A stretch of DNA of 64,000 nucleotides, from positions 682,001 to 746,000 of the forward strand of contig NW_024468912.1 in the NCBI RefSeq assembly GCF_011745365.1. The letters run 5' to 3'. This DNA is from Cryphonectria parasitica EP155. Lineage: Eukaryota > Ascomycota > Sordariomycetes > Diaporthales > Cryphonectriaceae. Within the stretch, counting starts at the first letter, position 1. Each line of letters opens with the position of its first letter. A model generated the notes under the pieces. The model did no database searches, had not been told where the DNA came from, and worked only from the letters and a program-made list of their open reading frames with translations. Below are positions 1-64,000 of the stretch, piece by piece. The position numbers were made by a program, and so were the translations under genes.

Positions 1-588
1 GTCCTGCACGACCTCCTTCAGCATGCTGACATGGCTGGTCTGCAGGGCACAGAGCGCTGCAGCACGGTCCTTGGCCATCTTGGCGTCGTGGGTGAGGCGG
101 TGGAAGAGCTCGTGGGGGGAGGCCTTGATGTGGCCGCCGTTGCGGCCCGTGGCGCCTGAGCAGAGCTGGCGGGCCTCGAGGACCAGCACGCGGACCCAGC
201 CCCTGCGCTTCTGCTGCCCTTCTTCTTCTTCTTCTTCTTCTTCTTCTTCTTCCTCGGCAACACCGGCAGCAGGCTGTTTCGTTCTCTCTTCCTTCCTCGC
301 CAGCTCTTGCAGCACCGTCCTGGCAACCGCCGCAGCAGTGATGCCTGAGCCGATAATCACGATATCGGCTGTCTCAGGCGGTCCAGCTGGGGAGGACTGC
401 ACGTCACACAGCTCCGGGTGGGGAGGGGCATCCTGCCAGAAGGAGCTGGAGGGGTTGGGCACAGGGAGGCCGGGCGGGGCGCGGGTGCGGGCGAGGACTG
501 TGGAATAGTCGGCGTAGAGGGTGCGGAGGACGTTGAGGATGGTGAGGGGCAACTTGATGAGGGCGAGGAGAGAGGTGAGGATGTCCAT
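1..588 (-). CDS. FAD-dependent oxidoreductase (DAO family), 5' part only
   Basis: An open frame starts at the ATG complementary to 586-588 and runs without a stop through the window edge, giving 196 codons of a longer gene. A hydrophobic N-terminal segment (MDILTSLLALIKLPLTILNV) comes first. A dinucleotide-binding start of the type DIVIIGSGITAAAVA follows at about residues 74-88, and then the LCSGATGRNGGHIK block seen in fungal FAD-dependent DAO-type oxidoreductases. These enzymes oxidise amino acids or amines with FAD; the substrate cannot be told from this fragment. Between the two FAD blocks lies an acidic run of about eleven Glu, encoded by a GAA microsatellite at about 220-252. It lengthens the loop between the first strand and helix and the second strand. 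No intron is needed in the visible part. The C-terminal substrate domain is outside the window, so completeness is unknown. Confidence 0.82.
   Translation of the reverse strand, partial: MDILTSLLALIKLPLTILNVLRTLYADYSTVLARTRAPPGLPVPNPSSSFWQDAPPHPELCDVQSSPAGPPETADIVIIGSGITAAAVARTVLQELARKEERTKQPAAGVAEEEEEEEEEEEEGQQKRRGWVRVLVLEARQLCSGATGRNGGHIKASPHELFHRLTHDAKMAKDRAAALCALQTSHVSMLKEVVQD
220..252. repeat. TTC/GAA trinucleotide microsatellite
   Basis: About eleven TTC triplets (GAA on the coding strand) code for a Glu run inside the FAD oxidoreductase. The length can change in steps of one residue without breaking the frame. Confidence 0.9.
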
Positions 589-1931
589 GATAGGAAGAGT
601 AAGTAATTATGAGGTCATGTGGTTGAGAGGGGTTGACTAAGTAAGTAAGTGCTTAATGGAATGGAGGAAAAGAAATGAGTGAGGGGTGTTTGTGGGAGGA
701 GGTGGAAGGAGGGTTTATGGATTGCTGAATTAAGAAGTAGGTTGTACTCTGTAGTACAACTTGCTTAAGTAAGTACTTGGTACCTTGTGTGAATAGCCAG
801 CCGGTGGCCCTGGAGCGATAAGCCAATATTGCAGTATTCAAAAGCCAACTGCCAACTTGCCAGTCATAATCCTGTTGCATCTCTTATAACATAAAATTCC
901 TTAATTCAGAGAGTTTCTTTTCGAGGCAATATAGAAAGAGCAGAACATATAGGCAAGAAGATAAGAAGAGGAGAGTTGAGGGGAGAAAATTGTGAAGGGT
1001 TCTCCAGCGAGGTGCCCGTGATGGAACCACTTGCACGTGGTGTCTCCGAACTCATATTTGACATGGAAATTTTGTCTGAAGATCTAAATTTCTGAGGTCG
1101 AGGTTCAATAGTAGCTGGGACAGTCCTAGAGCATCCACTGTGAAGCTCAATTGGAGTTGCTGTTCGACTCAACTGACAATTGAGAATTCTTGTCATTCCG
1201 CAAGTATCGAGAATATCCTGTTGGGTGTGCCCTAGATCTTCTGTAATAGGCCTTTGAACGTTGGGTAATTGGTACTATGAAGCTGTCTGGCAGGTTATAT
1301 TGGAGCTGCCGAAAGATCCTGTAGGATCCATAACCTGGACGAAGAGGCTTACCTGGTGGCTAAGGCTGTGTGTTTGGGGGGGGGGGGGGGTCCGTACAGA
1401 ACAACTCGAATGATCAGAAAGGTCACAGAAAAAAATGCATGCCAAGCATGAACCATCTTACGACGTGTGAGAGGACTTGCCTCTTCCTTGTACTTTTGGT
1501 TTTCTTTTCAATGTCAGACTGGCTCATTCATAAAGCAACATTCTCTGCCGTTCTACGCAAATATTCAAGACAGGGCGGGATCTTATGCGGACTATGTAAC
1601 ATTCGAGACGGGTCGGCAATTCGGCTCAGCCGTTCCACATCTATTGTTGCATCAAGGTACGAACTAACTCGTACATAGGAGTAAACTGCGCCGCATTCTT
1701 ATGTCCCATGCAACTGGCAGATGCAAAGACAGGCCTTCCCCCACCCTTCCTCCTCACATCTGATCCGTCCATAGTGTGATTTATGCAAGCATTCACAACC
1801 CAACACGTCAGTAATGCCGCCACGCTCTGTGAGAGCATTCTGATGAAGCTGGGCCCTCCGACAATACGGATCTAGTCACATTCTCGCCAGAAACCAACCT
1901 ACCAAGTATACTGCAGGTAATCAAATCAGCC
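589..1931. other. Intergenic region between divergent genes
   Basis: This is the shared upstream region of the oxidoreductase (-) and the Zn2Cys6 factor (+). It holds a run of fifteen G at 1376-1390 and short repeats of the type AAGTAAGTA near 600-655 and 760-780. The short open frames here show no family motif and no coding-like composition. No RNA gene is visible. Confidence 0.6.
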
Positions 1932-4223
1932 ATGGTATATTGCGGGCGGCCATCTGCAAACTGTGGTCTTTGTCGAGCCAAGAAGAGGCGGGTGCGTACT
2001 CACATGTCCCTTTGTCATCAGAAGTCGGTGTATCTATTTAAGCTACTGTACCTTCTTGTGGTGACCCTCAAATATCGAGACTGACAAGAACTATCCATTT
2101 CATCTTCCAGTGCGATAAAGCCGTTCCAGGATGTGGGCAGTGTGCGTCATCAGGAAGGAGATGTCTCTGAACTAGACCTCTTCTTTCTCTTATTGTTCTT
2201 CTTCCTCCTCCCCCGCCTCTTCTTAACCGGCAAAACTGACAGAGCTACTGCAGGTCGCCGCAAAGGTCAGGCATGCCCTGGTTATCACGATGCCTCTAGC
2301 ATCATCATCCGCAACGAGACGACACGGGTTATCAGCCGTGTTCGTACCTCGAAGCGACAACCCAAGGTGGCTCTAGCCTCAGACAAGTGTTCATCGGCAT
2401 CCATATCCACAGAGTCTACTCCTCTCAGGACTCGGTCGTTGTCGCCGCTGGTCGACTCATGTGTCACCGTGGGTTCGTCTGATCATCGAGCCAACAGCAG
2501 TCCAACTCAGACAGACCGCAACGACAATGACGTGGAAAGGGACTCTGGGCGAGTTGACGACAGGGATGGTAGAGAGAATGAGATTGTATCGAAAAAGAAA
2601 GGAAGGAGGAAAGATGATCATCTCGCAGATGTCGTCACAGAGGACCGCTTGAGCCCATCCCCTCTGTCACCCTTCCCCAGCTCCTCCTCATTATCTTCCT
2701 CCTTATCCTCCTCCTCCCACCCTGATCAATCCCAGTCAAGGAGACACGAATATTGGGATACTCAAGCTGTATCGATGCTGGTGGCCCCAGAGGCGCCGTT
2801 AGAGAGCCTCCACGACCTGGCCATCAGTTACTTCCTGTCCAACTACGTGATAGAGGACTCCGGTCCCTGCCCTGGCTTCCTTAACTACACCCTCGAAATC
2901 CTCGCCGACCCACTAGGCGACACAGAAATGGTTCGCCTGGCCATCTGCGCAGCAGGCTTAGCCGGGCTCGCCAGCACACCCGGAACCCAAAGCATCATGA
3001 GCAGGGCGCGCGCCAGCTACGCCGAGGCCATCGAGCGTGTCAACCGATCCCTCGCCGACCCCCTGACGGCCAGCAAGGACAGCACCCTCTTCGCCGTGCT
3101 GGTGCTGGGCCTGTTCGAGACCATCACGTGCGCCGGCAGCGCGTCCCTCGAGGCGTGGGCCCACCACATCAACGGCGCGGCCAGCCTGCTCGTGCACCGC
3201 GGCACGGCCCAGTTCCGCACCACGCTGGGCCTGCGCATCTTTGGCGAGGCCGTCAGCCACGTTCTGACCCTCTGCTCCCGCCACGGCCACCCCGTCCCGC
3301 CGCGCCTGCGCCTCCTGCGCGTCGAGATGGAGAGGAGGAGGACTCCAGATAGCAGTGATGTCGTCATCGTCGTCGCCGCCGCCGCCGCCGCCGCCTCAAC
3401 CTGCAGGAGCCCATCACCCTCCTGGATCCTGGGCACGGCACATATTGAGGTGATGGACCTGTACCACCGCGTAGACCCAGACCAGGACCACCCCTTCCTG
3501 CCAGACGAGTGGGAGGCGCTCCTCTCGCACGCTGCCGAGCTCGACCGCCGCCTCGAGACCTTAACCGCCAACATGCCTCTCCACTGGCGCTTCAAGACAG
3601 TCCACGACCCAGCCGCGAACCCGCGCGCCGTGTACCGCAGCGTCTACCACATCTACTACAACACCTGGGTCGCCAAGATCTGGAACGGCCTGCGCGCGTG
3701 CCGCATCATCCTGCACCAGGCCATCTACGCCCTGCTCCTGCGCGAGGGGCTCGCCTGGGCGCCGCACGAGGTCATGGGCCCAAGCGGCGGCGGCGCCTAC
3801 ACGGCGTTGCTGCAGAGGGTGTCGGACACGACGGCTGAGATGCGCGATGGGATTCTCGCGTCCGTGCCGCAGATGCTGGGCTTTGTGCGCCACGACGACG
3901 ACGACGACGACGACGACGGCGCTGCTGTTGGCAAGGGTTCGACGTCGGGGTACCGTCTTGACTGCAGCTCGGCCGACATGCCGCGCCTCGTCCCGGCCTC
4001 GGGGGCTTATTTCCTGCTCTGGTATCTGTTCCTTGCTGGCTGGCTGCCGATCAACACGCCGGAGACGCGGGCTTGGGTTGTGGACCGCCTGCGTGCTATT
4101 CGCTCTGCGACGGGGATTCAGAAGGCTGGTTATCTTGCGGACGAGCTGGAGAAACAACCTGCTTTGTTGGTCACCGCCGCCGCCTTGCGACCAATGGGCG
4201 AGTTCCTGCTCCCTGACTTTTAG
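1932..4223 (+). CDS. Zn2Cys6 transcription factor with Fungal_trans_2-type regulatory domain
   Basis: A predicted nuclear DNA-binding regulator. The model is join(1932..1991, 2111..2141, 2254..4223), giving 686 aa. Exon 1 encodes MVYCGRPSANCGLCRAKKRR, the 31-nt exon 2 encodes CDKAVPGCGQ plus one base, and exon 3 resumes with RRKGQACPGYHD. The spliced product carries all six zinc-ligand cysteines in the order CGLC..CD..CGQC..CPGY. Introns of 119 and 112 bp have GTGCGT donors and CAG acceptors. A continuous frame from 2133 also exists, but it only translates intron 2 as a hydrophobic stretch and lacks the zinc cluster. The middle and C-terminal part (LEAWAHHINGAASLLVHRG and following) matches the Fungal_trans_2 type. 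An Ala run (about 3370-3395) and an Asp run (3895-3918) come from GCC and GAC microsatellites. The target genes are unknown. Confidence 0.88.
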
Positions 4224-5066
4224 GGTGCGATGGCCGAATAGAACAGGGGGGAAGGGGACAAGATGTGAATAGAAGAGCATCGAGAGGCATCGAGGGGGTT
4301 TGACAGGCGTTGAGAGTCAGGAAGAATCATGAAGAGGATGGAGTGGCAATCAAAGACATGGAGAGCCGGGCTTTCTGTTTGAGGAGGCGGGCAAAGACCA
4401 GCTATGTGCATGGGCCGGAGGTATTAACCAACGAGTGCCAAATTAGACAGCCCATAAAACGAGGGATCGATAAAGAATTACGTCGAGCTCGGACAACGGA
4501 AGGTCTACTCATTAAAGTCATGTGGGGAGGAATACAGTGCACCAATTCTGTTTCATTAGTGTCACTGTGGACGAACCTCTACAGAAGTCATCGTGTGTGC
4601 CTTGAAATCTACTTCCTCGCACTTACAACACCACAACATCCCGCAAAAGAGCACTGTATATTCTTTCAACAATCATCATAGTATGAACAGCAGTTCAATT
4701 TCCAGAATCGACAATGTCAAGTACAGCACTGGATCCACATTGATCGTTTCTGAGATCCCTCCCGCCCTTGTTTCCCCTTCCTTTCCCCCTTCTCCCCATA
4801 GCATTCCATGCTTATTCTATTAAAAGTAGAATGAGACCTCTTCTAGAATGTCACGAACAAATCTGGCCATCTTTTCTCAGAGCGTTGGGCATTGGCTGCA
4901 AGGGTATGGCTTGTCACATCGCTAGTCCAAATACGGTATGCAGTGTGCAGCAGCTTTACAAGTACTAAACTTATATTCGACATGGCAGCCCCGACCTGTT
5001 GTGGTCTTGAATTCCCAAGAACATGTAAAACAAAGTGAGAACAACTCCCAATCAAGCTTCCTGACC
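4224..5066. other. Intergenic region, nothing recognised
   Basis: This lies between the transcription factor and the membrane protein, in the same orientation. No gene or RNA motif is seen. The 3' end of the factor and the promoter of the next gene must lie here. Confidence 0.5.
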
Positions 5067-6006
5067 ATGGCCGTATCATACCGCACTGGTATCACGATCC
5101 TACAGTTCATCTTCTTCGTGCCCTCGCTTGTCCTGTCCTTGTTCCTCTGCTTCCACTATGGCCTGAAATGGGCCGCCACATGGCGCTTCATCGCCACCCT
5201 CTCAGCACTTCGAGTCGCCGGCGACGTCTCCTACTTTATTTCCCTATCGCACCCGTCAATCAACATCTATGTTGCCGTCATCGTCTGCGAGCTGATGGGT
5301 CTGGCCCCGCTGATGCTGACCCTCGTCGCTTTCGTTAACCGGGTGTAAGTCCATCAAAGCATTGTCCCCAAGAATTTCACATTCTGTTATACTGTCCATT
5401 CTTTCTCTTCCCCTCTTACCCAAACTATTCCTAACATGAGAGGTTTTTCTATCAAACAGAAACAAAACCACCCACTCCATCCCTACCAAATCCTCCCTCA
5501 CCATCTCCCTGCTCTCCCTCACCGGCCTCATAACTGGCATCGTCGGCACCTCTCGCGCCCTTGACGACGCCACCACCATCAACGACGTCCAGATCAACAC
5601 CCTCATCAAGGCAGCCCTAGCCCTCTTCCTCGCCGGTTACGGTCTCATGTTCGTAGGCTTTCTCTTCGTGGCCCTGGACGTCGCCCGCCACCCAGCCAAG
5701 CGAGCCGCGCTCGGGTCCGAGATGCGTATCCTCGTCACCGTCGTGCTGGCCTGCCCGTTTGTGTTTGTGCGTCTGCTCTATGGGGCTCTCGGGGATCTTA
5801 CTGGCGAGGCCAAGTACAGCTCTCTATACGGGAGCAACACGATCTATCTCTGTATGGGTGTTCTCATGGAGATCTTGGCTGTGGCGATCTGTCTGGCCTC
5901 GGCGTTCCTTGTGCCTGTGCCGGAGGGCAGAGACGGTGCAAAAGAACGCGGTGGGCTGCAAGACACGAGGTCTGCTGGCACACCTACACTCGATGCACAG
6001 AATTAA
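5067..6006 (+). CDS. Fungal seven-helix-type membrane protein (DUF7702-like)
   Basis: A predicted integral membrane protein of unknown function. The model is join(5067..5344, 5460..6006), 274 aa. The start ATG sits in CTGACCATGG, and the upstream in-frame codons look non-coding. The donor GTAAGT at 5345 and the acceptor CAG ending at 5459 leave phase 2 and rejoin as RV-NKTTHS. About seven hydrophobic segments are visible: TILQFIFFVPSLVLSLFL, WRFIATLSALRVAGDV, IYVAVIVCELMGLAPLML, LTISLLSLTGLITGIV, LFLAGYGLMFVGFLFV, ILVTVVLACPFVFVRLLY and CMGVLMEILAVAICLASAF. The short charged tail is probably cytosolic. The pattern matches fungal proteins annotated with DUF7702, which often show similarity to RTA1/GPCR-like membrane proteins. 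No ligand or enzyme motif is seen. Confidence 0.8.
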
Positions 6007-8022
6007 ACTAAATGGAGGAGCCAAGGGACAGTTGATGGTTCTTAGATTCCAAAGGGATTGTGTCGGATGTTTGGGCGCAAGATGTTATTGTTACTGTAAT
6101 GAGCTTATGCTAGATTAGTTTACCAAAGTCTCCGTCTAGACGAGAGTCTTAAGGAAATGTTCGAATAAGATCGCCTTCACTTACAAGGCGTAATTATCAA
6201 ACATATATCCACATTTTTGGAATATACTTTTGCCTTGCCTTGGCCCGAAATCGACTCAGAGCACCGGGAACTGCTCTTGTTTCTGTACATATGTTGTATC
6301 CCTGCCCATATATTGTTCGCTCTATGCTATATAATAGTATCGCGACATGTTGCAATTCAATTCAGTGTACTTGCAATCTGAAGGGGACCAGAAAATGACG
6401 AACGGGACGGGAGGCAGTAAGCAAGTCACTAAGTATGCAAAGAGGGTCCGCTGACACAGGCAGTGCTAGAATGCATTGCGTTAGGCACCTCGTTCTCGTT
6501 TACAAAATGTAGGAGCTGGTTACATTGAGAGGACATCAAGAGGTAAGGATGAAACTTGGATCCATACATGTATGAGCACAGCCTCAATGAAAACTCTTTA
6601 TACCTCCAGTAATACAAACAGCACATAAATGTAGACCTTGGTAGGTCAGACACGGCGTTGTACGTGTTGTACGTGCCATAATCGTAACAGTGGGGGCCAC
6701 GCAGACCCACAAGGCCATGTTGCGGTACTGGTTACCCGAATAGGTATGCAGCCTGCCACATGCTCGACTCTGGTTGGGTGCGCTACCATTTGCAGTATGA
6801 TTCTCACTGCTTAAAGTGGAGACTAGCACACATCGTCTTCTTCTACAGAACCCTCCTCCAAGACCATGCGCATGTCTTTTATTCTAGAATTATTACCTAC
6901 TTGATTGACAAAAAGAGAAACAAATGAGATGGAGGCCTCCCCAAATCCAACGCATGGCAATCTGCCTACTGAGCCACACTGCATTATTCTATCTGCATCA
7001 CTGATAGGCTCCGTCTTGATGGATGAATGATGGGGTGGAACAACCACCACTCTTCTCAAGGTTGCAGAGTTGCACGGCTACTCTACAATGTGCTATAGAA
7101 AGCCCTAAATCTCTTATCATGTCTTTGCGTCGTGTGCAGGTGCTGCCCAGCTGGAACACCATTGAACCTTCTGCACGAGGTTGAGACAGCAACTTGCCAA
7201 AGATATAGACGCGATTCGTTCGAAGACATTTCCCTGCCACTTCTCACAGTACTCTGCAATGGTAGGCTTGAACTAGCCCTCGTAAGCTTTGAATGCTGAC
7301 TCTTAGAATAACAACGCTTTTCTCATCAGCCGAACTCAAAATGCTACTCTGTTTCAAGATTTCACTTCTCTTCATCTGCCGTCGCAGAGGTATCATTCAA
7401 CAAAAGCCTCTGTTACGTGAAGACACATTGTAGCAGTGAAACAAGCAAATGAGATCTGCGTTATCGCTTTTTGTTGCGTAAGCGAGAACGAGGATGTAAG
7501 CCTGGCCGGGGTTTTCCTCGACACAATTAATACCCGGAACGGACATCTTTGCCGTGCCCGGAACACCGCCCCGCCCAAGCTCAGCCTCAACAACGTAAGT
7601 TTTCTGCGATGCACGTATCAAGGATGGGTGCCTAGGACCTGTTACGAGGCCTTGAAAATGAAATTTTGTCTCTCTGCTTTCCCTTTCAGGACATTGTTGG
7701 ATAAAGTCCGTGTACGTTTTCAGTGGGGTCCTGACTTGTCCAGCTGAAACAGGGTGATGACTGAAGTGCCGAAGCCTGGCATTTTGCTATGACTTGTGCC
7801 TTGTGGGATCAACATGCATTCATGCATCCATCTATACAACCACAGCATCCTCAATTTTGTTATTTTTTTCTTATTGGACAAGCATACAGTCCGGGGGCGG
7901 AGGGTTGTTAGCAGCGCGGTGTGTACCGTGCAGGACAATCCACGGAGTTTCCCTCATCTTTCCAAAATAGCATGTGTGTCGAGAGACGTCTTGTCATCAA
8001 CAAGTCTTTAGTCCGCTCCATG
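6007..8022. other. Intergenic region, 2 kb without a supported gene
   Basis: No frame in this stretch shows family motifs, and attempts to join short frames across GT..AG borders gave nothing coherent. The AT content is higher than in neighbouring coding DNA. No tRNA B-box (GGTTCRANYCC) was found. Confidence 0.5.
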
Positions 8023-8030
8023 TATAAATA
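8023..8030 (+). promoter_or_regulatory. TATA box of the FAD monooxygenase
   Basis: TATAAATA lies 182 bp upstream of the start at 8212. The distance and orientation fit a core promoter with a leader of about 150 nt. This is assigned by sequence only. Confidence 0.5.
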
Positions 8031-8211
8031 TTCAAGACTAGCCCACTACACCAACCCAAGATCCAGTCTGGCGAAACTAACAAGTGTGTTCATTCCATCA
8101 TCAGAAAGAGACGAACCCATACTGTTCCATCTTCTCATTTACGATATCATCATCCATCACTCACCTCTTTTCTCTCGCATCTCCTCACTCACATACATAC
8201 GTGCATACATC

Positions 8212-9561
8212 ATGTCCTTCCCAAATATAGCCATCATCGGCGCCGGTCCCGTGGGCTGCACCCTCGCCCGCCTTCTGCACCAGAAATTGCCCCCCTCGGC
8301 AACTATCACCATCTTCGAGGCCGACACGTCGCCTAACTACCGCTCGCAGGGCGGCACACTCGATCTGCACACGGCGACAGGGCTCGCGGCGCTCGAGGAG
8401 GCAGGGCTGACGGACAAGTTCCTCAAGCACGCACGATATGACGGCGAGTCACTCAAAATTACCGACAAGGATCTAAAGGTTTATATTCGAATAAAGGCCA
8501 CCGAGTCGCCCGAGGGGGCGGGGGATCACCTTGGAGGCCGGAGACCCGAGATTGATAGGTCGGCCCTGCGGGAGCTGCTGGTTGAGAGTCTGCCCGAGGG
8601 TTGGATCCGGTGGGGTTGGAAGTTGAAGAAGGTGTTGCCTACAAAGGACAACGGGGCACCGAGGGATCATCAGCTTGTGTTCACAGTGACGGAGGCGGAA
8701 CAGGATGGCATGGCGGCGGTGACGAGGACAGAGACGGTGTCTGGGTTCGACCTCATCGTCGGGGCGGATGGAGGATGGAGCAAGGTCAGGAGCGGGGCGC
8801 TGAGCAGCACAAAGCCGTGTTTCTCAGGGATTGTGGCGCACGAGCTGCGTCTGTACGAGGCGGAGAAGACGGCACCCCAAGTGTGCGAGATGGTCAACCG
8901 TGGCAGCGTGTTCGCACACAGTGACGGGCAGAGGGCGTCACTGCAGCAGATGGGCGACGGGACCCTCTACGTCATGGTGTGCTACCGCGTCGAGAATGAG
9001 AGCTCACTGCTTGACAAGGCAGGGTGTAAGTTCGACGCGACAAACCTCGAGGAGACCAAAGCGGCGCTGCTGGAGAGGCTGCATGACTGGCACCCCTTGG
9101 TCAGGGAGGCCGTATCCAAATGCTCGGGGTACACGACGCCCAGAAGCCTTATGATGCTCCCTGTGGGTTTCTCCTGGCCGCACAGGGCCGGCTTCACCCT
9201 CATCGGCGACGCAGCACACCTGATGACGCCGTTTGCAGGCGAGGGTGTCAACGTGGGCATGGAGGACGCGCTAAGGCTGTCAAGGGCGATTGCTGCAGCG
9301 GTTAAGAGCGAGAATGGCGTTGAAATGCTAGATCGCGAGGTCGCCGCCTTTGAGGCCGATGTCTGTGTTCGTGCAGGCTCGTACGCCAGACTGACGGACG
9401 AGCTGCGGCAGGCCTGGTTCTTTACTGAGAATTCGCCCAAGGCCGTGCTGCCCAAGATGGCCAAGGCGCATGCCCAGTTCCACGCGCCGACGCTGTTGAA
9501 GCCTTTCGTTGGGGTTCTGGCAGCTGGGTATGGGTATTATAAGGCAAGAAATCCAAACTAG
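8212..9561 (+). CDS. Group A FAD-dependent monooxygenase (PHBH fold, TetX/salicylate hydroxylase-like)
   Basis: A single-exon gene of 449 aa. The start at 8212 is chosen because the Rossmann motif GAGPVG lies at residues 10-15, as is normal. The frame is open 97 codons further upstream but without conserved sequence. Other class motifs are the DG motif GADGGWSKVR at about residues 184-193 and the GD motif LIGDAAHLMTPFAGEGVN around residues 331-348. All three FAD/NAD(P)H-binding signatures are intact. The family hydroxylates aromatic or polyketide substrates with NAD(P)H and O2; TetX-like members attack tetracyclines. The substrate here cannot be assigned. The last residues (LKPFVGVLAAGYGYYKARN) are hydrophobic. 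No other secondary-metabolism gene sits directly beside it, so a cluster is not supported. Confidence 0.88.
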   Translation: MSFPNIAIIGAGPVGCTLARLLHQKLPPSATITIFEADTSPNYRSQGGTLDLHTATGLAALEEAGLTDKFLKHARYDGESLKITDKDLKVYIRIKATESPEGAGDHLGGRRPEIDRSALRELLVESLPEGWIRWGWKLKKVLPTKDNGAPRDHQLVFTVTEAEQDGMAAVTRTETVSGFDLIVGADGGWSKVRSGALSSTKPCFSGIVAHELRLYEAEKTAPQVCEMVNRGSVFAHSDGQRASLQQMGDGTLYVMVCYRVENESSLLDKAGCKFDATNLEETKAALLERLHDWHPLVREAVSKCSGYTTPRSLMMLPVGFSWPHRAGFTLIGDAAHLMTPFAGEGVNVGMEDALRLSRAIAAAVKSENGVEMLDREVAAFEADVCVRAGSYARLTDELRQAWFFTENSPKAVLPKMAKAHAQFHAPTLLKPFVGVLAAGYGYYKARNPN

Positions 9562-11797
9562 AAGACCTTGCGTCTCTGCATTTTTCTTGTCTTGGTCAGG
9601 AAGGTTACCAGATCTTGTACGATAGCTTGTTCTGTCATCACCATGCGTTAGTAAGAGGATAACAAAGATCACAAGTAATTAGGTGATACTGTAAGGCTGA
9701 GTCAGTTCCTGTCCACGATGAGTCCGAGGAGGATCCCAGAAGAAGAATGCGAAGACTGCAGAATAGAAGTCCAAGTTGTAGGATAGGCATGATCCATAGT
9801 TGCAGGGGCATTGATGTGCTGTACTCGAATAATTAATCCGAGACATGGTGTACATGCATATAAGTATTCAGCTTGGAGAGGTCTGACCTCACTAGACAGT
9901 GACCCATTTCCCGAGCTCCTTGAGCTCCAGTTCCTTTTGAAAGGGAAAGTCCTAACCAGGTCAAGCTTTCTTCTTCTTCAATTTGGAGTGGGGTGAATGA
10001 GGGGTTGTTCCTTCACTTTTTTATTCTTTCCTGTTTGAGGAGGAGGAGAAAGGACTGCACAAAGTGAATACAACACAAAACAAAGAAACGAAGAAAATAA
10101 ACAGACAGACATAGTTTAGTATAGTTCAAGCACGGTCCTATACAGTTCCCATAGCATGATATCACTGCCAACAGCCACGACCCAGAATTGCCCCACCCAG
10201 GTGCTCAGGGGCATCTTCCCTTATCAGGATTAGCGCCATCTTCCCCGGCTTGTAACTTCCCCTCTGATTGGGTTTTGCCACAAATTCCCACCCGTGTCCT
10301 AGAGAGTGCTGTCCCCTGCCCCTGCCCCGTTTCCTGAACCACCCTGCCACCCACCAAAAATGAACCTTCCCCCCTTCCAGACTTTCTTCACTGGCAGACT
10401 GGCAAGCTAGCTCCCACACCCCCTAGCATATCCTACTACCCGCTATAGCAGGGGGAGGTGCTGTACAGTAGTGCTTCGGTACTCGAGACGATCCAGAACC
10501 CAACCCTTGGCCTGGTGGACACCTGCCCCAGGTAGTGGTGGTGATTTGTTTCCTTTCTCCCTCTCAAACACCACCACCAACCCTCCCACCGCCACACACG
10601 ACCCATCACATCCGGGTTCTACGAGGAACAGCAAGAGACTCTTTTCTCTCTTTCTTCTCACCCCGTCACCCAATTCTCTATCCCTCTTTCCTCCTCCCAC
10701 TCTGTCCTCCCCCTTGTTTTGGAGAGGAGACAGTAAAGCATTGAGGAAGCATCAGTTGGAGTGTTGACCGTTCCAGGTTCCTATTTCTCTTCTTCCCCCC
10801 CCCCTTCTTACGTTTTTGTTACCGCCCCTCCACGTCGATTGTTTCTTCTCGCAACAACAACCACGACCAGATCTCCTGATCCCCCCCCCCCTCCCCTCCA
10901 GCTCTTACCACTCCAGTCTGCGAACAAAGTCGTGTGTGCACCCTCCTCGACAGTCTGTTTTCTTCCCCCCCCCCCCACGACCAAGGTATTGCATCTCTGG
11001 TCGACGCTAGAGGCGCACAAAGCTTCCCCGCCATATCCTCGTCCTCGAGCGAGCCCAACCTCCAACCTTTCCCGTCGCAAAGCGTACGAGCGCACCTCGA
11101 ACCCCGTCGTTCGACCTGTCCTCACCTCGGACTCACGACCGTTACGACCGTGCGCCCCGGCGTTTTCATGTCAACAAGGTTGTTGTTACTACAGCACTTG
11201 CAATAATAAGCATACAGGAGAGACGCAAATAAATAACCATTGGAGGGAAGGAAGCTGCTATTGTGTCTGTCCACAGACACCTCTACCTCTGTCGGCCAGA
11301 ACCTTCAGAACTCTGTTCGCATCAGGACTGCATTGCGCCCTGCTCTGGGCACCCGAACTTCCGAGTCGCATCGGAGGAGTGTGTCGCTCAAGGTACACAT
11401 ACTACCTATGTGATCCGGACCTGACCTGTCGTTGTTCGCCCTCGCACCAGACCTGACTCGCAGACAACCTTCGTCATCCAGGGTCCGTGATCTTTTTCTG
11501 GCCCCCGTCAGACAACTTCGCATCACGTTCAGGCGCAGTCAATTTTTTCCTCTTCTTTTTAATTGCAGGTGTTTTCTACCTGCCACCCCAAGCAAGAGAA
11601 AAACTGCTTCTGTGCAGTAATATACGAAGTGTTCCCCGGAACCACTCGTAATCTGCCCATCTGCCCACTCACACCACACCAATTCCCGCCGTTCATCCCC
11701 CAGTTCAACGTTCCTCGATATAGCCTAGCCTGCTACTTGTCGAGACAGGGTCCAGCTTTTTGTTACGGCCACTACACGAAGAGACATTGGATCATTG
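9562..11797. other. Intergenic region and C-rich upstream/leader DNA of the ataxin-2 gene
   Basis: The first part holds nothing recognisable. From about 10.45 kb the top strand becomes strongly C/T-rich, with C runs of 10-12 at 10795-10804, 10881-10891 and 10965-10976. This composition is common in promoters and long 5' leaders of filamentous fungi. Translated frames here (Pro/Ser-rich) are products of that bias and show no family motif. Further upstream non-coding exons of the ataxin-2 gene could lie here. Confidence 0.5.
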
Positions 11798-13357
11798 ATG
11801 GACCAAGAGGGACCCACGACAACCTCAAGCAATCCAGCCTACAACAGCCTGTCCACTGTCCAGCCTGCTGTCAAGCCATTGTACAGCAGCAGCCTCAGCA
11901 AGACCTCCTGTCCAAACCCTAGGTAAGATCTGCCCTACACTGCCACTGCCATTGTGCGCGGCGGCCCCCCCCTTCTTCCCCTTCTCCCAACCCTCTCTAT
12001 TTTTCTTGGACCCCTTCTCGACAAACTTCCCAGGTCAATTTGCAGCCTTGCTCCAATCACCAAGGCCTATTATTCCTCCGCATCCCCCTTCAACCCTCAA
12101 CCATACATCGGGGTTGCCGGAAAGACGTCCGTGCTGGGCTCGTCGTTCTTCCCGCCGTGCCACTCCACAAGGAAAAGCCACTGTGACTCTGCCCAGCTAT
12201 CATACTGATCCAACCCTGAAGACAGTCTTCCGCTCCTCAACACCAAGCCTGGACTCCCAACAACACCAGTACTACCGACCGGTCGAATCACCCCAGAGCG
12301 CAAGAATACCCCGATCCTGCTGTGACCAAGCCAGCGTGGAATAGTTTCTTCAATCGCGTCAAGGAGGTAAGTGAGCCCACACGCGCGCGCGCACACATCC
12401 TCGACACTACCTACAATCAGTCCTCCGCGTCAAACCACTACTGCATACTACTACTTGGCGTTGCGCCCTGGCCTCTGCGCCTTGCGCGGACCCGACCCAC
12501 CCGGGTCCCACCTGCTTCGAGCTGTGCTGTCACACCTCATCTGAAATTCCACCATGACCTCGACACACTTTTCTTGCCCCTTTTTTTCAATTCTTGCCCT
12601 ACACACTTGAAACCACCTTTACCTGTGCCCTCTCCCCCTCGTCTGGGACAGAAGAGAGGCTCACTCTAAATCTGTCTGCTTCCAGGGTCAGCGCGGCCAG
12701 CTCACCGTCAACGACGGAGCCGAATTCGAGGACCTTTATGCCAACAGCTCCCCCGAAACGACCAGCGGCCATCCCAGAATGGTCCAGCAGAAGAAGGCTG
12801 GTTCCGCTGAAGCGATGAACGGTTTCGGCAAACGGCAGTCCGCGATGCCTTACTCGCGGAACAGCAACAACGTGCACAAATCGCACAGCGGTATGGCGAC
12901 CCGCCAGCGCCCTCGCAGCAACAAGTCAAGCGCTGACGACCCACAAGGCAGCAGGTCCGGCTTCCAGACCGACAGCAGCATCTCGAGCGGCCGTCTCGGC
13001 GACAGACGCGAGCTCCAGCGATGGGATGCCGGAGACGCCACCGGCAATGGACTTGTCGATGGCGGGCTAGAGGACTCTACAGACAGCCACAAGCCCTGGG
13101 ACCAGTTTGCTGTCAATGAGAAGAAATTTGGCGTCCAGTCCGACTACGATGAGAACCTCTACACCACCCCCCTCGACCGCAGTCGTCCTGATTATAAGGA
13201 CGCCGTCGCGCGTGCCGACCGACTGGCTCGCAAGATCGAGGGCAGCAACGCCACCTCCGCACATGCCGCCGAGGAGCGCATGATGGACCACGTCGCACAG
13301 GGCGATGATGGTGCTGATGAAGAGGACAAGTATGACCTGCCCATCGGCCAGCAGCAG

Positions 13358-13388
<31 letters not shown>

Positions 13389-15922
13389 ATTGTTCATTGT
13401 TGTTCATTTTCTCGCTAACTCCGGCCACAGATACAGCGGTGTCAAGCGAGCGGACTTCCCGCCTCTCGGCAGCCAGGCTACGAACAAGTACACGCCGCCA
13501 GCACGACGAGCGCCGACCGGATCCGCTACCGTCAAGGGCGCCCCTGTTGATCCGGCCATCATCTCATCGCAGCTGCGAGCTGCCCCAAACAACACGAGCA
13601 GTAGACAGACGACGTCCAGGCAGGACGACACCAAGAGCCCTGTCAACAGCAACAAGGCCCCCCAGCCCCAGAAGTCCTCAGAGACCACCAAGCCTGCCGA
13701 GCCCACCAGCAAGGAGGAGGCCAAGCCCGTAGAGGGCGCAATCAAAGCCCAGTCCGACGTCAAACCAGCCGAAAAGCCAACCGCAGCCCTGCGGTCGTCC
13801 CTCACCGTCACTCGAAATGGCGCGGTTGCCGCCAAAGAGAACCAACCAATAGAGAAGGAGGTTCTCGCGGCTTTCAAGTCATTTGGTGATACACAGCGGC
13901 AGATCCAGAAGGGCAAGGAGAAGGCTGCCAAGAGCAAGAAGCTGGATGAGCTCAAGGCGTTTGCGGCCAAGTTCAAGCTGGGCACGCCCGTGCCCAATGA
14001 CCTGATCGGCATCATCGCCAAGGACCCCAAGAAGCAGCAGGAGATTCAGGACAAGGCTCGCAAGAACGCCGAGGAGGTGCAGCGTGCCAAGGACGAGGCC
14101 AAGAAGGTCGATACAAAGACCCAACAGGGCGTTGCTGCCCCCAAACCGGCGCAGTCCAAGTCGTCGGAGCACGTGCCCGCTTCTTCGTCTGGCACTGAGA
14201 CTCCTGCCTCGGCAACCGAGAGCCGGACCACATCCCGTCAGGGTCCTGCGCAGCCACAGCACGCGAGTGCTGGCAGCGCTGCGGGCGCCAACCGCCACCC
14301 TGGCAATCGTCAGTCTTACACTCCAGGCTCGTACCAGCAGCAGTACCGCGGCGATCGTGGACAAGGCCAGAACCTACCACGCCACAACCAGCAGGGCAGC
14401 CATCTGGCACAGCACCTGCGCAATGGCGAGCAGCAGAGGATGATGCAGCAACCCCACCGCATGGCGCCAGACGCGCGCATGCCTCCCACCGGACCAGCCG
14501 CCAACAACATGGGCCCAGCCTTTCCACCCCGCCACGCCGGCGTCCCGCCAGGTCACATGGTCCCAGGTCCCAGGCTGAATCCCAACACACAAGAGTTCAG
14601 GCCCAATGCGCAGCCCTTTATCCCCGCAGGACCCAGTGCTGCCTCGAGCCCCCGCTCAGCAATGAACAATGTGGCTGTTGACCACCACCAGCAGACCGCC
14701 ACCCCGCCTGTCCTGACCGTTGTCATCCGCCGCAAGATTAAGCCGATCGACATCAAGAAGTGCTTCATCCTCAGCCACGTCCAGTCATTCAAGGCACCTC
14801 AGACGAACAAGCCCGCGTGGGAGGAGAATGGTGGGCTGCGGCCGGCGTTCGACACGCTGCCGACGTGGAAGTCCATTCGGGAAGAGGACAGCAAGGATAA
14901 GATCAGCTACAAGCAACTCTTCGACCGACCACCATATACTACCACGATGGCCACGCCCAACCCGGCCCCCGTGGTACCTCAGATACCGCACCAGCACCAG
15001 CTCCCCTTCCACCTGCAGCAGGGGGCACAGAACGCGGGTCCTCGGCAGTCGCCACACATGCCACCCATGCAGATGCACGGCGGTGGTCACCCTGCTCATG
15101 GTCCTCATATGCCATTTAACAACGGCGAGGACGGCACCAGGATGATGCACTCGAACTCGGCACAGTCGTACGCATCTCCGCGACCAGGACAGGTCCCGAT
15201 GGCCTATCCTAACATGATGAACTCACCTTCTCATATGCCCTACTCGCAGCCTGTCATGCCTGGCTTCATGGGCCCCGGCGCGCCACCGATGGGAGGCCCG
15301 CAGATGCGCAACTTTACGCAGAACCCACAATACATGCCACAGCAGCATGGACAGATGGGACCGCCCATGATGATGGGGCCAGGCTACATGGCGGCCCCCT
15401 CGCCCATGATGCAGGGCACCCCGCAGATGCCGATGGCCTACCCAGGGGCCCACCCTAACTTTGTGCCTCCCGGACCCGTACCTCCCCAGGCCATGCAAGG
15501 TGCCAACGGATACCCGAGCCCCGGACGGCCAGCTGCTCCGATGATGGCGCATCAGGGCTCCCAGCAGGGTCAGCACATGTACGGGATGAGCCCCGGTGCC
15601 ATGCCTCAGTACCAACAGCCCGTGTTCACGCCTCAGCAGCCAGGCCAAAGTAAGTTGAACAATAGGCGATACAGCTCCTCGGGACGTCAGTACTAACGGG
15701 GCGTTTATGGGGAACAAAGTGGGTAACATGAGAGTACACAACAACCCTGGACCCCAGCAGCTCGTCGGCACGAGTCCCCAGCAGGTGCACCAACACGGAC
15801 CCCAGCACCGAGGTAACAACTTTGGCGGGAAGAACTTCTCTGGCCCGCCCCCTCCTGGACCGTCGCCAAGCCATGGTGGTTCTCAAACCCGAGCGCCAGA
15901 CGCCCCAGAGGAGGCCAAGTGA
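11798..15922 (+). CDS. PBP1: Ataxin-2 homologue, poly(A)-binding-protein-binding protein Pbp1
   Basis: An RNA-granule and poly(A)-tail regulator that binds Pab1. The model is join(11798..11922, 12222..12366, 12686..13329, 13431..15649, 15720..15922), 1111 aa. Residues from about 91 (GQLTVNDGAEFEDLYANSS) match the first strands of the ataxin-2 Lsm domain. LsmAD follows at about residues 237-290 (KFGVQSDYDENLYTT). A clear PAM2 motif, LNPNTQEFRPNAQPF, lies near residues 687-701 and would bind the MLLE domain of poly(A)-binding protein. The rest is disordered and rich in Pro, Gln, Met and Gly. The last intron carries a perfect TACTAAC branch site at 15691-15697. Intron 3 (13330-13430) contains a CTG repeat. 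The second half of the Lsm domain is weakly conserved. The 5' end is the least certain part: the first acceptor (12221) was chosen because it restores the frame. Confidence 0.88.
13354..13385 (+). repeat. CTG microsatellite inside an intron of the ataxin-2 gene
   Basis: About ten CTG triplets directly follow CAGCAGCAG, so the block can fold on itself. It lies wholly within intron 3 (13330-13430) and is spliced out. Reading frames that run through it are artefacts. Confidence 0.85.
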
Positions 15923-17481
15923 AGGGACAGCCCACCCAACATTGACGAAACCTCGTCAGTTTGTCAGTAATCTTCCGGGTCCTGGTATCCGTTTATGTGT
16001 GGACACAACCCACCGCCAATCATGAAGTTTGACATCAGCGCCGGGCACTAGCGATATTGGTCAATTGAATTATTTACACTCTTCTGACACACACACACAC
16101 ACACACACATACCCACCACACGACATTGGGTCTGGTCACAGCCAGACAGAGCAAGTGATCAGAAATCATCAGCGATTTCGACATCTTTTCATCAACATCG
16201 CACGCCTCGGACGATGCTACTACTACATGAATTGTCGCAGCTTAAGGCGACCATGAGCCAGACGGCTCCAGTGGTCTCTCCTTGGGCAAGCTGTATGCTG
16301 GGGAATAGGAAGCGAGCGGAAGTGGAGAGGCAGGGATAGGTTGATTCTGCAGCAGGTCATGCGGCCAACAAGATTCGTTCTAGGTTCACATTTTTTCTCG
16401 GCAGGACTACCGCGAACGAGCAAGCATGGCCACGACGGCAGAGAGGAGGGAGTTTCCCAGATATTTGTACTGGGAATTGCCCCTTTAATGACCCGCAGCA
16501 AGAGAGGGGGTATACAAAAATTACAGGATATCGTGAGTAAAGTAGTACGACTTTGCTGGATTTGGAGGAGAGGAGAGTAGTTGGGCAGTCAAAAGTTTCC
16601 AGGTTGACTGGCCATGTGTGGCAGGGCGACGGGCGTGATTGCTGCTGCAGAACTTTCTTTGTCTGTAGGCAATCGACAAGTGGTTTGTCTCATCGCCTCT
16701 CGGCTCAGGGCAACGTGAGGGGGCTACTTAAGTGACGATCGATAACTATGACCTATGTGCGGCGGTCCACCGCACTCAGGTAGTCATGGTAGTTGGAATT
16801 CACTAGTTGATACGATGTCGACATCTTTGTGCCAGTACAAAAATGTGACGAAAAGAAGGGCTGGAAGCATCTTCCAAGGCCCGGATTTGAACACATCAAG
16901 AAGTGAAGGGATGAGTTCTGTTTGCGTGCCCTGAGATCTTGCAAGTTTGACGTCAAATTCTTATTCAGTGGGTAGTATGTACTTGTTACCTCCGTCCCAG
17001 CATGACTTTGGTTCACGAGACCCTCAAAACATGCTGGAAACAAGAGACAGGACAGGGACTGAGTGGATCAGGGTTGTTTACCCCAGACTCGCCTAGGAAA
17101 CCTTGAAAACTTTAATTCGAGATGTGCAAGTGGGGGGGCAACCGACCACCGGTGCCCCAACGCAGGCTGTACCTTTTATTTCTCTTCGGAAAGGACTCAG
17201 GGCACTCTCTGCCCACTTACTCTCTTCAACGGGATGGATCAAATATTGAACTACATATTCTGTCTCTGAGCTACGAATTTTGTTGCCTTCAAGAAAGAAA
17301 GGGGGGGGGGGGAAAGCTATTGAAAGGGGGGAAGGCATTCTCACGCGCATCACATAGTCACGGGTTGGGCAAAACAAAAGACTTTTTGGCAAAGACATCC
17401 CAATACTGCTATAGAATTCTCATGATCAAATAACCTAGTCACTCATTCTCCTGGGTCCAGTGCGTCTTATAATCTTCCTCC
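15923..17481. other. Intergenic region between convergent genes
   Basis: This separates the 3' ends of the ataxin-2 gene and the cysteine-rich secreted protein. It contains an AC dinucleotide repeat at about 16087-16108 and a run of twelve G at 17301-17312. No gene is supported. Confidence 0.5.
16087..16108. repeat. AC dinucleotide microsatellite
   Basis: About eleven uninterrupted AC units in the 3' flank of the ataxin-2 gene. Confidence 0.9.
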
Positions 17482-18469
17482 CTAATAAGGAATCCCCCTG
17501 ACCATCATGCACTCGGTCTGTATCAAGCCGCACGTCGACAGGCTCACCGCTTCCTCGACAGCCTCCCCCAACACGATCGAGACCGTCTGGAACTTGATTG
17601 TGGCCGTTCCCTGGTCGTCCATCTGGCAGGCGCCGGAGCGCTTGCCCTGGGCTGCGTTCAGGATCCACAAGGAGCGGCCGCAGGCTTGTTTCCGCAGGGA
17701 GGGGTCCTTGTGGTTCCAGAACTGCTCGTCGAAGAGGTGGTCGTTTGGGAGTACCACTTTCCTATAGAAGGAGGAGGAGGAGGAGGGATGGGATTGTTAG
17801 CTCTCTTTGGGTTTTTCTTTAGGGGGATATAGGTTGAGGTTGGGAGATTGTGATGTGACCGTGAGAGAAAAGGTAAAAGTAAAAGGTTTCCCCATTATTG
17901 AAGGCGCGACGGCTTCTGAAAAAGAAAGAGATAGAAAACCCTTGATATGCGAGCGAGAAGAACCATTTACAATGAATCATAAGACCAGGTAATGTACATA
18001 AAGAAAAGGAAAGCCATGCAATCATCAGACGGAAGAAAGTAAGAGAGAGAGAGAAATATATGCCTACCAGTGAGACCACAGTCCGCAGCCCCAGCTCAGT
18101 CCTTTGCAGTATTCACAACTGACCTTGTCGAGCGTCTCGGGGTGCCACCTCGGGTCTCTTTCCATGTTCGGGTTGTCCCGACAGTCGAGCCTCAGGGGTG
18201 GAGGTGAAGCACGCGACGACAGGTTGTCCACCATCGCTAATGGCGGGAGTGTGGTGGTGTTCAGGGATGACGGCCAGTTGATGCCAGTCTCGTCCTGTGA
18301 TACGGGGGCAGGTTTCTGAGAAAGAGCGAGAGAAAGAGAGAGAGAGAGACTGTCAGCAGAAATTATTGTCTTGAGTAACTAATCGGGAGGGAGTCAATGA
18401 AGTGAAGGAACTTACAGACAACACGAGCACTGCACCCAGCTGGGCCAGGACGATTTTGGCGAACCACAT
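17482..18469 (-). CDS. Small cysteine-rich secreted protein (unrecognised; effector-like)
   Basis: A three-exon model assembled by eye: complement(join(17482..17761, 18068..18315, 18416..18469)), 193 aa. Exon 1 encodes MWFAKIVLAQLGAVLVLS, a good signal peptide with a short positive start and a hydrophobic core. It ends at a GTAAGT donor in phase 0. Exon 2 begins at TTTCTCAG and carries four Cys (LDC, VSC, EYC, WGC). It leaves by GTAGGC in phase 2, and exon 3 restores Trp and continues KVVLPNDHLFDEQFW, ending in GIPY. Exon 3 has four more Cys (QAC, GAC, STC, TEC). Eight cysteines in a short secreted chain suggest four disulfides. The nearer donor GTCAGT after LDK does not keep the frame, so it was not used. 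I recognise no family. Expression and secretion are inference. Confidence 0.68.
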
Positions 18470-19322
18470 GATGGGTGCTCAGAGGGAGGGAAAGAGAGAG
18501 GCAAGAGAAGGAGAAGGAGAAGGAGACGAATCTACAGATGGGCAGATGACCTTGAACCATTGATGATGAGATGACTGGCTGCAGAGGGAGATTATATGAA
18601 GAAGATTAGTGGAAGACATTACATCATACAGTGGCATCACCTCTGGCTATATATACTTCTGTTCGATATAAAGATGACTGCCTGGTAGGATCTAGTATAT
18701 GTACGATGGCGAACTGGTGCGTGTTAGTGTATACGTATTGAGTTTGTACAGTGCTCCTCGTGTATAAAGTTGGCACGGCCTTGTGCTAGACAAGACTTGG
18801 TCCACCGTCTTTTACCTAGAGAAACCATTTGTACAACAAAGAGACATCATCACCTTGATGAACTATACACTCGATCCGATCTTGCTAATCTCGGTTGAAA
18901 AGCATGTGATAGCCTAGTAATCCTGGACATTTTTGCAGACTAGTCCTGACAATGGATCCCTCAAGCTCTGGGCCAAAAAGCTCTTGTCGAACGGAGCAAT
19001 GACTGAGGAATTAAAGCAGTCTCGTACTGTCTTAAGCCAAGACGGCGTCTTTCGTGGTACGGGACAAGACTCGATAGACAAATTACTGGCTCATTAGTAT
19101 AGACTGCATCTTTTCTCACTTCATCATAATGTTCATCCTTGTCTGCGAGGGTTAATTTGGCTTGGATTGAGCGTGGCTGGGATACATTGAAGGCCTGATG
19201 TTCTAGTCATTACCAGACAGACTTCCTTGGCCTGAAAACAACAAAGGCTACAGGCTATAAGAAGAAGACCGGTACTAGAACCTTGCCAATTCCATCAGCC
19301 CCGACACCCAGAATTTCATCAA
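18470..19322. other. Upstream region of the secreted protein and 3' flank of the OPT transporter
   Basis: Apart from a TATA-like site at 18647-18655, no feature is recognised. Confidence 0.5.
18647..18655 (-). promoter_or_regulatory. TATA-like box of the secreted protein gene
   Basis: TATATATAG on the minus strand lies about 178 bp before the start at 18469. This is similar to the spacing at the monooxygenase gene. Confidence 0.4.
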
Positions 19323-22316
19323 CTACCAGTCCAGCGGATACTGGTCCGGCTCCAGACCAAAGTGCCCCGAGGCCGGCAATGCCTTGAGAGAAGCATTATT
19401 ATTATACAGCTGGTAGTCCACGCCATCCATGAGCACATCATTGCCCCACCAGCTCAAGGTCGCATCTTTACCGGCGCCAAAGCTAAAAACAAGGGTGACG
19501 ATGAGGCCCGAGATGGCCACGCCGACATTGAGCCCGGCAAAGACCATGTACGCATATTTGCCCCACCAGGCGGTGTAGCGGCGCTTGAGGTAGAACTGGA
19601 ACACCCAGGCGAGGTAGATGCCCAGCGTGGCATACGTGAGGTTTGTGTTGCCGGCCCAGTTGAGGGCGCCCGACAGGGCGATGGCAGGGTGCAGACAGGC
19701 GAGCACGCTGGCGACGGGCCCCCACACGTGGCGGTCAAAGGTGGCGAAGCGGCCTTCGTCGTTCATGGACGAGCGGATGCGCTCGCGCACGCGGGGGAGG
19801 ACCTTTTCGGCGAGGACCCAGACGAGGCCGACGACGGCGCCGATGAGGAAGCACCAGGGGAGGATGGGGTACAGCTTGAACATGTTGTTTGTGCCAAAGG
19901 CGCCGAAGAGGATGGTGGACGCGTAGACGGACTGGGCGTAGGTGCACACCATGTGCTCCTTGTTGTCCCACTGGCAGAGGGTGTTGTCCGAGTTGTAGTA
20001 GACGAGCATGACCTCGAGGATGGCGCAGTAGATGAAGCAGTTGACAAAGGTGGCCGCCACGTGGCCTCGGAAGACGGCACGGGGGGGTAACTTGGCGTAG
20101 TGGGCGTACTTGAGGTCCGTCGTGAAGCCGCCCGCCATCTGCTCAAAGGCACCGCCCAGCATGAGGATGACCAGCTGCGGCATGGGCTGGCCGGGGAACC
20201 AGACGCCCGGCAGGACCTGCCAGATGACGTTGAGCGAGATGCCCGTGGAGGCGATGCTCTCGATGATGACCCAGGGGATCGTGAGCAGGGCGCCGATGGC
20301 GGTGACACCCAGGATGCTCCACCAGGGCGTCTGCGTCGGCCAGGCCACGCAGGCCACGATGGAGATGATGAAGCCAAACACAAAGACGATGCCGTACCAC
20401 CACTCGGGCACCTCTGGGTACCGGCGCATCATGCGCGTGTGGCCGTCGGTAAAGCCTGTGTAGATGGAGCGGCGCTTGATGGTGTTGACCACCATGCCCA
20501 CAAAGGCCTTCTTCAGCGGCTGCCAGTACTTGATGAAGACGTACACGATGGAGAAGGTGTAGTACACAAAGTTGCCGCCCGTTATGAAGAGGTTGGCGAT
20601 GGCGTAGTAGGGAGGGCCGTAGGCCTTGTAGTTGTCAATGTTGACCCCGTTGTCGTCGTTGAGGACCTTGCTGACGTTGTAGGCTGTCATGGTGTTGTCG
20701 AAGGCGTCGTTGGAGTTGATGGGCATATATGCACCCCTAGGAGGAGGAGGAGTAGTGGTTTAGTATATACTGGTATGAAAAGTCGACGTAAAAAAATAAA
20801 AATAAAAAAGGCGGGCCTCTTTTGCATAGCCAAAAGTAGAATCAATACATACCAGGACACGTTTGTGTAGTACATGATGAGAATTACTATGCCGCTGATC
20901 ACGCGCATCACATATTGTTGAAGTTGGCTGTGTGTAAGATATTCACTGTCAGCAACTCCTGATAGTCTCCAATGAATCCTAACAAGATGATCGAAACAAA
21001 TGCAATACTCACGCAAAAAAGGGCGAGTTCATCGTTGTTGAACCAGACAGGTTCGGATCAAAACTCGACACTGGGTTGAAACCCATCCCACCATACGAAC
21101 CCGTCACAACAGCCAGGTTCAGATTGTTAGGAGCAATCCATGTCATCCAGTTAAACATGCGCAGGGCCTGGAACACCTCGTTGGGAAGCCAGTAGTAAAT
21201 AATGAAAAACCCGGTAGCGGCCAGGAAGCACATGTACCGCGACATCTTCCAGCCATTAATCGTCTCGCGCTTGTTCTCGTAGTTGATAAGGGTCCTGTTC
21301 AGCGCTATGGTGGGCAGGGCCGAGGGCCAGATGGCCTCAACGGGGTAGACGGTGAGACGGCGCAGGATGCCCGCCATGCCCATGCCAAAAACCTGGTTGG
21401 CCAGGGCGAGCACGATGGCGAAGCCGAAGCTGACCCAGTGCTGGTTGAAGAAGGCCGGGAGGCGCATGACCAGCAGGCCTGTGAAGTTGCCAATGGTGCT
21501 CGAGCCGTTGAAGATGATGGTGGCGAAGAGCTGTTCTTTGGACGTCCAGGGGCCTGGGTTGAGGCTGTACCGCGTGCCACGGAACCGGAAGCCCCAGTCT
21601 GGGAGGAAGAGGGCCATGCCGCGGCCCATGGGCACGAGAATGAGCTGAACGACCGACCCAGGGATGGAGATGCCAGGCTGTCGAGGGTTGAAGACTGCAA
21701 CAAGTCAGTATTGAACAATTGATTATGTGTGCATGAAATACAGAGACAGAGGCAGCCTACAAGTGTTGACAGCCGTGCAGACACAGACCCAGAACATGCC
21801 CAGAAAGTATGCGCGGAAGCTCTCGCAGGGCTCGCTGGGGTCATCATACGGAATAGTCACGGCGCGAACCTCCGTGTAAGGCGACCAGTTGTGAATCAGA
21901 CCGGCTGTCTTGCACGTCTCGTACGCCCAGTCGCCCTGTTCCATGGCGCAGGCCCCGTGGCCCTCGACAAGCTCCCTGCAGCGCTGCATCAGGTTCACGT
22001 CGAACGAGTAGTCGTGCTGGTGGTTCACGAGGACGGTCTTGAGAAAATCGACAGAGTCCTCCTCGTTCATGGTGAAGATGGCCTCGGCCACGCGGTCTGG
22101 GTCCGACCCCGGGGGCAGCGTCTCTCCGCCGTGTCGCCCTGTGTAGCCCTCCTTGAGACGTACGAGCCATTCTTCTGGGGGCACCCACTGGACCTGCTGC
22201 GACAACGTATCGGTCGCCTTCTTCTCGTCGAGGTTCACATCTTGAGACTTCTCGGACGACTGCTCATTGTCATCGAATGCTGCGACGTCTGCGTCTGGGC
22301 GGAACCGGACAGACAT
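19323..22316 (-). CDS. Oligopeptide transporter (OPT family)
   Basis: A plasma-membrane importer, proton-driven in characterised OPT members, for small peptides such as tetra/pentapeptides or glutathione. The model is complement(join(19323..20736, 20853..20927, 21013..21694, 21761..22316)), 908 aa, the usual length for fungal OPTs. The N-terminal 150 residues are hydrophilic (MSVRFRPDADVAAFDD...). Family blocks follow: the NPG motif in YSLNPGPW, GWKMSRYMCF, MPINSNDAFDNT and KLPPRAVFRGH (the KIPPR-like motif). Twelve or more membrane segments are visible. The introns are 66, 85 and 116 bp. The 75-nt exon 3 (QLQQYVMRVISG...YYTNVSW) is confirmed by its join to GAYMPINSND. The start at 22316 is preferred over an upstream in-frame codon that lies in a purine repeat. 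The substrate is not predictable. Confidence 0.92.
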
Positions 22317-22330
22317 TTTGAAGCAAAGAG

Positions 22331-22375
22331 ATGGAAGAGGAAGAAGAAGAAGAGGAAGAAGAAGAAGAGGAAGAC
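22331..22375. repeat. GGAAGA/GAA purine tract upstream of the OPT gene
   Basis: An imperfect purine-only tract lies immediately upstream of the OPT start, in what should be the 5' leader (pyrimidine-rich on the transcribed strand). Confidence 0.75.
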
Positions 22376-24305
22376 GACACAAACGGAGATCCTTTGGTCT
22401 ATCTCTATCTTTTTCTCTTTTCTCTGTTGCCAGCGCTCGCTCGTCCGTCTGAAGAACAGAGAGACTCCTCTGATATTCGCTGCAGGCAAGGCAAGATCGA
22501 CATGATCAAAGATTGGGACCATAAAAGACCTACATATAAGTACTTGGAAAGATAAAAGGGCACATCCATGGATGGGATTTGAGATAAGCACTACAAACAA
22601 ACAAGGATGCTCTGGACCCCGCCCCAGCAAAAATGTGTACTATAGTACTGTAACGTTCGCATGGAAGGCGGGGTGCATATGCGTGTGTTATCCCAATCCA
22701 ACACGGAGCGGGTACAACGACAGGCCCCCTCGAGTTATCTTCCGTTGGTTCGCCATGGGGTGGTGGACCGCCAGCCGTTACACCCGGTCAATATGCGCAA
22801 TAGCACAGTAGTATTCGTTGGTTAGGATTCCCGTATGTGGGCTGGTAAACCAAGCAAGTGGCACGAGGTGTGATCAGCTGGGGTTTTCCTGTCTGGGATG
22901 GCCAGGACAAGGGAAGGTGGGGGGGGATGGTTCGGCCGACGGGGCGATTGTGGAGGACAAAAGACTGTGGGCGATCATTGGGTTCATACCATTGATGTGA
23001 CCTACACAGATGAGGGGGAAAGGGAAGAAGGGGGCTAGAACTTATTAGGGGCTTTATGGAGGAGTTGTTATTATGATCTGTTATATGGTTGGAGGAACCA
23101 GTCTTCCCTCGGGTGGTGGCAATTTATGGAACAGATCGACTTCCAGGTTGCAGTCAATATTCGGGTGAACGATATACGGTAGAGTATCACTGCAGGAGGT
23201 AGGTGCATTAGCCGGCACAGCGCTCAATTCCGACTTGGAAGGTTGTATGTGTGTAGCATTTATAGTTTACATGTCAATTATCGATATCAATGTATCAAAT
23301 AGATCAAGGGGCAAGCTGTTCCTTCAACCAATTGTTGCGTACTTGTCCAAGCTGTTGGGTTGTAGAGGCAGCTCGATTGGTAATCATTTTGATTGGTGAG
23401 GGATATGAAAAGAAACATGAAGGGATGGGGGAACAATATACTTACTGGACTCGATTAGTCTCTCTATTCGCACGAAGCAGGGGAAATTGCCACCATGGTT
23501 TACCTCCTCTTCTCCTGTGTTTCCCCAAATGTTCGCCCGAATGGTCCTCAATGGACCCATCTCAGAAGGATTACAATCACGTGCATGTCTTTCAGTGCCT
23601 CCTTTAACCCATTTTGTGCTCTTTCCACGATCCTTCATTCTCCACCTCCTGCCCAGCTTTCTGCCTCTGTTGCATTGTTGGTGATGTGTGGGCCCTGGTG
23701 AAAGGGGAGCCGGTCAGCGAGCCAGATCTATAAAGTATGATCCTGCTGAGCGGCTAGATAACAAGGCGGACATAATAGCCGCTCCCTTCTTGACGGACAG
23801 ACCAAAAGGGCTTTAATGACATAAATGACTATCAACCCCCCCCCCCCGGGTCAGTGTTAACATCGGTCCTCTCGTTGTATTGTGGTGATGATGAACTTTG
23901 CGCGACCAGCCGCATTCATTTGACTATATTTTGCAAATTTGGACCTAGTCTGCGCTGATCAGGTGCTCCTCAACGATTGTAAACCAATAATTGAGACGAA
24001 GTGGTCACAAGATTGTGCAGAACTCCTAGTACTTCTCTCCCACTCTTCTTCAGCTGGGAGAATGATCAATGGAGGACTCACTCCCCTTCGAATTTGGCTT
24101 TTCTGTAGTTATATATTACTACACTTTATAGCTGTCCAGTACTCCAATCTCAAGTGTCCAAGATTCCTGTGGGTTCCCTGGCTCTCCTGCATTAACCATG
24201 TGGGGTGTCTTATAGTATAAGCTCATCATAGCTGCCGCGTTTCAATCGCTTAGAGGGCGGTCCATCATCAGTTCTCAAATCGAATGATTCAGCCGGAATG
24301 CAATA
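22376..24305. other. Intergenic region between the OPT gene and the transposon
   Basis: No supported gene. It contains a run of twelve C at 23836-23847. The final bases (ending GCAATA at 24305) are the left flank and TA target duplicate of the transposon. They probably once formed the 3' end of the NLR gene. Confidence 0.5.
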
Positions 24306-24364
24306 AGTCAAAGGGGGGGGTTTCCGCCCATCCGTAGTTTCCGCCCACCCTGGTCAGCCACACC
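24306..24364 (+). repeat. Left terminal inverted repeat of the transposon
   Basis: 59 bp, with one mismatch (C versus T) to the right end. It holds eight G after AGTCAAA and two copies of TTTCCGCCCA (24321-24330, 24338-24347), which are plausible transposase contact sites. Confidence 0.9.
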
Positions 24365-25811
24365 ACATATATACACATATATATATATTGATTAGTTTTA
24401 CATACTATTCGCCCACCACGATGCAATCCTCTTCATCAGTAACTAATTAGATATCGTTCTCTTCATTCTGACTATCCTCATCTTGATTGACTGCCATTTG
24501 GGCCCTCTGTATAGCCTCAATATCCGCAAACTTCGAATTCGGGCTTACATCAATCTTCCTTCTTTTAGTAGGCCTCATAGTCTCAACTTGCTTTTCCAAT
24601 GCTTTATTTCTTTCCAAGGCTTGAGCAAACTCTATATCCCTCTTGCTATATGCTTTCTTTATCTTCCTGAACAGTAGACGTTGCTCTGGTACTGATAAAA
24701 GACGGTTCCGGTTCTGTAGTAGCTGTTAGTATAGTTGTTTAGCCTTTTGAGGAGTTGAAAAGGAAGCTGGCTGGCGTAAGGAAGCTTTGGGGGGTAGCTG
24801 AGGTGCTGTTGATCGTGATGAGCCTGAATTTGACTGAGTTTGAAGGTGTAGTTGGCTGTTTTCAAGGAGAAGAGGGCTCAGGGGTGGTTTGGATAGCCTG
24901 AGAGGCTACAGATCAGTTGCTTTCCATCCAGATCTGATATTCTGGCTTGAAAGACCTTCTATACGAGCCTGGCGATAGTACTTGAGGAAAGTTCGCTTGC
25001 TAAAGACTGTTGAATCCCCCCATTGGTTCTCAAGGCTGACTTTCGTTCTATAGGCTCGTTTGAGAAACGAGAAGATTCCGAGATCAAGGGATTGAAGTAC
25101 ATGAGAGGTATAAGGAGATAAATAGATCAACAGGATGTTGTATTGATAGCATTGCTATATAAACTCCTCAGTTGTATAGCTGCTGTGGCTATCTAAGATC
25201 AATAGTCTGGCTTCTAAGGGATCTGCTGGCTAGCTGCCTGGAATGAAGATCTTTTCCAGCTACTCGAGGGCTATTGCATTATTTATTCATCTGTTTTGAG
25301 TAGCTGTGAACTTCCAGCTATCAAAAGGCTGTAAAAGAAGAGAAAACTATTGCTATTGAACTATTTTTCTCTTAAAGATAACCAAAGGGAAGAGATAAGC
25401 ATCTGTAGCAGAGATATACTCGAGAAAAGAGATCTAGGCTCTTAATCCAAGCTCTTTCTTTTGGATTGAACGTAAGAAAGAGCTACTAAGGATTAATCCA
25501 TTCGCTTCTTAGCTCTCTAATATTCCAGCCTCATCTATATTCTATCGATTAGCTGGCTTAATAGCTTAAATCTGAGGAAGATCGAAGAGACGAAACCAAG
25601 GCTGTATTATCTCTGTTGTTACGCTATTAGTTCGAGCTGAGGCAATCCTTCTCATCCTCCGGACCCTTATCTCTGGATTTCTCTTCAAAAAAGCGCCAGT
25701 CCACTTGGTACCAAAAGATTAATCATCGCTATGGATATAAAGAATCTTCTGAGCAAAGTATCTTAGCTCTAAATGGCTTGGTGGAAGCCCGAGGCTTTCC
25801 TGGACAAGGAT

Positions 25812-26012
25812 CTATTCAACTAGCTTTCTTTCTTGAGGAATTGAAAGCCTTTGCTGGTTTTCGTGGGCTGTTTTATGTGGTGTTGCTTCTTCTAAACGAT
25901 CTCGGAGTGTGGTCCTTGGGATGCACCATTGCCTCGAGGCTTTTCGTTGAGACAGGCCGTTTCTGACAGCTTCAACAACCTGATCTAGCTCAAATTCAGA
26001 GCATGGCTTCAT
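25812..26012 (-). pseudogene. Transposase N-terminal HTH fragment
   Basis: A 66-codon open fragment starts MKPCSEFELDQVVEAVRNG and continues into a psq/CENP-B-type helix-turn-helix. It ends at a stop shortly after QERKLVE. Downstream transposase segments remain in pieces, so this is the start of a broken transposase gene and not a small functional protein. Confidence 0.75.
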
Positions 26013-26104
26013 GATGATTATATGAGGATTTTCTGAAAAGATGAAGTTGTTTGGAATATAATTGAATGAAAAAACGCTATCAAACTAAAGGGGGTTGAAG
26101 AAGC

Positions 26105-26163
26105 GGTGTGGCTGACCAGAGTGGGCGGAAACTACGGATGGGCGGAAACCCCCCCCTTTGACT
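26105..26163 (-). repeat. Right terminal inverted repeat of the transposon
   Basis: The reverse complement of the left end over 59 bp with one mismatch. It is followed by the TA target duplicate at 26164-26165. Beyond it the ankyrin-coding sequence of the NLR begins at once. Confidence 0.9.
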
Positions 26164-26165
26164 TA

Positions 26166-27620
26166 TCAACATCATTAGCCCCTTTCTCAAGAAGCTGGAC
26201 AATCTGTCCATGTCCTCCCGATAAAGCAGAAGAAAGAGCACTGTTCAAATCATCAGCTCCTCTATCAAGAAGCATCATATCCTCTTAATGAAGCAGAAGA
26301 AAGAGCACTGTTCATCACATCAGCTCCTTTATCAAGAAGCATCTGAACAATCTGTTCATATCCTCCTCTTGCAGCTACTTGAAGAGTATTGTTCAAATCA
26401 TCAGCTCCTTTATCAAGAAGCATCTGAACAATCTGTTCATATCCTCTTATTGCAGCTGCTTGAAGAGCACTGTTCAAATTATCAGCTCCTTTATCAAGAA
26501 GCATCTAAATAATCTGTTTATATTCTTCTATTATAGCTGCTTGAAGAGCACTGCTATAGTATTTGCTCTGGATATTCATATCAGCTCCTTTATCAAGAAG
26601 CATCTGAACAATCTGTTCATATCCTTCTATTGCAGCTGCTTGAAGAGCACTGCCATAGTATTTGCTCTGGATATTCACATCAGCTCCTTTATCAAGAAGC
26701 ATCTGAACAATCTGTTCATATCCTCTTATTACAGCTGCTTGAAGAGTACTGTTCAAATCATCAGCTTCTTTATTAAGAAGCATCTGAACAATCTGTTCAT
26801 ATTCTCCTCTTGCAGCTACTTGAAGAGCACTATTCAAATCATCAGCTTCTTTATCAAGAAGCATCTGAACAATCTGTTCATATCCTCTTATTGCAGCTGC
26901 TTAAAGAGCACTATTCAAATTATCAGCTCCTTTATCAAGAAGCATCTGAACAATCTGTTCATATCCTCTTCTTGCAGCTGCTTGAAGAGCACTATTCAAA
27001 TCATCAGCTTCTTTATCAAGAAGTATCTGAACAATCTGTTCATATCCTCTTATTGCAGCTACTTGAAGAGTACTATTCAAATCATCAGCTTCTTTATCAA
27101 GAAGCATCTGAACAATCTATTCATATTCTCCTCTTGCAGCTGCTTGAAGAGCATTATTCAAATTATTAGCTCCTTTATCAAGAAGCATCTGAACAATCTG
27201 TTTATATTCTCCTCTTGTAGCTGCTTGAAAAGCATTATTCAAATTATTAGCTTCTTTATTAAGAAGCATCTGAATAATCTGTTTATATTTTCCTCTTGCA
27301 GCTACTTGAAGAATACTATTCAAATCATCAGCTTCTTTATCAAGAAGCATTTGAATAATCTGTTTATATTCTTTTATTGCAGCTGCTTGAAGAGCACTGC
27401 TATAGTATTTGCTCTGAATATTTACATCAGCTTCTTTATTAAGAAGCATCTGAACAATCTATTCATATTCTCTTATTATAACTGCTTAAAGAGTACTGTT
27501 CAAATTATTAGCTCCTTTATTAAGAAGCATCTGAATAATCTGTTTATATTCTCCTTTTACAGCTACTTAAAGAGCACTATTCAAATTATTAGCTTCTTTA
27601 TCAAGAAGCATCTGAACAAT
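26166..27620 (-). pseudogene. Distal ankyrin array of the NLR, inactivated by nonsense mutations and one deletion
   Basis: The same reading frame as the NLR continues through about 17 more ankyrin units. In-frame stops occur at 27621, 27567, 27486, 27459, 27117, 26901 and 26505. Each sits where other repeats have CAG or CAA, so each is a C-to-T change in CpA. Near 26277 one unit lacks 14 bp relative to its neighbours, which shifts the frame. The last unit (DRGADDLNSALSSALSGGHGQIVQLLEKGANDVD) runs up to the TA at 26164, where the transposon begins. Seven stops in a frame that is otherwise intact show that the ancestral protein had about 30 repeats. Confidence 0.85.
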
Positions 27621-28680
27621 CTATTCATATCCTCTTATTACAGCTGCTTGAAGAGCATTATTCAAATTATCAGCTTCTTTATCAAAAAGCATCTGAACAA
27701 TCTGTTCATATCCTTCTCTTGCAGCTGCTTGAAGAGCACTATTCAAATTATCAGCTCCTTTATTAAGAAGTATCTGAACAATCTGTTCATATTCTCTTAT
27801 TGCAGCTGCTTGAAGAGCACTATTCAAATCATCAGCTTCTTTATCAAGAAGCATCTGAACAATCTGTTCATATTCTCCTCTTGCAGCTGCTTGAAGAGCA
27901 CTGTTCAAATCATCAGCTTCTTTATCAAGAAGCATCTGAACAATCTGTTCATATTCTCCTCTTGTAGCTGCTTGAAGAGCACTGTTCAAATCATCAGCTC
28001 CTTTATTAAGAAGCATCTGAACAATCTGTTCATATCCTCCTCTTGCAGCTATTTGAAGAGCACTGTTCAAATCATCAGCTTCTTTATCAAGAAGCATCTG
28101 AACAATCTGTTCATATCCTCCTCTTGCAGCTGCTTGAAGAGCACTATTCAAATTATTAGCTCCTTTATCAAGAAGCATCTGAATAATCTGTTCATATCCT
28201 CCTCTTGCAGCTATTTGAAGAGCACTGTTCAAATCATCAGCTCCTTTATCAAGAAGTATCTGAATAATCTGTTCATATCCTCCTCTTGCAGCTGCTTGAA
28301 GAGCACTGTTCAAATCATCAGCTCCTTTATCAAGAAGCATCTGAACAATCTGTTCATATCCTCCTCTTGCAGCTATTTGAAGAGCACTGCCATGGTTTCC
28401 ATTCTGGATATTCACATTAGCTCCTTTATCAAGAAGCATCTGAACAATCTGTTCATATCCTCTTATTGCAGCTGCTTGAAGAGTACTGTTCAAATCATCA
28501 GCTCCTTTATCAAGAAGCATCTGAACAATCTGTTCATATCCTCTCAATAAAGCAGCTTGAAGAGCACTGTTCAAATCATCAGCTCCTTTATCAAGAAGCA
28601 TCTGAACAATCTGTTCATGTCCTTTGGCTGAAGCTGCTGTGAGAGCATTGCTGTGATTTCCGCCCTGGACATTCACATCA
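26180..28680 (-). repeat. Tandem array of 81-bp ankyrin-coding units
   Basis: About 30 head-to-tail copies of an 81-bp unit encode 27 residues of the type GADDLNSALQAAARGGYEQIVQMLLDK. A few units are 99 bp (33 residues, with VNIQNGNHGSAL in place of DLNSAL), at about 28390-28420, 27400, 26655 and 26565. Copies are nearly identical at the proximal end (28000-28660) and increasingly mutated in the middle (27100-27620). The differences are dominated by CA to TA and TG to TA on the top strand. Confidence 0.93.
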
Positions 28681-31449
28681 GCACCTCTATTGAGCAGTGT
28701 TGTCACTGCCTGCTTGAACCCTCCTTGAGAAGCATAATACAAGCCTCCTGCTTCTACATCCGACTTTCCTGGGAGGGCTTTCCAAGGCCAGTCAGGATTA
28801 AACAACTGATAGCATGTTGTATAGAAACCGGGATCCGTAAAAAAAGCTTGGACTAGACTCGCCACACTCTCCTCGTCCTCCACCATGGCGGCATGGCGTG
28901 ACCAGTACTCGGAACAGTACAAGGCGAATGGACGCGACTCCAGAATTGTGTAGATAGAGTCAGTCTCGTTCAATTCTCGCAAGTAGGAGAGGCAGGTTTC
29001 TGCAAAAGTGATTCTGGCTGCTCTGTCGCCAAAATACTTGTTGATTCCAGGCTTCAATAGATTGGGAGGCTTAGAGAGGAAGAACTCCTTGACTGAGAAG
29101 TGAGCGAGCTGCATCTCAACAATTTCTTCTTCTCCAGTGTCTCTTGTTGTGAGGATCACTAGGCTGGAGCAGTACCGTGATATCTCGAGAGGATCGGGCA
29201 TGCGGTTGATAGGATTGAATCGGGGTCTCTCCGATGGTTGTACTGCGATCGCATCGACAGCCTCGTCGAGACGCAACGCACGGTCCGATAATATCAGGAA
29301 ATGTAAGATTCGAGCAGTAGAGGGTAGATGCATCTCAGGAATGCTCTCAAGTATCCGCGCATATGTGGCGCTCAATGTTTCGGGCAAGGATGATAAGGCC
29401 TTCTTCAACAAGAAATAGTCTGTGCAATCTTTGAGGATTTGCAGCTGACATGCTACCCAGCGAAACCTGCATACACTTGATTAGTTGCACCAATGACAGT
29501 ATAAGGACATTATACATACATGCCGTCGCTCTTAGCTTGTAGAACGCGCTCGATTTCCTGCTGTACCTCTGGACGCTTGCGCCATCTCTTGAGGTCGTCA
29601 TGTTTTGTAACTCGTTCGTGGATGAAGTTGTGGATATCCTTTGCAACAAGATGGCTCTCTAGGCAAAGAACCCATTCCTTCTTGGCAAAACTCTCAATTG
29701 CTGACTTGATATCGTTTTCTGGGCGGCTAGTGACGAGCAGGTGTAGGCTTTTGTGGCGCAAGTGGAGATTCTCGAGCCACTTTAGAAGCCCTGGCGCTGG
29801 GGACCCGTCTCGAGTTTTGCACTCGTCAAGTGCATCGAGGATGACCCAGACCTCACCAGCATCTTCGAGCATCTTCTCAAAGGTGCTGGATAGTTCTTGA
29901 GTACTTGGCTGCTCTCTGCCTTTCTGGGACCAGAGCAGATCCAAGTGTTTCTGCGACTGTGGCTCCTTGTAGTAGAGCTGACTGATAAGGGATCGAACTG
30001 CATTGTCTAGTGACTCCTTGCGGCTATCGGTGAAGTCGAAGTAGAAATAGAGCAACAAGATGTCGGAATCGCCATCGGAAGGAGTCTGTTGGAGATGGTC
30101 GACAATGGCAGAGCTGAGCACTGTCTTGCCGCAGCCGGGAATGCCGTGTAGCCAGAGGAAGGAAGCAGGCTCTGTCTGCCAGGTTGAAAAGTGTTCGCCT
30201 TGAAGAAACCATTGGCCTGAGCCCTCCTGGCGCGTGTCCCGAGCCCTCTGTTGGTTGGTGGAGTGGTCTATCGCGGACAGCCAGGCATCGAGTTTCTCCT
30301 GTCTCTTCTGCAGATGCATGCTGTCAAAGCCCGCTTTTGTATCGTGGTGAATCTCGCCCATCTTTTGGTTTACTGATATAGCATGTGTTAGAAACCAGAG
30401 CTCAATCCTATAAGAAGGGATGGTAATTAATAGGTCTACCTACTGTCCTGGAGAATCTTGACCGCGCTTGGGGTGTTTTGTACATCGCTCGCAGGGACGC
30501 ACGATAGGAACTCCTTGGCAAAAGCCGCCGCCGCCGCCGCTGCATACCTCTGCCACCGGTCGTTCTTGTGCGAGTCGGCGTAGTCGCTGATGCCTCGCAC
30601 GATAATGCAGGGGAAGCTGTTCATCAGCCCTGCTGCCTCCATCTCCAGACACATGCACTCATCACCAAGCTCCGCCAAGAGAGCGTCCCTCGCCTCGGCA
30701 TCCTTCACCAACGTGTTCCCTGACGCGATCAAGCCATAATGGATAACGGGATCGGATTCTTCACGTTCCTCGCGGGGAATCTCCTGTGCCGGATCGCACT
30801 GCTGGCAACTTCTCCTCCCTGCGGCATGCTTGTAGGTCGGCGCGAACAGCCTATCGTGCAGGCGCCCAGGAAACGCATAGCTTGGTTTTGTTGCAGTTCC
30901 CTTCGCCATTTGTGGGTATCTCTCGAGCATCTCTCCCAAGAACTCTGGAACTCGGGAGGGCTGCATCTCATGGGCAGCCTGCAGCGCGCCCAGGGCTGTG
31001 AGGAGAGCTTGGGGCGGCGCGTTGAGAAAGCCCTTGTGCTCGAACCGGTTCCCAGCATGGGCCTTGCCCAGGTCGTATTGAAGTACGCCGCCACCCGTTC
31101 CTGACGGCTGGCTCACGACGACATCGCCAAGCCGGATGTCCAAGTCCGGGATGCCAGCCCCAATGCCAACCATCAGGCCAACGCGGACGTTGGGAAAAGA
31201 GGAGAGCATATTTGTGGCAGTTGTTGCGGCTGATGTGGTCCCGTACACCCCAGCAGGCAGCGATGCAATCACGATGTTGTGCTCGGCGATACGGCCCCAT
31301 GCATATGTGTTTGGGTCACTGGTTGGGTTGCTGAAGTCGAGAGGCTTGTCGTGCTTCTCCTCGAGCATGGCGATGGCGGCGGCCCGCTCGATCGAGAGCG
31401 CGGCCACCCATCCGACTGTGTAGTCGTCGCGGTTCTTGGAGCAAGTCAT
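27621..31449 (-). CDS. NLR-type receptor: PNP domain - NACHT NTPase - ankyrin repeats (array truncated by nonsense)
   Basis: The model is complement(join(27621..29466, 29520..30372, 30444..31449)), 1234 aa to the first in-frame stop. Residues 1-335 form a nucleoside-phosphorylase-like (PNP_UDP) domain: VGWVAALSIERAAA, GIGAGIPDLDIRLGD, and CLEMEAAGLMNSFPCIIVRG followed by SDYADSHKN. The NACHT NTPase follows, with Walker A GIPGCGKT at about residues 412-419 and Walker B VWVILDALDEC at about 510-520. A helical linker (LPETLSATYARIL) leads to ankyrin repeats from about residue 866. The introns are 71 and 53 bp, and the joins read KILQD-INQKMGEI and KSDGM-FRWVACQL. Fungal NLRs of this build are thought to sense non-self (heterokaryon incompatibility, other organisms). 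Related PNP effector domains in immune proteins can degrade nucleotides such as ATP; activity here is inferred. About 12.5 repeats are translated before a CAG-to-TAG stop. Whether this shorter form works is open. Confidence 0.87.
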
Positions 31450-31518
31450 TGATATAGAGAATATGAAATTGATAACACCTTGGAACAAGTAGTACTTTGG
31501 CTTTGATGAGCATGCGAG

Positions 31519-31550
<32 letters not shown>

Positions 31551-32764
31551 GGGGGGAGACTGCTCGGTGTTGGGTAGGGCAGCCTGACGAGCTGGCTACC
31601 ACACACTCTTAAGCACACAGCTTGACCACACAGCGCCGCCTTGGAACTGTCAAGTGACAAGTCCTGAACAGCTGCTATCCAACCAGTGGAAAAAGATACA
31701 CGCCCACCTGAAACATCTAGTAGACTGCGGCTGGCTGCTGAACACCAGCGGTTTTCTCTCAGCCGCAGTCTGCGCTTTTGCCTTTCTTAATGCATGCTGG
31801 TGTGTGGGCTGCTGACTGCATGCGCCAACATGCAATTCTGAAGCAGGCTGTGCACTGCAACCACAGCGTAGAGCCTCTCAGGATGCCTCTCCGTCCACCC
31901 CCTTTTCGTATAAGGTTCCTACACCCCAGCCTAGACTTCCAGTATGGATCCCACAGCCTCTTGCTTGGGCAGAGCCATGCAAGAGATCCAATAGCCTGGT
32001 CCACAATGTAAAAACCAACAAGTGTGAAAAGAAAGATAGGAAAGGTGTCTAGATTGCCCGTTCCGCCGGCGACAAGCTTGCCTTGGACCGAACAACCAGG
32101 CAGAAACAGGTGTTGTTGAAGAGTTACATTGATCATACATCTATTTCTATATACACCCCTCCAAGAATTGATTTCCGCACTTCCCCACACCAGTCAAGGT
32201 AGTAGTACATACTCGCTGTTCTATTATACAAAATGCCAAATTGAAGTCAGATCTACTCCAGTGAATAAATGCTTGCCTGGCAAATACATCCTGAGATTCA
32301 AGCAATACTTGATTGTGATAAGTAGGTTCTTTTTTTCTTCAAGGGGAATTTAAAATTGGTGAGATGGTAAAGAAAACAACAGATTCAATTCAAAGAATCC
32401 TTATGTATTGTTCATGTTCAGGTGGGGGATATCGAAAATCATTCCCTGGGGGTTGTACATACACTCCTACACAAGGCTGCACACAGAAACATGTACAAGT
32501 AATTGAACAATTTATTCTTGCCAAGTATCCTGAGGAGCAAAAATTGCACCCTCTTCTTCTTCTTTCAAGAAATGCTTTCTCTCTTTGTCTCTCTCCCTTT
32601 CTCTCTGACCTCGAGATGCCTCAAGGCTGAATAAGTGACTTTGGTGGGCTTATATATGCCTTGTAGTCTTTCCCATTAATATCTGTTCTTGACACTGGTT
32701 ATTTTTGAAACAACTGAACATCCTCGAACTTATGACTAGGTATCCATATTTGTACCCTCTCCAG
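31450..32764. other. Upstream region of the NLR and 3' flank of snt1
   Basis: A GAA/GGAAGA microsatellite lies at about 31517-31550, close upstream of the NLR start. No gene, tRNA or further repeat is recognised in the remainder. Confidence 0.5.
31517..31550. repeat. GAA microsatellite upstream of the NLR
   Basis: An imperfect AAG/GAA triplet run ends in a seven-G run (31551-31557). It lies in the probable 5' leader of the NLR gene. Confidence 0.8.
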
Positions 32765-35700
32765 CTAATATCTTCTATCCAAAGGGCTGTGCGCATATCC
32801 GTCGTGAGGGGGCCGGAGTTGAGGCCTTCTGGGATCTACCTGCTGCTGCTGCTGCGGCGGCGGCGGCGGCTGTTGCTGTTGTTGTGGAGGCGGCGCGCTC
32901 CTAAGCTCCGCGCGGAAATCTGCCGGTCCGCCGTGGTACTCGGGTTGTGGCGGTGGAGGTGGTCCTCGGCCATACTCCTGTGGCCCGCCACGCATGCGCA
33001 TGTCGCGCAGCTCGGCCGCCGCGTGCATCTCTCTCTCCCTCTCCCTCATCTCCCTCATCTCCATCCGTTGTCGCAGCTCGTGGTCCTGCTGCTGCATCTC
33101 TCTCTCCCTCTCCCTCATCTCCATCTGTTGTCGCAGCCCGTGGTCCCGCTGCTGCATCTCGGCCTCTCGAAACTCACGCTCGCGCATCTCTGCGGCTCGG
33201 AACTCGCGGTCACGCAGCTCACGGTCGCGCATCTGCATCTCGTAGTGCTGGGCTGGTGCAGGCGTGTAGCTCCTGGCCGGCGGCTGTGCAATGTCGCGTG
33301 ACGGCGTGCCGTAGCGCGGGAAGCTGGGTGGCTGCTGGGCTTGCGGTGGCCCAGTCGGTGGTCCGCCAATCATCTCCCTATGCACCGGCGACGATCCATA
33401 CGCACGGCCCATGGAGCCCGAGTGCGAATGTGAATGGTGGGTTGCGTGGCCGCTCATCATTCTGGGATCGTTGCGTGGGTCATTGCGCGGGTCATTCCGT
33501 GGATCATTGCGTGGATCATTGCGTGGATCGTTTCGCGGGTCGTTCCGTGGGTCATTCCGAGGGTCGTTTCGAGGGTCACGAGGGTCCATGCGAGGATCAG
33601 CCATCCTGGGATCGGACATGGTGCGCTGTTGTGCATCGAGCATGCTGTAGCGGTCATCCCGAGGAGGCTGTTGTGCATGATGAGGAGGAGGAGGAGGAGG
33701 AGGAGCAGGTGCAGCGTCACGGAGGTTCCCAATGCCGTAGCCATTATCTCTGGGGTCTCTGACCTCTCTAGGATCCCTATCACGAAGACCAAGATGCGAT
33801 GGCGGCGCAGACGACCACGACGGGCCAGACTGCTCTCGCACCGACTGCAGCTTGCTTGCGGGTCCATGCTGGGTGGCCCAGGGAGACTGTGCCGGTGGAG
33901 GCGCCGGCGTCGACTTCGGAACGGGCCAGGGGGTCTCCTGCTGCAGCCTTGTAGCGCTCGTTGGTTGAGCTTGCGGCGGGGGCCACGCTGTCTCGCGGCT
34001 CGGCGGCACCGAGTCTCGCAGGTAGCTCTCGCGCGGCGGCTCTCTCGACCTGGCCGTAGTGGGCGTGTACTGCATTGTCGGCGAGGCGGCATGGGCCTGG
34101 GACACGGGCGCTCCATAGCCGGGAAAAGAGGTCGGCTGCGGTTGATAGACCATAGGCGACTGCTGTTGGCTGGGCGAGGGATAGTGGTGCGGCTGGTGGG
34201 GCGATCCAGACGACTGCCCCTGGTGCTGCCCTCCATACGGGGCAGGACGTCCATAATACTCCCTCTCGCTGGCCATCTCGACAGGTGACACGACCGAGGA
34301 TCTCGACACACCGACGTGCTGCGCCTGTGGTGATTGGCTGTGGGGTGTGCTGTACGGCTTTAGCGACGGCATGGCGGAGGCTCCTGGCGTGTTCCGAGTA
34401 TAGGACGGATAAGTCGGTGCTGTGTCATCTCTTCGTATGAGCGAGGGGCCAGCGGATGCATGTGGTGGCAGTGGTGGCGGCTGTCGTGACAACGTGGGGC
34501 TTGACATTGTGCTCATGCCTCCCCTGGCAACCTCATCAACCCTCTTGGGGGCCGGTGGAGGCGGCGCAGACGAATCGTCGTTGTTGAGGAGCGCCATCAG
34601 GTTCGACGTCTTACGAGGCTCTGGCGGCTTCGAAGGAGTGGCAACGGCCGCAGCGGTAGCAGCAGCAGTAGGAGGTGCAGGGGACGGGCGAGAAGGAGAC
34701 GCGCCGTAGCCAGTGTCAAAATATCCCCCAGGTGGAGGGCCGCTGCGTGTAGGGGTCTCGGCGGCCAGGTTTGGATTGGGTATACGAGGTGGACCGCCCA
34801 CTTCTGGCGCCTGCTGTACCAAGTTGGGGTTGGGGACACGCGGAGGGCCACCATCAGAGCTGATGAGGTTGGGGTTCGGTATCCGGGGCGGCCCATCTGA
34901 TCGTCCGTCCGCGACGCCTGGGTTAGGCACACGGCTGGGCATGCTTGCCATCCGACGTTCATCCACAGGCGTAGTCATCATCTGCGGCTCTCGCATGCCC
35001 TCCCTCAATGGTTCCCGCTGCTGCTGTTGCTGCTGCTGCTGCATCATCATTTGATGTGGGGCTGGCGTAGTGTGCGCATAGACCTGGCTCGGCGGAGGGC
35101 CAGTGGTCCTGGGCGGCTCGGCTCTCCGGTCAATCAGCATAGGCTTGGCAGACATTGGTCTCGGAGGAGGCGCTTGTGACGGCACGAATGGTTCAAAATG
35201 GTTGCCCGTGTCAGGCTCTGTCTTGAGGATTGGTCTCTCCATGAGCCTCGGATCCTCTTTGGGCTGGAGATCCGTTGGACCTTTTCGCTGCCGGGCAGTT
35301 GCGCTAAGCATGTTCAGGTGTGGATCATATTCAGCAAAGCCTGCACGAGCAGCAGCAGCAGCAGCAGGCGGCATTGCTTGTGATGGCAGCGTTGGTGGCT
35401 GTTCGACGGCTGATAGGGGCCCAGGCTTGAGGGTATGCCGTAGCGACTGCTGTTGCTGTTGTTGCTGTTGCTGTTGCTGATGCTGCGACAACAGAAGGGA
35501 CTCGGTGTCTCTCTCGGATGAGGGAAACGCCGAGACAGCGCGCACGTGGCGACTGACTGGCTCAAGGGATGGTGTGCCGGGCTGCGAGGATAATAACGGC
35601 TTCCTTTCCACCCTGTCGTTGCGCTCCGCCCTCTCTAGCAACGCGGGTTGACCCATTACTGCCTGTGGCTGCTGCAGCAAAGGTGGCTGCTGCTGCTGCT

Positions 35701-38700
35701 GTGAAGGTGCTTGTGCGATCGGCCGGGGGAAGTTGGTGTTGATTGGCGGGGGTTGCTGCTTTTCGACCTTGGGCGCAATCACGTCGTCCACCACACCGTC
35801 CAACGAGGGCGCGTGACGATGCGCAGGTGGAAGATCGTATTTCTTGTTCCGTGGCGCGGCTGTCGACACGGGTGGAGGTGGAAGCTTTTCTCCCCTCTGC
35901 TTCTTTCCATCAGCCTCGTCGGCAATCGTTTTCCATTCTTTGTATTCCTTGGACTTTCTGCTGTAGAAGTTCTTGACCTGCTCGAGTGTATTAGCAAGCA
36001 ACATACCAACCAAAAAGAATCAAAAGGCAGTGCGTGTGGTGCGGTGCAGATCTATGTGTCTTACCATGGTCGGAGTCTTAGTCGTCATATGTTGAGAGAT
36101 GGCAAGCCAATCTGTACCAAAGCTTCGGAGCAGGTCTGTGAATTCAGATTGCTCCACAACACTCCAGTAGCTGGACGCGCCGGGTGCAGGAGTAGCACGG
36201 CCGCCACCACCGCCACCACCACTGCCACGCTCCGGCTCGACGGGGCCAGGCGCAGCAGGGGCAGGGATGGCAGCGTGAGGATTGAAGTCGAAAGGAGCAG
36301 CAGCAACGTTGGGCGGCAGCGGCACCATAGGCTCGGGCCGCAGGGGAGGGGCCATTATATCTACCGTCTTGTCGGCCTGGTTCAGGCTGTGACCAGGAAC
36401 AAGCGCCAGCGAGGACGGGATTGTGGGCATGGGCGAGTTTCGCGGCTCAAACGAGAGAGGAACCCGGCCCATCTCGGCCGTCGGGTTCTGGGTCGGCACC
36501 AAGTCACCACCAGCACCTGGAGGCAGACCTGGCGGCACCTTGGAGTTGGACCGCGACCTAGCCCCTCGGCCGGCCCCCTTGTCTGGGGTGGGCGCCAAAG
36601 CCTGCGGTGTCTTGGGCTGTTTCGGCTCCTTGTCCTTTGGTTTTCGTGGACGACGAGCAGGCTTCTCGGGCTTCTCGCCATTGGCATCCGTCCTCGAGCC
36701 CGGGCCTCTGCGTCCGCTCGGCGTGGCGGTAGGTGTGCCCTCGGCCGATTCCACAGGCTTCTCGAAATCCCAGGTTGGAGCAGCCGCACGGCGGGGTCGA
36801 CGCCGCTCGCCATTCTCCCCTGTCTCTGTGGCCTCCTCCTGATGCTCTTCGGGGTTCCCCAGCTCATACGCGAGAGCGCTCGACCGAGCCTTTGTCTTGC
36901 CCTTTCTCCTCTTCTTGGGCTGCTTCTTGAGCTTCTCCTTGAGGTTGAGAGTGCTCTTCTTGATGTAGTAGTACTGGATGCACGCGTGGAAGTCACGCTT
37001 GGGGACCTGCTCAGCAATCTTGCCCCACTGTTTGGGAAACTCGAGATAGGCCTTCTCGAACTGGGCTGCCTCCTCCTCGGTGAAGTTGGCCAGCGGCGGC
37101 AGCACCTGCCAGTTTGCGACGAGCTTCTCTGGGTCCAGATAGCCCGAGGTGTCGACAAACGTCTCCTTTCTGCGGTCCTCCTCGGTCCAGTACATGTCTG
37201 GGATGACAGCCTCGCTCTCCCGAGGATGTTTCAGCTTCTCGGCCCTGGTCTCGCGCTCTTCCTTCTCCCTGGCCTCGAGGAGAGACTGCGCCATGATGCG
37301 CTCCATGTCACGCTCCGTGGCGAACCTGCCGGCCCTGCGGCCCTCGGACTTTGTCTCGTTCCCAGTCGGCACTGGCCCCAGGCCATCAATAGGCGGGTTC
37401 GACTTGTTGAAAAACTCACGGCTCTTGACGGCAACGGGGTCGTCGGACAGGGTGAACCGCAAATACGCTTCGTACTTGCCTTTGTACTCCATCCTTTTCT
37501 CGTCCTGGTCAGCCCGGGTGAACGTGGCGTCTTGCTGCAGCACGCGCGCGATATAGCTCTCGACGTCTGGATTGCACTGCATGGACTTCATGGCCGTCTT
37601 GCTTTCCTGCCAGGGTCTGGTGCTGAAGAAGGGCAGATCCTCCACAGGCGGCGTCTGCATGGCCGCACGAACAAGATCCAGCGTGTCCGAATCCACCTCG
37701 ACATCGGTGTCATCCTCCTCTTCCAGCATCGGGGTCGGGCTGTTTGTGGCCGTGGCGGGTGGCTCGAGCCCTGGAGGTACGAGGAGGTGTTGCTGGTCGC
37801 CGTGGGGTAAGACGCCGTTGATCGCTACTGCTTCAGTCTCGGGGACCAAGGGCTCTGGGCCATGGTTCATCTGTGCATCCTCCATCGTGATGTCTCCCTG
37901 TTCATCTTGGGGTTCAGGCTGCTCGACAGTCGGGATGGGAACGTGAGCGCTGTCCACCTCCATCTCCTCGACCTTGGGCTGGGGCTCAGGGGCCGCCGCC
38001 GCCTCCTTTGCCGGGGGCTCCTCGTGCTCGGGCTTTTGAGGCAGAACCTCGGGCGGGGTGGGCGCCTTGACCTTGGTGGCCTCTTCTATTACTGCTTCTG
38101 CTGTCCCCGTCATCTCAGCCACTGGGGCCACTGCCTCTGGTGTTGCCGGCTTTTCTGTTGGCAGGACAATATCCTTGGGATAAGGGGCTAGCATATCCTT
38201 GAGGCTTCCTTTCTCCATTGCCACCTTCAGCAGGCCGTTGTGGGTCATAGCCGCATACCGGATGACAACCTCGGTCGGCACAACAGTTGTCGTGTCTCCC
38301 AGTTTCTTCATCTCCGACTCGGCCTTGGCGATCTGCTCGTCGAACCAGTCGCCCATGTCCTCATCGTCTGAGTCTGACGACTGGTCAACAGGCGGGATCG
38401 TCGGTGGGGCTCTGGGTGGCAGGGAGATCCGGACGCCACTGATATTGAGACGTCTCTTCTTCTTGGCGGGCAGCTCGTCGACAATCTCCCCATCTTCATG
38501 CATCGGGTCGTCGTCGTCGTCAGCTGCGCGCTGCTGGTCCTGTTGCTCTGCCGAGCGGGCTACTGCGGGACTGACTATCTTGACCGCAGTGGGAGAGATT
38601 GCAGACGCAACACTAATGCGGTCTGATACGTCTCCTCCTGCTGCTCCTCCTCCTCCTCCTGATCCGGCGGTCCGCATGTCTGGGGATTTCCAAGCTATGG

Positions 38701-40399
38701 CCCGCATATCACGATCGACTGAGGCGCGCGCAGACTGGGTGCCACGCTCGATCTTCGCGTCACCCGCCTCAGGAATACTCAGAGAATGCAAGCCCTCTCC
38801 TTCAGCGCCAGCGCCACTACTACGGGGCCGTCGAGCGTCGTCACTGTGTCGATTGGCGTAGGAATCAGGCCGCTGACCAAAAGTTCGGGAGGTGGGCGAG
38901 GCAAAGCTCTGAGACCGGTTGATCTTGGGAGAGTCAGGTGCTTTGATGCTACCCTTGTTGCTGACAATAGCAGGGTTGATCCACTGCTTGCTAGAGGGGC
39001 GAGGCTGTTTCTGCAGCTGCTGCGCGCGAGGGCCGGTGGGAATTGTAGGGCTGGTGGACTTGGGAGGCCCTGAAGCAGGTGCCCAGGTGTCGCTGGCCGA
39101 CTTGTCAGACGAGACTGGCCGGTCTTGACGGTCTTCAGTCAGAGCTCGTGGCCCGGTGGGCGGTGCCTTGGCGGTGGTGGCGGAGGAGGAGGAGGAGGAG
39201 GAGGGAGGGGCATCAGGCGCGGGTGGGGGACGGGTCGGAGCCGAGCCAAAGGCTGGAGGGACGGGAGCAAGTGGAGGGGTGGTGGCCTTAACGCTCGAGG
39301 CCGAGGGGGGCTCATTAATCACGGAGGCCTGTCGCTCGGGTTTCGGGCGGCTGTTGATATTGCGTTCGACACTGTCGCGGGGATCGCGTGGTGTCGAATT
39401 GGGGAAAAGCTCACGCTGTTCCTCCCTGACGCCGTCGCGAAGGCGCACATCCATGTCCGAAAACCGGGGGATATCGCGTTCGTCGCGGTCACGGCCGCCC
39501 CAGCGACCCTCCTGTGACCGACTTCTAGGTGGGAATCGAGGCTCAGCTCGGTCGTCGTGAAAAGGACGCCCTCGACCACGGTCCCAGTCTCCTCCGCCTC
39601 CCCCTCGACCACGCTGGCCTCCACGGCCACGCCCGCGAGAGCCAAAGGGAGGATCTGAAGACGAGGACCCAGCACTCAGCGGTCCATCTCTCGACCCTCT
39701 CCTGGGCCGTTCAGGTTCGATGCCTATCTGGAGGTCACGGTCCCGAAAATCTCTCCCAGGAGGTGACCTTCGAGGCACGGGCGAGGGCCTGCGCCCTCGC
39801 AAGCTCTCACGATCCCGCCAGTCACGTTCCCGCTCCCTACTACGGTCGGTTCGAAAAGGCGGACCATCCTCTCTCCTATCTCTAAAATCTCGTTCGCGGC
39901 CACGATCCCTGCTCTCGTCGCGCCAGCCGCCTCCTCTGCCACCGCCTCCGCCGCCCCTGCCGCCACGGGCTCTCCCTCGAAAGTCACCGGCAAAGCTGCC
40001 GCCGCGTGGGCCGCTGGGAGGGTCCAGATAAGCCTTGGGGCCTCGTGGGGGCTCGCGGCCGGTCATGGACTCGCGGAATCCGTCTCGGTTGGACTGGAAG
40101 GGGGCTGCATTTGTTCTCGCCTCGCCAGAGGTTCGGCGACGGTCGTTGTCGCCGTACTGGGAGCTTCGGTCGGTGAGCCTGTCGGGCGACCTGTCTCTCG
40201 GGGAGCGGGAGCGGCGGTCGTCGTAACGAGGGTTGTATCGAGACCTGTAGTCGAGAGGAGGTTGAGCATAATAGACATCATCAGGGTAGACATCAGTGTT
40301 TAGAGGTGGCAGCCTCGGCATGCCCAGCTGGCCATTGTTGTTGTTGTTGTTGTTGCTGTTGTAGCCTCGGCTGGGAGGTCGATACTGATTTGGGCGCAT
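32765..40399 (-). CDS. snt1: SANT-domain protein Snt1, Set3 histone deacetylase complex subunit (NCoR/SMRT-like)
   Basis: A chromatin co-repressor scaffold. The model is complement(join(32765..35977, 36065..40399)), 2515 aa. The frame is open above 40399, but the first ATG in it is at 40399 (MRPNQYRPPSRGY). The N-terminal 400 residues are Arg/Gly/Asp/Ser-rich. A first SANT domain lies at about residue 1105 (FTEEEAAQFEKAYLEF, then KRDFHACIQYYYIKKS), followed by a basic block KKQPKKRRKGK. The second SANT domain starts at about residue 1408 (SYWSVVEQSEFTDLLRSFGTD). It is completed across the 87-bp intron: TKTPTM joins VKNFYSRKSKEY in phase 0. This two-SANT arrangement is that of Snt1/NCoR. The exon 2 tail (about 1070 aa) is low complexity, with poly-Gln tracts, repeated PPRIPNPNL units and nine NDPR repeats. 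Two long open frames are in fact one gene. Confidence 0.9.
33461..33568. repeat. 12-bp minisatellite encoding nine NDPR units in snt1
   Basis: Nine tandem 12-bp units (minus strand AAY GAY CCN CGN) encode NDPR nine times near the C-terminus of Snt1. Third-base differences between copies show the array is not newly formed. Confidence 0.92.
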
Positions 40400-40751
40400 G
40401 GTCGATGGACTGCCAACGCGGTGCTGCACCAGAGGGTGGGAGGAGAGGAAGGAGGGCAAGGAAAAGAAACAGGAAGAGAAAGAGAAAGAGGAACAAGAGA
40501 TGAGGGGAAAGGTCGCGAGAACAGATGTAGTAGCGAAACGCGAGACCAGGTACTGTCAGACGACATTGAAAATAAGATGGGTGGTTTTGTTAATCAGGGT
40601 TGTTGGTGGTGGGGAACAAATATTGACGCCAGCAGTGACAGACATGCAAGGAAAAGAAAAAGAAAAGAACAAAGATGGGGGGAAAGATGTGCCAGGAGAT
40701 GCTGTGAACGTGTTCTGTACGTTTATAATGGAGACTTCTCAATAGGAGAAA

Positions 40752-40772
40752 AGAGAGAGAGAGAGAGAGAGG
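40752..40772. repeat. GA dinucleotide microsatellite
   Basis: About ten AG units upstream of snt1. Confidence 0.9.
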
Positions 40773-41484
40773 AGACTATTTTGAGATCGATCGAAGAGGG
40801 TGTACAGAAAGCAGCACAGGACGAGAACGAAATGCCTTTCAGAGAAGAAAAAAAAGAAGAGGCTCAGCATACATGTCTTCTCTCAGAGGGCAACGAATGC
40901 TGCCCCTGATGTGGATGTCTGTCAGAAGCGGAAGCGGGAGGGGACAGATGCGAAAACAATGCACATGTCGATTTTCGTGCAGTGGATCTTCTTGAACGAT
41001 GGATGACTCGACTCAGCAGCCGGTGGTGGCCAGAGGGGACGAAGGTTGCTGTGGACGAAAGGAGGACCCAGAATTGCTTGACTTGGCGCCTCCCAACGCG
41101 TGGGGAACAACAGCCTTAATCCCGATCAGAGGGGCGAGAGGGACCCAGAGAAGGTCATAGGCTGCCCGAGAGGGGACTGAGGCACGTCGTGAGCGTCGTT
41201 GTGGTCGTCTGCGTGTGGTTGTGTATGGTGTAGTCGTGCTTGTGGCGGCGGTGGTGGTTGGTTTGTTCTTTTTGGGTGCAGCCTCAAAGGTGAGAAGTCA
41301 AAGTCAAGGTTCCAGAGGTCGGATCGAAGACAGGTCAAGGCCCCCCCCCCTCTTCCCTTTTCCTTCCCCCCAAACGGCAAGGGCGTGCTGCCACCTTACC
41401 GGCCACCACCCACAGCAGGGTTAGATCCAATCTTACTACAGTTACTGCTACAAAGTACCATCCGTCCTAGGTACAATTAGTATG

Positions 41485-41729
41485 GTGCTATGTACCATTG
41501 TAGCACGGTGTTCTGCGGAGGGTACAAAGGTGCTAAGACAGCCTAGCACGATACCATGGTCGGGGATCACTGGGGAGTCCCTGTCCTTGGCGGCTCATGA
41601 CAGGGAAACAGTGGAGGGAGGGGTGGCAAGTTGCTGGGGACGGTACCACCCCAGCGGGCATACTGCAGTACGTACACACTATGGCGCTACCACCCTGGCC
41701 ACCATCCATACTACGTACTGTGGTACCGT
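41485..41729. repeat. Cluster of short perfect inverted repeats
   Basis: GTGCTA..TAGCAC pairs at 41485-41506 and 41530-41549 can each form a stem. ACGGTACCAC (41640-41649) pairs with GTGGTACCGT (41720-41729), and CAGTACGTA (41666-41674) pairs with TACGTACTG (41712-41720) inside it. Together these make a nested hairpin of about 90 bp. The origin is unknown. Confidence 0.65.
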
Positions 41730-42519
41730 AATATAGCTGGGCAAGTGGGTGGTCTGCCAGCAAGAGCAACCAGCCAGTGCCATAGCAGCATGACAAGCAT
41801 GACAAGGTGCCACCACAGCAGATGGCGCTACCTCTCCACTCAGGGATTAGTCTAGGTGCTGTGCCGTAGCCCTGCCGAGTGCCGCGCCTGCATTCCCTCT
41901 TCTCTCCACGCGCTCTTCAACAAGGTCCCACGTTTCAAAGTTTTTGAATTGATTTTTTTTTTTTTTTTTCCTTCCGATGATTTTTTTCTCTAATTCTCTT
42001 TTTTCTGATTTGACACCTAGAAGACGCAGATGACCAATGCAGGGGTTGGCCTCTCAGCCCTGTGACAAGCCATGCAAGCCATCATTCGAGTTTACTATGT
42101 GCTCCAATAGAAGAAGTTGAATAAACATATAAAAATGAGAAGATTGGAAAAATAAACAAAGCTTACCTTCAAAAAATTGCTTTAATTCTTTTATGATATT
42201 CATGTTGGTTGTGTCTTCCTTCGTGTGCTGTTGCCCTACGCTTGCTGGTAGTACACGGTGGCATCCTCGCCCACGCTGGTACGTACTGTATACATACTGA
42301 CTGCCGCCTAAACAAGCGAATGGCAACTTCAGTCAAATTTTCCATGATTTCAGTCTTCAAATGACGGACTGAAGCTTCGGTCAGACAACAGCAATAACAA
42401 CATTCACTCTATTTTTCTCATGTTATAGTACACCTTGTTTCTCTCTGGTAACTTGCATCTGCAGGCTTTTCTCTTCTGTTACACTGTGCCACTTTCTTAT
42501 CCATTCATCAGCTCTCATC

Positions 42520-43638
42520 ATGTCACCCCACCCAGAAAAGGAAGAAGCAGCAGGAGCAGGAGGAGGAGGCGCGCCTTCCACGGCCAGAGATGCTGTCCTC
42601 GTTAGCGGCAAGATGCCTCCAGGCTCCCAGCCCGTGCAGGAGCTCGATTTCAACAAGCTCCCGCGCCCCATCGCCGCCGCTGATCTCCTGCAAGGCATGA
42701 GACATATGGGCATTCAGGCTTCCGCTCAGGCAAGGGCTGTGGACATCATCAATAACATGCGCTCCTGGCGCGACCCTGACACAGGTGCCGAGACCACCAT
42801 CTTCCTGGGTTACACTTCCAACCTCATCTCCTCGGGCCTGCGCGGCACCCTGCGCTGGCTCGTCGAGCACCGCCACGTCTCGTGCGTCGTCACCACCGCA
42901 GGCGGCATCGAGGAGGACTTTATCAAGTGCCTCGGCCAGACCTACATGGGCAGCTTCACAACACCCGGTGCCGAGATGCGTGTCAAGGGGCTCAACCGCA
43001 TCGGCAACATGGTCGTGCCCAACGAGAACTACTGCAAGTTCGAGGACTGGGTCGTGCCTATCCTCGACAAGATGCTCGAGGAGCAGGAGCACAGCAAGAA
43101 GACTGGGCGGCATGTCGACGTGTGGGGCGAAGAGGTCGATGGCGAGCTGGTCTGGACCCCGTCCAAGGTCATCCACCGTCTGGGCAAGGAGATCAACAAC
43201 GAAGAGTCCGTCTACTACTGGGCCTACAAGAACAAAATTCCCGTCTTTTGCCCCGCTCTCACCGACGGCAGCCTAGGCGACATGCTGTACTTCCACACCT
43301 TCAAGTCCTCGCCCCTGTGCCTCAGGATCGACATTGTCGAGGACATCCGCCGTCTCAACACGATCGCTGTACGCGCCAAGCGCACCGGCATGATCATCTT
43401 GGGCGGCGGCGTCGTCAAGCACCATATTGCCAATGCCAATCTGATGAGGAACGGCGCCGACTACGCTGTCTATATTAACACCGCCCAGGAGTTTGATGGA
43501 AGCGACGCTGGCGCGAGGCCTGATGAAGCAGTAAGCTGGGGAAAGATCAAGCCTGATGCTGAGAGCGTCAAGGTCTATGTCGAGGCAACAGCATGTTTCC
43601 CTCTTATTGTGGCCTGCACCTTTGCCAAAGGTCAATAA
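42520..43638 (+). CDS. dys1: Deoxyhypusine synthase
   Basis: It transfers the aminobutyl group of spermidine to one lysine of eIF5A, the first step of hypusine formation, in the cytosol and using NAD+. Single exon, 372 aa, near the family length. The start at 42520 follows CTCTCATC; an acidic/Gly-rich lead of about 45 residues precedes the conserved start of the enzyme. Conserved blocks are [55 protein letters not shown] and [16 protein letters not shown]. In the last block Lys300 corresponds to the active-site lysine that forms the enzyme-substrate imine. The last block, [19 protein letters not shown], is also intact. It is transcribed away from snt1. An essential housekeeping gene, well conserved throughout. 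Confidence 0.97.
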
Positions 43639-44254
43639 ATAGGCAGAGAAAGGTCACGACAGTGGTGCCTGATGCCAGTCCTGGCCCTGGGCCTGGACCT
43701 CCAATGTACAGTTGGAGGCAAGGATTTTTGCATGCATGCACTCTTTTCAGTTTCCTCTTGTCTGTTTGCCTGGTATGTGAATAATAGTAGCCTTCCTTCC
43801 TCCAACCTATCCCCATCCTTTTATTCTCGTCATCGTCGTCGAGCTCAGACAATGTCATAATGCAGACATAGCTGACATCATCTACTGATGTTACTTGGAC
43901 AGGAGGACATGGTGCATTGAAGTGAACTAGCGAGAAAACGACAAGCAAATATGTGGGACAACTCTGATAGAATTCTGCTTGCAACGGGATGGGCTGGCTT
44001 TACGCCATTCATCATAGTACTCTTACACTATGGCCAGTCCATTGTGGCTGCCAGCTGGGACCAATCATTCTCATGAATCATTCTCATGATATGAGAATGA
44101 GGACTGTTTTCTCAGCACCTTTCAAATCAGTCCCTCCCAAAATTTCTGCTGTGGTTTTCCTCCGTCTGCCCTCCTCTCAAAAAGAAAAGATTGGATCTCA
44201 CCATGCTCCAAAAGACGAAGGATCCAACATCTTATCCATCCGTCATGCATCATC
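43639..44254. other. Short intergenic region between convergent genes
   Basis: It holds the 3' flanks of deoxyhypusine synthase and of the low-complexity protein. The repeated ATTCTCATGA-type motif at 44068-44099 forms a small palindromic cluster. Nothing else is recognised. Confidence 0.5.
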
Positions 44255-44587
44255 TTACTGGCGCCGAGGCTGTCCCATGTGTTGGGAACCACCAGCATAA
44301 CCACCTCTACCAGTGGCACCATAACCACCGCCGCCACCACGACCAGCAGATGGGCCTTGACGATGCAAACCGTCAGCTCGTCCGCCCACGTTCTCAGGCT
44401 GGTCCATCGGCCGCTGCAGATTCTCTGGGAATGTCGACCACGGTCCTGTCAAGGGTGGGAAGGGCTGGCTCGGCGGAGGAGGCTCCTCGCGTGGCATGCC
44501 ATGGCGTCCTGTCGGCACGTTCAAGCTTCGAGTGTTGTATACGTCTCGACCATTGCCCTCGCCGCCCTGCTGCTCGCCACGCCAATC
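44255..44587 (-). other. In-frame C-terminal continuation after a TAG stop
   Basis: 110 codons follow the TAG in the same frame, from DWRGEQQGGEGNGRDVYNTR to GGSQHMGQPRRQ and TAA. The segment is rich in Pro, Gly and Arg, with RGGGGGYG and GRGGYAGG motifs. In composition and codon choice it resembles the coding sequence before the stop. It is either reached by read-through or unusual splicing, or it is a tail lost by a recent nonsense change or a sequence error. Confidence 0.55.
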
Positions 44588-46393
44588 CTACTGGGCAGGG
44601 TGTTGCTGCTGGGATGACAGAGAGGGCTGACGTTGAAGCTGTGCCACTGAGCCATTCTCATTGTGCCGTCCACCGATACGTCCAGACGCGACGGGGTTAC
44701 GGTACTGCAAGTCGTACATGGGCGCAGTGCTTTGGAACGGGGCGCGGCCTGCACATATGTCTCTCTGCTCAGTCTCGTGCATCCGGTCCATCACTAGCTG
44801 TAGCAAGTCCGGTTCGTCCTCCTCGTGCCCCAACCGTAACGAGGATGCGTTGTCTCGCATGCGATTATGCGCATTGCCAGGGGGAAACATATGAGCAGTC
44901 TGACCGGGGAAAAACTCGGCAGGGGCCGTGCTCATCTGTCCTGGGCGAGGGCCATCGACGACAGGAGGGAAGCGTCCAGCCTGAGGCGCGTTTCGAGGAG
45001 CGGCGGGCTGACGCTCCCGGACGTCCTTATTGAACGAGGTGGAAATATCCGGGTGCATACGAGCCTTGTTGCGCTTCTCGGCCTCCTCCTCGGCCTTGTT
45101 CTTGGCCATGGCCTCCTTAACCATCTTACCCATGACCCTCTTCACCTCGCGCTCCCTCGGGTCCTCGTCCACCGCGCCCCGGACGTTGCTCTCGGAATAT
45201 TGCTCTGCAGCACCAGAACCAGACATGGCCAGGCGTCTTGCGTACTTGGCCTCATGCGCCGCCACCTCATCCACCGTGTGCGGGTCGTAGCCCTCAGGGT
45301 ATGTCATCCGCTTCTGTTTCCAGTGGGGCCGCTTCTTCAATGTGTCCTTGGGGTCGGGGACGTCCCAAGCGAATGCTGGGCCAGAAGAACTATTGTCTCC
45401 GCTGCCCGTGTTAGTGATCGAACTGATGTTCTGGGTGCGGGAGCGGTTCATGGGGCGGGAGGACGGTGCAACCGCCAGTGAGGATGATGCGGTATTGGTG
45501 TTAATGTTGACGTTGGCGTTGTTGGCCTTGGTCTTACTGCGAGTGACACGACCGCTGGTGGTGGGCTGTGCGTTGTTAGCCGTCATCGTCGTCATCATCT
45601 TGGAGTCGGTGCGAGCGTGAGCGATGTGGCCAGTGGTGGTATTATTGGAAGGGTTGGCAGAATTGGCGGTCGCCGATGTGCGGGCCTGTCCGCCTTGGTC
45701 TTTGACACCAACCTGCGAGGCCTGCGAGGCTTGTGAGCCCTGCACACTAGATCCAGTCCGCGTGGGACGTGGGAGACCAGCAAACTCGGGCTCAATGTTG
45801 GCGCGCCGCTCTGAGCGCCGTGTCCCGTGCAACTGGGGCGACGAGATGTCGCTGCCGGCGGGCGTCTGGTTCTTCTCCTTCTTGACGTTCTTGTTGACGT
45901 ACTTGGTCTCACCCTTACCATGGGGAAAGTAGCACACGATGGTATCTTTGTTGTGGACATCTCTGCACGTCGAGATGTCCTCCTTCTTCTCTTCGACTTT
46001 CTCAGCCGAGGCCTGAGTCTTGCCCTTGATTCTCTTGCTTGAGGATACGGTGTTCGCTCGCACATGGATGGCGTCTTCGGCGGGCGCGATACCCCTTGCG
46101 CCTGTCACCGAGATTCGCCCTTGGTTGACGGTCAGCCTGCGAATGCCCTCCTGACCATGGGTGGCAGCGGCAGCAGCAGCAGCAGCAGCAGCATCATTAT
46201 GCTGCTGGGCGGGGACCCCTCCAACTCCCATAGGCGCCGTTACGTTGCGGCGTGGCCTCGCAGTGGCTTGGGTTGAATTCGTCTGAGCAGTTGGGTGGCG
46301 CCAGCCGGTGCGGAGAGGGACTGTCGTGGAGGAGTCTTGGTCACCGCCGTCGGCCTGGCGTTTGGCCTCGCATGAGCTCGATGAGCGTACCAT
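44588..46393 (-). CDS. Unrecognised low-complexity protein, 601 aa (711 aa if the in-frame TAG is bypassed)
   Basis: The ATG at 46393 opens an uninterrupted frame of 601 codons ending in TAG at 44588. The protein is largely disordered (Asn, Ser, Thr, Gln and Arg-rich). It has a short structured-looking part with Cys (TCRDVHNKDTIVCYFPHGKG), a basic block KKRPHWKQKRMTYPEGYDP and a predicted helix of alternating charge (REREVKRVMGKMVKEAMAKN). I recognise no family; the basic and RGG-like character suggests nucleic-acid association, which is only inference. Directly after the TAG the same frame continues open for 110 codons to a TAA at 44255. No GT..AG intron that keeps the frame and removes the TAG was found. 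A poly-Ala run (about 46165-46193) comes from GCA repeats. The neighbour on one side is deoxyhypusine synthase, convergent. Confidence 0.72.
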   Translation of the reverse strand: MVRSSSSCEAKRQADGGDQDSSTTVPLRTGWRHPTAQTNSTQATARPRRNVTAPMGVGGVPAQQHNDAAAAAAAAAATHGQEGIRRLTVNQGRISVTGARGIAPAEDAIHVRANTVSSSKRIKGKTQASAEKVEEKKEDISTCRDVHNKDTIVCYFPHGKGETKYVNKNVKKEKNQTPAGSDISSPQLHGTRRSERRANIEPEFAGLPRPTRTGSSVQGSQASQASQVGVKDQGGQARTSATANSANPSNNTTTGHIAHARTDSKMMTTMTANNAQPTTSGRVTRSKTKANNANVNINTNTASSSLAVAPSSRPMNRSRTQNISSITNTGSGDNSSSGPAFAWDVPDPKDTLKKRPHWKQKRMTYPEGYDPHTVDEVAAHEAKYARRLAMSGSGAAEQYSESNVRGAVDEDPREREVKRVMGKMVKEAMAKNKAEEEAEKRNKARMHPDISTSFNKDVRERQPAAPRNAPQAGRFPPVVDGPRPGQMSTAPAEFFPGQTAHMFPPGNAHNRMRDNASSLRLGHEEDEPDLLQLVMDRMHETEQRDICAGRAPFQSTAPMYDLQYRNPVASGRIGGRHNENGSVAQLQRQPSLSSQQQHPAQ

Positions 46394-47718
46394 TGTTTAT
46401 GTTTATGGGTTGCCACACAAAAGGACTCTTGACTGCAGTCAAGGGGGAAACAATGAGGTGTTTTTGTGTGAAGTGAAGAAGATCTCTGTGCCAGGAGTAG
46501 TAGCAGCTGCAGCTGCAGCAAGCACAGCCTGTCTTTGAAAAAGATTAACACAAGAAGAGGCTGTGTATGCTTGGAGAGTGTAGCAGCAGCTGAAGATCTG
46601 AAGAAGGAGAAAAGCTCAAGTCAGCAGATGGATGCTAAAGGGAAGAAATCAAGGTTGTGGTCTGAGGTTATTTCTTGTTTACAGTCTGCAACTTGTCACG
46701 AGAAGGAAAAGAATTTGTTCGTGTCAGTTCGTGTGTATGTGTCGTCCTTGTTTCTTGTTACGTGTTGGTGGGATATGCATATATCGCCAGGGCTCTAAAG
46801 CGGAGACGAAGTGCGGGTGAAAGCGACCTATACCATCACAATGCCTCTCTGATGTCAGGACCTGCTATGTTATAAGGTGTGGAAGGGAATGGCTATCTAG
46901 ATGCTGGTAATCCTATCGAGTGAGTGACGAGGTACAAAGTCATCCAGGGTGAAGGATCCGGGGAGGAGGAGCTGGACAGTGACAAGTCATTGGGACAAGC
47001 AACAGTGATGGTGACGATGTGGCAGTACAGCATAGCCCAGACCAAACCGGGATGAGAAGAAGGGGAGGGGGGAGGTTCAGCACATAGGAGGGTTGTCTGA
47101 TTTGTGGAGGGGTATTCATCGGAGGGGGTCTGTCTCTTCCTCGACACGATACAGTTGATGATCAAGAGAATCTAGTTGGTGGGTTGGAGCATTGTGGTTG
47201 TTTGGGAGCAAGATGTGGCATGGCCAGAGAAGCTTCTATGGCTAGCTATCTATCTACCTGATAATAGTAATATAATGTGGCGTTTGATGGAGTGTTATAG
47301 ATGTTATTGATATAGGTCCTCTCTGAAGACAAGATGAGTAAAGTGAGTGGTCGGTTTATAATAACCAGTAAACCACTATCCTTTACTTATGGGATGTCTT
47401 GCTATGGAAGACACAGGCTAGAAAGGAAACACCAGCTATACTTGTGGTGAAGCAGTATGTAACTATGAGATACTTTGCTGAAGTGATGAAAGTGTGGGCT
47501 GCACAAGGCTCGTAGAAGATATAGCAGGATGTTAATTCACATAGATCACAATACAATTGTTCGAAATTCTCACCATCATGATGACGAGTGACTATGCAGC
47601 CCTGACTGACCTTCTGCTCTTTATCATAAAGACAAGCTCCAAAGTGGCCTTGGCCATTGATCTGCCTTTCCCCCCATTTTGCTCTCAATGATACCCTGTT
47701 CCATCCCTTCTCCTCCTC
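46394..47718. other. Intergenic region, nothing recognised
   Basis: Upstream region of the low-complexity protein and 3' flank of the lyase gene. Only short unconvincing frames are present. Confidence 0.5.
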
Positions 47719-49017
47719 CTAGGATCTCTTCCTCGCACCCAGCACCGCCCTCCCAACAGCACTATCATTACTCTTCCCAATCTCCCCCGTGATCCACTCG
47801 CCAATATCCGCCACGGCATCCAAGTCCACACCCGTGTCCATGCCCAGGCTCTCCATAAAGTACACCACATCCTCGGTGGCGACATTGCCCGTCGCGCCAG
47901 GGCTATAAGGGCACCCGCCCAGCCCGCCGACCGAGGCATCAAACGTGCGGATGCCATGCTCGAGCGCCACGGCCGTGTTGACCAGCGCCTGCCCGTAGGT
48001 ATCGTGGAAGTGCACGGCAATGTCCTCGACGCGCACGCCGGCGGCCGCGACCCCGCGCAGCAGCTGTGCGGTGCGCGGCGCCGTGCCCATGCCCGTGGTG
48101 TCGCCCAGCGCGATCTCGTCGGCGCCCATCTCGAGCAGGTCCGTGGCGATGGCCGCCACGCGGTGCGGGTCCACGTCGTAGCCCTCAAAGGGGCACCCCA
48201 GGACGACCGAGATGTAGGCGCGCACGCGGATCCCGGGGAGGCTGCGCTTGGCGCCGGCGATGACCTCGCGGAACCGGCTGAGCGATGTGGCTATGTCGCA
48301 GTTGAGGTTCTTTTGCGTGAAGGTCTCGGTGGCGGCGGCGAAGACGGCGAGCTCGATCTCGGGCCTGGGAGTGGAAGAGGAGGAGGAGGAGGAGGAGGAG
48401 GAGGAGGAGGAGGAAGAAAGTGTTTCTTCATGCTGGCGGGTGGACTCGGTCACGAAGCTGTCTGGGTGGGCGTGGAGGATGGCGGTGGCGTTGTCGAGGC
48501 CCTTGGTGTTGGGAGCGAGGAAGGAGTAGGTGATGGGTCCTGGAGAGGGGATCTTGTTCTTGAGGATGTGTTCGAGAATCTCGTTGGAGCTGTCCATCTG
48601 CGAGGGGGGCGTGCGTGTTAGCTTTCTGGCCCCCAGGGTTCTGAGCCAGTATTTATGGATATGTATGGACAAGAGACAGTCTTGTTGTACCTGAGGAACC
48701 CATTTCGGCGACACAAACGACCCAGCCTCGATATTTGCCAACCCCGTCTTGGCCAGCCTCTCAATCAGCTCGATCTTGGTCGCCAGCGGGATCGTCGTCT
48801 TCTCGTTCTGCAGCCCATCTCGTGGTCCCACCTCGACGATCCTGACGCGGTTGTCAAAGGAGGGTTGCTGCTGCTGCTGCTGTTGTGAGCTTGTTGTCGA
48901 ATCTGTGGTCGTTGCGAAGGAGGCTCGTAGGCCCCATCGCGGGGTACTACGGCTGCTCCTGCTAAGACGGAGGAGGAGGGGAGATGGTCTAGGCGCTGAT
49001 GTTCGTAGGCACTTCAT
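47719..49017 (-). CDS. Hydroxymethylglutaryl-CoA lyase, mitochondrial
   Basis: It splits HMG-CoA to acetyl-CoA and acetoacetate, the last step of leucine breakdown. The model is complement(join(47719..48597, 48691..49017)), 401 aa. The start at 49017 (MKCLRTSAPRPSPLLLRLSR) gives an Arg/Ser/Leu-rich presequence typical of mitochondrial import; in-frame codons before it lack an ATG. Family motifs are VEVGPRDGLQNE, EAGSFVSPKWVPQ, TYSFLAPNTKG, the metal-binding HFHDTYGQA and the signature GGLGGCPYSPGATGNVATED with catalytic Cys at about residue 338. A poly-Ser insert of about 15 residues (GGA repeat, 48373-48415) and a poly-Gln run are lineage additions. The 93-bp intron (48598-48690) is a multiple of three without stops, so an unspliced message would still be translatable with 31 extra residues in WVPQ-MDSS. 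The C-terminus lacks a peroxisomal signal. Confidence 0.94.
   Translation of the reverse strand: MKCLRTSAPRPSPLLLRLSRSSRSTPRWGLRASFATTTDSTTSSQQQQQQQPSFDNRVRIVEVGPRDGLQNEKTTIPLATKIELIERLAKTGLANIEAGSFVSPKWVPQVQQDCLLSIHIHKYWLRTLGARKLTRTPPSQMDSSNEILEHILKNKIPSPGPITYSFLAPNTKGLDNATAILHAHPDSFVTESTRQHEETLSSSSSSSSSSSSSSSTPRPEIELAVFAAATETFTQKNLNCDIATSLSRFREVIAGAKRSLPGIRVRAYISVVLGCPFEGYDVDPHRVAAIATDLLEMGADEIALGDTTGMGTAPRTAQLLRGVAAAGVRVEDIAVHFHDTYGQALVNTAVALEHGIRTFDASVGGLGGCPYSPGATGNVATEDVVYFMESLGMDTGVDLDAVADIGEWITGEIGKSNDSAVGRAVLGARKRS
48373..48415. repeat. GGA microsatellite encoding poly-Ser in the lyase gene
   Basis: About fourteen GGA triplets, read as TCC on the coding strand, insert a Ser run in a surface loop region of HMG-CoA lyase. 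Confidence 0.9.
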
Positions 49018-49655
49018 CCTGAGCACGCTCACTTTGAGAAAGTAGGCATGCCTTGCCAGAGGCTGCTCCTCTATCTCTTTTCTTTTTCTTTTCTCTTTCT
49101 GTTTTCTCGTGTGTAGGGTTATTGTTGATGTCGTTGTCGTCGTTCCTTGCGAGGAAGAGTCGAGGTCGGGGACCGGGGGTACAAAGCCACTGATGATGTA
49201 ACCAGGGCGGGCCGAGGTCTTCGCTTATTGGCGGCCAGTTGAGGCCCAAGTAAGCACTTCAACAGCAAAGTAAACAAACAAACCACTTCAACTCCTTGAT
49301 TGGCTCCAAATGTGTAGATGAAGTAGCGAGGCTATATTCGATCCAGGAGCTAGATAGGATTGGATTGTTAGTGATAAAGCACAAAATTTGGTCCAAGTCT
49401 GGTATTTCTCCTCTTCCCATAAACATAGCCAGCATGATTGAACGCTGATGGGTAATTTAATCATGTCTTGAAAAAAGAAGGAGCATGGCATCCAGAGTTC
49501 AGGTTCAATATGCTAAGACGGCCTCCACAGCTCCAAGACATGAGAGCATATCCATAAGCTCGACCATGATCCATACTGGTTCTTCCTTGGCGGGGCAAAA
49601 GAAATGCTGATCTCTCCCAAGACATCGTCTTATAACAGTACAGTACTTTCGCATC
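49018..49655. other. Intergenic region between the lyase and eme1
   Basis: It contains the lyase promoter and the 3' flank of eme1. No further feature is seen. Confidence 0.5.
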
Positions 49656-51965
49656 TCAAATATCAGTACTCGTCTCATCCCTCCCCATAAAGACTTTATA
49701 CACCCTCCGACTGACCGCCTGGCCCACCATCCGATCGGTATACGCCCCATCCTTGTTCGCGCTCTTGCGGATGCCCTCCAGCGCCAGCGGGCCTTGCCTC
49801 TCCAGCCCTCGCACGAGCTCGCTCACGCTCCCAAACTCCGCCGCGATCCCCCAGGCGATGGGCGCTGTCACCCGCGCAATCTCCTGCAGCATGCGCGCGT
49901 ACGTGTCTCTTGCCCCGTCGCCCGTGCGCACCTGCCCGCTGTCCATGCAGAACGCAGCCGATGCGTTCACTGCGTCGCGCTGCCGTCGGTAGGGGATCGT
50001 GCTGATGTGTTGCGTGAAGATGGCCACCCAGTGCGCCGTCTCCACCGCCGCCGCCGTGTGGTGGATCAGCACGCCGTGGTGTACCTGCAGCTGGAGGAGG
50101 GCGTCCTCAAGCGCATCTTCGTCGATGTACTGGGGTGGTGGCTTGGGATCCTTTTTCTTTCGCTGTCGTTTGTTCGTCTGTGCCGGTGCCGGTGCGGGCT
50201 CAGCAGCAAGAGGAGTGCTGGGGATCTCTGCATCGTCGCCGCCGCCGCCGCTGCCGGCACTGCGAACTGCAGACTGAAATTGCCTGTTCCGCGCGTTGCG
50301 GTTCTTGCGCATCCACAACGTCAACCCCTCAATCAGGTAGATAATCGTATGATGCCGGTAGTGCCGCTGCATTTCGAGTATGTGGGCCTCCAGATCAGAG
50401 CCGTTAACACCGAGTGCGAGCTCTACAAATTGGGGGGCGTTCAGGATGACCATCGCGTGCTTCTCGTCTTCCACCCGCTCGGGTATGGGCTCCCAGTGGC
50501 CCTCCCCCTCGTGAAACCGCGCCCGCACCTTTCGCCGCCACTTGACCACGTTCTTAACGGGGCTGGTGTAGCTGTGACTCGTAACCCTCAGATCCTCCAG
50601 CAGCGCCTCGACTTGGACCTTCATGTTAGGGTCTAGAGAGGAAGGCAGGTCGACAATCATCTCGGGTGTGGACACCTTCTTGTCAGTCCGTACTTTATTG
50701 ACTTCTGCGAGCGCTGCGGCACGCTCTTTCTCGCGCTGGCGCTGCTCCTTGGCTTCTTCTTTTTCGCGCTGCTTGCGACGTTTCTCGGCTTCCTTGGCAG
50801 CCGCCTTGTCAAGGCGGTCCAGGTCCTTTTCAGCTGAGGGCTTCTTAACTGGGGGGTCCTTCTCCTTGGAGCTGCGTTTGGTAACCTTGTTGGTGAACCT
50901 GGCATAGCTGCTCGAGCTCGGCCTGGATGGCCGGGTGCCGCCAATGTTGTCGAGAAAACCATCTTCGTCATCAGAGCCTGACAGCAGGTCTCCCAGATCG
51001 AAGTCTTCTACTTCTGAGCGACTCCTGCTAAACGTCTTGCGCGGCTGGCGGTCATCCAGATCCAGATTCAGATCCCATTCATCCCGCGTCCCGGCCTCAG
51101 GCGCAGAGCTTGAAATATGATCCCATTCGACGGTCTTTCCGTTGCTCTTGCCCTTGCCCTTTGCATCCCTTCCCCGTGTAGGACTGACCGTATCCATTCC
51201 CAAAGGTTGGCTGCTCACAAATATGGGGGAGCTTGGCACATGCACGTGCCTCTTTCCCGGCAACCCGAGCGCTGCAGCTTGCTTCCCCTTCCCCTCAACC
51301 TCAGCAAGCCGCGGCGAGCTGGCGAAAGGATCGTCGTCCAACAGCAGGGGCAGGTGGTCGTCGGCGATGGTGGCGACGTTCTCCTTCTCCTCGTCTCTGG
51401 CTTCCCTCGCCCTGTCCCTATCTACCTTGGCAAAAGGAGAGCTGGCGAAGGGGTCGCTGCTCGTCTGGATGGGATCAATGTTCACCTGCCACCTCCCCGC
51501 GCGGGCTGGCTGAAGCACACCAGGTCCCGTCTCGTTCCTGATGCTCCTTGTCTGCCCTAACAGGTTGTCTGGTCTTGTTTGTAGAATCCTGCTGCTCAGG
51601 GCGCCGCCGTCGCCGGTGCTGGGAGATTCGAGCCTCGGTTTCTTGTGGGCTGGCTGCGCGTCATCGAACACATCAAAGGTGAGGTCATCATCGGACGAGA
51701 AAAGAGGAATGTCGTTGCGTCGTCGCGAGGGAGGAGAATGGGCACTCGGTCGCTGGGCCGGTGGGGAGGCAGACGCGGCCCGCGTGCGCCGAGGTACACC
51801 AGAGGCATTGTGCGAGACTTCGTCGGTCAAGTCGAAGATGTCATAATTAAGGACCCTAGCGTGCGGCTTGTTAGGCCGTGTGGGCGGTAGCGCCTCTGTC
51901 CTCGAGGGCGCTGCTGGATGGGAGACATCGGGGCTCGAGATGAGGTTGATTATTTCGACGGGCAT
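49656..51965 (-). CDS. eme1: Structure-specific endonuclease subunit Eme1/Mms4 (Mus81 partner)
   Basis: The non-catalytic partner of Mus81 in the nuclease that resolves branched recombination and stalled-fork DNA in the nucleus. Single exon, 769 aa, from ATG at 51965. The first half is disordered and rich in SSD/DPFASSP-type motifs, likely phosphorylation and interaction sites (FSSDDDLTFDVFDD, FDLGDLLSGSDDEDG). A basic charged helix follows (KEAEKRRKQREKEEAKEQRQ). The ERCC4-type nuclease-like domain begins near residue 435 (PEMIVDLPSSLD). It contains HHTIIYLIEGLTLWMRKNRN, and the C-terminal (HhH)2-like region ends VSELVRGLERQGPLALEGIR. This order matches Eme1 and not Mus81, since the catalytic ERKxxxD motif is absent. 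No intron is needed. Confidence 0.86.
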   Translation of the reverse strand: MPVEIINLISSPDVSHPAAPSRTEALPPTRPNKPHARVLNYDIFDLTDEVSHNASGVPRRTRAASASPPAQRPSAHSPPSRRRNDIPLFSSDDDLTFDVFDDAQPAHKKPRLESPSTGDGGALSSRILQTRPDNLLGQTRSIRNETGPGVLQPARAGRWQVNIDPIQTSSDPFASSPFAKVDRDRAREARDEEKENVATIADDHLPLLLDDDPFASSPRLAEVEGKGKQAAALGLPGKRHVHVPSSPIFVSSQPLGMDTVSPTRGRDAKGKGKSNGKTVEWDHISSSAPEAGTRDEWDLNLDLDDRQPRKTFSRSRSEVEDFDLGDLLSGSDDEDGFLDNIGGTRPSRPSSSSYARFTNKVTKRSSKEKDPPVKKPSAEKDLDRLDKAAAKEAEKRRKQREKEEAKEQRQREKERAAALAEVNKVRTDKKVSTPEMIVDLPSSLDPNMKVQVEALLEDLRVTSHSYTSPVKNVVKWRRKVRARFHEGEGHWEPIPERVEDEKHAMVILNAPQFVELALGVNGSDLEAHILEMQRHYRHHTIIYLIEGLTLWMRKNRNARNRQFQSAVRSAGSGGGGDDAEIPSTPLAAEPAPAPAQTNKRQRKKKDPKPPPQYIDEDALEDALLQLQVHHGVLIHHTAAAVETAHWVAIFTQHISTIPYRRQRDAVNASAAFCMDSGQVRTGDGARDTYARMLQEIARVTAPIAWGIAAEFGSVSELVRGLERQGPLALEGIRKSANKDGAYTDRMVGQAVSRRVYKVFMGRDETSTDI

Positions 51966-54900
51966 TTGGGACTGGTCTGGGGAGGCCCGTGGGCGCGACC
52001 GAAACGAGTGGCATCAGCAAGAGGAAAGCATTGATTGGCGTGGCGGTTGGTTGGTGGTGGTTTTGTTTGTTTTGTTTTCCTCTTCTAGGGGGAGGGTTAG
52101 GGGGCGATTCTCAGTGGTAGTTTGGTACTACACAGAGTACGGAAGCAGTTGCTGACGTCTGGTGTTGATGGTAGTACAGCGAGTACATCTGACGCGACTG
52201 CAGTAACAAACTCATTATTGGGCAACTTGGACGCGCTGCGACTTGATTGACAGGGGTCCACCTTTCTCTCGACTTACGCGCCTTCTCACGTGCGCTACAG
52301 TGCCAACTTGCTGCGAGTCTGAACAAGGTCACACCTTCTCTCACTATTCAACCAACCCCATCACTGCAGCAGATTCACCCTCAAAAGTAGAAGGTGAGAC
52401 CACGCTAGGAACGATGATACCTAAACCCTCTTTTTCTCGATGCATGTCTTGTCTGCATGGGATGAACGGTGGAGAAAACTTGGAAAACACATATCATCCC
52501 AGCCATCTTTTCACTACGTCTACTACTTGATATTTGGGCGTCATGACCATAAACATGTGATTACAGGCGCATTGACGACAAGAAGGAGAAAATCAGACCA
52601 CGAAGACGAGCAGCCAAGCTCCCCCAGACACGCCCAAGGGGGAACAGGTCAGCAACACCTGTTGCTTCCAGATGATGTCGCCGACGAATGCGGGCCTCGG
52701 ACCCTACGCAAGAAACATCAACACGACCAATGGAGCTTCCATCCGAAGGACACCCTGCTGCCCCAAGGTTCCCGATGTCGCACTGCAGAAGCTTGCCGTG
52801 TCCTTTGTCCGAAGATTCCTTGCCAGCGTGCCATTGTATCCCGTGGATGGCTTGCTGCAAGCCACAACCCACGCACACACTGACCGCACGGTGGCGGCTG
52901 CAGTGAGCGGGCGGGGAAAGCAGCTTGGGTATGCGGGATGAATATATATACTCTACTGCACTGCACCCATCCTGTACCGGACCCGTCTTCTGCTGGGACG
53001 TATAACGACGGATCCGGGCGGTGAGGGTCTGTCTGGTGGCGAAAGGTGGCATGGCTGAATGGTCATGTAGGTGTATATGATTGGTAAAAATTTACGCAGA
53101 CTGTACATAACACAGCATATATACCGACTTAGCTTGCATGCATATCAGCTGTCTATGCCCGTCCTGTCGCATTTGCATCTGCCGTGCCCACTGCCAAGCC
53201 ATGTCGTGAAACACTGAAACGAACGGCACGAACTGGCTTTTTCTTCATTTTTGTGAGGGGCAGCAAGCCGGCACCAGAGGTCCGTCACTTCTCATCTCTC
53301 CTTAATTTATTTTGTCTTCCTTTTCACTCGAGCGTACGTCATGTATGGAAAGCAGAGGAGAACAATTTACGTACAAACAAGACGGTATTACGACACTGGC
53401 TAGATAAAAGTGTCCTTGAATGTGGTTGGTTGTTGCTTCGCGCACGGGCAGCTGTGATATGCAGGCGAGCGAACCCTTGAATCCATCCCTAGGAGCATTT
53501 AGCATCGGGGTTCATCATCCAAGCCCTCACGTAAGAAAGGTGGGGGGGGGGGGGGAGGGGAAGATTGGTTCTCTAATGTGGTACTGACAAAGGCAAGACC
53601 AGGAACGCGAATGGTACGCTCATACAGTACGTCCTTCCCTTTAAACACCGGTAGATTGTCCGACATGTCATGGAGGTTCTGCGTTCCACAACCTTGCCTC
53701 AACTTCGAAGTCCTGGCTCGTCGAAGCCAACTCTTTTGCTTCTTTCTTTCTTTTTTTCTTCTTGGGAGACAATAGGGACTTGAGAGACAAAAAAAAAACC
53801 AAAAAACCACCACTCCCCTCAGTAACTGCTCCATCCCGAAGTAGAAATCGATAGTTGTAGGGGTCTCTCTCGGCATGTCAAAGACTGGATCGGTCATCAT
53901 GGGGCGTGTGATCTGCAAAGCAGTATGCATCGTACTAAAGAGGTCTTTTCTCCCCGCAGGATAGCATAATCCTAGCCCTTTGTGAGGAATCTCCCCCAGC
54001 CCTCCTTTGGAGAAAAAGACAAGGACTTTTAAACTGGTGCTTGGGGCGGGTTTGTTTGGTTTTTGTCCGGTGACGACGGTTCAGCACTGGTTCAGCGGTT
54101 CCAAACTTGTTCAGAGGGAGCAATGCAACTCAGAAACGTGGTTCAGCAGCGCAGCGTCACACATGAGGTAGGCTGGGGAAGGAGGGGGGAGACATCTCCG
54201 ACGCCTGCACGCTTAAATAACGGAGACGAACCAACAGTGCCTGGCTTGTGGATGTCGTTTTGAAGGATGTGGAGTGCAGGCCCGGCAGTTGGGTTGTCAC
54301 ACCTTTTTTACTGTATACACGTGCGAGGAAAGGGAAAAGGGAGAGAGAGAAAATAGACAGGTGATGGATCAGAGGGAAGTGTTCACACATCCTACATCCC
54401 CTCTTAACAGTGTTGTGACAGAGTCTTGGGCCAGAAAGGAAGATAAAAGGACATTGGGCCGATCCTCTTGGGTATAGGGGCAAGAAGAGCACTACGGAGG
54501 ATGGCCCCAGCAGCCAAGAAGGAATTCACAAACCATGGGGCGTGTAGGGTTAGAGAAGGCCCTGGCCCTTAACAGAAGAGGGTGTGATAGAAATCCTGTT
54601 TTCTCCTTTTTTATGCTGCTTGTGCGGCAACATATTAGGTTCCGGCGTGACTCGATGGTCTGCCACCTCGAGATGGAGGAAGTGATTCCTTTCCAGATGG
54701 TAGCCAGGGACATCCAACAATGAGCCGTATGTGAGGTATTGAAACCTCGTTCCAAAAGGAAGAGATGATTCCCCTCCGTCGACATATGCCCGTATTAAGT
54801 TTGTAAGTGTCCATTATTGTACCCGGCAAGCACTTGTGATGAGGATGTTCGATCTTTTGAGGGATCGAAGGCCTGGTGGAGTGCAAAAGGATACTATATC

Positions 54901-57900
54901 TCTCACATTTCAACAGTCATTGGATCGAGTGGGCGTCTTTATGGTCCATCACAGATGTGGGAACAGTGGTTAGCTTAAGCGAGATCGAGGTCGAGGTCGG
55001 GAATGAGGCTAAACAGACAGCGTGCCATCCCCCCGCACACGCTACCAAGAGATTTGTGAAGGAACAACCGGTGGGTTCTTGCAGAAAGATGGTGGTGGGA
55101 CCGTTTTTCCCCTCTGCAAGGCACCTCGTGCGACCCCTGGGGATCCCAAAGAGAGGGGAGGGGGCGCGCGCCAGCCCCGGTTCATCCTCCTCCTCCTCCT
55201 TCTCCTCCTTCCCCTCTTCTTACTGGTTTGACGGGCCCTAACAGGGTCTGTGACAGGACGGGAAAAGAAAGACAAGACATGACAGACAGACTAAAAATTC
55301 ACTGATTCACCGACCGAACCTGGGGGGTGGAGGAAGAGGACTCGGAAGATTCAGGAAAAGGGGAGCACTGCTGCAGCAGATAGTACCATGGTATCTGACA
55401 CTTCTTATCGCGCCGTTACGGTGGTGGTCGATCCTCATGCCAATCTGCCGGGGACCCGTCGTGCGAGGATCTGCCAATGCAGAGAGAAAGTGGGGGGAGG
55501 GAGCCTGAACACGAGAAAAGTACTGACGACCACGGATAAAAAATTGTCAATCATCTGCAAGACGAAGGGAGGACGACGAGGATGAGGATATCTCTGATGA
55601 TGGACGAGCGCAGGGTGGGGAAGAAGGGCCAGAGTGCAGGAAAGCTACTACGATGGTATAGGAGTCAACTTTCAGTGAGAAGGGTTAGACCTAGGCCAAA
55701 AACCCCGTATACGGCCTATCAATCTGACCAATCGCAGACGAGAAGTCGCCATGAACCTCAAATCTGCTACTGCTGCCTTAGTGACGTGCTATCATCGAGC
55801 AACCATTCTCTACGACAATATCTGTTAGGGGAAGACATATGCTGCCATACTTCTGTGTTATGTAGTGTACAAATTATGCAAGGGCGCCCTGGCCAAACAA
55901 GCCGCCTCGGGCTGATTTTCGAGCGCCACTCGCACAACTGGGTCAGGAACCCGAAGTGTCCCCCCCTCCTTCCCTCCACTTTCCCCTCTACCCGCGTGGT
56001 TGCACCTGCAGCGTGGCAACGTGTGGCCCAGGTACAAGGAACGCCAATCAGTGGGACACGGCGCTGGTTGGCACCCTGCATGGGCGGCCTTGACTCGTTT
56101 TGGTGATGGGCTCAGATAGCTGCGTACCAATGGTAGATGGCACGAGCCTCCTCTCTGCCTGGACTCCTGCTCGCCCTGCCCCCATCCATGAGGTGTTGTT
56201 TGTCCTTCTCATCGTACCATTCAGTTGTGCACACACATAGTATGAGAGAAGTATGCATATGTAAGTATGATACCACACCTCCCACCACAAGGAAGAACGC
56301 TTATGCTCTGGCAACTTGCACCCTGTTCCCGTCCATCCCCTCCTCCCTCCCCTTTTCCTAGCCCCAGTGGAAGGCTCCCTCAGAGCCAGGTACATGACAG
56401 TAAGAGTTGAAGTTTTCCCAGACCATAGGCCTCGGTCCTATCAACTCGGCATATATAGCACTATTTTGATGGCACAGTCAGACATGCTTTGACATATACA
56501 AGCACGGGCCCAGCAGAAAGTGTTGGCCCCCCGCCTCCCCTTCATTGCCCCCTCGTCAACTCGGAAGACGTGTTCAATCATGGTCTTGAGAAACTTGTAA
56601 TACGTGATTGTACACTGCCATAGTACTATGTATAAACAGAATCCCCCTTAAACCTCGGGGGCGTCACATTAAGGAGCGCCGAAGAACGACAGCATATTCT
56701 CCGAGTTCAACCTATTGGACCCTGAAACACAATGCTGTAGCATACAACCTGCAACCAGCCCCAAAAGAAGAAATAAGAAGAGGGGCGGGGACGGCGGCGA
56801 TGACAAGGAAAAATAGAAAAATAGAACAGGAAAAAGAAGATAGAAAACAACCCGAGGTGGTCGACAAGAGGCAAGAGACTACGCGATAAAATCTCCGGGA
56901 CCGAGCCTGTTGTCACTTGCACAAACGCTTCTCTTTCCTTTGCTTGCTATAGGGAACATAGTACATGGTAATTTCCAGCATAACCCACCCACGCGCACAA
57001 TGCTGCTAGGTTGCATCCCGGCCAGAGACCCAGTATTCTTTGCACTTTAGCTGCCATAGTACGTGACAGAGGGCGACCCCAGTCCACCCTTTCGACTTGG
57101 CAATCAAATCACTTCACGCGCGCAGGAAGGGACCTTCAGCTCCCTCACTCCCTCCCTGGCAGAACGAACCGAACCCAGGGTCCAGAGGCGCCCTTTCCCC
57201 TCTAAGCGCCCCCAAAAATCAACGGACAACCCCATCCCCCCTTGGCGGAAGAAAAACTACCCCCTAAAATCAGCCACCCATAGATTCCATTGGCTACAGC
57301 CGCCACCCACACCACCTTGTTTGCTGCAGCTCATTGCCAGCAGCAAGTCAGCTCCCAGGGGAGGGACAGAAGAAGGAAAGGAAGAGAGGGGGGGAAAAAA
57401 ATAAGTAAACAAAAACGGGGCCGCACGACGGCATTTGCAAGCAAACGAACGGATCATATCCCAGCGTCAGGTCAATCTCCTGGGACGAACGAAAGTGGGC
57501 ACTCGCTTCCCTCTTTGGATCAAACCGCCGCCCCAATCTGGCCAGTATTCATTAAACCAGAACGATCCCTAAACGTGCCCCCCAAGCCTAGGCTTCATTA
57601 ATTTGTCAATATTATTCTTTTTATTCTCTTTCTCTTTTTGGGCCTTTTTTTTTTATGCCCGCCCAGTACACCCACACCTACATACACAACCCTTTATGAC
57701 GCCTGTTGTGCTGTGCCCATCGTCACGGAGAGGGAGATCGCCTCCACCACGCACGACTACATGCGAGGGGCCCTCGTCGTCGTCCCTGTGAGACTCGCAG
57801 CTCTCCTCCATTCACCATCGTGAGATTTTGGAAAAACACACGAGACACGGCGGCGCACCTCTATTGCCGCCAGCTGGCGCCATTAGCCTCTCGTGCCATC

Positions 57901-58143
57901 AGAAGAAAGACCTGCTAGGGTAGTAAAAGAGCAAGGGAGGAGGAAAAGGGAAAAGAAAACAGCCGACAAGACGATCTCTCTTTTGCGCTGCCCGACTACA
58001 TTCGCACCCTCGTTTGTCGCCTCTGCGCAAAACCCGCCCTTGCATGAGACAACACATACCTGCGATCCGCGCCTATCCTTTTTCTCCCCTAGCTGAGCCG
58101 AGCTAGCTTCGCACACACAAATACACACGAGCAGTAGGCCGCG
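51966..58143. other. 6.2-kb gene-poor region
   Basis: It separates eme1 (-) and the kinesin (+), which are divergent. It contains a run of fourteen G (53542-53555). The longest frame with a real ATG, 163 codons on the minus strand (52561-53052), has no family motif. The last 600 bp are C/T-rich and look like kinesin promoter/leader. No tRNA, rRNA or transposon ends were found. Unannotated non-coding RNA genes cannot be excluded. Confidence 0.5.
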
Positions 58144-61100
58144 ATGGCCTCACCACCGACATCTCCCGCGCCCCAGCGACCCCTGAGCGCGATGGTTCGG
58201 CCAGCACCCAGGAGCAGCAGTCGGATGAGCTCGTCGAGCAAGGCCGGTGGCGGGAGCAGGGCCTCGGATGAAGACGGCAAGACCTCTGTCAAAGTTGGTA
58301 AGTCTCTCAGCAAAAAGAATGATTCTTGTCTCTCGTTCTCGTTTTGTCGCTGTCTGTTGCCTTGAGTCGCCTTGAATCTGTGCTAACACAACGCGATTTT
58401 TCTTCCTGCCGCAGCCGTCCGCGTCCGACCCCCTCTCCAGCCGACCGACCCAGGCTTCGACCTCATTCCCCAGCGATTTCAGAGATCTATGGTCCAGGTC
58501 ATGTCAGACACCACACTGGCCATCGATGCGCCTCAGGGTCGCAAGGTCTTCGTCTTCGACCGCGTCTTCTCCCCCGAGGTCGACCAGGCCGGGATATGGG
58601 AATATTTGAATGATTGCGTCAATGCATTTACCACTGGTTACAATGTTTCTTTGTTAGCATACGGCCAGTCAGGCGCAGGGAAATCCTTTACAATGGGCAC
58701 TTCGGGCCCAGGCGAGCAGAACGATCTCGACATAATGGGTAAGCAAAGACACAAAATGCAACAAGACATTTAGAGGATATTTGGAGTGGAGGAGAGGGGA
58801 CCGGAAGAAAGGAGACGGTGAGCCTCCTTCGTTTACATGAGCTAATCTGATTAAACCTGTCAGGTGTGATCCCTCGAGCTGCAACCGCCCTTTTCGAGAA
58901 ACTCGACGGTCCAAAGGGGAACCCGAACCGAAGTTCCATGTCACAGCTTCGCGCGCCTTCCAGGATATCAACGCAGCTATCCGCGCCTAAAGGGAGCAAA
59001 AGCTGGTCCCTCAAGGCTACCTATGTCGAGATCTACAACGAGCAGCTGCGCGACCTCTTACTACCCGATCACATCCCCCCGAACGAGCGCAGCCCTGTCA
59101 CAATACGAGAAGATACCAAGGGCAACATTATCCTCACAGGACTGCGGCAGGTCGACATACACTCGGTCGACGACCTGCTGAATGCGCTGAACTTTGGGTC
59201 CACTGTGCGCCAGACCGACGCAACCGCTATCAATGCACGATCCTCCCGTTCTCATGCTGTGTTCTCTCTGAACCTCGTACAGAAGAAGCCCGGTGTCACC
59301 GCTCCTCACGACAAGAGGCACTCCATGCCGGTCGAAGCCATGACGGGCAACGAGACATGGACCACGACAGACAGCAAGATGCACTTTGTCGACCTGGCAG
59401 GCAGCGAACGTCTCAAGAACACCCATGCCGAGGGCGCACGAGCCAAAGAGGGTATCTCTATCAACGCCGGTCTGGCCGCCCTCGGCAAGGTCATCTCGCA
59501 GCTGTCCTCTCGGAACGCAGGCGCCCACGTGTCCTACCGCGATTCCAAGCTGACCCGCCTGCTCCAGGACTCCCTCGGCGGAAACGCCATCACCTACATG
59601 ATCGCCTGCGTCACTATGCCCGAGTTCCACCTGAGCGAGACCCTGAACACAGTTCAGTACGCCCAGCGCGCCCGCGCCATCCAGAGCAAACCTCGTATCC
59701 AGCAGGTCGAGGAGGGTGACAAGCAGGCAGTTATCGAGCGCCTCAAGGCGGAGGTGGCGTTTCTCCGCGAACAGATCAGGAATTCGGACCGGGTTGGCGG
59801 CGACAGGCGGCCATCTGGAGAGAGGTCCGAGCGGTCCAACGAGAGGGAGGTGGAGCTTCAGAACCAGCTCCTCGACGCGCAGGAGAACTACGGCACGCTG
59901 AGCCAACGACACGCAAAACTGATTGCCGAGATGGCCAAGGCGAGGGACTCGGAACAAGCCGACAACCCACATCTGGGCGAAACCCTGGAGGACAGCGCGA
60001 CCGAGAGGTTGAATCGATCCAACAACTTCGCCCAGGCCGTGGAGCAGGTCGTGCTCGAGTACGAGAAGACCATCCAGGCGCTGGAGCAGTCCCTCTCCAG
60101 CACGCGAAGTACCCTTCACAACACGGAGACGAGCCTCCTCGAGAAGGAGAGCAAGTGCGCCTACGCCGAGACCCTCAATGCCCAACTCCAATCCCGACTC
60201 TCCAAACTAACCGAGCGGGAGGCCAACACGGAGACTTACCTCCACGACCTGGAATCCAAGCTGGATGGACAAACATCTGGCGAGGCCAAGAACGCCACCA
60301 TCATCACAGAGCTGCGCAAGGAGATTGCCCGCATCCGGGAGAACGAGGCCGCCTGCGAGGACTACATATCTACCCTCGAGGAGCGGCTCGCCGAGGCTGA
60401 TCAAGACTCTGAGCTCATGCAGCGCGAGATCGACAGGCTGGAGCAGGTCATCGAGCGCCAGAGGAGTCTGGGCAAGCTGGACTCGCTGCTGTACGAACTC
60501 GACCACATCCAGAAGGACTCGGGTGCGCCAGAACCAGAAGTCGAGGTGACCAGCGGGAACAACAACGTGCAGCGCCTCAGCCGCGCCTTTGGCGACAACT
60601 CGCGCAGCCAGAGCCGCAGCGGCCGTCAGAGCCAGATGGAGGGCACGATCCGCGAGGACCGGGAGGAAGACATACCCGAAGAGGGCACCGTGCCACCTGC
60701 CATCGAGGAGGAGGGCCCGAACGGCGAAGCAGCCACCCCGCCGGTCAACAAGCCAACGCGGGAGGCAGTGTCACATTCCTCGGAGCGTCGTGCGAGCTCA
60801 GCGCAGTCCAGGTTCGTACAAGACAAGCTTGAGAACGTCACGCAGGAGCTGCTGGACCTGCGGGTCGAGCACGAGAGCACCCTGACGCAGTACGACCTCC
60901 TGCACACCAAATACGACGAGGCCCTCAGGACGTTGGCCGAGCTGCAGGACACAATTGATGAAGCACGTCACCCCTCCCGAGTGCGCGACTCCATCCTGTC
61001 TCTGACCTCTCCCTCCGAGACACAGACAAGGCCGTCGTCTTTTTTGTCGGAACCGAGGTCGGGTCATACCAAGGATGGCGAACAGCCCTCATCATCGCGC

Positions 61101-63920
61101 TCGCTCTCCTCGGAATTATCATCAGCTATGAACTCCCCCGCTGGCGTGGAGGTGTCTGACACGGACACCGCAAAGCCCAGATCCGACGCCGACCAGCAGG
61201 TAGTGTCAGGCGAACAGCTCCCTGAGGCGGACGAGAAACAGGTGGTAGTAGATGATGTTGATGATGACGAGCAGCAGCTGCTGCCAGAGGCAGAAGAGCC
61301 GCAGCAGCAAGTAGCAGCAGTAGCAGATGAGAAACTGTCCGAGGCGGACACACATGACCCGGCTGTGGACCAAACCGACAACTCAGACCTGGCGGTGGAG
61401 CTGAGACGGCTGCAGACACTTGCCACAGAGAAGGAGGTGGCGGAAAGGAAGCTGACCGAAAAGTACGCCGAGCTCGAGAAGGAGCACCACTCGGCGCTCG
61501 ACATGGTGGAGGAGCTCAAGACAGAGGTCGCAAAAGCCCGCCACAACCTGGAGCCGCCATCACCAAGAGCCATCTCACCCGTCATCCGCCGCAAGTCCAG
61601 CCAGAATGTCATGATTATCGACCGCGCCCATCGGTCCTTCGCGTCTCTGCGCAACATTGCCGCGGAGAATTTCGAAGCCCAACCCGAGGTCATGCAGAAC
61701 TTCGAGCTGAACCTGAACGCCGCTATGCACGAGCTTCATTCCAGGTCGGAGAGGATACAAGAGCTCGAGGCTGACGTTGCCAGCGCCAAGAAGGAGATGG
61801 AGACCAAGATGCAGATCATCTCGGGCCTGACGCGGGAGCGGTCAAGCTTGAAAGCCTCCACGACAGACGTGTCGCTCGTCTCATCCCTCAAGGATCAGCT
61901 GGAGAGGAACGAGAAGCAGCTCCACCAGATGCAGGAGGCGCAGGCCACCCGCGAGAGGGAGCTGCAGGCCGAGGTCGAGGCCCTGCGCGCCTCCATGAGT
62001 GCTGCCAAGTCCGACGAGGCGAAGGACGTGGGGGCTGCTGAGTCGACGGATGCCACCGTTGCTGCTCACGACGAGAAGATCACACAGCTGGAGGCTGAGC
62101 TCAAGGACTGGCAGATCAAGCACGAGTCGGCCCTGGAATCGATGCAGACCACCGAGCAACAGATGAGGACGACGATCGGAGATCTCGAGGCTCAACTTGC
62201 GACAGTCAGCGACCAGCTCAAGGAGGCCGCCGTCTCGACCGACAAGGAAGTCGTGGTGAAGGAGGCAGAGGACAAGAGCGAGGAGCTCCTGTCGACGCTG
62301 CGCGGCGAGATTGACCAGTACAAGGCGATCATCGACGGCAATGCTACCAAGGTGGCGGAGCTGGAGCAAGCCCACACCGCCGCCAAGAGCGAGCTCGAGG
62401 AGGCCCAGAAGGCGCGTGCACTCGCTGCTGCCGAGGCCGAAGAGCACAAGAGGCAGATCGAGAGCCACTTGCACGAGCTGGATGATGTCCGGGCAGAGGC
62501 GCAGCAGAACAGGTCCGAGGCCGAGGCCCACAAGCACGATGCGGAGACGCAGAGGGAGCTGATCTCGACTCTCGAGAACCAGATCGCGTCCCACGAGCGC
62601 GCCATCAAGACCCACCAGCAGAGCATGGAGGTTCTCAAGACCAATCACGCGAAGCAGGTTGAGGACCTCCACACGTCGACGAAGCAGGAGCACGAGGAGA
62701 AGATGGCAGCGGTCAAGGAGGAGCACGCAAGGATCAACAAGAGGCTCGAGAGCCAGCTCGCGGAGGCGCGCGAGGAGCTGATGAAGGTCGCCACGCAGGT
62801 TTCCTTTGCCCTCGGCCTAGATGTCAGCGTCGAGCTCATCTCGGAGCGCATCGAGGATCTCATCGCCGACCAGAGGGCCCTGGCCGAGGAGCAGAAGAAG
62901 ACGGCTGAGCTGGAGCAGGCAGTGCACGAAATCTCCAACGTCAACGAGTCGCTCGTGCAGGACCTGGAATCGGTCAAGTCGACCCTCTCGGACATCCTCA
63001 TGGAGGACGGCGCTGAGCTCAGGAGCCCGTACCCGACAGTCACCGAGCAGGCCAGCACGGTCAAGAGGAAGATGGTCGACCTGCGGAGCAACAACAAGAA
63101 GAACTCGCGACTGGTCGACGAGCTCGAGGAGCAGCTGCAGAACAACTTTGACCAGGTGCATGCTACCAACAACCGCCTGTCAGCTCTGCACGAGCGCAAT
63201 GTTCAGCTGGAGGATGCCCTCGCCGCCAAGCATAGCCTTCAGTCTCAGCTTGATTCCGTCAAGCTGGAGAAGGCTGCCCTCGAGGTATGTGACTGGCCAC
63301 CATGTTCCCATCCCTTCCCACCAGGTCCACGGGTGCTTTTTGTTTTCTTTCTTTGTACTGACAATTTAATATAATAGGCTCGGCTGAACTCTGGTGACAC
63401 CATGGGTCGTTCCGACTCCATGAACGGAACGATCAGAAAGACAGCCTCGGTCACTTCACTACCCTCACCACCACCTGCCATCCCGCTGCCTCCTCTGCCC
63501 AGCAGTGCTTCCAGCCCGAGCGGCACGACGTCGCCAACACCTGGCATGCGGCCGCCGTCCAAGGACATCACGATGCAGCAGATCCAGGAGGACCAGGAGG
63601 CGCGCATCAGGACGATCGAGAAGCACCTGTCTGCGGAGAAGCAGCTCACATCGACGCTCGAGGAGGCGCTCACAGACCTCGAGAGGCAGTCCAACAAGAT
63701 CAAGGCGGACTGCGAGGCGTGGCGCAGGCGGTGTGGCGATCTCGAGGCCGAGCTCAAGGAGCTGAAGGACAAGCCACAGCAGGACAACCGGTGGAGCCTG
63801 CACCAGGTCGAGGAGGAGAGGAAGAAGCGCGAGGCGGCCGAGAGGGCGCGTGCGCATCTCGAGGAGAGGATGAACGCCATCAACAAGAAGAAGAAGAAGG
63901 GCAGCCTGAACTGCTTCTAG
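58144..63920 (+). CDS. N-terminal motor kinesin, kinesin-4-like, with long coiled coil
   Basis: A microtubule motor. The model is join(58144..58297, 58415..58738, 58864..63284, 63378..63920), 1813 aa. After a Ser/Pro-rich lead of about 50 residues the motor starts with VAVRVRPPL. The P-loop GQSGAGKS is at residues 135-142. Then come TYVEIYNEQLRDLL, switch I NARSSRSHAVF, switch II DLAGSERL and HVSYRDSKLTRLLQDSLGGN. The motor ends at LNTVQYAQRARAIQSKP. Some 1300 residues of heptad-rich coiled coil follow, broken by acidic and Ser-rich stretches. Motor and neck sequence most resemble kinesin-4 (KIF4/chromokinesin), but no Cys-rich DNA-binding tail is seen. The protein ends with five Lys and SLNCF. 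The introns (117, 125 and 93 bp) have standard borders. Frame-open intron 3 would otherwise give a false tail after LEV. Confidence 0.9.
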
Positions 63921-64000
63921 ACGGAGTGATTCTTTGTATTGCCCTTTTTGGCAGAACAAGAAGAAGTCTCGCTCACGCACGTACTCGCTTCCATGTCAAC
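63921..64000. other. 3' flank of the kinesin gene
   Basis: The window ends 80 bp after the stop codon. No feature is seen. Confidence 0.5.

What the first reader, a model, noticed from the sequence alone, without database searches (positions are those of the whole stretch)
26166..31449. PNP-NACHT-ankyrin NLR with a very long, young tandem ankyrin array
Seen: an N-terminal PNP-like domain, a NACHT with intact Walker A (GIPGCGKT) and Walker B, and about 30 near-identical ankyrin units in one frame. Known: fungal NLRs with highly similar tandem repeats are linked to non-self recognition, and their repeats change number quickly. Inference: this locus is, or recently was, a polymorphic recognition receptor whose effector may act on nucleotides.
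Basis: partly seen in the sequence, partly recalled or inferred. Interest (0 to 1): 0.8.

Follow-up and report, generated by a model that had tools for sequence, protein, structure and literature searches.

The report
RIP-scarred ankyrin array in fungal NLR
A fungal immune-type receptor gene, very probably of the chestnut blight fungus, carries a long run of repeated ankyrin units that has been overwritten almost only by C-to-T changes, leaving its enzyme and switch parts open but cutting the receptor off after about twelve repeats.

Summary
The gene is real: a three-exon PNP–NACHT–ankyrin NLR on the minus strand. Its best database match is Cryphonectria parasitica EP155. Architecture, near-identical repeats and repeat-number polymorphism are already published for fungal PNP/NACHT/ANK genes.

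In the compared columns of units 1–27, 114 of 117 departures from a reference unit are C→T/G→A; the other three lie in unit 1. CpT is avoided. Close transposon pairs in the same genome show the same spectrum (121 of 129 differences). Five other NLR arrays examined have stop-free array frames; the paralogous ankyrin array lacks the C→T excess and context bias. Hits are densest mid-array and show no clear copying between units. [quoted passage not shown] Standard RIP indices do not flag it. Most units are unusual 27-residue ankyrin repeats. Receptor function, polymorphism and enzyme activity are untested.

The parts
30444..31449 (-). Exon 1: PNP_UDP_1 (nucleosidase-like) N-terminal domain; ATG at 31449
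   Evidence: Pfam PF01048 5e-11; model pLDDT 87.8, pTM 0.91, best PDB folds MTA/SAH and futalosine nucleosidases; splice join
30373..30443 (-). Intron 1 (71 nt, GTAGGT...CAG, CTAAC branch-like motif)
   Evidence: sequence; same junction in the database protein P0001
29520..30372 (-). Exon 2: NPHP3_N/NACHT NTPase, Walker A GIPGCGKT, Walker B VWVILDALDE
   Evidence: Pfam PF24883 1.1e-43, PF05729 3.2e-14
29467..29519 (-). Intron 2 (53 nt, GTATGT...CAG)
   Evidence: sequence; same junction in P0001
27621..29466 (-). Exon 3 up to and including the first in-frame stop: helical linker, two non-array ankyrin repeats, 12 complete array units and the start of a 13th
26362..28621 (-). Tandem ankyrin array: first bases of units 1 to 28 (unit 28 itself runs on below 26362); mostly 81-bp (27-aa) units, some 99-bp (33-aa)
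26505..27623 (-). Stretch holding the seven in-frame stop codons (units 13 to 26) and the densest C-to-T hits (units 13 to 19)
26166..26290 (-). Two distal degenerate repeats, one with a 14-bp deletion that shifts the frame
   Evidence: sequence
24924..25427 (-). Relic of a DDE_1 DNA transposon (1 TGA and 5 TAG inside the matched stretch) about 0.7 kb below the array

Best explanation
The locus encodes a fungal NLR (PNP nucleosidase-like effector, NACHT switch, ankyrin sensor). SHOWN: one spliced frame open to 27621. SHOWN: the array's units, nearly uniform apart from a short block with two main states, two unit lengths and the first units, have been overwritten by C-to-T changes on both strands, rarely at CpT. 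SHOWN: hits are denser mid-array and fall almost independently in each unit. INFERRED: the mutator is RIP, which sees the self-homologous array as duplicated DNA and does not see the single-copy PNP and NACHT exons. INFERRED: repeat exchange stopped before or at that time, so the hits were neither spread nor erased. INFERRED: the allele now makes a receptor of about 14 ankyrin repeats (two plus 12) with a dead 3' half, or is on its way to a pseudogene. INFERRED from family knowledge only: ligand binding to the repeats opens the NACHT and oligomerises the PNP domains, which then cleave an adenine nucleoside or nucleotide.
For: Spectrum: in the compared columns of units 1-27 (five-column block and the extra stretch of the four 99-bp units set aside), 114 of 117 departures from unit 4 are C-to-T/G-to-A; the other three are all in unit 1. 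With the block kept in, the 23 81-bp units give 117 C-to-T, 2 T-to-C, 12 transversions against the closest real unit. Context: CpA 78/397, CpC 23/54 (two columns only), CpT 13/378; no CpG in 26300-28640. Same-genome positive control: 9 stop-bearing DDE_1 transposon copies against their nearest stop-free copy (95% identity or more) show 121 of 129 differences C-to-T, with CpA 0.095, CpG 0.092, CpC 0.049, CpT 0.010. Negative controls: the paralogous array on contig C6 has 34 C-to-T, 8 T-to-C, 32 transversions, little context preference (CpA 0.039, CpC 0.037, CpT 0.023, CpG 0 of 44) and no stop inside the array with 142 glutamine codons left, against 7 stops at 81 glutamine positions here (Fisher p 0.0007; p 0.004 if the stop at the C6 array's very edge is counted); WD40 arrays L028 and L029 are open. 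Hump: rank correlation of hits with distance from the nearer array end 0.67. Independence: with row and column totals kept, the sharing seen at lags 1-12 is reached in at least 24 of 200 shuffles at every lag. DNA_methylase loci are present; PMC8545091 (passages) names rid and dim-2 orthologues and cites RIP evidence for C. parasitica.
Against: CpC is hit more often than CpA here, though in two columns only. The extra stretch of 99-bp unit 3 differs from that of unit 24 by 2 C-to-T, 3 T-to-C and 1 transversion (units 15 and 25 only by C-to-T, 3 and 2), so not all divergence in the array is of the RIP type. Purifying selection on the proximal part is not shown: 0 of 36 stops there against 7 of 45 distally, but p = 0.10 after allowing for total hits, and missense:silent ratios do not differ. 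Other tandem arrays in the genome escaped, which RIP alone does not explain. Direction is inferred from unit 4, the stop codons and ankyrin-conserved glycines, not from an outgroup array. No transcript was looked at.
Confidence: 0.8

Rival explanations
1. Slow decay of an unused gene: methylated cytosines deaminate to T over a long time and ordinary mutation does the rest, without a RIP event.
For: DNA_methylase-family genes are present and no CpG is left in the array; methylation would give C to T in several contexts.
Against: Ordinary mutation should add transversions, T to C and indels; in the compared columns of units 2 to 27 there are none. The PNP, NACHT and linker exons have no stop in 900 codons, 65 of them convertible to stops by one C to T or G to A step, and keep 85, 43 and 36 CpG.
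Confidence: 0.1
2. RIP leakage from the neighbouring transposon relic at 24924-25427 rather than targeting of the array itself.
For: A stop-ridden DDE_1 relic lies about 0.7 kb from the array; leakage of RIP beyond its target is described in PMC1805685 (passages).
Against: Hits do not fall with distance from the relic: correlation with array position 0.24 (p 0.23), with a mid-array peak at units 13 to 19 and 0, 2, 5 and 3 hits in units 24 to 27 nearest the relic.
Confidence: 0.05
3. A live, polymorphic recognition receptor in which the variation is adaptive diversification. It does not fully exclude the best explanation: a RIP-scarred, shortened receptor could still be live.
For: Polymorphic PNP/NACHT/ANK repeats are documented in Podospora (PMC4986451, section 17). 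The truncated frame keeps 12 array units, within the 7 to above 16 listed there. One five-column block varies between two main states outside the C to T pattern.
Against: Seven stops and a frame break. No missense excess in the open part. The C6 paralogue shows what a live array looks like here: transversion-rich variation at a few codons and no stop inside the array.
Confidence: 0.25
4. Assembly or annotation artefact: collapsed or mis-joined repeats.
For: Tandem arrays are hard to assemble. The deposited EP155 protein P0001 lacks most of the array.
Against: P0001 is explained by an implausible 1,635-nt intron over the same DNA. The seven stops fall only at glutamine positions, and base errors would not be 114 of 117 C to T in contexts like those of transposons.
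Confidence: 0.05

Closest known systems
[quoted passage not shown]
   Same: Same three-part architecture; ankyrin units nearly identical within the gene; repeat number from 7 to above 16 in Podospora and 21 in C. globosum
   Different: Here mostly 27-aa units (ankyrin repeats are normally 33, family knowledge), about 30 repeats in DNA of which 12 array units are open, and divergence mainly by C to T rather than at binding-surface codons
Podospora NWDp1 and NWDp2 pseudogenes inactivated by RIP (PMC1805685, passages)
   Same: NLR-family genes scarred by RIP in a fungus with highly conserved repeats
   Different: Mirror image: there the NACHT and flanks are scarred and the WD repeats are largely spared; here the repeats are scarred and the PNP and NACHT exons are open
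Paralogous PNP-NACHT-ankyrin gene on contig C6 of the same genome (L025; PNP exon 48% identical)
   Same: Same architecture; 24 units cut (22 of 99 bp, two of 150 bp), mean identity of the 99-bp units 94.8%
   Different: 33-aa units, no stop inside the array, transversion-rich variation at a few codons
MTA/SAH nucleosidases and bacterial immune PNP effectors
   Same: Best folds in PDB; PADLOC 'Effector, PN-superfamily' model E 5e-20; PMC10197012 (passage) says PNP_UDP was described in bacteria as an immune ATP nucleosidase
   Different: Only 11 to 18% identity in the 50 fold alignments listed; activity and substrate untested

Membership tests
Fungal NLR (NOD-like receptor) | N-terminal effector or signalling domain | tested here: met
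   PNP_UDP_1 5e-11
Fungal NLR (NOD-like receptor) | Central NACHT with Walker A and B | tested here: met
   NACHT 3.2e-14, GIPGCGKT, VWVILDALDE
Fungal NLR (NOD-like receptor) | C-terminal superstructure-forming repeats | tested here: met
   Ank_2 5.8e-81
Fungal NLR (NOD-like receptor) | Ligand-triggered signalling or cell death | not testable with these tools
   needs cells
NLR with high internal repeat conservation | Individual repeats over 85% conserved within the gene (threshold used in PMC4986451, passage) | tested here: met
   Mean DNA identity of the 81-bp units 89.8%; protein-level value not computed
NLR with high internal repeat conservation | Repeat-number polymorphism among isolates | not testable with these tools
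   only the EP155 record among the listed hits
RIP-mutated sequence | C to T / G to A dominated divergence of duplicated DNA | tested here: met
   114 of 117 in compared columns; transposon control 121 of 129
RIP-mutated sequence | Dinucleotide context preference | tested here: met
   CpA 0.196 vs CpT 0.034; transposons CpA 0.095 vs CpT 0.010. CpC is high here but rests on two columns
RIP-mutated sequence | RIP indices in the RIP range | tested here: not met
   Composite index negative in all three array segments. So the claim rests on the unit-by-unit spectrum, not on the index
RIP-mutated sequence | Dependence on a RID-type methyltransferase and the sexual cycle | not testable with these tools
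   DNA_methylase loci present; rid orthologue named in PMC8545091 (passages)
MTA/SAH-type nucleosidase | Fold and catalytic acids | tested here: met
   Top folds; E271 and D289 invariant and E21 in at least 90% of 28 sequences; EME and SD.AD align with solved nucleosidases; catalytic roles recalled
MTA/SAH-type nucleosidase | Measured substrate | not testable with these tools
   needs enzyme assay
vic (vegetative incompatibility) gene of C. parasitica | Genetic co-segregation with incompatibility | not testable with these tools
   No link seen in the held papers (search listings 20, 22, 61; passages 59, 63); the two primary vic papers are not held

The most novel reading that the evidence does not exclude
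RIP works here as a trimmer of an immune receptor's sensor. The tandem array attracts the mutator, single-copy effector and switch exons stay untouched, and C-to-T stops at glutamine codons set how many repeats are translated. A fungus could then change receptor length and surface without recombination, with hit intensity peaking mid-array. Along with this, the 27-residue unit (finger loop shortened by six residues) may be a distinct ankyrin variant made by deletion and then amplified.
Probability: 0.12. Interest if true: 0.75.

Novelty: new variant of a known kind. Interest (0 to 1): 0.42.

Why it matters
Fungal NLR arrays must stay repetitive to be reshuffled, yet fungi mutate repeats. Whether RIP feeds or kills such receptors was posed for Podospora (PMC1805685, passages) and the conflict is still discussed (PMC12258605, passages). 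This genome holds a same-genome comparison: one PNP-NACHT-ankyrin array scarred in its repeats while its other exons stay open, a paralogous array of similar length without the scar, and transposons with the same scar as a yardstick. That makes the question directly testable with long reads from many isolates. It also warns that the deposited gene model hides the array.

Tried and rejected
Standard RIP indices: no signal; kept as evidence against. A selection test for constraint on the open proximal half: not significant. Copying of mutated units between neighbours: an apparent excess at lags 1 and 3 is not significant when unit and column totals are both kept, so I dropped it. Structure of the array: the single-sequence model is poor (pLDDT 43.5, pTM 0.28), so nothing is claimed about the 27-aa unit's fold. 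A first transposon spectrum against the majority of all 20 copies mixes subfamilies (407 C→T, 233 T→C, 298 transversions). All 15 stop-bearing copies against their nearest stop-free copy give 326 C→T, 112 T→C, 143 transversions; only the 9 pairs at 95% identity or more give the clean 121 of 129. A search for a vic4–NACHT link in the held papers found no paper. A PADLOC scan of the NACHT exon gave only weak hits. Before counting I set aside a five-column block, the extra stretch of the four 99-bp units and units 28–30; the block is restored and the extra stretches are compared.
Full report
WHAT IS THERE. The window lies at C4:682001–746000 of a 43.8-Mb, 17-contig genome. The best protein match to the spliced product is 'Pfs, NACHT and ankyrin domain protein' of Cryphonectria parasitica EP155 (P0001). 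The two are identical up to the start of the fourth array unit except for one 18-residue gap. The organism is therefore very probably C. parasitica, though the genome itself is unnamed. The gene runs on the minus strand from ATG 31449. Exon 1 (31449–30444) is PNP_UDP_1. Exon 2 (30372–29520) is NPHP3_N/NACHT with GIPGCGKT and VWVILDALDE. Exon 3 starts at 29466 and holds a linker and ankyrin repeats. The introns are 71 and 53 nt with GT…AG ends; both junctions also appear in P0001. The 1,234-aa frame ends at 27621.

THE ARRAY. Cut on its conserved core, the array gives 28 regular units from 28621 down to 26362. Of the first 27, 23 are 81 bp and four are 99 bp. Two degenerate repeats follow; one lacks 14 bp and shifts the frame (sequence). 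Seven in-frame stops lie at units 13–26. So 'about 30 units in one frame' is right for the count and nearly for the register, and wrong for the open frame, which has 12 complete array units after two non-array ankyrin repeats.

A 27-RESIDUE ANKYRIN UNIT. Ankyrin repeats are normally 33 residues (family knowledge). Here most units have 27, with the finger-loop stretch shortened by six. Among the 120 listed homologues of the whole protein, 33 is the best period in 114. The one protein with best period 27 (P0038) has only 16% self-identity there. Among 120 more, listed for the array itself, 117 have period 33. Of 241 proteins held, only P0001 (the same gene) and P0121 (the query piece itself) have a 27-residue run at 70% self-identity. 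Only the best 120 of each search are listed, so cases elsewhere are not excluded. The predicted structure of the array is too poor to use.

HOW THE UNITS DIFFER. Measured from unit 4, units 1–27 show 117 departures in the compared columns. A five-column block with two main states (AGAGG and ATAAG; 99-bp units and unit 1 differ) and the extra stretch of the four 99-bp units were set aside. Of the 117, 114 are C→T or G→A; the other three are in unit 1. Of the 114, 37 are C→T and 77 G→A on the coding strand. By context: CpA 78 of 397 sites, CpC 23 of 54 (two columns), CpT 13 of 378. No CpG remains in 26300–28640. All seven stops are at glutamine positions of the unit. With the block included, the 23 81-bp units give 117 C→T, 2 T→C and 12 transversions against the closest real unit. 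The extra stretches of units 15 and 25 differ from that of unit 24 by C→T only (3 and 2), but that of unit 3 by 2 C→T, 3 T→C and 1 transversion: an older, ordinary difference near the array's proximal end.

CONTROLS IN THE SAME GENOME. Positive: PF03184 (DDE_1) matches 109 places, many with stops. I fetched 20 segments, 15 with stops and 5 without. Nine stop-bearing copies have a stop-free copy at 95% identity or more, and 121 of their 129 differences are C→T, with CpA 0.095, CpG 0.092, CpC 0.049, CpT 0.010. All 15 pairs give 326 C→T, 112 T→C and 143 transversions, as expected when subfamilies are compared. Negative: of 34 NACHT matches, 20 loci other than this one were fetched; five carry tandem arrays with a period of 60 bp or more, and in all five the array has a stop-free frame. 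In L025, the C6 paralogue, the frame's first stop lies at the array's very edge, at a position that is glutamine in the other units; it may be the gene's own end. That array has 34 C→T, 8 T→C and 32 transversions, little context preference (CpA 0.039, CpC 0.037, CpT 0.023, CpG 0 of 44), and variation concentrated at a few codons. No stop inside it with 142 glutamine codons left, against 7 of 81 here, gives Fisher p 0.0007; counting the edge stop, p 0.004.

PATTERN ALONG THE ARRAY. Hits per unit are 8–11 in units 13, 14, 16 and 17, 4 in unit 15, 6 in units 12, 18 and 19, and 0–5 in units 1–11 and 20–27. Rank correlation with distance from the nearer end is 0.67, with position along the array 0.24. 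Leakage from the transposon relic at 24924–25427 would make the distal end the worst, which is not seen. With unit and column totals held fixed, neighbouring units do not clearly share hits (the strongest lags, 6, 8 and 9, are reached by 24–28 of 200 shuffles). Each unit thus seems to have been hit on its own after the array had its present form. I cannot explain the central peak well: simple divergence of tandem arrays is expected at the ends.

MECHANISM. The best reading is RIP acting on the array as self-homologous DNA. Shown: spectrum, context, restriction of the stops to the array (900 pre-array codons hold no stop, with 65 that one such change would convert), and matching transposon scars. 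Known: C. parasitica has rid and dim-2 orthologues and RIP has been reported for a few of its transposable elements (PMC8545091, passages). Against: the usual RIP indices are negative over the array, because only part of the CpA sites has been used; an index scan would miss this locus. Not shown: that the open 12-unit receptor is under selection (0 of 36 stops proximally against 7 of 45 distally, p 0.10 in the test that allows for hit numbers; missense:silent not different).

EFFECTOR. The PNP model is confident (pLDDT 87.8, pTM 0.91). Its first 27 PDB matches are MTA/SAH or futalosine nucleosidases; uridine phosphorylases come in from rank 28. E271 and D289 are invariant and E21 is kept in at least 90% of 28 aligned sequences; their catalytic roles are recalled from bacterial MTA/SAH nucleosidase. 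PMC4986451 (passage) predicted the same activity for Podospora PNP domains, and PMC12881547 and PMC10197012 (passages) describe PNP_UDP domains as immune ATP hydrolases or nucleosidases.

WHAT IS KNOWN. Architecture, high internal conservation and repeat-number polymorphism are known for fungal PNP/NACHT/ANK NLRs (PMC4986451, section 17 read). RIP of NLR-family genes is known in Podospora, but there the NACHT and flanks are scarred and the WD repeats largely spared, which its authors explain by exchange with live copies (PMC1805685, passages). A Podospora strain with two stop codons in one het-d repeat is also reported (PMC12222747, passages). The opposite pattern seen here, repeats scarred and the rest open, I did not see in the listings and passages of my searches, which cover open-licence papers only.

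VERDICT. An ordinary family member with an unusual history: a new variant of a known kind. Interest is moderate, because the unscarred/scarred pair of arrays in one genome makes a standing question testable.

Noticed in passing
window 26712-28346 and 31033-31086: The deposited EP155 protein P0001 (1,043 aa) skips most of the array through an implausible 1,635-nt intron (starting GTTCAG) and drops 18 residues of the PNP domain (a 54-nt GT...AG stretch) that hold residues invariant in 28 aligned sequences (V122, Q124, D126); both look like annotation artefacts.
   Followed up: yes
window 24924-25427: Relic of a DDE_1 DNA transposon with six stops, 76-80% identical to the 20 copies fetched, 0.7 kb from the array.
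   Followed up: partly
G000 C6:612800-630999 (L025, L029): A PNP-NACHT-ankyrin gene with a 99-bp array and a NACHT-WD40 gene with nine near-identical 126-bp units lie within about 18 kb: an NLR pair, both with high internal repeat conservation and open array frames.
   Followed up: partly
window 26292-28550, plus strand: The antisense strand of the array has a 752-aa open frame, probably a by-product of units that are multiples of three; no evidence that it is a gene.
   Followed up: no
window 26300-28640: Not one CpG in 2.3 kb of the array, against 25 in the 2.7-kb C6 array; CpG may have been lost before the array was amplified.
   Followed up: no
G000, DDE_1 matches (20 of 109 places fetched): The fetched DDE_1 transposon segments range from stop-free to stop-ridden, and close pairs differ by nearly pure C-to-T changes, with CpA and CpG about equal and CpT avoided: a RIP-like context profile for this fungus.
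   Followed up: partly
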